From the IMG/VR virus record IMGVR_UViG_3300046387_000250, positions 1-35,112 of that record: a stretch of DNA of 35,112 bases. The stretch is one strand, 5' to 3'. A program made the translations under genes and the position numbers. Below the pieces are notes generated by a model, which made no database searches, was not told where the DNA came from, and saw only the letters and a list, made by a program, of their open reading frames with translations. Positions 1 to 35,112 of the stretch are shown here, piece after piece; positions within the stretch are counted from its first letter, which is position 1; every line of letters begins with the position of its first letter. This stretch comes from a virus.

Positions 1-1
1 G

Positions 2-199
2 GATAAGACTTTTCTCGACCCTGAGACCAACAGCGACCGGCTGTATTGTGTTAAGCGCAGTGGTATCCTTGAGTCTGATAACTTTGACCTTGAGGGCATC
101 GAAGAAATTAACCTCGACACGTATCTACAACGACTACGCTGGGAGCCGCCGATAGAAGAAGACCTTGAGCTTCTTGATGAACTAGAACTACCTGACTAA
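2..199 (+). CDS. 3' end of a tail-region gene (5'-truncated)
   Basis: This open frame enters from the left edge and ends at the TAA at 197-199, leaving 65 codons. The visible part is very acidic towards its end (many Glu, Asp and Leu in the last 20 residues) and no domain is recognisable. It overlaps the next start by one base, so it is translated in the same operon. If the window is a circular map, base 1 completes the split codon at the right edge and this frame becomes the C-terminus of the gene that starts at 34259. That would give a protein of about 350 residues. The frame matches exactly, but one join in three would match by chance. Confidence 0.6.
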   Translation, partial: DKTFLDPETNSDRLYCVKRSGILESDNFDLEGIEEINLDTYLQRLRWEPPIEEDLELLDELELPD

Positions 200-531
200 T
201 GGACCCTGACGCACCCTTAACTGACATTGAGCAATCCCGAGCCGACACTGGCTTTAGATACTATGTCGTTCAACCTGACGAACTCTACACGGGACTTGTT
301 GAAGCCGTAGATGCTGACAGGGGCTATCCGAATTTCAACACGTTCACGGGCCTACCTCCTGTAGAAAACCTTTCCGAAGCTACCGACGGTAGCGGACGAC
401 TCATAGCCATCGACTGTTGGAGATTCACCGCTAACGATGATGCGATGCTTGAGGGGGCGGAAGGTGTCCAAGAGCTTACTCAGTTAGAGTTCCTGGCGAT
501 AAAGCCTAAGCCTCAAAACGAGATGGAGTAA
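199..531 (+). CDS. Hypothetical protein at the end of the tail-fibre region
   Basis: This 110-residue acidic protein is not recognised. It has no signal peptide, membrane segment or obvious repeat. Its start overlaps the stop of the upstream tail-region frame (TAATG), and its own stop overlaps the start of the holin-like gene in the same way. It is therefore translationally coupled on both sides. The position between receptor-binding-type tail genes and the lysis cassette suggests a small tail accessory or chaperone protein, but this is inferred from position only. The coding call rests on the clean overlaps and the lack of any competing frame. Confidence 0.7.
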   Translation: MDPDAPLTDIEQSRADTGFRYYVVQPDELYTGLVEAVDADRGYPNFNTFTGLPPVENLSEATDGSGRLIAIDCWRFTANDDAMLEGAEGVQELTQLEFLAIKPKPQNEME

Positions 532-710
532 TGAACAACCATCATTTGACGCATCCGATCACAGGAATGATAGCCAGCTCATGGTCAGCAATCTCGGCTT
601 ATTTTGACTACTTTGAAATGGCTGTTGGTTTTATCTCAGCAGTAATAGCTCTTTTAATTGGGATACTTTCTCTAATAAACCAATGGCGGAGGTTTAAAAA
701 AGGCGAATGA
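531..710 (+). CDS. Class II-like holin (T7 gp17.5-like)
   Basis: A 59-residue protein with a polar N-terminus, one strong membrane segment at about residues 29-49 (rich in Ile, Leu, Ala, Val) and a short basic tail with Arg-Arg and Lys-Lys. A weaker amphipathic stretch lies at about 13-25. This size and arrangement match small T7-type holins, which form lesions in the inner membrane and release the endolysin. It starts on the stop codon of the upstream gene and its stop overlaps the next start (ATGA at 707-710), so it is the first gene of a four-gene lysis cassette. The holin function is inferred from topology and neighbours. The membrane segment itself is clear. Confidence 0.7.
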   Translation: MNNHHLTHPITGMIASSWSAISAYFDYFEMAVGFISAVIALLIGILSLINQWRRFKKGE

Positions 711-907
711 TGAAGCTTTTGACAGCAGCGCTTCAAGCCTATGTCGCTTATACAAACTTAAAACTGAGGAGATATATTGATGACCTGGAAGACGAAATTG
801 ATAAGCTGGCTAGCGTTGGTGATGCTGCTTCCGTCTTGCGGATTGAACGGCTCTCAAAAAGAATTAAACGCGAGCAGCTACGATCCTCCGGTGATAACCC
901 TGACTGA
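707..907 (+). CDS. Possible inner-membrane spanin or short coiled-coil lysis protein
   Basis: A 66-residue protein with a weakly hydrophobic N-terminus (residues 3-17, LLTAALQAYVAYTNL) followed by a strongly charged helical region with heptad-like spacing (about 20-60). Inner-membrane spanins of the Rz type have an N-terminal membrane anchor and a periplasmic coiled coil. This is a very short version and its anchor is weak. The next gene, which looks like an outer-membrane spanin lipoprotein, begins inside it in another frame, as Rz1 does relative to Rz. The start overlaps the holin stop. It could instead be an unrelated cytoplasmic helical protein. Confidence 0.5.
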   Translation: MMKLLTAALQAYVAYTNLKLRRYIDDLEDEIDKLASVGDAASVLRIERLSKRIKREQLRSSGDNPD

Positions 908-1010
908 TGGCCGGCTTTATACATTTCAAGAGGTTTCGATGATTGGTAGAGGCCAGAAGTATTATAGTCAGTATGTCTGGCAACGTGCATTAATTACCGG
1001 ACAGAAATGA
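780..1010 (+). CDS. Putative outer-membrane spanin lipoprotein (Rz1-like)
   Basis: A 76-residue product with a lipoprotein signal: a basic N-terminus (Lys-Thr-Lys), a hydrophobic core (LISWLALVML) and a lipobox ending LPSC at about residues 17-20. The mature part is about 57 residues. I prefer the ATG at 780 over the TTG at 777; a GAGGAG stretch lies about 11 nt upstream. About 130 nt overlap the upstream coiled-coil gene in a different frame, and the stop overlaps the endolysin start (ATGA at 1007-1010). A lipoprotein embedded in the frame before an endolysin fits the outer-membrane half of a two-component spanin. The lipobox is seen directly; the lysis role is inferred. Confidence 0.65.
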   Translation: MTWKTKLISWLALVMLLPSCGLNGSQKELNASSYDPPVITLTDGRLYTFQEVSMIGRGQKYYSQYVWQRALITGQK

Positions 1011-1612
1011 AATCAATATTTAAAAAGCTAATAGCTATCTTCTCGCGCAAACCAAAGCCGAGGATCAAGAAGGTATTGATTTGTGTGGGCCACTCTAGAA
1101 TGGGCGATAAAGGCGCTGTGAGCCGAGGCAACGTCAGTGAGTGGGCTTATAATCAATACGTGGCTGAAAAGCTACGAGAGAAGCTTACAGAGCGTTCTAT
1201 ATCATCAACAGTTATTTCCGAGACTCCATTTAAAAGCTATCACAAATCCTGCTCGTATTTAGCTGAACAATCTTGGGGGTTTGATTGCGTGATTGAACTT
1301 CATTTTAATTGTCATAGTCCTAGTGCTAACGGGTTTGAATATCTGTATTGCGCCGGAAGTAAAGAAGGACAGAAATTAGCAGAGGCATTTCGTAAAATCC
1401 ACTCGGAGGTTGTGCCAGGTCAGAAGGATAGAGGCGTTAAGGCGATTAGCCAAGGAGGTAGAGGTTACAGGTTCTTATCAAAGACAAAGCCACCTGCCGC
1501 TATACTGGAGCCGTTTTTTGCTAGCAATGCCAAGGAGTGGGTTTTATTTGACGGGATGGAGTCAGAGCTAGCTCAAATCTACTGCGATGCTTTAGTTGAT
1601 TACTTGGCCTAA
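1007..1612 (+). CDS. Endolysin: N-acetylmuramoyl-L-alanine amidase (Amidase_3 type)
   Basis: A 201-residue zinc amidase that should cut the bond between N-acetylmuramic acid and L-alanine in peptidoglycan. The family's zinc ligands and catalytic Glu are visible in order: His29 in VGHS, Glu45 in NVSEWAYN, His99 in ELHFNCH and Glu168 in ILEPFF. The N-terminus is short and basic-amphipathic (about residues 1-20), with no cleavable signal, so export should rely on the holin. It is the last gene of the lysis cassette. Its stop abuts the oligo-A that forms the U-tract of a leftward terminator, so it converges with the only leftward gene. No separate wall-binding domain is visible. Confidence 0.92.
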   Translation: MKSIFKKLIAIFSRKPKPRIKKVLICVGHSRMGDKGAVSRGNVSEWAYNQYVAEKLREKLTERSISSTVISETPFKSYHKSCSYLAEQSWGFDCVIELHFNCHSPSANGFEYLYCAGSKEGQKLAEAFRKIHSEVVPGQKDRGVKAISQGGRGYRFLSKTKPPAAILEPFFASNAKEWVLFDGMESELAQIYCDALVDYLA

Positions 1613-1640
1613 AAAAAGAGCGGAGCAATTAAGCCCCGCC
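1611..1640 (-). terminator. Rho-independent terminator of the leftward gene
   Basis: Read on the minus strand, GCGGGGC (1639-1633) and GCTCCGC (1626-1620) form a 7-bp stem with one G-U pair and a 6-nt loop. TCTTTTTTT follows (1619-1611). On the plus strand the stem has an A-C mismatch and no U-tract follows, so the terminator is directional and serves the gene at 1662-1904. Confidence 0.75.
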
Positions 1641-1661
1641 CTTACGGTTAAGGTGAAGATG

Positions 1662-1904
1662 CTATTTGTTCTGAAAGGAAAAGCCAGAAAATGGAACTGA
1701 ACCTCCATTAAGCTCCATGTCATATTTTTGCAAATCGTAAATAATGTTTAACACATCATTAATGTTTGCAAGTCGGTTCCCCATGTGAAGAGTCACATTG
1801 CGATTAACTATAGATTGGACTCTTCGCGCAATTTCACGGCTACGGTCATAACTTTTTTTCATTGCGAGGGCATCTTTGTCTATTTTGGTTTTTTGGTTTT
1901 GCAC
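1662..1904 (-). CDS. Lone leftward gene, possible early regulator
   Basis: An 80-residue protein if the GTG at 1904 is used, or 66 residues from the ATG at 1862; neither start has a clear Shine-Dalgarno site. The product is basic at first and mostly helical, with no recognised family and no convincing helix-turn-helix. Reality is supported by context. A near-consensus sigma70 promoter lies upstream on the same strand (TTGACA, 17 nt, TATTGT) and a clean terminator with a U-tract lies directly downstream. It is the only leftward gene I can support, and it faces away from the early operon. That is the place of a repressor or other decision gene, but the role is inferred from position only. Confidence 0.7.
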   Translation of the reverse strand: MQNQKTKIDKDALAMKKSYDRSREIARRVQSIVNRNVTLHMGNRLANINDVLNIIYDLQKYDMELNGGSVPFSGFSFQNK

Positions 1905-1929
1905 TTTTGTGGTTTAATTAGTGGTTAGC

Positions 1930-1950
1930 GCCGGCCTTTTTCCTGCCGAC
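1930..1950 (-). other. Hairpin in the leader of the leftward gene
   Basis: On the minus strand GTCGGC (1950-1945) pairs with GCCGGC (1935-1930) around a 9-nt A-rich loop, with one U-G pair. It lies at the predicted 5' end of the leftward transcript, so it could protect the RNA end or act in control. Confidence 0.4.
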
Positions 1951-1956
1951 AAAAAG

Positions 1957-1985
1957 ACAATACGATAAAGAAATATAATTGTCAA
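1957..1985 (-). promoter_or_regulatory. Leftward sigma70-type promoter
   Basis: On the minus strand a perfect TTGACA (1985-1980) is followed by exactly 17 nt and TATTGT (1962-1957, four of six matches to TATAAT). Transcription should start near 1950, about 46 nt before the GTG at 1904. This is the best -35 match I found in any intergenic gap. Confidence 0.65.
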
Positions 1986-2050
1986 CTATTTTATTTTACC
2001 TTTAAGTATAAGGGTTGTGGCACCTAATTAAAATAATTTAAGAAATTTAT

Positions 2051-2078
2051 TTGACTCGGTTCTATTTTTGACTAGGTT
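2051..2078 (+). promoter_or_regulatory. Candidate rightward early promoter
   Basis: TTGACT at 2051-2056 is followed by 16 nt and a weak -10 TAGGTT (2073-2078). TTGACT recurs 17 nt further on at 2068. The predicted start near 2086 would begin the early operon that opens at 2110. The -35 is good and the -10 poor, so this may be an activated promoter. Confidence 0.35.
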
Positions 2079-2085
2079 TCATTTA

Positions 2086-2100
2086 TCAGCGCAAAGCTGA
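2086..2100 (+). promoter_or_regulatory. Palindromic operator candidate before the RHH gene
   Basis: TCAGC and GCTGA form a perfect inverted repeat around GCAAA. It lies between the candidate early promoter and the ATG at 2110. Small ribbon-helix-helix proteins often repress their own operon by binding such palindromes, so autoregulation is plausible. It could also be a simple 5-bp RNA hairpin. Confidence 0.4.
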
Positions 2101-2109
2101 CCTAAAAAA

Positions 2110-2238
2110 ATGAAACTAATACAAGTTGACCAAGAGACACATCAGGCACTTAAGGTGCTTGCCGTCACCAAGGGAGTAAGCCTTAAAGACTTAGTCCAGA
2201 ACCTGCTTAGCAAAGCATTAAAAGGAGCAAGAAAATGA
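2110..2238 (+). CDS. Ribbon-helix-helix (Arc/CopG-like) DNA-binding protein
   Basis: A 42-residue protein. It begins with a short strand (KLIQVDQET), then a helix (HQALKVLAVTKG), a turn, and a second helix beginning at the SLKDLVQNLL stretch. This is the compact RHH plan, in which two chains pair their N-terminal strands to enter the DNA major groove. It is the first gene of the early operon, its stop overlaps the next ATG (ATGA at 2235-2238), and a palindrome lies just upstream. It is likely a transcriptional regulator of its own operon or of the divergent leftward gene. The fold call is from the sequence pattern; the target is inferred. Confidence 0.7.
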   Translation: MKLIQVDQETHQALKVLAVTKGVSLKDLVQNLLSKALKGARK

Positions 2239-2492
2239 AAGAGCTTATGATTGGAGCTGCGATTTTTCTTAGTCTTTCCACGCTCGTTATGTGGGTGTTC
2301 GCCTCATCTCGCGCTGTGGAGAAGGCTCGCATTCAAGAGATGGCTCACAAGCTGTATCTTCGCCCTAATTTTGAGCTTCTTGAAATTAAGGAGCTTTTAA
2401 TCGGAGGATACTATGAGCTAGACCAATACGAAGTAAACGAGCGGATTGAGGCTATCAATATCGCCTTAAACGCAAAACAAAGGACATATTAA
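2235..2492 (+). CDS. Small single-span membrane protein
   Basis: An 85-residue protein with an N-terminal membrane segment at about residues 5-24 (LMIGAAIFLSLSTLVMWVFA), followed by a charged cytoplasmic-type helical domain. It has a strong Shine-Dalgarno site (AAGGAG about 8 nt before the ATG) and overlaps the RHH gene by 4 nt. No family is recognised. Early small membrane proteins in phages often alter host membrane functions or exclude other phages, but nothing in the sequence proves that here. Confidence 0.65.
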   Translation: MKELMIGAAIFLSLSTLVMWVFASSRAVEKARIQEMAHKLYLRPNFELLEIKELLIGGYYELDQYEVNERIEAINIALNAKQRTY

Positions 2493-2493
2493 A

Positions 2494-2685
2494 ATGGACA
2501 TTTACGAAGAGGGTAAAAAGTCAGCTTTAATCAAAGAAGCTGAGCGAAAAGCCAGATACGCCCCTAGCGCTCGCTGGGACGCCATAGAAGCTGGAGTCTC
2601 CAGAATCAGGGCTAATGAGACAGAAGAATACAAAGCGGCGCGAGAGCGCGATTACGCGCAAGCCAGAAAGAATCTAGGGCTATGA
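2494..2685 (+). CDS. Small charged early protein
   Basis: A 63-residue, highly charged, Ala/Arg/Glu/Lys-rich protein that should be almost all helix. It starts 1 nt after the upstream stop, with AAAGGA about 9 nt before the ATG, and its stop overlaps the next start (ATGA). It is not recognised. The amphipathic repeats could support a coiled coil or nucleic-acid contact. It is kept as a gene because of the perfect packing in the operon. Confidence 0.6.
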   Translation: MDIYEEGKKSALIKEAERKARYAPSARWDAIEAGVSRIRANETEEYKAARERDYAQARKNLGL

Positions 2686-2915
2686 CTATTGAGCAACACC
2701 AAACCTACTTTGAGGAAGTTAAAAAACTGGTATACGATCAAATTAATTACCTTAAAGGATTTAGGGGAAACAGTTTTTACGATCAAAATTCCAAGCCAAG
2801 CTTGAAGCCAAACATTGAGCCTGATGATGAAGAGCTAGCTGAGTTAGCTTATATTTCATTAGGTTTAGGTGAGCAGAGGTTTTTGCCATCAACCAGATAC
2901 GGATCACGATTATGA
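2682..2915 (+). CDS. Hypothetical early protein
   Basis: A 77-residue protein with a helical, mixed-charge N-terminal half, an acidic patch (PDDEELAEL) and a basic end. It is not recognised. It overlaps both neighbours by 4 nt (ATGA junctions), which is the main support for its being translated. An opposite-strand frame of 113 codons overlies this gene and its neighbour but lacks promoter and context, so I treat that as a shadow. Confidence 0.6.
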   Translation: MTIEQHQTYFEEVKKLVYDQINYLKGFRGNSFYDQNSKPSLKPNIEPDDEELAELAYISLGLGEQRFLPSTRYGSRL

Positions 2916-3106
2916 AATCAACACAAAAGCGCCAGATATTAACGCACTTAGAAAACGGCGGGAGCCTTACTACAATTGCGGCATTTAAACAATTTGGATG
3001 CACCAGATTGGCTGCACGGGTCTTAGACCTACGCCGCGATGGGCATCCAGTCAAATCAGAGCGAATCAGCGTGAACGGAAAACACGTTTCAAAATATTCC
3101 ATTTAA
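2912..3106 (+). CDS. Winged-helix DNA-binding protein
   Basis: A 64-residue protein with the plan of a common small phage helix-turn-helix family. The first helix is KRQILTHLENG. SLTTIAAFKQFG and CTRLAARVLDLRRDG form the helix-turn-helix, and a basic wing with KSERISVNGKHVSKY follows. Such proteins bind DNA and often sit in recombination or replication operons. It overlaps the upstream gene by 4 nt and lies 4 nt before the Bet gene. The recognition helix is visible; the target is unknown. Confidence 0.75.
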   Translation: MKSTQKRQILTHLENGGSLTTIAAFKQFGCTRLAARVLDLRRDGHPVKSERISVNGKHVSKYSI

Positions 3107-3110
3107 CGAC

Positions 3111-3761
3111 ATGAAACACGAAATTACAGAAAAAAAGGGCAATGCTTTACAGGAGCTTGCGGAGAGACTTGGCAGTAACTCAAAGAGGACCGCTGAAATA
3201 CTAAAGGCTACAGCTTTTAAGAACTGCAAAAATGATGAGCAGTTTGCCAGCCTAGTAATCGTAGCTAACACCTACGGGCTAAACCCTTTATTAAAAGAGC
3301 TTTACGCTTTTCCTGGCAAGGGCGGGGAGATTGTCCCAATTGTCAGCATTGACGGCTGGCTTCGGATTATTAATGACCATCCAGAGATGAATGGCATGAG
3401 CGAGGAGTGGGCTGAAGACGGTAGCTGGTGTGAGATCAAGATCCACCGGAAGGATCGCGAGCATCCGACTACTCATCGTGAATACTTGGAAGAAGTTAAG
3501 CGTAACACCGAACCTTGGAAACAGCACCCTCGCCGGATGCTTAAATGGAAGGCCATAATTCAATGTGGGCGCGTAGCCTTTGGATTTGGGGGAATTCACG
3601 ATGAAGACGAGGGCCGCGACATCGCCGGTTTCCGTGACGTAACGCCGGCTTCTCCGGTTACAAGAGTTCGCGAAATCGCGGTTGATCCTTTTGAGGATGT
3701 AATTGAGACAGATGTTGAGCCGGACACTGAGGATTTGTTTAGTCAGGAGGTATCGAAATGA
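3111..3761 (+). CDS. bet: Single-strand annealing recombinase, RecT/Redbeta (Bet) family
   Basis: A 216-residue protein with the Bet family core. LVIVANTYGLNPLLKELYAFP (about residues 46-66) is followed by the EIVPIVSIDGWLRIINDHP segment (about 72-90) and a later segment with KWKAIIQCGRVAFGFGG. Family members bind single-stranded DNA and anneal complementary strands during recombination and end repair. The acidic C-terminal tail after about residue 180 resembles the tail that contacts SSB or the partner exonuclease. Its stop overlaps the start of a YqaJ-type exonuclease by 4 nt, so the two are made together as a two-part recombination system like lambda Red. Confidence 0.92.
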   Translation: MKHEITEKKGNALQELAERLGSNSKRTAEILKATAFKNCKNDEQFASLVIVANTYGLNPLLKELYAFPGKGGEIVPIVSIDGWLRIINDHPEMNGMSEEWAEDGSWCEIKIHRKDREHPTTHREYLEEVKRNTEPWKQHPRRMLKWKAIIQCGRVAFGFGGIHDEDEGRDIAGFRDVTPASPVTRVREIAVDPFEDVIETDVEPDTEDLFSQEVSK

Positions 3762-4399
3762 TCGTCCATGACGACATCAAGCAAGGCTCGGAAGCGTGGG
3801 AGCAGATCAGGCTCGGGAGGGCTACGGCTTCACAGGCTAGCAATATCCTGACTCCTACCGGCAAGCTATCAACCAGTCGTATTAAATACGCTCGGAAGCT
3901 AGCGCGAGAATGCCGTGTGAGCGATCCTATGGTGTTTGCTGGGAACAAGTTCACTGACTGGGGTAACGACCATGAGAACAAGGCTAGGGAGCTGTTTGAG
4001 TCGATGATGGGCTACCAAGTCACCGAGGTTGGGTTTGTTACTCGCAACGACAAGATTATCGGATGCTCGCCGGACGGCTTAATCATGGATGAAAATGGGA
4101 ACTATGACATGGGCTTGGAGATAAAATGTCCACAAGTAGATAAGCATACTGAGTATCTCATGGAGGCAGTGTTACCAAAGGAATACAAGCTTCAAGTCCA
4201 TTGGAGCATGGCCGTCACCGGCATTAAGACATGGTGGTTTATGAGCTATTTCCCTGAGACCAATCCTCTCATCATTAAGGTTCAAGCTGACGAGTTCACT
4301 GATCTTGTCTCACGCGCACAAGATGATTTTATTCCAGAATATAAAGAGGTAGCTGAGCAGGTCAAGGAGGCTTTATTTGGAAAGGTGGTAATTCGATGA
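3758..4399 (+). CDS. Phage 5'-3' exonuclease, YqaJ/lambda-Exo family
   Basis: A 213-residue PD-(D/E)XK nuclease. It shows the family N-terminus (QGSEAWEQIRLGRATAS, with the SxxxxIL pattern), WGNDHENKARELFE with Glu73, SPDGL with Asp106, and EIKCP with Glu121 and Lys123 as the catalytic set. It should digest one strand of duplex DNA from 5' ends and pass the 3' single strand to Bet. It has a strong ribosome site (CAGGAGG about 7 nt before the ATG) within the Bet gene end. The length is normal for the family. A TGTCCACAAGT string at 4127-4137 recurs in the proposed origin. Confidence 0.92.
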   Translation: MIVHDDIKQGSEAWEQIRLGRATASQASNILTPTGKLSTSRIKYARKLARECRVSDPMVFAGNKFTDWGNDHENKARELFESMMGYQVTEVGFVTRNDKIIGCSPDGLIMDENGNYDMGLEIKCPQVDKHTEYLMEAVLPKEYKLQVHWSMAVTGIKTWWFMSYFPETNPLIIKVQADEFTDLVSRAQDDFIPEYKEVAEQVKEALFGKVVIR

Positions 4400-4698
4400 C
4401 TATTGCAATGAAAAACCTAGTTGAATCCGAAAGGTGGAGGCGAGCAGGTGTTTCAACATATTACCGAAAGTCTTTGGTTTTAGCTGCTGTTTGTGAACCT
4501 GGCATATCAACCGATGATCTGGCCGCTGTAGTAGGAACGACTCGCGGCTGCATTAACACAGCGGTTAGCCATCTTGCTAAGAAAAACCTGCTTCGGAAAG
4601 AGCTGATTAAATCAACTAAGCTTGGCGAGCCGAGGAAGATTAGGATCTACCCTACTCCTTACGCTAAAGATCTAGCAAACATTATCGAAACAGTATGA
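4396..4698 (+). CDS. Winged-helix (MarR-like) DNA-binding protein
   Basis: A 100-residue protein with a winged-helix core. A helix LVLAAVCEPG is followed by ISTDDLAAVVGTTRGCINTA as the helix-turn-helix, then VSHLAKKNLLRKEL and a basic wing with GEPRKIRIYP. This matches MarR/ArsR-style folds used in many small phage regulators. It overlaps the exonuclease and the next nuclease gene by 4 nt each. It may regulate the operon or help load recombination or replication proteins; the sequence does not decide. Confidence 0.7.
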   Translation: MTIAMKNLVESERWRRAGVSTYYRKSLVLAAVCEPGISTDDLAAVVGTTRGCINTAVSHLAKKNLLRKELIKSTKLGEPRKIRIYPTPYAKDLANIIETV

Positions 4699-5000
4699 CA
4701 CGCTACGCTAAACGGGTGGACGCCAATCACTCAGAAGTGGTTGCGGAGTTTAAGGAGCTTCTGCCCGAGGCTAGCGTATTTGATTTATCGGGCGCTGGCA
4801 GGGGCATTCCTGACATCCTCGTAGGCTTGAATGGGTTTAACTACCTGTTTGAGATCAAGGACGGCTCCAAGCCCCCTAGCGCTCGTAAATTAACTAAGGC
4901 TCAACAGGAGCTGCACTCGACCTGGCAAGGTCAAATATGCGTAATCCACAACGCCGGCCAGATGCTGGCAGAAATTGCGAAAACACAAAACAAAAAATGA
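4695..5000 (+). CDS. VRR-NUC-like nuclease (PD-(D/E)XK fold)
   Basis: A 101-residue protein with a minimal nuclease core: GIPDILVG with Asp40, LFEIKDG with Glu53 and Lys55, and a following helix KLTKAQQELH with the family's glutamines. A possible helper Glu lies near residue 14. Stand-alone VRR-NUC domains in phages are thought to cleave structured DNA such as Holliday junctions, which would fit the Bet/exonuclease pair next door. It overlaps the following gene by 4 nt (ATGA at 4997-5000). The catalytic motif is clear; the substrate is inferred from family members. Confidence 0.82.
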   Translation: MTRYAKRVDANHSEVVAEFKELLPEASVFDLSGAGRGIPDILVGLNGFNYLFEIKDGSKPPSARKLTKAQQELHSTWQGQICVIHNAGQMLAEIAKTQNKK

Positions 5001-5791
5001 TTAAGATTAATAAATGGTCTCAGCTATTTGAGAATGCTGACACGAGAAAGAGACAGAGACTTGGCTGGTTTTTGGCACCATCAGGCTGCGATTCTCGCGG
5101 CTACAGACGATTGATGAGGAAAGGCAAAGATGGAATAGTCGCGTTTGGGGTCTTCCAAGCACTTTGTCAGGTGATGGCGACCTACTCAAAAGAGACAAGA
5201 GCAAGCGGGGAGTTTCGTAACTCAGACGGCACTGGCATGGAAGTGGCAGACATATGGGAGATAACCCGCATGGAAGTGGCAGATGACTGGCAGGTTATTG
5301 AGACCCTAAAAGAAGTGGGCTGGATTTCATTGGTAACTCAACAATCTGCCACCTCCGTGCCACCTCCGTGCGACCCACCTGCCACCTCTGTGCCAGATAA
5401 TTCTGGGATTGTTAAAGGAAAAGGAAAAGAAGAAGGAAAAGAAGAAGGAGAAGAAGAAGGAGAAGAAGAAGGAGAAGTTTTTTGTCCACAAGTGGACGAT
5501 AAGCAGATTTTATCTCAATTATGGAAGTTAGCTCCAAAACTATCCAGACAACGATCATCGAAGATGCAGGTTTGGGATGAATGGAACAAAATCAAAAACC
5601 CAGATCGGCCTACTCTAGACGAGTTACTGGCCGCGATTGAAGCTTGGAAGCAGTGTGATCACTGGACTAAAAAAAATGGAGAATACCAGCAAGGTCTTCA
5701 TCTTTGGATTAAAAGAATGAGATGGCAGGACTTGCCGGAAACATCAAAAAATAACACAGAAGGAGACGGAATCTATGTCGTTGAATTATAA
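4997..5791 (+). CDS. Replisome organiser / initiator, lambda O-like, carrying a likely internal origin
   Basis: A 264-residue protein from the ATG at 4997, which overlaps the VRR-NUC stop; an in-frame start at 4937 would run deep into that gene and is not preferred. Residues 1-115 look like a winged-helix initiator domain (GFRNSDG-type turn, two MEVAD repeats, then VIETLKEVGWISL). A Pro/Cys/Ser linker encoded by tandem 11-bp repeats follows (about 117-132), then a Lys/Glu/Gly run (about 140-160), then a C-terminal helical domain ending WIKRMRWQDLP. In lambda-type phages this protein binds repeats inside its own gene and hands the helicase complex to the origin. The next gene is a helicase loader that starts inside its last codons. 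Confidence 0.78.
   Translation: MIKINKWSQLFENADTRKRQRLGWFLAPSGCDSRGYRRLMRKGKDGIVAFGVFQALCQVMATYSKETRASGEFRNSDGTGMEVADIWEITRMEVADDWQVIETLKEVGWISLVTQQSATSVPPPCDPPATSVPDNSGIVKGKGKEEGKEEGEEEGEEEGEVFCPQVDDKQILSQLWKLAPKLSRQRSSKMQVWDEWNKIKNPDRPTLDELLAAIEAWKQCDHWTKKNGEYQQGLHLWIKRMRWQDLPETSKNNTEGDGIYVVEL
5235..5283 (+). repeat. Direct pair of a 16-bp repeat, inverted relative to the iterons
   Basis: GCATGGAAGTGGCAGA occurs identically at 5235-5250 and 5268-5283, 33 bp apart. Its complement contains TCTGCCACTTCC, which differs by one base from TCTGCCACCTCC at the first iteron (5345-5356). The pair encodes the repeated MEVAD in the initiator protein. Confidence 0.85.
5347..5390 (+). repeat. Four tandem 11-bp iterons
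   Basis: Units are TGCCACCTCCG (5347-5357), TGCCACCTCCG (5358-5368), TGCGACCCACC (5369-5379) and TGCCACCTCTG (5380-5390), with a partial fifth TGCCA at 5391-5395. An 11-bp period puts each copy on nearly the same face of the helix. The repeat is not a multiple of three, so the reading frame shifts across units and protein-level selection alone does not explain it. Confidence 0.85.
5426..5473 (+). repeat. Tandem 12-bp purine repeat (Lys/Glu-Glu-Glu-Gly)
   Basis: Four units of RAAGAAGAAGGA (first base A, A, G, G) encode KEEG, KEEG, EEEG, EEEG. They form the core of a longer all-purine run at about 5415-5477. Such a tract has strong strand asymmetry and could melt or form a triplex. As a tandem repeat it is also prone to length changes. 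Confidence 0.9.
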
Positions 5792-6344
5792 TGAAATCAA
5801 AATCTGGCTAGCAAAGTGGGGTTTTCCTGCTCGGCACATTGCTAATTTAATGCAGATGCACGGTAATGGGCTAGGGAAGGCGCTGGAGCTTGAGGAGCGA
5901 GTCATAGGCGGTGATTGTTTGCTAATTTTATGCGGCGATCGTGGGCCAGGTAAAACTCAAATCGCTACAAAGTGGGCTGAGATGGCAGCTAAAAAAGATA
6001 AAGGCAGTCGATATTTTAAGACGCATGATCTTTTGGAGACAATCCGGCAGCAATTTGGAGATGATCGTCAGCAGAAAGGCTCGGCTCGCGACACTCTTCA
6101 GCAGGCTAAGAAGGTCTCACTGCTCATTTTAGACGAATGGTCCGAGCTGGCCGGCACTGACTGGGAACAAAGGACGCTCACTAACCTTATTGACCATCGC
6201 TACGACAACCTTTTAGCGACCGTGATCATAACAAATCACAAGCCAACTGAGGCAGCGGCAGCGGTCGGAAGATCGATTTGGTCGAGAGCCGAGGAGACCG
6301 GTGGAGTGGTGAATTGTAATTGGAAATCCTACCGAAATAAATGA
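5775..6344 (+). CDS. DnaC/IstB-like AAA+ helicase loader
   Basis: A 189-residue ATPase with a short helical N-terminus (residues 1-45), Walker A GDRGPGKT (54-61), Walker B LLILDE (116-121), a sensor-type TVIITNH and an arginine-finger-like RSIWSR near the end. DnaC-type loaders open the replicative helicase ring and place it on single-stranded DNA at an origin. It starts inside the end of the replisome-organiser gene and its stop overlaps the DnaA-domain gene. No phage helicase is encoded, so it should load the host helicase. It is slightly shorter than typical DnaC but all core motifs are present. Confidence 0.88.
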   Translation: MSLNYNEIKIWLAKWGFPARHIANLMQMHGNGLGKALELEERVIGGDCLLILCGDRGPGKTQIATKWAEMAAKKDKGSRYFKTHDLLETIRQQFGDDRQQKGSARDTLQQAKKVSLLILDEWSELAGTDWEQRTLTNLIDHRYDNLLATVIITNHKPTEAAAAVGRSIWSRAEETGGVVNCNWKSYRNK

Positions 6345-6610
6345 GCGATCAAGAGAACATCGATACCGCGACAGCTATTATTCATTTTATCTGCGATAAA
6401 TACAGCTTGACTAGTAAAGAAATCTTAAGCAATACGAGAACTAACAGAATAGCACACCCGAGAATGATGGCGATGGCTTTGATTCGCCGGCACACAACAT
6501 TCTCAACACCAAAGATAGCAGAGATTTTCAGAAAAAGAGACCACGGGACCGTCCTCCATGCCACTAAAAGGTTTGGACATATTAAAATTAATGAACTGAC
6601 TCATGCCTAG
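6341..6610 (+). CDS. Free-standing DnaA domain IV (DNA-binding domain)
   Basis: An 89-residue protein that aligns by eye along its length with the C-terminal DNA-binding domain of DnaA. IIHFICDKYSLTSKEI is followed by RIAHPRMMAMALIRR and the signature RKRDHGTVLHATKRF (residues 64-78). In bacterial DnaA the matching RDHTTVLHA contacts the DnaA box. The AAA+ ATPase and the DnaB-contact domain of DnaA are absent. It overlaps the helicase loader by 4 nt and the next gene by 8 nt. It likely binds DnaA-box-like DNA, either at the phage origin or to compete at the host origin. The first is my preference because a near-box lies in the proposed origin. Confidence 0.88.
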   Translation: MSDQENIDTATAIIHFICDKYSLTSKEILSNTRTNRIAHPRMMAMALIRRHTTFSTPKIAEIFRKRDHGTVLHATKRFGHIKINELTHA

Positions 6611-7658
6611 ACCACGATTAACCGAAGATGAAATGCAGGTGTTAAAACGCCTGAGATCCGGCGGCGCGATGACAGCTCTCATGGAGGAGTGCAATGAGGC
6701 CGGCATACCGCCAAGCTCGGTTAAACATTTCTGGTACAAATCCAAGCGCATTAGCCTTTTCTCAAAAGCCGAGAACCTTAGCCTAGACGAACTATTTGAG
6801 CCGGTGCTGGCAGATCTAAGGAAATATTCCCCGAAATTCAAGCCGTTCAAACGCAAGAAAATCAAAGATCCACACTGTCTGATACTTGATCCATCGGACA
6901 TCCACGTTGGCAAGCTAGCTATTGAAGAAGAAACCGGCAGCAACTATAACGTGAAAGAGGCTGTAGCCTGCGTGGATCGCGGAATTGATGACCTGCTACG
7001 GATGTCTCAGGGCTGGGAGATCGACCAGGTTTACATGGTTATAGGCAACGATTGCTTACATATCGATAGCCAGCGCCCAGTCACGACAGCAGGAACGCCT
7101 CAAGACATGGATGGTCTGTGGTGGCAGTCGTTCATTCAATGCAAAGATCTAATGGTAAGGGCGATTGAGAGGCTGCTGCCTTACGCTAACGTCACGGTTA
7201 TCCATTGCCCCAGTAATCACGATTACGTTGCGGGTTGGATGCTCGCTCAAACACTCAAAGCATATTTTCGCAAAAGCAAGAACGTCACATTTGATATTTC
7301 GGTGAATCATCGTAAATACGTCCAATTCGGATCAAATATGCTCGGATTTAGCCACGGGGATGGAGCGAAACTGGCGGATACGCCATTGCTCATGGCCCAA
7401 GAAGAGCCTGAGATGTGGGCCGCGACTAAGCACCGCACTATTTATTTGCATCACCTTCATCATCGATCGGTTACAAAATGGCAATCTGCCAAAGATTATA
7501 TAGGAGTGACGGCTGAGCATATTAGAACGCCATCCGGCACTGATTCATGGCATCACAAAAAGGGATATGTGGGAGTTCCTCGTTGCGTGGAAGCGTTCAT
7601 TCATCACAATTCTGATGGACAAGTCGCACGATTAACTCATCATATTAAAAATGGATAG
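6603..7658 (+). CDS. Calcineurin-like metallophosphoesterase with N-terminal helical domain
   Basis: A 351-residue protein. Residues 1-85 form a helical, possibly HTH-containing domain. The phosphoesterase follows with the usual metal motifs in order: DPSDIHVGK (Asp99, His101), GNDCLH (148-153), PSNHD (203-207), FSHGD (249-253) and a His-rich HLHH near 284. Such enzymes hydrolyse phosphoesters using two metal ions and are seen in phage replication blocks, where roles as nucleases or DNA-end processors are suspected. The neighbours (loader, DnaA domain, SSB) favour a DNA substrate. The exact substrate cannot be read from the sequence. Confidence 0.85.
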   Translation: MPRPRLTEDEMQVLKRLRSGGAMTALMEECNEAGIPPSSVKHFWYKSKRISLFSKAENLSLDELFEPVLADLRKYSPKFKPFKRKKIKDPHCLILDPSDIHVGKLAIEEETGSNYNVKEAVACVDRGIDDLLRMSQGWEIDQVYMVIGNDCLHIDSQRPVTTAGTPQDMDGLWWQSFIQCKDLMVRAIERLLPYANVTVIHCPSNHDYVAGWMLAQTLKAYFRKSKNVTFDISVNHRKYVQFGSNMLGFSHGDGAKLADTPLLMAQEEPEMWAATKHRTIYLHHLHHRSVTKWQSAKDYIGVTAEHIRTPSGTDSWHHKKGYVGVPRCVEAFIHHNSDGQVARLTHHIKNG

Positions 7659-7851
7659 AGAGACTAGGGAGGCTTATGCTTCGTTAAAAACCTGCGTTAA
7701 ATGCGATGGATACCCACGCTTCAGATATGACCCAGGCGCGACCTTTTCTTACTGCGTCCGAAATACTTTAGACTGCCCATGCTTAGCGGCAGCGCCGGAT
7801 TACGATCCAGCAGAACTAGCTAGGCGAATCAATAAACAAAATAAACAATGA
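7651..7851 (+). CDS. Small cysteine-rich, probable zinc-binding protein
   Basis: A 66-residue protein with a CVKC knuckle at about residues 15-18, another Cys near 35 and a CPC near 42-44, spaced like a small zinc ribbon or finger. The C-terminus is a short charged helix. It overlaps the phosphoesterase by 8 nt and the SSB gene by 4 nt. It is not a family I can name. A small nucleic-acid-binding adaptor in the replication block is plausible. Confidence 0.65.
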   Translation: MDRETREAYASLKTCVKCDGYPRFRYDPGATFSYCVRNTLDCPCLAAAPDYDPAELARRINKQNKQ

Positions 7852-8258
7852 GCGAAAGCATGAAACTAACAGGAAGCCTCCATTTACTGGGGGATACGCA
7901 GACATTTAACTCTGGATTCACTAAGCGTGAGTTTGTGGTGAAAGTCGATGACGGCAAATTTGACCAATTTATTAAGCTAGAGTTGGTTAAGGATCGGATT
8001 AAGGAGATCGACGAAGCCAAGGTTGGTGACGAGATCACGGTGCATTTTAACATCCGAGGGCGAGAGCATGACGGGAGGTTTTTCAATAATCTTGTCGCGT
8101 GGCGTATCGAAAGCGCCTCACCTGCCACAAACGATCCTGGCGAGGCATACAAAGCTAAAGTAGCGGCAGCATACAAGGCATCAGCAGCGGTTGTGAAAGA
8201 GGCATCAGCAGCGGTGTTAGACGCCAGCACTGCTGATGGTGACGAGATCCCGTTTTAA
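7848..8258 (+). CDS. ssb: Single-stranded DNA-binding protein, DUF3127-like OB fold with SSB-type tail
   Basis: A 136-residue protein. Residues 1-88 match the DUF3127 pattern (LTGSLHLLGDTQTF, KREFVVKVDD, VGDEITVHFNIRGREHDGRFFNNLVAWRIE), an OB-fold family common in Bacteroidota and their phages. An Ala-rich linker with internal repeats follows (KASAAVVKEASAAVLDAS), then the acidic end DGDEIPF. The last residues copy the tip of bacterial SSB (acidic-acidic-x-Pro-Phe), which recruits replication and repair proteins. It should coat single-stranded DNA made by the exonuclease and at the fork. It lies in the same operon, overlapping the upstream gene by 4 nt. Confidence 0.82.
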   Translation: MSESMKLTGSLHLLGDTQTFNSGFTKREFVVKVDDGKFDQFIKLELVKDRIKEIDEAKVGDEITVHFNIRGREHDGRFFNNLVAWRIESASPATNDPGEAYKAKVAAAYKASAAVVKEASAAVLDASTADGDEIPF

Positions 8259-8280
8259 ATACTAATCAGAAGAGAGAGAC

Positions 8281-8841
8281 ATGACTCAATTGCACCTAAA
8301 GACTCACGATTGGTTTGCTTTGCGGCCCATTCAAGCGCAGACACTGGAAGAGGCCCGAGATCAATTTGTGGAGCTTCTTGACGAAGGCAGTGAATGCCCG
8401 TGTTGCGGTCGATTCACTAAACGATATAAGCGTAAGTTAAACTGCGGGATGGCTTGGATGCTGATTCGCATTTTTAAGAAATGTCGTCACTCTGGATCTA
8501 GGGTTCTACACGTTGCCGATTCTTTTTTAGATGAAAAGAAAAACGCCGTGGCGCAGGAGTATTCCAAATTACGTTTTTGGGGATTGCTTTTACCGGTTGA
8601 ATCTGACGACCCTAAAATTCAGAGAGAGCAGACTGGATCGGGGTTATGGAGATTGACTGATGAAGGAATTGCTTTTGTCACAGGTCAAATAACTGTTCCT
8701 AAACACGTTTTTTTAGTGAATGGAAAATGTGAGGGGTTTAGCGGTGACAGTGTTACCATAAAGCAATGTCTTGGAAGTAAATTCAATTACGATGAGTTGA
8801 TGGACCCTTTGATTTTAAAGAGATCTGACAACAATAAGTAA
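8281..8841 (+). CDS. Conserved phage protein with CPCC zinc motif and C-terminal winged helix
   Basis: A 186-residue protein. The N-terminal part holds CPCCGRFTKRYKRKLN (about residues 39-54) followed by GMAWMLIRIF. The C-terminal part has KLRFWGLLLP, GLWRLTDEGIAFVTG and TVPKHVFLVNG, a winged-helix-like block. I recognise this as a family seen in many tailed phages, without known function. The zinc knuckle plus winged helix suggests a nucleic-acid-binding regulator. It is the last gene of the main early operon and lies before the late-region leader, so a late-gene regulator is possible but unproven. A GAGAGAG purine stretch precedes the ATG. Confidence 0.8.
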   Translation: MTQLHLKTHDWFALRPIQAQTLEEARDQFVELLDEGSECPCCGRFTKRYKRKLNCGMAWMLIRIFKKCRHSGSRVLHVADSFLDEKKNAVAQEYSKLRFWGLLLPVESDDPKIQREQTGSGLWRLTDEGIAFVTGQITVPKHVFLVNGKCEGFSGDSVTIKQCLGSKFNYDELMDPLILKRSDNNK

Positions 8842-8880
8842 CACTCAGAAATAAAAAACTAAAAAAGTTTAAAATACTTG

Positions 8881-8909
8881 TTGACTTTGTTTTCTAGGGG
8901 TGTCAGTAT
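8881..8909 (+). promoter_or_regulatory. Candidate promoter before a small unknown gene
   Basis: TTGACT (8881-8886) is followed by 17 nt and CAGTAT (8904-8909). The predicted start falls at about 8916, almost on the ATG at 8919, and no Shine-Dalgarno site is present. This may be a leaderless message. The -10 is only a moderate match. Confidence 0.35.
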
Positions 8910-8918
8910 CCCCCCGAC

Positions 8919-9161
8919 ATGACTAAGAAAACACTACCAATTGAAGTTGCTTTTATCGAACTAGCTAACCTAGAGAAGAATTTGGGTTACGCCAATCTCT
9001 GGGATAAAGTTTGTTATCATCCTGAGACAAAATTGTGCTGGGTTACCCACAAGACTCAAAAGGAGACAATATTGTATCTAGACGCTGATAAATATGGGCC
9101 AATCGTTGAGACACTTAACGAGACAGGAGATCTTGACGAGCATCTTTCAGTATCACTGTAA
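8919..9161 (+). CDS. Hypothetical protein
   Basis: An 80-residue acidic protein with no recognised family, membrane segment or metal motif. It sits apart from the early operon after a 77-nt gap that contains a TTGACT promoter-like box. No ribosome site precedes the ATG; the five bases CCCCC are directly upstream. The separate promoter suggests it is expressed on its own schedule. Function unknown. Confidence 0.6.
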   Translation: MTKKTLPIEVAFIELANLEKNLGYANLWDKVCYHPETKLCWVTHKTQKETILYLDADKYGPIVETLNETGDLDEHLSVSL

Positions 9162-9182
9162 CCTTTAACAGACACATATATT

Positions 9183-9482
9183 ATGAATTACGTTCAACAA
9201 GCCCACAAGCCAGAATGGTATAAGGTCGATAATACGAAATTATACCACGCCGCAACATCAGGCTCATCATCGTTCAATGAATGGTATGAGTTTAATGATA
9301 GAGCGGAAGCAGTCGAGTTTCTTGCGGATCACCTCCCAGATGACAAATTTTGTTGGGTAGGTGGAGAGATTTGGGACATGGAAGACTTAACTTACGATGA
9401 GGTCTCCGAAGGATTTGTTTGCCCAACACACGGGCAACCTGCCGACATCCAGGAAATAATCGAAGCTTCAAGCAAATTTTAA
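9183..9482 (+). CDS. Hypothetical protein
   Basis: A 99-residue acidic protein rich in aromatic residues (several Trp and Tyr), with scattered Cys and His (about residues 57, 80 and 83) that do not form a clear zinc site. It follows the previous small gene by 21 nt and likely shares its transcript. The start has an AT-rich leader without a ribosome site. Not recognised. Confidence 0.6.
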   Translation: MNYVQQAHKPEWYKVDNTKLYHAATSGSSSFNEWYEFNDRAEAVEFLADHLPDDKFCWVGGEIWDMEDLTYDEVSEGFVCPTHGQPADIQEIIEASSKF

Positions 9483-9486
9483 TAAT

Positions 9487-9567
9487 ATGAACATCCAAGA
9501 GATAATCCAATCAGCTATTTTCGTAGCCATTTTAATCCTCATGGCTTGGGCCGGAGGACAACCATAA
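9487..9567 (+). CDS. 26-residue single-span membrane peptide
   Basis: A tiny frame, 4 nt after the upstream stop, encodes a short polar N-terminus (MNIQEII) and then a hydrophobic helix (about residues 9-21, SAIFVAILILMAW) and a Gly-Gly-Gln-Pro end. The composition is what a membrane peptide would give, and it ends just before the late leader. There is no clear Shine-Dalgarno site. It may be a real small protein or a chance frame. Confidence 0.4.
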   Translation: MNIQEIIQSAIFVAILILMAWAGGQP

Positions 9568-9574
9568 AAACCCC

Positions 9575-9602
9575 TTGACGATATGTGAGAATTAGATACA
9601 AC
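9575..9602 (+). promoter_or_regulatory. Candidate late-region promoter
   Basis: TTGACG (9575-9580) is followed by 16 nt and TACAAC (9597-9602, four of six matches). Transcription would start near 9609, giving an RNA of about 85 nt before the strong terminator at 9657-9693. The promoter-leader-terminator order before the packaging genes resembles the lambda late-control region. Confidence 0.4.
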
Positions 9603-9608
9603 CTTTGC

Positions 9609-9693
9609 AGCAGCAAGCTGCTTTGTGTTTAATTCATATTATTAGTGTGTAACAAGCCGGTCTGAGTATTAAGTTGCTCAGGCCGGTTTTTTT
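9609..9693 (+). ncRNA. Candidate short leader RNA ahead of the terminase genes
   Basis: The stretch between the candidate promoter and the terminator would make an RNA of about 85 nt. It has a small 5' hairpin (AGCAG at 9609-9613 with CTGCT at 9618-9622), an AU-rich middle and the terminator hairpin at the 3' end. It could be an attenuated late leader that continues only when termination is blocked, or a free small RNA. No known RNA family is recognised. Confidence 0.35.
9657..9693 (+). terminator. Strong terminator directly before the terminase genes
   Basis: CCGGTCTGAG (9657-9666) pairs with CTCAGGCCGG (9677-9686), a 10-bp stem with one U-G pair and a 10-nt loop, followed by seven U residues (9687-9693). 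It ends 15 nt before the small terminase ATG. It separates the early region from the late region, so late expression needs read-through or another promoter. Confidence 0.85.
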
Positions 9694-9708
9694 GTTTATA
9701 TTTTTAGC

Positions 9709-10074
9709 ATGGCAGGAGGACGACCGACAAAATACAAACCAGAGTTCTGCGACATTGCTATTGAGTGCGGCAAGCAAGGCATGGGAAAGGCTGAGATCGC
9801 GTCTAAGCTTGGCGTAGTAAGGGAGACGCTATGGGATTGGGGTAACAAAAAGCCTGAGTTTTCTAACGCCTTAAAAAGAGCGTATGAGGAGGGGCTGTCT
9901 TGGTGGGAACGTAAAGGGCGTGAGGCCACGTTTGGAGGGGTTGAAGGATTCAACTCTACCAGCTACATATTTCAGATGAAGAACCGCTTTAAGGAGGATT
10001 GGAGAGACAAGCACGATCACTCCGTAGAGGTCTCAGGAGAGATTGAGATCGTGATCGGAGGAGAGGATGAGTGA
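9709..10074 (+). CDS. terS: Terminase small subunit
   Basis: A 121-residue protein with the typical small-terminase start (MAGGRPTKYKPEF). A helix-turn-helix (about residues 22-50) includes GMGKAEIASKLGVVRETLWDW. A helical oligomerisation region and an acidic C-terminus follow. It recognises the phage DNA start site and feeds DNA to the large subunit. It begins right after the terminator and without a clear ribosome site. Its stop overlaps the next start by 8 nt. The position immediately upstream of the large terminase supports the call. Confidence 0.88.
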   Translation: MAGGRPTKYKPEFCDIAIECGKQGMGKAEIASKLGVVRETLWDWGNKKPEFSNALKRAYEEGLSWWERKGREATFGGVEGFNSTSYIFQMKNRFKEDWRDKHDHSVEVSGEIEIVIGGEDE

Positions 10075-10321
10075 GGTGACATTTGAAGAGGTTGAAAAGC
10101 TTGGCCAGGTTGAGAGCTACCTAGAGGCGGAAGGCTTCCACAACATCACTTCATTTGCTGAGATAACCGAGGGCGAGAGGGTGATAGTGATGATCGCTTC
10201 AGATACCCCTAAAGAAATCAACGTTTTCGGCATTTGCTGGAGCGCTGATCATTTTAAGAAACTTAGCGTTAGCGATGTTCGCAACGATTTTATGACCGCA
10301 TATGGCGACGAACAAGACTAG
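10067..10321 (+). CDS. Hypothetical protein between terminase subunits
   Basis: An 84-residue acidic alpha/beta protein, not recognised. It has a very good ribosome site (GGAGGAGAGG directly upstream) inside the end of the small terminase gene and overlaps the large terminase start by 20 nt. The conserved-looking hydrophobic core (ERVIVMIASD, INVFGICWS) suggests a folded small domain. A packaging accessory role is inferred from position only. Confidence 0.65.
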   Translation: MSEVTFEEVEKLGQVESYLEAEGFHNITSFAEITEGERVIVMIASDTPKEINVFGICWSADHFKKLSVSDVRNDFMTAYGDEQD

Positions 10322-11606
10322 ATTGACGCTAAAGCCTCGGAACTGGGTCAGGCCATACTTGCAACGGACAGAGGATAGAGCTTGTCTGGTGGTGCATCGA
10401 AGGGGCGGCAAGAGCTTCGGATGTTTGCAGGATCTCATTCTTAAATGCCACACCCATACGCGCAAAGGGTTGAAATCATCGCCTCTACGCTACGGATACT
10501 TCGCTCCTACTCAAGCTCAGGCCAAAAAGATCGCTTGGAGTTACCTCAAGACCTTTACTCATCAGATACCTGGTGTGATCAAGAACGAGTCGGAGCTATG
10601 GATTCGCTTCCAGAACGGGGCAGAGATCGGGCTTTATTCCGGTGAGAACTATGAGCGAGCAAGGGGCCTCTACTTTGATGGTGTAGTATTGGACGAATAC
10701 GCCGACATTCCACCAGACGCTTGGGAGTCAGTCATAGAACCGTGTCTTCTAGACTACAAAGGTTGGGCCACGTTTGTAGGGACGCCGAAGGGGAAGAATG
10801 CGTTCTGGAGAGTCTACCAGCACTCACTCAAAGACCCTGAGTGGTTCTCCCTCTGTCTAAAAGCATCTGAGAGCGGTCTGATCCCGCCTGATCAGCTAGC
10901 TAGGATGAAGGCTACAAGAGACGCTAGTGTGTTTGAGCGAGAGTTTGAATGCTCGTTTTCGTCTGATATTCCTGGAACGATTTACGCCAAGGAAGTAGAA
11001 GACGCGCTGAGGCTAGGTCATGTGTGTGACTTTGAGCCTAACCGTGGGCCGGTATGGACGACTTGGGATATTGGATCTCCGCAGAACACTGCTGTCATTT
11101 ATTGGCAGATCGACGGCATGAGGAGAACGGTCATTGACTGCGACATATCAGCCGGAATGACGCTAGAGGACCGTGTAGGACATATGCAGGCTAAAGGATT
11201 TAGCTATGGCGGTCACCTGCTGCCACATGACTCAGCAGCCAGACAGCCTAATGGCTTGACGTTTGCAGAGGAACTAAGGAAGGCTGGACTGTCAAACGTG
11301 CAGACAATTCCTAGAACGCATGACAAGGAGTTGCGGATTAACGCGACTAAGAAGGCATTTCCGAATATTTGGTTTAGAGACAAGACAACTACGCATCTTA
11401 GGGACGCTCTAAGTCAGTTTCACTACAAGGAAGCTACCGATGGAACAGGATGGATCACAAACAAGATCTCTCACGGCTGGGAGTCTCATCCATCTGACGC
11501 CTTCTCAATGCTAGCAGAGGCAGAGCTACACGATATGCTGACAGATCAACAGTCACACGCTAAGCGCCGGCGTAGGCCACGCATCAATGCTGGTTCTGGA
11601 TACTAA
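10302..11606 (+). CDS. terL: Terminase large subunit (packaging ATPase and nuclease)
   Basis: A 434-residue motor protein. The ATPase half has a Walker A variant HRRGGKS (32-38), VVLDEYADIP as Walker B (129-138) and FVGTPKGKNAFW as the coupling motif. The C-terminal nuclease of the RNase H fold begins with TWDIGSPQNTA and has later acidic residues around LLPHDSAARQ and HPSDAFSML. It drives DNA into the empty head and cuts it. The length is near the lower end for the family but both halves are complete. It follows the small subunit with one gene between. The short distance to the next promoter box suggests the unit ends here. Confidence 0.95.
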   Translation: MATNKTRLTLKPRNWVRPYLQRTEDRACLVVHRRGGKSFGCLQDLILKCHTHTRKGLKSSPLRYGYFAPTQAQAKKIAWSYLKTFTHQIPGVIKNESELWIRFQNGAEIGLYSGENYERARGLYFDGVVLDEYADIPPDAWESVIEPCLLDYKGWATFVGTPKGKNAFWRVYQHSLKDPEWFSLCLKASESGLIPPDQLARMKATRDASVFEREFECSFSSDIPGTIYAKEVEDALRLGHVCDFEPNRGPVWTTWDIGSPQNTAVIYWQIDGMRRTVIDCDISAGMTLEDRVGHMQAKGFSYGGHLLPHDSAARQPNGLTFAEELRKAGLSNVQTIPRTHDKELRINATKKAFPNIWFRDKTTTHLRDALSQFHYKEATDGTGWITNKISHGWESHPSDAFSMLAEAELHDMLTDQQSHAKRRRRPRINAGSGY

Positions 11607-11635
11607 AGTGTCGTTTGCTTGATATTTAAAGATAG

Positions 11636-11662
11636 TTGACATATTTACGTAAACACGATAAA
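11636..11662 (+). promoter_or_regulatory. Candidate promoter before the portal operon
   Basis: A perfect TTGACA (11636-11641) is followed by 15 nt and GATAAA (11657-11662); a 16-nt spacing gives ATAAAG. The predicted start is at or next to the ATG at 11670. A weak AAAGAG lies upstream of the ATG. It would drive the proline-rich protein, portal and scaffold genes. Confidence 0.45.
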
Positions 11663-11669
11663 GAGACTC

Positions 11670-11867
11670 ATGGGATTTCTTAGTCCAAAATTACCGCCAC
11701 CCCCGCCTCCCCCAGCAATGCCAGACGTAGGCCGCACTGAAGCCAAGAAGATCGCTAAGCGTAAGCGTAAGCGGAGCATGAAGGATTCTAGCTATGCTCA
11801 GTCAACTAGAGGTGGAGCGGTAAATCCAAATTACTCGACTGGGAGTAAGACAGCACAGGGTCAATGA
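11670..11867 (+). CDS. Proline-rich small protein upstream of the portal
   Basis: A 65-residue protein with a run of seven prolines (residues 9-15), a basic Lys/Arg patch (about 29-35, KRKRKR) and a Ser/Gly-rich tail. Small proline-run proteins are common just before portal genes in T7-like and related podoviruses, with unproven roles in head assembly. It overlaps the portal gene by 4 nt. No catalytic motif is expected or seen. Confidence 0.7.
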   Translation: MGFLSPKLPPPPPPPAMPDVGRTEAKKIAKRKRKRSMKDSSYAQSTRGGAVNPNYSTGSKTAQGQ

Positions 11868-13510
11868 TCGACGAGAACGTAGATACTATTCTCAGGAAGG
11901 CTGATTCACTTGAGAGTGAACTAAACGCTTTCAAGTCTCACTGGGATCTAACGGCTAAGTATTTTAAGCCACAGCTTGATATATTCACGCAAACTCCCCA
12001 GTCGCCTGACGTGACCGGATTCTCTGGACTGTATGACACTACAGGGATTGAGAGTCTGGATACCTACTCCAACGGCATGATAGCCGAGGTATTCTCGTCA
12101 AATGAGAAATGGATGATCTACACGCCCCAGGATGACCACGAGGTCGATGATGCGGGCCGGAAATGGTATAACAAATGTTCCGAGCTAGCCCTAACCGCTC
12201 TCGGTCGCAGTAACTTCTACCAGTCAATCAAGCCGGTCGTCACCGATATGGGATGTGGCGGGACAGGATCACTGTATGTTGAGCGAGGAAACAAGAAGCT
12301 ACTCAAGTTTTGTTACGACCGACTAGGCACATTTGCCATTGAGAAGGATGGTGAAGGAGACATTCGCACTGAATACCGGTGGCTGACTATGACTGCCTCG
12401 GAGATGGCAGATAAGTTTGGAGAGGAAAATTTAGGCAAGAAAGCCAAGGCATCGCTAAACGACATGAAGAAGGGCGGTGAGAAGACTCATTTCACGGTCA
12501 TCCACGCTTGCTTTCCTCGCAACAAGAACGGGATCGAAGCCAAGAACAAGCCATTTGCCAGCATTTATGTCTGCAAAGAAGACAGAATGATTTTAGAGGA
12601 AGGTGGATATGATTATTATCCATTTGCTTCACCAAGAGCTGAGATCTGGAATGATTACAATTACGGTCTAGCTCCAGCTTCAAAGGCGCTACCGGCAATG
12701 AGAGAGCTAAACAAGCTCCGTAGAGATGTCCACGAGGGCGTAGCTCTACAGGTCAAGCCACCTTGGCTAGTTCCATCAGACTCAGTAGATGAGATCTCAA
12801 CACGTCCTAATGGCGTGACGGTCTTTGACGAGCGCAACGGGATGAAGCCTGAGCAGATGAGGCTCTACAACGACATCAACGCCGGCATGGTATTGATGGA
12901 GAACGTGACAGAGCAGGTCCGTGGGTTCTTCCACGCACAGCTATTTGAGGCCGTAGCACAGAAGGACAAGCAGATGACAGCTAGAGAGGTTGCCAGCATC
13001 GAAAACGCAGCCCTTCGTCGCTTCCTGCCTAATTTCAACCAGATCACTACAGAGCTAACACCAATCTTCCAGAACGTGTTCCTGCTACTGTTTAATGAAG
13101 GAGCATTCCCAGACCCACCTGAGTCTGTGAAGCTTTACCCTGATGGCCCAATGAATGCCGGTATCGTGCCGCTTCCAAAGGTTGAGTTCACCTCGCGCAT
13201 TGCTCTAGCGATTAGAATGATCGAAAACAACGCAATTGACCGCACTATTGAGCGGATTATGCCAATGATTCAGATCGCTCCAGAGCTTGCCGACAACTTT
13301 GACCTTGACCAGATGCTTAGAGATAGCGCCCGCAATGACGGTATTTCTGAGGATGTCATCAAGAATCTTCAACAGGTAATCGAACAGCGCGAAGCCCGTG
13401 CAGCAGAGATGGCTCAACAGCAGCAGATGATGATGGCACAACAAGCTGCCAGCGCTGCCAAGGACGCCAGCCAGGTCGATCCTGAGAAGCTTGAAGCTAT
13501 GATGCAATAA
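11864..13510 (+). CDS. Portal / head-to-tail connecting protein (T7 gp8-like)
   Basis: A 548-residue protein of the podovirus head-to-tail connector family. Typical segments include DTTGIESLDTYSNGMIAEVF (about residues 57-76), MGCGGTGSLYVERG and a long C-terminal part with ENVTEQVRGFFHAQLF, DKQMTAREVASI and a Gln-rich end (about 515-530). Twelve copies form the ring through which DNA enters and leaves. The length is normal for gp8-like connectors (about 500-550). It is tightly linked to the proline-rich protein upstream and to the small gene downstream (TAATG). Confidence 0.95.
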   Translation: MIDENVDTILRKADSLESELNAFKSHWDLTAKYFKPQLDIFTQTPQSPDVTGFSGLYDTTGIESLDTYSNGMIAEVFSSNEKWMIYTPQDDHEVDDAGRKWYNKCSELALTALGRSNFYQSIKPVVTDMGCGGTGSLYVERGNKKLLKFCYDRLGTFAIEKDGEGDIRTEYRWLTMTASEMADKFGEENLGKKAKASLNDMKKGGEKTHFTVIHACFPRNKNGIEAKNKPFASIYVCKEDRMILEEGGYDYYPFASPRAEIWNDYNYGLAPASKALPAMRELNKLRRDVHEGVALQVKPPWLVPSDSVDEISTRPNGVTVFDERNGMKPEQMRLYNDINAGMVLMENVTEQVRGFFHAQLFEAVAQKDKQMTAREVASIENAALRRFLPNFNQITTELTPIFQNVFLLLFNEGAFPDPPESVKLYPDGPMNAGIVPLPKVEFTSRIALAIRMIENNAIDRTIERIMPMIQIAPELADNFDLDQMLRDSARNDGISEDVIKNLQQVIEQREARAAEMAQQQQMMMAQQAASAAKDASQVDPEKLEAMMQ

Positions 13511-13728
13511 TGGACAGACATACACATAACGGGAAGGTTGTTAAGACTCTCCTGTCTACTACAGAAGGGGACGCGCTGTTGGAATGGATGAAGGTGAAAT
13601 TTCAATTCGACCAGCCGGTGTTCAAAGCAGAGGACGACTACAACGAGACATCCGCAAAACTACGAGAAGGTGGCCGTCACGTAATCATAGAACTAGAGAA
13701 CCTAAAACCAAGAAACCCAGATGATTGA
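13510..13728 (+). CDS. Bbp19-like small phage protein
   Basis: A 72-residue protein. The spacing TLLSTTEGDALLEWMKVKF, FQFDQPVF, then KLREGGRHVIIELENL resembles the Bbp19-like family of small proteins found beside the portal in BPP-1-type podoviruses. Its usual FREGRR motif is partly kept as LREGGR. Function in the family is unknown, probably head assembly. It overlaps the portal stop by one base and the next gene by 8 nt. Confidence 0.6.
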   Translation: MDRHTHNGKVVKTLLSTTEGDALLEWMKVKFQFDQPVFKAEDDYNETSAKLREGGRHVIIELENLKPRNPDD

Positions 13729-14068
13729 TCCAAGGCTATTTAAACTAGTTGGCGACAAGTTCATTCGACAGACCGACATGAAAGAGATCGCCACGCTTGT
13801 AGACGGTGAGGTTACAGGTCTTCACCACAAGCAAGAGAAGTTCCGAGAGACTCTAGAGAGCCTGATCGGTGACGCATCTCCAGCGGAGGTTGAGGTTTCC
13901 ATTAAGCAGCCTAAGACAAAACGGTCTAAAAAAGATGCTCCAGCAGAATATTTTACTAAGCGCATGGGCGGGAAGTCAGCTCAGGTAGTTGAGTGGAGAC
14001 GCGAGAACTGGAGCGCTAAGCAGTTCAAGGACGAATATGGCGATCTATTTACGGAAGAGAATCTATGA
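13721..14068 (+). CDS. Hypothetical head-region protein
   Basis: A 115-residue protein with a basic, disordered-looking linker (KQPKTKRSKKDAPA, about residues 65-78) between two small charged domains. It sits between the Bbp19-like gene and the scaffold and overlaps both (8 nt and 4 nt). The position suggests an assembly factor. No family is recognised. Confidence 0.65.
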   Translation: MIDPRLFKLVGDKFIRQTDMKEIATLVDGEVTGLHHKQEKFRETLESLIGDASPAEVEVSIKQPKTKRSKKDAPAEYFTKRMGGKSAQVVEWRRENWSAKQFKDEYGDLFTEENL

Positions 14069-15003
14069 GACAATACGAATTGATTAGAAACGAAGAAGGA
14101 GGAGACGCTGGTGGCGGTGCTGCCGTAGCTGATCCTACAGGAGAATACGGCTCAGACCCATCAATCCCGCCAACCTTTGACACAACAGGAATGTTTGATG
14201 AGGATGGCAGGTTTCAAGAGATCGGAGACCGGTTTAAAAACGACAGCGTTGATGCTGACTACATTAACCGGAACTTTAAAGGCAAGAGTCCTGCCGATCT
14301 AGCCAAGATGCTTAAGGATAACCAGACGGCTGCTAGAGCAAAGTCAGTCAGTTACCCAGGAGCAGACGCCAGCGATGAGGATTGGAGTCGATTCCGTGAA
14401 GCTGCCGGTGTGCCAGAGAGCGCAGATCAAGTCATGCCGGAAGACTTTGAAAGCTTCCAGAACGCTACCGGATGGACTGAAGAGGTGGCAACTCCAGTAG
14501 TTGATGCCCTGATCCAATCAGGAGCGCCAGGGCCAGCAATTACTGCCGGACTAGCGGCTGTTCAAAAAGCAGCAGCAGCACAAGCCGAACAATGGCAGGC
14601 AGAGGCCCAAGAGCGACGAGAAGCCGGCAAACAGCAGCTTTTAGAAGCATTTGGAACTGAAACCGATGCTCGTATCAATGGAGCGACTGTCGCAGCCGAA
14701 AAGCTCGGCATCCAAGCTGGACTTAGTCAAGAGCAGATTGACGGCGTCAAGCAGGTAGTGTCGCAGATTGATAGTCCAGAGCTTACTAGGATGTTTGCTC
14801 ATCTAAGTGATGCAATCTCAGAGGCTTCCTACCGAGGGCCAGGTCAGACAGCTAAGGTTGATGACTTCCGAGGACCAGCCGAAACAGCTCAGGCAATTAT
14901 GGAAGATGACCAGCACCCAATGCACGCCAAGTTTATGGCCGGCGACGATGCTGTTCACAAACACGTTGATACTTTGCTAGCAAAAGCGAGAGATATTGCT
15001 TAA
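14065..15003 (+). CDS. Capsid scaffolding protein
   Basis: A 312-residue acidic protein, rich in Ala, Glu and Gln. The N-terminal 40 residues are Gly/Asp-rich and unfolded-looking. The middle has SVDADYINRNFKGKSPADLAKM-like helices, and residues about 160-200 form a clear coiled coil (Ala/Gln/Glu-rich). The C-terminal part is helical, as in scaffolds that bind the capsid protein. Its place between the portal and the major capsid genes is diagnostic. Scaffold is needed to build the procapsid and leaves before packaging. A strong terminator follows 40 nt downstream. Confidence 0.85.
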   Translation: MRQYELIRNEEGGDAGGGAAVADPTGEYGSDPSIPPTFDTTGMFDEDGRFQEIGDRFKNDSVDADYINRNFKGKSPADLAKMLKDNQTAARAKSVSYPGADASDEDWSRFREAAGVPESADQVMPEDFESFQNATGWTEEVATPVVDALIQSGAPGPAITAGLAAVQKAAAAQAEQWQAEAQERREAGKQQLLEAFGTETDARINGATVAAEKLGIQAGLSQEQIDGVKQVVSQIDSPELTRMFAHLSDAISEASYRGPGQTAKVDDFRGPAETAQAIMEDDQHPMHAKFMAGDDAVHKHVDTLLAKARDIA

Positions 15004-15042
15004 CAAATTTCTAGGTGGTCTCTCTCTTCCCATCTAGCACCG

Positions 15043-15082
15043 AGCCTCCTCCTCTTAGTCATGTCAGAGGGGGAGGCTTTTT
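15043..15082 (+). terminator. Strong terminator after the scaffold gene
   Basis: AGCCTCCTCCTC (15043-15054) pairs with GAGGGGGAGGCT (15067-15078), a 12-bp stem with one U-G pair and a 12-nt loop. Four more U residues follow the final stem U (15079-15082). It closes the portal-scaffold unit ahead of the capsid gene. Confidence 0.9.
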
Positions 15083-15084
15083 GT

Positions 15085-15113
15085 TTGACTAAGTTGATAT
15101 TTTAGCTTAGAAG
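15085..15113 (+). promoter_or_regulatory. Candidate promoter for the major capsid gene
   Basis: TTGACT (15085-15090) is followed by exactly 17 nt and TAGAAG (15108-15113, four of six matches). It begins 3 nt after the upstream U-tract, so a new transcript would start near 15120 and carry a leader of about 168 nt. Confidence 0.5.
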
Positions 15114-15119
15114 GCTATC

Positions 15120-15287
15120 CATGACAGCTTACCTAGCTTGCTAGACCTGTCTATACAGCCCCAATTTGGCCGCCCTACATACGCCCCTCGCATGGCCTAC
15201 CAGCATTAGCTGCCCCAATTTTAGAGGTTTCCGTTCACAGACAGCGGCTTTCGTGAACCAAAACAAAAACCTAAACCTTAAAATATT
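15120..15287 (+). promoter_or_regulatory. Long structured leader of the capsid mRNA
   Basis: This 168-nt stretch has no coding frame of note. It holds an inverted repeat CTAGC-TT-GCTAG (15133-15144), two direct copies of GCCCCAATTT (15158-15167 and 15212-15221, 54 bp apart) and a 6-bp stem GTTCAC/GTGAAC (15233-15238 with 15253-15258). It ends in an A-rich run before the ATG without a ribosome site. No known riboswitch is recognised. Confidence 0.45.
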
Positions 15288-16208
15288 ATGCCAGTTAGTC
15301 CAACACTCGCGCTGATCGATCAGTATCAGCCTAAATTTGAAAGTCAGTGGCGTCGTCTTGCCCAGCAGGTCGATAGCCGTCTTAGCGGCGCTGTTAGCGT
15401 CAACTCCAACTGCACCGGTGAGGTAAACTACCGCGACCAGATTAAGCCTATTGACGTTTCGTCACTTGGCACTCCTAGTCAAAACCGCATTGCTGCAACC
15501 GCAATCTCTCAAATCGAAACTCAGAAGCGCGCTAACTACCCTGAGAAGTTTCAGGCTGTTAAGCACTTTGACGAGTTTGACGAAGTGTGGCTTGCAGAGC
15601 AGTCAAAGCCCACATCGCAAACCTTCCTTGAGTTTAAGGCAGGATTTAACCGCAAGATGGATGATCTCATCATTGCCGCTGCTACCGGAACTTCAAAGAC
15701 CGGTAACAATGGCGCTGTAAGCACAACTCTTCCAACAACGCAGGTTATTTCTGTTGATACCGGCGGCACTGGATCTGGAATGAACCTTTCCAAAATCCTT
15801 GATGCTAAACAGCTTATGGAGCAGAACGAAGTCTTCGGTCAAGATATTGACGGTGACGACGCTTACCTTGTTCTTAACGCCAAAGCCCTTCGCGGTCTTT
15901 ATGATGAAGCTAAAATCACTTCAAGTGATTACGCCGGCGAACTACAGGCTCTCTTTAACGGAGAGATTGACCAGTTCCTTGGTTTTAACTTTATCCGCAC
16001 CGAGCGCCTCGCAGTCGCTACCAATGTTCGCACTTGCTTTGCTTTCGTGAAGTCAGGTATCGCACTTGATATTTGGCAGAATCCTAAGTTTAAGCTTAGC
16101 GAGCGTAACGACTTCAATGACGCCGCCCAGCTTCGCGGAACTGCCGCAGCAGGAGCCACTCGCCTTGAGGAAATCAAGGTTGTAGAGATTCCTTGCGACG
16201 AGTCCTAG
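15288..16208 (+). CDS. Major capsid protein
   Basis: A 306-residue protein typical of podovirus-type capsid proteins with an HK97-like fold. It has a helical N-terminus with FESQWRRLAQQVDSRL, a glycine/threonine-rich loop (about 137-162), a LDAKQLMEQNEVFGQDIDGDD block and an LGFNFIRTERL block near residue 230. It starts without a ribosome site after a long leader and is flanked by strong terminators on both sides, so it forms its own transcription unit. The composition (Ala, Thr, Asp, no Cys-rich part) and position after the scaffold agree with the call. Confidence 0.9.
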   Translation: MPVSPTLALIDQYQPKFESQWRRLAQQVDSRLSGAVSVNSNCTGEVNYRDQIKPIDVSSLGTPSQNRIAATAISQIETQKRANYPEKFQAVKHFDEFDEVWLAEQSKPTSQTFLEFKAGFNRKMDDLIIAAATGTSKTGNNGAVSTTLPTTQVISVDTGGTGSGMNLSKILDAKQLMEQNEVFGQDIDGDDAYLVLNAKALRGLYDEAKITSSDYAGELQALFNGEIDQFLGFNFIRTERLAVATNVRTCFAFVKSGIALDIWQNPKFKLSERNDFNDAAQLRGTAAAGATRLEEIKVVEIPCDES

Positions 16209-16229
16209 TCCATAGCAACAACCAACAAG

Positions 16230-16268
16230 GGTCCGTCTGTCTTTCGGGGCGGGCGGGCCTTTCCTTTT
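16230..16268 (+). terminator. Strong terminator between capsid and tail genes
   Basis: GGTCCGTCTGTC (16230-16241) pairs fully with GGCGGGCGGGCC (16248-16259), 12 bp with four U-G pairs, around the loop TTTCGG. A U-rich tract follows (16260-16268). It ends right at the ATG of the next gene (16270). Confidence 0.88.
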
Positions 16269-16269
16269 T

Positions 16270-16890
16270 ATGAGCAAGATCATTACCGACATCGACATCG
16301 CCAACCAAGCGCTTGGCTATTTGGGAGAGCAGACAATTGCAACAATGTCTGAAAACACCAAGGAGGCACGGCAGGTCTCGCTCCACTTTGACCAGACGCT
16401 CCGTGAGATCATGGAGAAACACAGGTGGTCAGTAGGCCGGAAAAGAACTAGAATGACGCTATCCGGCGCAACACCAGATTTCGGGTGGTCTTACGCTCAC
16501 ATTATCCCAGAAGACTGCCTGAGAGTCTTGGATTTGTTTGAGCTTTCAGAAGAGACACCCACACCAAGTCCAGTTCCTATTCGCAAGTTTGAGAAGGAGC
16601 CTGGCCTTATCCTTAGTAACATTAAGCATTGCGGATTAGTCTACATCAAAGAGGTAATCTCATCAGATCTGTCACCACTTCTTGTTAAGGCTCTAGCAAT
16701 CAAGCTGGCATCAAAGCTAGCAATTCCCCTCGGTGAGTCCAGACTGGCCGGCGATCTATCTAATATGGCCGACAATGCCATCAAAGACGCATGGCTGAGC
16801 GACGCAAGACAGTCACGATCAGGAGAAAACTCTGACTTCCTCCAAAGATCCGAAGAAAACAACGCCGAAAGCGGAAGATACAATGCCTGA
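16270..16890 (+). CDS. Tail tubular protein A-like (T7 gp11-like)
   Basis: A 206-residue protein with the N-terminal pattern of this family: DIDIANQALGYLGEQTIATM and EARQVSLHFDQTLREIMEKHRW (about residues 7-55), followed by the YAHIIPEDCLRVLDLF segment. It forms the ring that joins the portal to the tail. The ATG lies immediately after a terminator hairpin and has no ribosome site, so its translation may need read-through and unfolding of the hairpin. It overlaps the tubular protein B gene by 8 nt. Confidence 0.9.
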   Translation: MSKIITDIDIANQALGYLGEQTIATMSENTKEARQVSLHFDQTLREIMEKHRWSVGRKRTRMTLSGATPDFGWSYAHIIPEDCLRVLDLFELSEETPTPSPVPIRKFEKEPGLILSNIKHCGLVYIKEVISSDLSPLLVKALAIKLASKLAIPLGESRLAGDLSNMADNAIKDAWLSDARQSRSGENSDFLQRSEENNAESGRYNA

Positions 16891-19615
16891 GTTTTTGCAG
16901 TCTAACTTTAATGGTGAGTGGTCTCCGCTCATGCTTGGCCGTGTAGAGCTGTCACGATACGCTACATCGCTAAGAACGATGGAGAACTTTGCCCCGACCA
17001 TACCTGGCGGCGCGAGAAAGCGACCTGGCACTGAATACATTGGCGAGGTCAGAGATTCATCAAAGAAAACACGGCTTGAAAGCTTCACGTTTTCTAATGA
17101 GGAATCTTACTTGCTAGAGTTTAGCGATCTTAAGTTAAGGTTCTGGAGAAATGGGTCACTATTAACGGATAATGGAGGTAATCCTTACGTTAAAACAACT
17201 CCCTACACTGAGAATGAGGTGTTTAGTCTAAGAATGACATCGACAAACGACATTGTCTATATCGCTTCGCCTAATCATACTCCATACAAGTTAACCAGAA
17301 CATCTGACACTACGTTTGATTTTGCGCTGCTTGAGTTTAAGAACCAGCCGTTTGAAGACGAAAACCTTACAGATGTCACCATAAGCGCGTCTGCAACAGC
17401 AGGAACAGGTATAACCTTAACGTCTTCCAGTAATTTATTTACTGATGACATGGATGATCCAAATGGCAGTCCAAATGCAAGCACGTTTAAAATTTCTCAC
17501 TATGTTCCTAGGACTGTATTAGAAAGCTCTATTAATGAAACTAAAGTGCTAGGCCCTGCTAATTTTTCTCCTGCAACTTCTCACCAAGTAGGAGATGAAA
17601 TTAGACATCCCGTTACTACGGGAAGCACTACATATTTTTACTACACCTGCCATACAGCATACCCTGCAAATACTTCTGCTTCTGCTGAAACAAATCCTCT
17701 TAATTTAAATCAATATTTTTCTCCTGGTGTAGTTGCAGAGGTTTTAGGGACAACTTCTGATGTGATGAAGTTTTACATTGAAGGAGAATGGTCATTCAGA
17801 ACAGAGGGTTCATGGGATGGTGAATGGGGTATTCAAGAATCAGAAGATGGGCAGGACAATAACTGGATAACTAGATTTTCAATGGCGTCTTACTCTGGCT
17901 CTGATAACTACGTAAGAGAGGGTGACGAGTCGGCCAATCCAATTTGGCTCCGTGTTGTATTGTTTAATACTGCTAGCGGAACAAACCATAGAGTGACGTG
18001 GACAACTGCCGATGTTGAAAAGTCAGGAGAAGTTACAGTTACTGGTTACACTTCTCCGACAGAAGTCACTGCTAATGTAAGCACAACTAGGCCACTTTAT
18101 TCTACGGCAGCAACTAAACACTGGTCAGAAAATGAGTGGAATTATAGAAAAGGGTTTCCAAGTCAGGTGTTCTTTAAAAACAACCGGCTTTGTTTTGCTT
18201 CTACTAAGGCAGACAACCAAGCTATCTGGGGTAGCGAAGTAGATAAATGGGATAACTTTAAGCGTGGCATACAAGGAGACTCGCAGCCATTTAAAGACGT
18301 TTTAAGGACCGGCAACCAAGATCCGATACAATGGGTATCCGAGCAGTCAAAGACGCTTCTAGGGCTATCCTCGCAGATAAGAAACCTAACCGGTGAAGAC
18401 GGGTCGTCTATTCTAGCGCCAGGTAAGAACAGCTCGGCAAGACAAGCCGGTCGCGGCGCTGCTGATTTAGAGCCTGTAGAGGTTGATGACTTTACATTCT
18501 ACGTCCAGCTAGGAGGCAGGATCATCAGAGGTCTCACAAACGATTATGAGCGGGGCGTTTACGCTGCTGCTGATATGACTAGAGAGGCTGAACACGTAAC
18601 AAAAGGTGGTGTCAAGCAGATGGCGTTTCAGCTAAACCGTGTTTCTACGCTCTACGCCGTCACAGGAGAGGGTATTGCTGCCTGCCTAGTGTTTGATCCA
18701 GAAGTGGAGAAAATGGGCTGGTATCGCCTTAAAACGCAAGGAGGGACAATTGAGTCAGTTGCTATCCTTCCGGCTACCGGAGAAGAAGACGAGGTCTACT
18801 TTGTCGTTAAAAGAACCATTAATGGAAGCACCAAGCGCTACATTGAGAGGTTAAAGAACGATCAGATCAGAATTCAAGATGATGGCCTGCAAGACGATAT
18901 GTTTTATGTCGATTGCGGCACTACGATTACCGGCACTAATATTTCTACAAATTCTACGACTGATGTCACCACTATTGCTGGATCAACTCACCTAGAAGGT
19001 AAAGAAATACAGATTCTTTTAGACGGGGACTATTTTGGCAAGAAAACAGTAAGCAGCGGGTCTGTTACGATACCTACTATTACTAATGATAATTTCAATA
19101 ACGCATCTTCATACAAAGTCGGGGATCGCGTAAGGTTTTTGTCTAGCGGAACCTATACTTATTTTGTTTGTGTTCTTGCATACACTGGAGGTAATTCTTC
19201 GCAAACTGATCCGGCATTAGCAGTAGATTCAAATTCAAATCCATACTTTGCTGCTAGCAAGGCAACTTGTGGCTTATCTATTGAGGCTAAGCTATGGCCA
19301 ATGCCGTTAGAGGGCATTACAGCGTCAGGAACGACCTCTGGAGACAAGAAGCGCGTCAAAGAAATTACGATTGACGTTATGAACTCGCTCGGAATCCAGA
19401 CAAAAGACTCACCAGATGACACTAAGGAGCCTACAGATCTTACTCCAAGACAGTCTGATGCAGACCTTGGATCATCGCCGGCACTCTACAGCGGCAAACT
19501 AGAAGTCAGAAATACTCTGCCTAGATCGTTTGATGGTAATGTTTTTTACCAATCAGATATTCCTTTTGGCGTATTTATCCGTAATATTATCACCAAATGG
19601 GAGAAGACCAGCTAA
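16883..19615 (+). CDS. Tail tubular protein B-like (T7 gp12-like) with two sugar-binding-like inserts
   Basis: A 910-residue tail nozzle protein. The family start is clear (FNGEWSPLMLGRVELSRYA, then FAPTIPGGARKRPGTEYIG). Later blocks such as FKNNRLCFASTKADNQAIWGS, QWVSEQSKTLLGLSSQIR and MGWYRLKT are also typical. Two similar inserts, near residues 230-282 and 740-795, share the pattern hydrophobic-x-VGD-x-[IV]-R, TYFxYTC or TYFVC, then a Pro and aromatic residues, like chitin-binding CBM5/12 modules. The DNA coding for the inserts is more AT-rich than the core. The protein overlaps the next gene by 19 nt. The core call is firm; the insert call is moderate. Confidence 0.9.
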   Translation: MPEFLQSNFNGEWSPLMLGRVELSRYATSLRTMENFAPTIPGGARKRPGTEYIGEVRDSSKKTRLESFTFSNEESYLLEFSDLKLRFWRNGSLLTDNGGNPYVKTTPYTENEVFSLRMTSTNDIVYIASPNHTPYKLTRTSDTTFDFALLEFKNQPFEDENLTDVTISASATAGTGITLTSSSNLFTDDMDDPNGSPNASTFKISHYVPRTVLESSINETKVLGPANFSPATSHQVGDEIRHPVTTGSTTYFYYTCHTAYPANTSASAETNPLNLNQYFSPGVVAEVLGTTSDVMKFYIEGEWSFRTEGSWDGEWGIQESEDGQDNNWITRFSMASYSGSDNYVREGDESANPIWLRVVLFNTASGTNHRVTWTTADVEKSGEVTVTGYTSPTEVTANVSTTRPLYSTAATKHWSENEWNYRKGFPSQVFFKNNRLCFASTKADNQAIWGSEVDKWDNFKRGIQGDSQPFKDVLRTGNQDPIQWVSEQSKTLLGLSSQIRNLTGEDGSSILAPGKNSSARQAGRGAADLEPVEVDDFTFYVQLGGRIIRGLTNDYERGVYAAADMTREAEHVTKGGVKQMAFQLNRVSTLYAVTGEGIAACLVFDPEVEKMGWYRLKTQGGTIESVAILPATGEEDEVYFVVKRTINGSTKRYIERLKNDQIRIQDDGLQDDMFYVDCGTTITGTNISTNSTTDVTTIAGSTHLEGKEIQILLDGDYFGKKTVSSGSVTIPTITNDNFNNASSYKVGDRVRFLSSGTYTYFVCVLAYTGGNSSQTDPALAVDSNSNPYFAASKATCGLSIEAKLWPMPLEGITASGTTSGDKKRVKEITIDVMNSLGIQTKDSPDDTKEPTDLTPRQSDADLGSSPALYSGKLEVRNTLPRSFDGNVFYQSDIPFGVFIRNIITKWEKTS

Positions 19616-20001
19616 CCTTGAAACCTTACTTTCCAGAACACTATCCATTGCTTTGCCAATGGTGGGACTCACACGGCTCTCTGAGGGCTAGTAGGTCTGA
19701 TTTGGAGTCTGGTATAGGATTGGTGGCAGAAAGCGATTCTAGGCCCGTTGGAGCGTGTTTCTTGTATGTTACAGGAGCGCTTGGGTTTATTGAGGCTATG
19801 GTTATTAGCCCTGATTCAACTGTGTCCAAGTCTAGAAAGATTGCTGACACTTTATTTAAGGAGCTGCACAAGATAGCCAAGGCAGAAGGCGTCAACAAGC
19901 TAATCGCTTTTGTTCAGTCTAAAGGCATGGTCAGGGAGTGTTCTCGCTCAGGTTTCACACAAGTCGGGCCACCTATGGCGCAAATGGTTCAAACAATATA
20001 A
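19597..20001 (+). CDS. GNAT-type acetyltransferase-like protein in the internal-virion block
   Basis: A 134-residue protein that reads as a small GNAT fold: GIGLVAESDSRPVGACFLYV, a central strand FIEAMVISPDSTVS, a helix SRKIADTLFKELHKIAKAEG and the end strand NKLIAFVQSKGMVRECSRSGF. The acetyl-CoA loop is degenerate (SKSRKIAD instead of Q/RxxGxG/A), so activity is doubtful. T7-like phages often have such a protein at this place (gp13-like), between tubular protein B and the internal virion proteins, where it may assist assembly. It overlaps the upstream gene by 19 nt. Confidence 0.75.
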   Translation: MGEDQLTLKPYFPEHYPLLCQWWDSHGSLRASRSDLESGIGLVAESDSRPVGACFLYVTGALGFIEAMVISPDSTVSKSRKIADTLFKELHKIAKAEGVNKLIAFVQSKGMVRECSRSGFTQVGPPMAQMVQTI

Positions 20002-20005
20002 AGAA

Positions 20006-20476
20006 ATGGGACTTCCAAACATTTTAATGGGTGCTGCAACTGCAATGAAAGCGGGTGCATCAATTCAACAAGGGCAGATGGCAATGCAGTCTGCTAGGTA
20101 TAATGCGAGAGTTATTGCGCGGCAAGCTGAGCAAGAGGCAGAAGCTTCGTTAGAAAGCATGGCTCGCAAAAGAACCGAAAACGAAAGAGCGTTATCATCG
20201 ATCAAGCTCCGTATGCAGGAGTCTGGACTTGATACGACTCAGGGATCTAGCGCGGATTACTTTGATGAGGCCACCTCAAGACTTGAGTTACAGATTTTAG
20301 ACGAAGCCAGACAGATGTCATTTAGAGAAAAAGCAAGGCGCAACGAAGCCCAAATGCAGATCTACCAAGGCAAAGTGGCAAGAGCTAACGCACAAGCTAC
20401 GGCAATGGGTCAGCTTATAGGGGGGGCAGCTAGAATTTCTGGACGAGAATTTGATTTAAGATCAAAAACAAAATAA
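20006..20476 (+). CDS. Internal virion protein, T7 gp14-like
   Basis: A 156-residue protein from the ATG at 20006, which follows the previous stop by 4 nt; a longer in-frame start at 19910 would overlap the GNAT gene and adds no family sequence. It has a small hydrophobic N-terminus (ILMGAATAMKAGASI) and then a long Ala/Glu/Arg/Gln-rich helical part, with GLDTTQGSSADYFDEA in the middle. gp14-like proteins form the outermost part of the ejection channel in the outer membrane. Size, composition and order all fit. Confidence 0.75.
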   Translation: MGLPNILMGAATAMKAGASIQQGQMAMQSARYNARVIARQAEQEAEASLESMARKRTENERALSSIKLRMQESGLDTTQGSSADYFDEATSRLELQILDEARQMSFREKARRNEAQMQIYQGKVARANAQATAMGQLIGGAARISGREFDLRSKTK

Positions 20477-20489
20477 TTAATAGCAAGAT

Positions 20490-21908
20490 ATGCCACAGTT
20501 ACCAAATTTAACAGGGCCGGCAGTGCCTCCAGAGCAAGCGGCAGGCATCAGAGTTGGAGTCCCTTCTAATTCTGGCCTACAAGCAATAGCGCAAGCTGTC
20601 GGAATGGTTGGGGAAGAGATCTTAGATGCTAAAGTTAAAATATTAGATAGGCAAAACAAGCTTGATATTCTTGATAACGAAAGCGCTTACGGGAGGCACA
20701 TGGCTAGTCATCAGCAAAAATTAGACGTTAATAATCCAGTAAGTTGGATTGATGAAACAAAAAAAGCTTCGGATGATTTTATTGACGGCCTTTCTAGAAA
20801 AAGCTTAGCGCCAGAGGCTCTAGACTCAATAAAGATGAGGATTGCAAATTACGAGTCTAAGATGCTACAAGGAGTAGCTAGAGACGCACAACTTGCTCAA
20901 GTTCAAATTTTATCTGGCGAGTTTCAAAATAGACAAACAGCATTACTGCAAAATAGAGATTTTGATGGTGCAGCAAGAAACCTTGAAGAATCTGCATTAG
21001 ATTTAGGGTTAAGAAATGATGAGGTCGAAGCTGGCCTTATGAAGATTCAGCAAGAGCAAACAAAAGCTGAGTATGATGATCAAGCTGCATCTGGGAATGC
21101 AGAATATTTTGAACATGAAAGGCAAGGTCTTTCTAAGAGTGATAGGTTAAGGTATAAGCAGTCCGCTAAATTAAACAGGGCCAGAATGGAAAACGAGTCT
21201 CTTGAAAAGATTTATGAAAAAATTGAATTAAGTCAGATTAAGACAAAGAAAGATTTAGAGTCGGCTTTAAATGGAGACCCAAGAATATCAGAAGCATCGG
21301 CTGTTAAAATGTTAAATAACTGGGACAAAAACACTCCAATAAGCTTTGCTGAAAAAAAGAAGCATTTAGATACACTTAATGATTTGTTTAAAGCGTATAA
21401 AGACGGAAAGATTTCTAAAGATGTTTATGCGGAAGCTCATCATAACGCCTCGTCTAAAATTTACGCTATGTCAAATAGACCTGGAACTGGGGGGTTAAGG
21501 CAAAGGGCATACGCGCTTGATCCAACAAAATGGACTAACGGATTGCCCAGCTCTAGCTCTAGAACACAAAAAGATATAGAAATAGAATCAATGGTTAAAT
21601 CATTTGTTTCTTACGGGGGGATGGGGGAAGTTCCTTCTAGAGAAGATGATAGCGTTAAGCCAATTAGTAAAACTATAAAAAAAGCAGAGATAGAATATAT
21701 TCGCGAAAGAGTTGAGCAAGATGTAAAAGAATGGGCTAGTCGTCCAGAAAACGAAAATGCAACTCGTGAGGAAAAAGCCGAAAAAATAGTTGAGTTTACT
21801 CAATTAAATTACGTCGAAGACGTATTTGAGAAAAAAGAGATTATACGAAGTTATGAAGATATAATTTCCCCGGATTCAAGCACTAAAGGTATTCTCCCTA
21901 AACGATAG
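20490..21908 (+). CDS. Internal virion / ejection protein
   Basis: A 472-residue helical protein. The N-terminus is Pro-rich (PQLPNLTGPAVPPEQ), followed by long heptad-like helices (about residues 25-340) and a charged C-terminal third. It lies between the gp14-like protein and the giant ejection protein, the slot of T7 gp15. The AT-rich DNA and Lys/Asp/Ser-rich composition differ from the GC-richer head genes. Family recognition is weak, so the call rests on order, size and helical nature. Confidence 0.7.
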   Translation: MPQLPNLTGPAVPPEQAAGIRVGVPSNSGLQAIAQAVGMVGEEILDAKVKILDRQNKLDILDNESAYGRHMASHQQKLDVNNPVSWIDETKKASDDFIDGLSRKSLAPEALDSIKMRIANYESKMLQGVARDAQLAQVQILSGEFQNRQTALLQNRDFDGAARNLEESALDLGLRNDEVEAGLMKIQQEQTKAEYDDQAASGNAEYFEHERQGLSKSDRLRYKQSAKLNRARMENESLEKIYEKIELSQIKTKKDLESALNGDPRISEASAVKMLNNWDKNTPISFAEKKKHLDTLNDLFKAYKDGKISKDVYAEAHHNASSKIYAMSNRPGTGGLRQRAYALDPTKWTNGLPSSSSRTQKDIEIESMVKSFVSYGGMGEVPSREDDSVKPISKTIKKAEIEYIRERVEQDVKEWASRPENENATREEKAEKIVEFTQLNYVEDVFEKKEIIRSYEDIISPDSSTKGILPKR

Positions 21909-21913
21909 GTTAA

Positions 21914-24900
21914 ATGAGTAATTTAAAACAATTTACAAAAACACCAGAGTTTTTCTTTGGAGACCCATTACTTTCTCAGGTTGATGCTGATAAAGAAGCA
22001 ATCAAACAAGTTAGGAACTTTCAAAAACCAAACAATTTCTTTCCAGGAGATCTATCTGCTAATTTAAGCAGAACTCTTTCTAAGAAGTTTCTTCAATCAT
22101 ATGATGAATGGAATAAAGGAAGGGGTGTTGCTCCTTTTTCGTCAATGCGAGAAGCAAACCAAAAGTTTAGAAGTGAAAACTATGCTAAAAATTTACCAGT
22201 GTGGCAGAATTTATTTTCTGATGAAAAGTTTGAGCAGGCATTAGATAGACGAGGTCTTAAAACAGGATACCAAAAAGTAGTAAACACCATTGGCGAATCT
22301 GATAGTTTAAAAAACAAGTTTCGCGAAAAAATGTTTTTGCAAGATCTTGCTGGCAGTAGAGATGATTTAACTAAAGCGCGAGTTGCAAAAGATGTCTTAA
22401 AGCATAAAGATCACCCAGAAAAATCATTTATTGATTTAGCTAAGCAATGGGTTGTAAAACAAAACGAGAAAGTTGAACTTGGGAAAAATGCTTATAAGAT
22501 GGGCATTGATGCCTTTATAGCAGATGATGGGAAAAGCTTTCTTGATGGATTAAAAAAAGTAAGAGAGGCTGGACCTTCGGCAGAAAGCGCATTTCATAAT
22601 GCTTATTACGAGATGAGAGAAGGCGATGGAAAAGCAATGTTATTTCAAGTTAACAAACTTGTTGCCAAGGCTAAATCAGAAGGAGAAAGAGGTTTATTTG
22701 AACAAAAGAAAGATTTACCGGAAGCATCAATTGGTCTTATTGCTGAATTTTATGCAAAGCCAGGCGGTCGGGAAAAATTCTTAATGATTCTAAATAATAA
22801 AATTGAACAAGAATCATCAAAAACTGACGTTAGCTTCTTTACTAAATTTTTAAAACAAGCATCTAGGTTTTATGAGTCTGAAATTGGAGCTGCCGGTAGA
22901 AATATTTTAAGAAGGAATATTGAAGAAAGTGACCGATCTTTATTTTTTCCAGATGATCCTGATTCTAAAAATTTTGAAACAGTAAATGGCAGAAAAGTTG
23001 CTAAGAAGCTCTCAGAACAAGAAAAAGCTTATTTTAGAAATGTCCAACAAGTCTCGGCTGACATTTCTAATGTTAAACAAGCTGTTTCTCAGATTGATGG
23101 AGAAAACTGGTTTTCAACTATGATCTTAGACCAGTCTGGCACATTGGCGCAAATGCCCCTTATTATGAATCCTGTTGGTTTCTATACTAGGTATGACTCT
23201 CAACGGCAACTTGATACTGAAGAAATGTTATCGCAAAACCCTAATCTCTCATATGAAGAAGCTAGGGGCATGGCTCGTTTTTCTGCTGGAATGAATGTTT
23301 TTTCAGAGCGATTAGCTACAGGATTTTTCCTTAAAAAGTTTCCAACAATTAAAAATGTCACATCAAAAATAAAAGGCGCTAATCCTGTATCTGTAGCACA
23401 AGCCTTTAGGAGAGCCGGAGTAGCAGCAGCAGGTATAACTGGGGCGGAATATTTACAAGAATCTTTTCAAGAGGCTACGCTTCCTTTGACATTAGATTTA
23501 TTTAGCGCCCTAAAAGAAGATATGCCTTATGGCAACTGGGATCAGTTTAAAATGTGGGATCAGCGAAGATTTTTAGCTGTTTTACCTCTAGCTATTCTTG
23601 GTGGTGGAGGTCAATCGGCTCGCGATACAATTTCTACAGCAGAGTTAGGAAAAGTGCTTCTAGCTAAGAACGACGTAATGATAAGCGGAAGATCTGAAAA
23701 GCAAGCCCAAGAAGTTGCAGAGCTAGCAATGACAGATCCAGATGCAGCTTTAGCTCTTTATAAAAAGCAAGGCGAGTCAATGAGCAAAGAGGAGCAAGAG
23801 GCTTTCGGCAACGAGGCAATGCGAAATGTTTACTCTGATCAACTTGGAGAAGAGTTTGCGGCTATGCCAATTGCTAGGCAAACTGAAGACGGAAAGTTTT
23901 CATTGGATTTTCAAGATGGAAGAAAAGAAGAATATGATTCTGTAGCCGAAAGAGATCAAGCTTTAGAGAATTGGTCTAAGGAAGAGTTTTTCCAGACAAG
24001 GGAGGCAATGGAGGCTTTTGCTAAAATGGCTAAAGAAAGGGTTGAAGGAGAAGCTGATTTTAAAATTGAGCGCCCAAGAACTTTCCAAGATCTTGCGGAT
24101 CAGGGTGTTGAAACGGAAGCGAATCTTAAAAAAGCCATTGGTGTATATTACTCCCAAATGGGAGAAGTCGCTCCAGATAAAATTGATTTAGCTAATTACA
24201 TTGAAGAGGGGTCTGTTAGTCTAAAAAGAAATCTATCAGGCTTTGCAGTTAGATTAGCTCAAGGAGCGAGTCCTATTACAGTTGCTGAAGAATTCTCTGA
24301 GGGTTTTATTAGAAGAGCGGTAGGTTTAAATGAAACAAGTTTTGATGAAGTAAAAGCGCTTCTTGATGAATTTGGTGAAATGTCCGGCATACAAATGACG
24401 GAAGGCTATGACATAGATCCTGAGCGAGCTGTAATTGAAGGCTTTTCCAAGTTTTCTAAAGCTTATGCGCTACAAGGTAAGTATGATATGCTTCCCAAGG
24501 AGACTCAGTCATGGATGTCTAAGGCATGGGCTGTAATGGAAAACAGCAATAACATTCCTGGCGTTTTAAAAGCATTTTCTGAGTTATTTTCAAAAATGTT
24601 CAAGGCTGTTTATGATGTGGCCAAGGCAATTGAGTTTCACAGAGCAAAAGGCGCTGGAATTGATCCTGACTTAGAAAGTATGGCGTTACGGGCGCTTGGC
24701 TTTGATGAGAAGGGGTATAATGAAAGAATGCAGGAGAGGGCTAACCAGGAAGCGCTTGAGGAAACATTTGATCCTAGTGATGAACTGTTTCAGCAAGTGA
24801 AAGGTAAGCTTCCGAATCCTAGATTAACTGATGTTGGAAAATACAAAAGCGACCTTATGAGAATCCATGACTCAATGGTTAAGGTTTCAAATAAAAAGCT

Positions 24901-27900
24901 AAAATCAGGAAAGAGGAGGATTAATAATAAAGCAGCAGATAATTTCTTTTTGCCAAAAGGCGTAGACGCTTCAGTCGAGCAAGTAATGCTTGATTTAAAT
25001 GATCAAGGTTTTGATTTTGAATCAGAATTAGATTTTTTAGATGCTGTATTAGATAGCGTGGACTATCAAGTCACTGACGGCACTACAGGCAGTAAGCTAT
25101 TCCCAATTACTCTTGGCGACACTATCCAAGGTGATTATACCTTTTCTGTTGGCCGGTCCGAGGTCACTCCAACAGCCGATACCCAAGTTTTTCCAACTAA
25201 GGATGGCGGGGTTGTTGGTCCTGCTTCGTTTTCAATCTCGGCTTTCCACGGGACACCGCACAAGGTAGACGAGTTTAGCACTGAGCAGATCGGCACGGGA
25301 GAGGGCGCTCAGGCTTACGGGTATGGGCTTTACTTTGCTGAGAGTGAGGATGTGGCGCAGAGGTATAGGGACGACTTGACCGATACCGGATTTGCGAAAA
25401 GAAGGCTCAAAAAAGCGGGGGGCGATATTGATGTGGCTCTTACTGAGGCAAGGGAAAGAGCTAGCAAATATAGAAAGGGGGGCGCGGATGCCTATGCTAG
25501 TGCCATTGAGCAGGACATCAGGTTTCTTGAAAAATACAAAGAGTCTGGAGAGTGGGCTTCCGGCTCCCTCTACACCGTAGAGCTAAACGTCGAGCAGGAC
25601 GAGCTTCTTGATTGGAATAAGCCGATGAGTGAGCAAAGTGAGTCAATAAGGTCTAAGATGCTAACCATATTACAAGGAGATGCGTCAATGTTTCTGGATG
25701 TGAGGGAAGCCGCTAATCGATTAGAAAAAGGTGAATACTTGGACGGTAGGCAAGCTTACAACCAACTTCAATCAACTATAGGGTCAAAAAGAGCCTCCGA
25801 AGCCCTTGTCGCAGCAGGAATCAAAGGCATCCGCTACCTTGATGGCAACAGTAGAAACGCAACATGGAAACTATCATCACCCGATACCGTTGCAGCGGGG
25901 GATTGGATGGTGAAGGACTCCAGTAAACCTCTTAGCAATGGTGTTCACTTTAACAACGAAGCCGAAGCTCAAGCGTTCCTTGAAGAAAAAAACCAAGGCA
26001 CATTTAACTACGTCATTTTTAATGATGCTGATATTACGATTACAGAAGAAAACGGCCAAGTTGTTGATACAACCAAACCATCCTTTTCGATCACGCCAGC
26101 GCAGGACGCTGGAAACATTGAAACTTTATTTAAAGATCAAATTGACCCTTTAATTTCATACACTTACCCCGCTCTAAAAGGAGATAGCCAAGCAGAAACG
26201 ACAGCAAAAATTAAGCTTTTGGAAGCCTTGGAAGAGAATGATCAACTAAGTAATTACGCTATTGAAACTATTGAACAATACTCAGATGATATTCTTGATG
26301 AATTTACGCGAGAGGTAATGGAAGGAAAGGATTTTTCTGAGATTGTTGAGGAACAAGAACAAGAAATAAAAGACGATCCTGACTCCTTTAGCGATGACTT
26401 CTCAACTGAAAAAAACCTTACAGAATGGCTTCTTAATGAGCGAGGTGAAGGACAAATAGAAAACTCTGGTTACGCATTTCCTGATGGAACACTATTACAT
26501 ATGTCTCATTATGGGTTTGTAAGAGACGTAGATCATAGAGAAGTGCATTTCCCAAACAGCCCAGGAGGGACTGAAGGGATGGTTGCAATAATGAATGCTG
26601 GCATAATGCGTTTTGATTATTCGGGTGGAGGAGTAACGCTTAGACATCCTCCGACACGCGCACAGGCCGATATTATTGCCCGAATTGCTAGCCATACAGA
26701 GGTTTTTCTTGATGCTGAGCAGGCTACTTCAGATGGGTATAATGAAAAGCGAAGAGCTAGTTTTGAAATTACAGATGAATTTGCTGTAGATGATGTAATT
26801 AACAGTGTTAGGGCTTTTTATAGAGGAAGAGATTTTGAAGGGATAAGCACTTTTGCGATTCAGCCAGTAGAGCAATATGGCGCTATCACTAAGCTGGAGA
26901 AAAAAATATTATCAGACAGAGTTAATATTGGAAAAAGGCTTGAGGCAAAACTTGAGGCCGATGAGAAAAATTGGAACAACGCCAAAAAGTCAGGAAACCA
27001 ACAAGAAATCGAAAGAGCTGCCCAGCAAGTTATGCGAAGAACTCAGGCGTATATGGAAGTTCTTCCTGATTATCCAATGGGGCCAACAATATCCAAAGCT
27101 CAAGATCTTGCAGAAAAGGTTCTAGTTGGATCTATTGAAATAACAGAAGGCATTAAGATTGTTGACGAAAATGCCAGATACTCAGGGCTTCCTATTAAGC
27201 TTCCATCTTGGCTAAGTAATTTAAAGGTGGCAGATTGGGTCAAAAGAAACCTAAGAGCTAGAGGTGATTTAACTCCAGACCAATTTAAAATTAAGCTAGC
27301 CTCGGAAGCCATTACTTTGACTGAGCTTAAAAGAGCAGAGTTAATAAATTCTCGTCTTAAAAAAGCGGTAAAAAAGGAAGCTTTAGTAGCTCCTAATTCT
27401 GAAGGTGTATTAATGGAGGACTTTCTCATGAAAAGAGTCCAGGACGCCCTTGTGATGGATGGCGCGGTAAATGTCACAGAAGCAATCAGCAAGCTCCCTA
27501 AGAGCCTACAGAGCGTCACTAAAGAGATGCGTGTTCATGTTGATAGCCTTTCTCGCGAAATGATTAAGAAGGGCATTGCCAAAGGTGATCTTGCTGATGT
27601 GTTCCAAAGAAACATTGGCAGTTATCTAAATAGATCTTATCGCAGATTTACTAGACCAGAAAAGTGGAAGCACGAAGTAAGTGAAGAGTCTAAAAAGAAC
27701 GCAATGCAATGGCTTGAAGACAACTTGCCAGCCGAAGCGTTTAGCGTAGATGTGTCAAAGGAAGATCAATTAGAAGGTTATGTTGACACGCTTTTGACCG
27801 ATTCAGTTTCTGGGGGCTTTACGGACCAAATGAACTGGCTTTTAGGCCAGAAGCATATTGGAAACCTTATTGCCAGAAAGAAGGTTCCTGTTGAGCTTAG

Positions 27901-29818
27901 AGAGCTTTGGGGTGAATACAAAAGAGGCGATGAGAACTACATGACCTCGGTCCGTAAAATGGCTACTCAGATTGGCAACCACACAATGCTAACTGAGTTT
28001 TTAAAGAATGGACTTAATACTGAAATATTTTCTACGCCTAGAAAGGGCTTTTCTAAGCAAATAAGCTCAAAAGGAAACGAAATGCTGTCTCCTCTAGATG
28101 GATACTATGTTTCTGAAGGAATGTCTCAGGCGCTAATTGATTTTTCAGAAACAGGAGAAACTACAGCGTGGTGGCTTAAATTGTGGTTGAAATTCAACTC
28201 AGTAGCAAAAGTCACAAAAACAATATATAACCCTACGACTCACGCTAGAAACTTTTTGTCTAACTTTGTTTATGTGGGAGCTAACGGAAACCTGTTTGAA
28301 TACCTGAATATCGACACGGTTAAAATGTCTGCCACTATTAATTACAAAGAAATATTTAAGAGCTGGGAGACTACAAAAGATGTTGAGGACAGGATTCTTC
28401 ATTACATCAGGCTTGGTATTATGCAGCAAGGAGCTGTGTCTCAAGAATTTAAGGATATTCTTAACGATTTTTCAGCGGGAGATGTAGACATTGATGAGTA
28501 TACTCAAAACAGCGCAAAGAAATTTGCAAAAGCCGGCCTAAAGAAAATAGAATCTCTTTACCAAGCAGAAGATGATTTTCATAAAATTGTTTCATATGAA
28601 GCTGAAAGAGCAAAGTTAGCCAAAGCTAAGCCTGAGTGGAAATCTGACAAGTTAGATGCTGAAGCAGCTCAGATAGTTAGGGACACTATGCCTGACTACT
28701 CGCAAGTTCCAAATGCAGTCAAAATGCTTAGAAGGGTTCCGTTTATAGGAACATTTACCTCGTTTACGTCTGAGGTAATTAGGAATAATACTAACATTAT
28801 TCAAAGAGCTAAGTTTGAGATGTCAGATCCTGAGCTTAGAAGTATCGGAGCGAAAAGACTTTCGTCATTCGCGGTTGCACACAGCATCCCTTTAGCGGGC
28901 GCGTATTTCCTTGCCTCATTCTTTGGCGTCGATGACGAAGAAGATGAAGCGACAAGAGCTATTGCTGCTCCTTGGGATAAATATGCACAGCTTTTATATG
29001 TCGGGAGAACTCCTTCTGGAGATCCTCAATATATTAACATTAGTTACACTGATCCATTTAGCGTATTCAAGACCCCTATTTTTGTAAGTCAACAAGATGG
29101 ATTTTCGCCTGTTTCTGTTGCTAAGGGCATACTAATGGGTCTAGAGCCTTTTTACGGAGAAGAAATTGGAACTGCTGCGCTTCTTGATATTAGGGAAAAT
29201 AAAAACGAAAAAATATTTAATCCCAATTCGGACGCCTGGACAATCACTAAAGATATTTCCGAGCATATACTCAAAGCTGTTGAGCCTGGTGTAGTAAGAT
29301 CGACAAAAAGAATTTACGAAGCTGCAACAGGTAAAGAAACCGATTCTGGCATGAAGCTAGACACAAGAACAGAAGTCATCGCGGTTCTTTCCGGTCAAAG
29401 AATAACCTCTATTGATCGAAAAAAAGCAATTCTTTATAGGAACTATGATTTCCAAGATGCTCTTAGGTCGTCTACGTATCGCTTCAATAAAGCTTGGAGA
29501 AATAAAAATGTAGATAAGAAAGAGCTGTCTAAGGCTTACAAGCAATACAAAAAAGATAACGAAAAAGCATATTCTGAATTTCAAGATGCTTTACAGGCCG
29601 TATCAAGGCTTGGTCTTACTGAGGAGCAAATTCTTCTAGAGACCACAAAAGGGAAAGATAATACAGAAACAGCAAAAAGACTTTTGAATTTGCTTAGAGC
29701 GCCAGCCGGCGAAACTCCAATGCCTGACAAAAAGCTTACAAAATCTCAAATTAAAGAAATTGAAGAAAAAGGCCGAAAAGAGATCTTGAAAGAAATTGCC
29801 CCTGAGCTTTTTGATTAG
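21914..29818 (+). CDS. Giant internal virion / polyvalent protein with ADP-ribosyltransferase-like domain
   Basis: A 2634-residue ejection protein, about 22% of the window. The N-terminal 1000 residues are helical with a hydrophobic stretch near 550-565. Residues about 1111-1376 are an ART-PolyVal-type ADP-ribosyltransferase: FHGTPH (1111-1116), AYGYGLYFAE (to 1143), later IKGIRYLDG and the closing NYVIFNDADITI. A later segment (about 1520-1600) has LLHMSHYGFV and GGVTLRHPPTRAQADII. The C-terminal third resembles large polyvalent-protein regions (NPTTHARNFLSNFVYVG), with a hydrophobic patch at about 2318-2340. No lytic transglycosylase motif was seen. It would enter the host with the DNA and may modify host proteins at once. 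Confidence 0.85.
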   Translation: MSNLKQFTKTPEFFFGDPLLSQVDADKEAIKQVRNFQKPNNFFPGDLSANLSRTLSKKFLQSYDEWNKGRGVAPFSSMREANQKFRSENYAKNLPVWQNLFSDEKFEQALDRRGLKTGYQKVVNTIGESDSLKNKFREKMFLQDLAGSRDDLTKARVAKDVLKHKDHPEKSFIDLAKQWVVKQNEKVELGKNAYKMGIDAFIADDGKSFLDGLKKVREAGPSAESAFHNAYYEMREGDGKAMLFQVNKLVAKAKSEGERGLFEQKKDLPEASIGLIAEFYAKPGGREKFLMILNNKIEQESSKTDVSFFTKFLKQASRFYESEIGAAGRNILRRNIEESDRSLFFPDDPDSKNFETVNGRKVAKKLSEQEKAYFRNVQQVSADISNVKQAVSQIDGENWFSTMILDQSGTLAQMPLIMNPVGFYTRYDSQRQLDTEEMLSQNPNLSYEEARGMARFSAGMNVFSERLATGFFLKKFPTIKNVTSKIKGANPVSVAQAFRRAGVAAAGITGAEYLQESFQEATLPLTLDLFSALKEDMPYGNWDQFKMWDQRRFLAVLPLAILGGGGQSARDTISTAELGKVLLAKNDVMISGRSEKQAQEVAELAMTDPDAALALYKKQGESMSKEEQEAFGNEAMRNVYSDQLGEEFAAMPIARQTEDGKFSLDFQDGRKEEYDSVAERDQALENWSKEEFFQTREAMEAFAKMAKERVEGEADFKIERPRTFQDLADQGVETEANLKKAIGVYYSQMGEVAPDKIDLANYIEEGSVSLKRNLSGFAVRLAQGASPITVAEEFSEGFIRRAVGLNETSFDEVKALLDEFGEMSGIQMTEGYDIDPERAVIEGFSKFSKAYALQGKYDMLPKETQSWMSKAWAVMENSNNIPGVLKAFSELFSKMFKAVYDVAKAIEFHRAKGAGIDPDLESMALRALGFDEKGYNERMQERANQEALEETFDPSDELFQQVKGKLPNPRLTDVGKYKSDLMRIHDSMVKVSNKKLKSGKRRINNKAADNFFLPKGVDASVEQVMLDLNDQGFDFESELDFLDAVLDSVDYQVTDGTTGSKLFPITLGDTIQGDYTFSVGRSEVTPTADTQVFPTKDGGVVGPASFSISAFHGTPHKVDEFSTEQIGTGEGAQAYGYGLYFAESEDVAQRYRDDLTDTGFAKRRLKKAGGDIDVALTEARERASKYRKGGADAYASAIEQDIRFLEKYKESGEWASGSLYTVELNVEQDELLDWNKPMSEQSESIRSKMLTILQGDASMFLDVREAANRLEKGEYLDGRQAYNQLQSTIGSKRASEALVAAGIKGIRYLDGNSRNATWKLSSPDTVAAGDWMVKDSSKPLSNGVHFNNEAEAQAFLEEKNQGTFNYVIFNDADITITEENGQVVDTTKPSFSITPAQDAGNIETLFKDQIDPLISYTYPALKGDSQAETTAKIKLLEALEENDQLSNYAIETIEQYSDDILDEFTREVMEGKDFSEIVEEQEQEIKDDPDSFSDDFSTEKNLTEWLLNERGEGQIENSGYAFPDGTLLHMSHYGFVRDVDHREVHFPNSPGGTEGMVAIMNAGIMRFDYSGGGVTLRHPPTRAQADIIARIASHTEVFLDAEQATSDGYNEKRRASFEITDEFAVDDVINSVRAFYRGRDFEGISTFAIQPVEQYGAITKLEKKILSDRVNIGKRLEAKLEADEKNWNNAKKSGNQQEIERAAQQVMRRTQAYMEVLPDYPMGPTISKAQDLAEKVLVGSIEITEGIKIVDENARYSGLPIKLPSWLSNLKVADWVKRNLRARGDLTPDQFKIKLASEAITLTELKRAELINSRLKKAVKKEALVAPNSEGVLMEDFLMKRVQDALVMDGAVNVTEAISKLPKSLQSVTKEMRVHVDSLSREMIKKGIAKGDLADVFQRNIGSYLNRSYRRFTRPEKWKHEVSEESKKNAMQWLEDNLPAEAFSVDVSKEDQLEGYVDTLLTDSVSGGFTDQMNWLLGQKHIGNLIARKKVPVELRELWGEYKRGDENYMTSVRKMATQIGNHTMLTEFLKNGLNTEIFSTPRKGFSKQISSKGNEMLSPLDGYYVSEGMSQALIDFSETGETTAWWLKLWLKFNSVAKVTKTIYNPTTHARNFLSNFVYVGANGNLFEYLNIDTVKMSATINYKEIFKSWETTKDVEDRILHYIRLGIMQQGAVSQEFKDILNDFSAGDVDIDEYTQNSAKKFAKAGLKKIESLYQAEDDFHKIVSYEAERAKLAKAKPEWKSDKLDAEAAQIVRDTMPDYSQVPNAVKMLRRVPFIGTFTSFTSEVIRNNTNIIQRAKFEMSDPELRSIGAKRLSSFAVAHSIPLAGAYFLASFFGVDDEEDEATRAIAAPWDKYAQLLYVGRTPSGDPQYINISYTDPFSVFKTPIFVSQQDGFSPVSVAKGILMGLEPFYGEEIGTAALLDIRENKNEKIFNPNSDAWTITKDISEHILKAVEPGVVRSTKRIYEAATGKETDSGMKLDTRTEVIAVLSGQRITSIDRKKAILYRNYDFQDALRSSTYRFNKAWRNKNVDKKELSKAYKQYKKDNEKAYSEFQDALQAVSRLGLTEEQILLETTKGKDNTETAKRLLNLLRAPAGETPMPDKKLTKSQIKEIEEKGRKEILKEIAPELFD

Positions 29819-29841
29819 AATGTCCTTACCTTACTTTAACC

Positions 29842-29870
29842 TTGAAAGTCAACGAAATAACATTTATTAA
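29842..29870 (+). promoter_or_regulatory. Candidate promoter before the tailspike
   Basis: TTGAAA (29842-29847) is followed by exactly 17 nt and TATTAA (29865-29870). The start would fall at the tailspike ATG (29876), again suggesting a leaderless message. Both boxes are imperfect. Confidence 0.35.
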
Positions 29871-29875
29871 CAGCT

Positions 29876-32026
29876 ATGCCAGTAACTGAGCAATATACTC
29901 CTAAATATTACACTGGAGACGGCGCAAAACAGATTTTTGATGTGCCTGATCTATGGTTTGAGCAATCAGAAGTAAAAGTTGAGGTTGCTGGAGTTCTCAC
30001 GGGATGGACGAGAGAAGCTGGTCAGGGGGTTAGATTAGCGACTGCGCCTGCTTCTGGGGCTTCTGTGGTTATCTATAGAATAACATCGCTTACCCAGGAT
30101 AAAGACTTTCAGACAGCCGGACGTATGCCAGCCACTGAGGTTGCAGAAGGTTTTGATAGGCAAATCCTTATCAATCAGGAGGTTAAGGATAGATCTACGT
30201 TTTTACCTCCTAATACGACTACTCAAAACAAGATAAACACAACTGTTGGTTTTGATGCAGATGGAAATCCTATTTTAAGATCTGCTAACCAACAGTCTAC
30301 TTTTTTAGGTCTTGCTAATTTGAGTCAAATGCAGTCCTATTCTAACACTGCTGAAGAACAAGCTGGATATGCAAACCAAGAGCGTGTACTTGCTGAAGCT
30401 GCGGCAGCATCGGCTCAATCAGCTACACAAAGCGTAGCGGGTGCTGTTACCCCTAAAGATTACGGAGCGTTTGGCGATGGAGCTTCACACCCTGCTAGCG
30501 GCTCATACTCCACGCTGGCGCTAGCTCAAGCGGTGTATCCGCGATGTGTGGCTCTTACTGAAGAGCTTGACGGTTTAGCGATCCAGAAGGCTTGTGACAC
30601 TGGTGGTCGGGTCTTTATTGCTGACGGGACTTACAAAATATCAACTACTATTGAACTAAAAACTCAAGGGCAAATCATTGAAGGAGAAAGCTCAACAAGC
30701 ACAATTTTGCAATGGGTTCAAGATGTTAATGGGTTTGAAATTGAAGACAATCCTAACGAAAGCAATACAACTAACTTCCCAACAAGCTCTTCTACAAGCT
30801 CTTCTTGGGGTCAAATTAGAACATTGTTAATTTATGGGCCTGCAAATTCTACTAAAAAAGGCATCACTAACACTGAAGATCCAAATTCAACTCTTTGGGT
30901 TGGTGAAGGGTGGAGGTATGACTTCCTTACTGTTCTTGGTTGGCATACGGGGATATATTCATCAAGCGCGGCTAGATTAAATGGTCGTTCAATTAACATT
31001 AAAAGTTGCAGCGCAGTTGGATTACACCTTTCTAATGGCAGTTCTGCCACAAATAACTGTCACGTTTTTTACGGTGTTTCTATGTCGTCTTGTGATATTG
31101 GAATTAAATTACAATCTGTTCGATCTGCTTGGATTCAACTTCAAGACACAACAGGAAACCGTGTTGATGTTAGCGCAAATGCTTCTCTAGCGCATATTGA
31201 AGGTGGACAGGCCGAAAGCTACACTGAAAGATTTTTAATTGCTGAGAATTCTTCCCGCATGACTGTTTCTAATGTTAACATTCTTGCTTCGACAACAATT
31301 ATCCCTATCACTGTAAATGGCAATTCATCTGTTAAGATTGTTAACTGCCAAAACGTGCAAGCTGGAAATCAGGTGGAGATTGCAGAAATTTTAGATACTA
31401 ACTCAACAGTATTTGGAACTGCTCATCTTCATCTTTCGGGATCAGCGCCTGGTACTTCTCCAACTTCTAGAGTTAAAATATCCCAAGGTGATTCTAATAC
31501 AGCTAATGATGATTCGGTATTTCTTTGCCCGATACCCTGGAGACTAGGAACTAGCCTTCTTCCATCAGACTCAAATCATCGTGGGGCTTTACATTGGCGT
31601 GGTGCAGTTTCTTTTAATAACCTTAATAACGATGATTTGCAGGGCGTTATTGAAATGGGAGGAAATTATGTTCGCGCTGACGCATTTAAACGAAATACAT
31701 TTTCAATTAATGTTACATCGGGTGGTTATACGCCACAGGGATTTGAGGATGTTATTTTAATGGATAGCACGGGATTAAGAACCGTAAATTTAAGAGCTAC
31801 AAATTCACCTTATTATCGTGCATCAACAAACATGAGGGTGTTTACAATTATAGATTCGGCTGGCACTGCTCAGACTTCACGTATTACCATTAGCGCTAGT
31901 GGATCAGATACGATTAATGGAAGCACTAATGATTATTACATTAACTCTCAATATGGATCAGTCAAAATTGGAACTACTGGAGTAGTGGACTCAAATGGAA
32001 ATGGTAAATGGTTTATCCTCCCCTAA
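29876..32026 (+). CDS. Tailspike with T7-fibre-type adaptor and beta-helix domain
   Basis: A 716-residue protein. Residues 1-110 match the N-terminal adaptor of T7-type tail fibres (YYTGDGAKQIFDVPDLWFE, VVIYRITSLTQDKDFQ). A short coiled-coil, Ala/Gln-rich link follows (about 155-190). VTPKDYGAFGDG and AIQKACDTGGRVFIADGTYKI then open a pectate-lyase-type beta helix, with many Ser/Thr/Asn repeats to about residue 540. A C-terminal head-binding or trimer domain follows. Such spikes bind and often cut host surface sugars. No catalytic residue can be assigned. No ribosome site precedes the ATG. Confidence 0.88.
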   Translation: MPVTEQYTPKYYTGDGAKQIFDVPDLWFEQSEVKVEVAGVLTGWTREAGQGVRLATAPASGASVVIYRITSLTQDKDFQTAGRMPATEVAEGFDRQILINQEVKDRSTFLPPNTTTQNKINTTVGFDADGNPILRSANQQSTFLGLANLSQMQSYSNTAEEQAGYANQERVLAEAAAASAQSATQSVAGAVTPKDYGAFGDGASHPASGSYSTLALAQAVYPRCVALTEELDGLAIQKACDTGGRVFIADGTYKISTTIELKTQGQIIEGESSTSTILQWVQDVNGFEIEDNPNESNTTNFPTSSSTSSSWGQIRTLLIYGPANSTKKGITNTEDPNSTLWVGEGWRYDFLTVLGWHTGIYSSSAARLNGRSINIKSCSAVGLHLSNGSSATNNCHVFYGVSMSSCDIGIKLQSVRSAWIQLQDTTGNRVDVSANASLAHIEGGQAESYTERFLIAENSSRMTVSNVNILASTTIIPITVNGNSSVKIVNCQNVQAGNQVEIAEILDTNSTVFGTAHLHLSGSAPGTSPTSRVKISQGDSNTANDDSVFLCPIPWRLGTSLLPSDSNHRGALHWRGAVSFNNLNNDDLQGVIEMGGNYVRADAFKRNTFSINVTSGGYTPQGFEDVILMDSTGLRTVNLRATNSPYYRASTNMRVFTIIDSAGTAQTSRITISASGSDTINGSTNDYYINSQYGSVKIGTTGVVDSNGNGKWFILP

Positions 32027-32045
32027 TATCTAACTAAACAAAACT

Positions 32046-32213
32046 ATGAAAAAGCAAATCCTTGGAATTATTCGTCACCTTCTAACCTTTGGAGGGGGCT
32101 ATCTTGTTGCTCAAGAATGGCTTAGTGCTGACCTTATGCCTGAGCTTATTGGAGCAATCATGACAATCATCGGCGGCGTTTGGTCAATGAAAGCGCCTGA
32201 GAAAAAATCTTAA
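32046..32213 (+). CDS. Putative holin, Pam3-gp28-like
   Basis: A 55-residue protein with the start pattern KKQILGIIRHLLTFGGGYLV, a short turn and a second hydrophobic helix LIGAIMTIIGGVWSM, then a Lys-rich end. This two-helix plan with RHLLT and GG motifs is the pattern of the Pam3-gp28 family of putative phage holins. It lies just after the tailspike, far from the lysis cassette at the left end, so the genome carries two holin-like genes. One could act as a holin and the other as an antiholin or pinholin. It is too short to be listed by simple frame scans. Confidence 0.8.
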   Translation: MKKQILGIIRHLLTFGGGYLVAQEWLSADLMPELIGAIMTIIGGVWSMKAPEKKS

Positions 32214-32225
32214 CCATAAATAAAA

Positions 32226-32477
32226 ATGACAATTACATTCCCAGATACCAATCCTGACATTATTAAGATTGAGCGGGGCCGCACATACTATGTGTCTGCT
32301 AACGCTGGAGATCTTACGATTAAAAGGAAGGCTTTGAATGGCTCATATATTGAAGTTGAAGGATCGCCAGTAACGAACGGTCAGGAAAAGTTCCTGCTTA
32401 CGTTTTCCTCTGACGACACATTGGAGATTACTCCTTCTGCAACTAATACAGAGCTAGTCTTAGAAAAGAAAGAATGA
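32226..32477 (+). CDS. Small beta-rich tail protein
   Basis: An 83-residue protein with alternating hydrophobic and polar residues throughout, typical of an all-beta domain, ending in KKE. It lies 12 nt after the holin-like gene and overlaps the next gene by 4 nt. The location and fold type suggest a small tail-tip or fibre accessory protein. It is not recognised as a known family. Confidence 0.65.
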   Translation: MTITFPDTNPDIIKIERGRTYYVSANAGDLTIKRKALNGSYIEVEGSPVTNGQEKFLLTFSSDDTLEITPSATNTELVLEKKE

Positions 32478-34255
32478 AGCTCCAGAGGCCAGACCCAGGT
32501 ATTGATGCTGCTAAGTCCGGTCTTCACGGCAAAGCTGGCATTTTCTTTAACGCCGGATTGTTTTTAAAAGGTGGAGGATTTAATATATTAGACCTCGACC
32601 CTTATTTGCTTTTCGACGCTGAGACATCAATGCGCGGCACCCTTGAGGCGTTCACGCTGGACCTTGACCCGGCGAATCCATCGACGCTCGACGTAATCAC
32701 AGCGAACCGCAGCGGCGTTGCCACGTTCACAGATGCGAACGGTCTCATACAGTCAGCCAGTCCCAACACGGTGCGCGTTGACCAGACACAGGGAGCCGAG
32801 TTGACTCCGACGGTTTATCAGCACATTGGGTATACTGACTTTAGTAGTGGGTGGACTGGTATTAGAACCCAAACTCAACAAGCAACTGGTCATCTAGGTT
32901 TCCCTAGCCAACTAATTACACGAATTAACGAATCTTCAGGTAGCGCAGGCAATTATTATTTTTCTGTTTCATCTTTAACCGATGGTCAGACCTACAGGTA
33001 TAGTCTCTACATTAGAAGAATAACTGGGACGAGCGATATTACGCTGCGTCATCGCTATGCAGTCGAAGGGTCTGACAGCTTAGTTTCTGTTACTCAGGAT
33101 TGGCAGCGGTTTGAAGTCAATGCCACAAAAGCTGTTGGTTCAGATATTCAATTTGGAGTTACGATAGCAGACTTTGGTGACCAAATAGAAATCGCAATGC
33201 CCCAAGTCGAAGAAGGCACAACCGCGAGTGACTTCGTGGCGAATACAACGGGCAGCCCTAAGTTCATCACAGGGCCTACCTTTGGCCCACGAGTGCCGAT
33301 GATTCTGGTGGAGCCGTCGGCAACTAACTTGGTAACGAACACTGATTTTTCTTCTGGCTGGGGTTTACAAAGTTCCACAAAACAAGAAACAGATATTACA
33401 TCTCCTTTCCAATCGCAAAATGCTCTTAGGGTTACAGCAAGCGAAACCTATGGGCGGATTCAAGACTACATAGGCTCCTCTTCAGTCACAACAATAAGTG
33501 TATATGTAAAGAGAGATTCGACCGATTCAAGAGTTAGCATAAACAGCGATGGTTTTGGAGCGGTAACTTTTAATCTTACTCAAGCTGGTGCCAGTTATCA
33601 TTCTTTAGACGGTTCTCCGGCAGGTTATGATATTAAAGAACACGGAGACGGATGGTGGCGAATATCAGCATCTTTTTCTTCAGTCGATTATTTTAAATTA
33701 TACCCTGACATTGAGTTAGGCACACGCTCAGTTCTTTTTGCACTACCTCAAGTCGAAGCCGGAAGTGTCGCCACGTCCCTAATACCGACATCAGGCGGAA
33801 ACACCGCAGCAAGAACGCGAGCCGCTGACGACCTTGTGATTTCCGGCAGTGCCTTTACGGACTTCTTTAACAGCGGAGGAGACGGCACGTTTTACGCTGA
33901 GTTCATTACGCGCACTATTACAGAAGAACAAATTTATGTTCTAGCAGGTCACAGCAGCGTTCAGCGGTATCTCTATTCTAATACTGTCACCTCAACCTTA
34001 AACTCTTATGACGGCTCAACAGGCTCAATTTCTACCGCCGGTATCCAATCCACTCTGAACCGAGCTTCAATCTCGTATAACTCAAACTCACGGAAGGGCT
34101 CATTAAATGGTTCGACGGATTCAAATCACTCCGGCTCCGGTAATTTAAGAGATTCGACTCGTTTATCTATTGGCCAATCTTGGATTAGTGACAAACAACT
34201 CAACGGCCACCTCAAGCGTCTCATCTACTGGCCTACACACTCAGACAATCTCTAA
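32474..34255 (+). CDS. Modular tail protein with two CBM-like domains and a concanavalin-like end
   Basis: A 593-residue likely receptor-binding protein. A conserved N-terminal scaffold (residues 1-118, LLFDAETSMRGTLEAF) precedes two related modules: about 119-257 and 289-435. Each begins TDFSSGW and ends in MPQVEEG or LPQVEAG followed by TS, like CBM4/9-type sugar-binding units. The C-terminus (about 455-593) has DGTFYAEF and HLKRLIYWPTHSDNL, the pattern of LamG/concanavalin-like domains. GC content alternates: the module DNA is AT-richer than the linking scaffold. It should bind host or environmental glycans. Confidence 0.8.
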   Translation: MKLQRPDPGIDAAKSGLHGKAGIFFNAGLFLKGGGFNILDLDPYLLFDAETSMRGTLEAFTLDLDPANPSTLDVITANRSGVATFTDANGLIQSASPNTVRVDQTQGAELTPTVYQHIGYTDFSSGWTGIRTQTQQATGHLGFPSQLITRINESSGSAGNYYFSVSSLTDGQTYRYSLYIRRITGTSDITLRHRYAVEGSDSLVSVTQDWQRFEVNATKAVGSDIQFGVTIADFGDQIEIAMPQVEEGTTASDFVANTTGSPKFITGPTFGPRVPMILVEPSATNLVTNTDFSSGWGLQSSTKQETDITSPFQSQNALRVTASETYGRIQDYIGSSSVTTISVYVKRDSTDSRVSINSDGFGAVTFNLTQAGASYHSLDGSPAGYDIKEHGDGWWRISASFSSVDYFKLYPDIELGTRSVLFALPQVEAGSVATSLIPTSGGNTAARTRAADDLVISGSAFTDFFNSGGDGTFYAEFITRTITEEQIYVLAGHSSVQRYLYSNTVTSTLNSYDGSTGSISTAGIQSTLNRASISYNSNSRKGSLNGSTDSNHSGSGNLRDSTRLSIGQSWISDKQLNGHLKRLIYWPTHSDNL

Positions 34256-34258
34256 CTC

Positions 34259-35112
34259 ATGGCACTCAACTTATCCACACTGACCAACGCGTCAACATCA
34301 GGCACAGTTCTGACCGAGGCGTTAACTACGGCCGACTTTTTGGACTCGGTGCCGATTTTGTCAAACCTTGCCAACCGAGGAAATAAAGGAGGCGACGCCA
34401 AGCAGACGGTGGGCAGCAACCAACCCAAAGCACTTCCACTAGTCAACGGTTCAGGGTATGTTTATTTGCCTAACGTGACCGGCAACGCTCCGGCTGTTGA
34501 CTTTCCAAACGTCCCGTCATCGACGAACTATGTGCTGACTATTGTTGCTGACATTCAAAATCCATCAAATTTTCATTTTGTCACTGGTGTTAATTCTGCA
34601 CATCGCTTTGCTATTTTCACTAATCAATTTTACGCACCAAACCGAGGCGGGGTGACCCTAAACTCTGCGATAACTACCGGTCTCTCTACGTTTGTAATTG
34701 AAGGAACTGGGTCGGCGATAACTTTAAAACAAAACGGCGTTACCAAGGCCACTGTGACCGGTTCTACAAATGGGTTTGACGTGACCCATATTTCTTTTAA
34801 CGGCCAATATGGCGGCACTAGTATTCAATCTATTTCAGGACTAGTGAAAAGCGTAGTGTTGACCGTAGGCGGCACTGAGTCCGTTAACATCGACTTCACG
34901 GCCACCCACATTCGCCACGGTGACACTAAGTTCAAATGCGCGACTGGTCAGGTCGTAACAATCAACCAGTCCGGCAACGACCCAGCCAAAATAATTAAGC
35001 GATCAGTTTTACGGTTCGACGGTGTAGATGACTTCATTGGAGGATTGTTTAACCAGACGGTTACTGGCGGCTACATGTTCGCAGTGTTCAGTGTGCTTGG
35101 GGACGGCGGTAT
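34259..35112 (+). CDS. Tail protein with concanavalin-like domains (3'-truncated by window edge)
   Basis: From the ATG at 34259 the frame stays open to the right edge (284 codons plus two bases). Residues about 75-220 read as one all-beta lectin-like unit (NYVLTIVADI, HRFAIFTNQF, LVKSVVLTVGG). A second begins RFDGVDDFIGG and GGYMFAVFSVLGDGG near the end, typical of LamG/concanavalin folds. It follows the modular tail protein by 3 nt. The protein is incomplete here. Joined to the left edge in a circular map it would continue in frame to 199. Confidence 0.8.
   Translation, partial: MALNLSTLTNASTSGTVLTEALTTADFLDSVPILSNLANRGNKGGDAKQTVGSNQPKALPLVNGSGYVYLPNVTGNAPAVDFPNVPSSTNYVLTIVADIQNPSNFHFVTGVNSAHRFAIFTNQFYAPNRGGVTLNSAITTGLSTFVIEGTGSAITLKQNGVTKATVTGSTNGFDVTHISFNGQYGGTSIQSISGLVKSVVLTVGGTESVNIDFTATHIRHGDTKFKCATGQVVTINQSGNDPAKIIKRSVLRFDGVDDFIGGLFNQTVTGGYMFAVFSVLGDGG

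Follow-up and report, generated by a model that had tools for sequence, protein, structure and literature searches.

The window analysed here is the whole stretch of DNA, 35,112 nt, covering positions 1 to 35,112 of the IMG/VR virus record IMGVR_UViG_3300046387_000250. Directly upstream of terS, the small terminase gene and the first of the late genes, it carries a compact unit: a promoter-like TTGACG-16-TACAAC pair, a predicted 85-nt RNA and an intrinsic terminator, whose last T is 15 nt from the terS ATG (Table 1). The first-pass annotation had proposed a promoter, a short RNA and a terminator at this place, and the coordinates it gave were right. Absent from that annotation was a perfect palindrome at the predicted start of transcription, which may be either a DNA operator or a 5' RNA hairpin, alternatives that are indistinguishable here. 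Its centre reads TT, AA or TC, and the AA of the window exactly inverts the usual TT. The spacer holds a conserved block, GTGAGAATT, a candidate site for an RNA polymerase-loading protein.

Table 1. Features of the promoter-terminator unit and other features of the window. Identity is the mean pairwise identity over 21 distinct sequences.
Feature	Position	Strand	Remarks
Product of 42 aa, ribbon-helix-helix by reading	2110		candidate partner, 6/6 relatives
HTH_39 protein	2912		candidate partner, 6/6 relatives
Weak winged HTH, 100 aa	4396		candidate partner, 6/6 relatives
DnaA-type HTH, 89 aa	6341-6610		PF08299, E 1.6e-21; little beyond DNA-binding domain; candidate partner, 6/6 relatives
Cysteine-rich protein	7651		candidate partner, 6/6 relatives
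Accessory-gene hotspot, SSB to leader	8259-9570		
186-residue CPCC/winged-helix protein	8281-8841	+	phrog_2693, function unknown; accessory gene
Near-leaderless promoter cassette TTGACT ... GTGTCAGTATCCCCCCGACATG	8881-8921		before gene 8919
26-aa hydrophobic peptide MNIQEIIQSAIFVAVLILMAWAGGQP	9487-9567		just 5' of promoter; 7/7 relatives
-35 element TTGACG	9575-9580	+	identity 1.000; identical in 21/21 distinct sequences
Spacer, 16 nt	9581-9596	+	identity 0.878; variation mostly in first four bases
Spacer block GTGAGAATT	9585-9593	+	about -24 to -16; in both copies in tandem relatives
-10 element TACAAC	9597-9602	+	identity 0.970; weak (final C, not T)
Palindrome AGCAGC-AA-GCTGCT	9609-9622	+	identity 0.941; predicted +1 to +14
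Predicted 85-nt RNA	9609-9693	+	start and end predicted from sequence only
AT-rich linker	9623-9653	+	identity 0.830; several length variants, conserved TATTAGTGTGTA core
Intrinsic terminator	9654-9693	+	identity 0.943; stem 9654-9689, seven T 9687-9693
Putative terS promoter TTGCTC-17-TATATT	9674-9679, 9697-9702	+	6 nt to ATG; overlaps terminator
terS (small terminase)	9709-10074	+	phrog_309, E 1.7e-29
Strong terminator, then TTGACT	15042-15090		before capsid gene
Strong terminator	16227-16270		8 nt 5' of first tail gene

Judged by consensus, the promoter does not exceed chance expectation: a scan of the window returned three sites, compared with 4.1 in shuffled sequences, and did not list TTGACG-16-TACAAC because its -10 element lacks the final T. 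Promoters of the Bacteroidota type have the form TTG ... TAnnTTTG; this reading was dropped, as the TTTG at 9604-9607 is not conserved. The terminator does exceed it. Segment 9605-9710 folds with a z-score of -5.2 (0 of 200 shuffles were equally stable), and a stricter scan found three strong terminators on the plus strand, where 40 shuffles averaged 0.075. The pairing of a promoter with a following terminator, a pattern picked after the site had been seen, occurred once on the plus strand, never on the minus strand and in 0 of 40 shuffles. No second copy of the element was found in the window.

Relatives were sought among 80 IMG/VR loci retrieved with TerS (phrog_309). The whole unit lies directly 5' of terS in 28 of these (L002-L028 and L032) and is absent from the other 52. 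An exact search for TTGACG-N4-GTGAGAATT marks 25 of the 28, with one mismatch each in L010, L020 and L021, and the -10 element reads TAAAAC in L016, L022 and L032. The conservation set comprised 27 of the 28 unit loci together with the window, giving 21 distinct sequences; L032, in which terS is cut, was omitted. Reference identities to be set against those of Table 1 were 0.637 for the upstream flank, 0.638 for four-fold degenerate sites of terS and 0.722 for those of terL (17 records), and phage pairs whose TerS proteins are only 79% alike on average still have 88% of the unit in common. Since the unit precedes terS in 28 of 80 loci and is conserved far above the four-fold sites of terS, the observation that it is real was confirmed and strengthened, and conservation of this strength suggests a switch for the late genes. 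A consensus structure computed from 21 aligned sequences (20 distinct) consists of a predicted 5' hairpin and the terminator, with no broken pair. All five pairs of the palindrome hairpin are intact in 20 of 20 distinct rows, and in the terminator 100% of cells are paired, with both partners of one pair substituted in 2 of 20 distinct rows; this covariation is real but thin.

Pattern searches of IMG/VR gave a consistent distribution. The promoter pattern matched 28 stretches, 25 of them on contigs of the unit-bearing family; the off-family matches lay within a gene of another phage (L116) or in leaderless sequence (L121 and L132). The terminator-loop pattern matched 29 loci, of which 27 belonged to the same family and two (L175 and L176) were unrelated sequence, and all 26 loci with the palindrome-plus-linker pattern were contigs of the family. 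The parts of the unit travel together, always before terS. In twelve leader-bearing records, the only matches were to the element itself, to its palindrome on the reverse strand and, for G009 and G011, to the tandem promoter. In three relatives (L005, L010 and L019) the upstream gene ends inside the promoter.

Two promoter-RNA-terminator units stand in series before terS in three distinct relatives (L015 and L016, which are identical here, L022 and L032). The second of the pair is of the usual type. In the first, the promoter TTGACG-N4-GTGAGAATT-N3-TA is followed by an unrelated RNA of about 50 nt that may fold into a terminator bearing a TTCG loop, though this fold beats shuffled sequences only moderately (z -1.9 and -2.6). 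Promoter and spacer block are common to both units, and RNA and terminator differ, which suggests that the promoter DNA is what does the work. When the first tandem unit was searched for with a relaxed pattern, 10 matches came up: the four tandem contigs already described, and six that showed no such unit.

The phages that bear the unit form a marine group. One GTDB contig from an Opitutia metagenome-assembled genome (PBSV01000053.1) carries a unit-family terS with its leader; the contig probably comes from a phage that was binned along with its host, and is no more than a hint of an Opitutia host. The nearest annotated phages by TerL, which include phages of Pelagibacter, Rhodoferax and Microcystis, are less than 40% identical. 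Between SSB and the leader, the window and its relatives show a hotspot of frequent gene replacement with methyltransferase-like, HNH-like (by reading) and other accessory genes, and close variants of the near-leaderless cassette before gene 8919 precede different accessory genes in relatives.

The choice of a partner protein was examined across the same relatives. The first-pass annotation had seen no obvious Q homologue, and this held: neither PF06530 nor PF03589 had a match at E <= 1 in any of eight records. Its suggestion of the 186-residue CPCC/winged-helix protein as a candidate regulator did not survive comparison, the gene being rare in relatives that bear the unit. Among 22 rows reaching SSB (21 loci and the window) it is present only in the window and L028, with a cut copy in L024, and whole-record searches of 12 other leader-bearing records, some of them fragments, found it in none. 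Since the unit is kept without this gene, the protein cannot be the general partner and was rejected in that role. Its structural model is a predicted winged helix (pLDDT 73) for which Foldseek matches had E >= 0.27 and the best VIA match, at Z 6.6, pointed to generic winged helices; Q is not among the structural matches listed, which is not evidence of absence. Searches of PDB sequences with the 186-aa alignment and with the 100-aa protein 4396 returned nothing below E 0.04. Relatives of phrog_2693 in annotated phages are hypothetical proteins from 228 records, 221 of them Mycobacterium phages, and phrog_2693 genes (CPCC plus winged helix) sometimes adjoin RecE or HNH genes. Small putative DNA-binding proteins of the early region are kept in all six relatives in which that region is present (G007 has no early region). 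Those at 2110, 2912, 4396, 6341 and 7651 are candidates, none of them tied to the site by evidence; a single-sequence model of the winged HTH protein at 4396 had a pLDDT of 38 and was useless.

The leading, if unproven, reading of the unit is promoter-anchored antitermination, to which we give a probability of about 0.4; the regulatory idea behind the unit is plausible. Host RNA polymerase would initiate at 9609 and, by default, be halted by the terminator once 85 nt had been made. At a later stage of infection, a protein encoded in the phage's core early region would bind GTGAGAATT between the -35 and -10 elements and join the polymerase. The polymerase would then run through the terminator and transcribe terS together with the genes for packaging and the head, late RNA being the read-through product. 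The spacer motif has a single exact site in the window, as expected of a factor with one target. Further downstream, a strong terminator ends 8 nt before tail gene 16270 and leaves no room for a promoter between them, which suggests that the late polymerase must pass terminators anyway; read-through seems needed before this gene, and partial read-through would suffice. Against promoter-anchored antitermination, reading of the unit revealed neither a direct repeat of the phage 21 QBE kind (TGAGCA type) nor a clear -10-like pause site within the first 15 bases of the RNA, AGCAGCAAGCTGCTT, and all relatives examined have a promoter-like TATNNT ending 6-7 nt short of the terS ATG. An ordinary activator or repressor could use the spacer block just as well.

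The TATNNT site leads to a close rival, a separate terS promoter, which we consider possible and somewhat doubtful. Here the upstream promoter would make an independent short RNA, the terminator would also shield the late genes from early read-through, and terS would have its own promoter overlapping the terminator, with a leaderless mRNA from 9709 or an adjacent base. The first-pass annotation had named a strong promoter between 9693 and 9709, driving all late RNA, as one finding that would speak against its reading; a separate terS promoter has some support. The arrangement TTGCTC-17/18-TATATT or TATTCT-6/7-ATG is kept in 20 of 20 relatives examined (20 of the 28, the rest being close copies), and among 41 gene starts checked terS is the only one with TATNNT and a TTG at promoter spacing. 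The tail nevertheless falls into essentially two sequence versions, TATATT and TATTCT, which leaves few independent events behind the conservation of TATNNT; TATTCT is weak as a -10 element, and the proposed -35 element matches the consensus at only three of six positions and sits in the loop and stem of the terminator. A pattern of the TTGCTC/TATNNT type occurs in the whole window twice on the plus strand and once on the minus strand. Near-leaderless starts may occur in this phage, as the promoter of gene 8919 ends about 10 nt before its ATG, and the capsid gene is likewise preceded by a terminator and then TTGACT; terS has no Shine-Dalgarno sequence, which is unremarkable, as about half of those 41 starts have none.

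Loci without the unit offer a further view of the separate promoter. Of these 52, 48 were examined (the other four begin inside terS), representing 35 distinct upstream regions. A terminator upstream of terS was detected by script in eight of the 35 regions and by eye in two more (L034 and L048). Five of these more distant relatives, picked by eye (L031, L036, L046, L048 and L051), have a -10-like site, a hairpin RNA, a terminator, a second -10-like site and then terS, an order that makes a promoter after the terminator plausible in the window too. About 180 bases before terS, these five loci carry unrelated sequence with a conserved GTTGG hairpin arm. What the separate promoter leaves unexplained is the strict keeping of the upstream promoter and its spacer. 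The two promoters may both serve, at different times. If the two units are indeed separate, the locus would hold a conserved phage short RNA beside a promoter overlapping a terminator, a more ordinary outcome.

Two RNA-centred explanations are much less probable. In the first, which is improbable, the 85-nt RNA, with its 5' hairpin and 3' terminator, would act in trans as a regulator, late control lying elsewhere. In its favour, the predicted hairpin and terminator have no broken pair, and the StxS sRNA of Stx phages likewise arises between a late promoter and its terminator (PMC7873438). Against it, the linker shows lower conservation than promoter and hairpins and has several length variants, and the first unit of the tandem relatives encodes an unrelated RNA. 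Pairing of the linker with 43 phage gene starts was no better than that of 20 shuffled linkers; the best value was -15.9 kcal/mol (gene 9183), and the ten best of the 20 shuffled linkers all reached -17.4 kcal/mol or lower. Such a role could also be combined with antitermination. Still more remote is an attenuator, in which the RNA itself, or a ligand, a ribosome or a put-like cis effect, would decide between termination and read-through with no DNA-anchored protein. The conserved hairpins and linker core would fit it, but no Rfam family matched in the window, the consensus fold contains no antiterminator stem to compete with its two elements, the 5' hairpin and the terminator, and relatives with 1-nt indels or no GTG do not keep the short GTG frame of the linker. 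A leader peptide in the linker was dropped for the same broken frame.

Returning to promoter-anchored antitermination, a stronger claim is that marine Verrucomicrobiota (Opitutia) phages possess a separate, so far undescribed antitermination system, with a new GTGAGAATT element between the -35 and -10 elements, an unrelated small early antiterminator, a terminator touching the terminase gene and, in some relatives, tandem units; this we hold to be unlikely on present evidence. Literature searches found no report of this promoter-terminator element, and one directed at late-gene antitermination in marine phages of Verrucomicrobiota returned no papers. If promoter-anchored antitermination holds, it would extend a late switch of the Q, AlpA and GafZ style to widespread uncultured marine phages, with a new protein, and to a bacterial phylum for which our few searches found no described late phage control. 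Tandem units and the overlapping terS promoter make the idea directly testable with a small reporter.

The comparison with known systems is one of layout. Q (PMC6606751), AlpA (PMC7969949) and GafZ (PMC11150451) bind elements named QBE, ABE and ZBE, which lie between the -35 and -10 elements, and let polymerase pass a downstream terminator. The likeness of the window to them is a resemblance of layout, not membership, because the Q families tested gave no match and reading showed no clear pause element. As the first-pass annotation had claimed, the order of parts is that of Q-type late control: as in the lambdoid phages (late promoter, QBE and tR'; structure of the phage 21 Q, PMC6606751), a late promoter is followed by a terminator before the late genes, and a conserved block lies between -35 and -10. 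The window differs in having no match to PF06530 or PF03589, no visible direct-repeat QBE and no clear sigma-dependent pause site, in an RNA of only 85 nt, and in terS following directly after the terminator as the first gene. StxS of the Stx phages, encoded between the late promoter and tR', is a short terminated RNA from a corresponding place (PMC7873438), and the predicted RNA of the window resembles it in this respect. The five more distant relatives, whose TerS is 54-60% identical, share a -10-like site, a short hairpin RNA, a terminator and terS, and differ in unrelated sequences, a clearer -10 element (TATAAT or TATGAT) and a 5' UTR that separates the terminator from terS. Reading of the window's unit found neither the AlpA motif (GGGACGN5GGTA) nor the GafZ palindrome. 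The likeness to AlpA and GafZ lies in the arrangement: in both (PMC7969949, PMC11150451) an element lies between -35 and -10, where the window has its conserved block with putative binding; for AlpA of Pseudomonas aeruginosa the first gene directly follows an intrinsic terminator, as in the window, with two terminators predicted before PA0807; and GafZ of Caulobacter has one target promoter, as the spacer motif has one exact site in the window.
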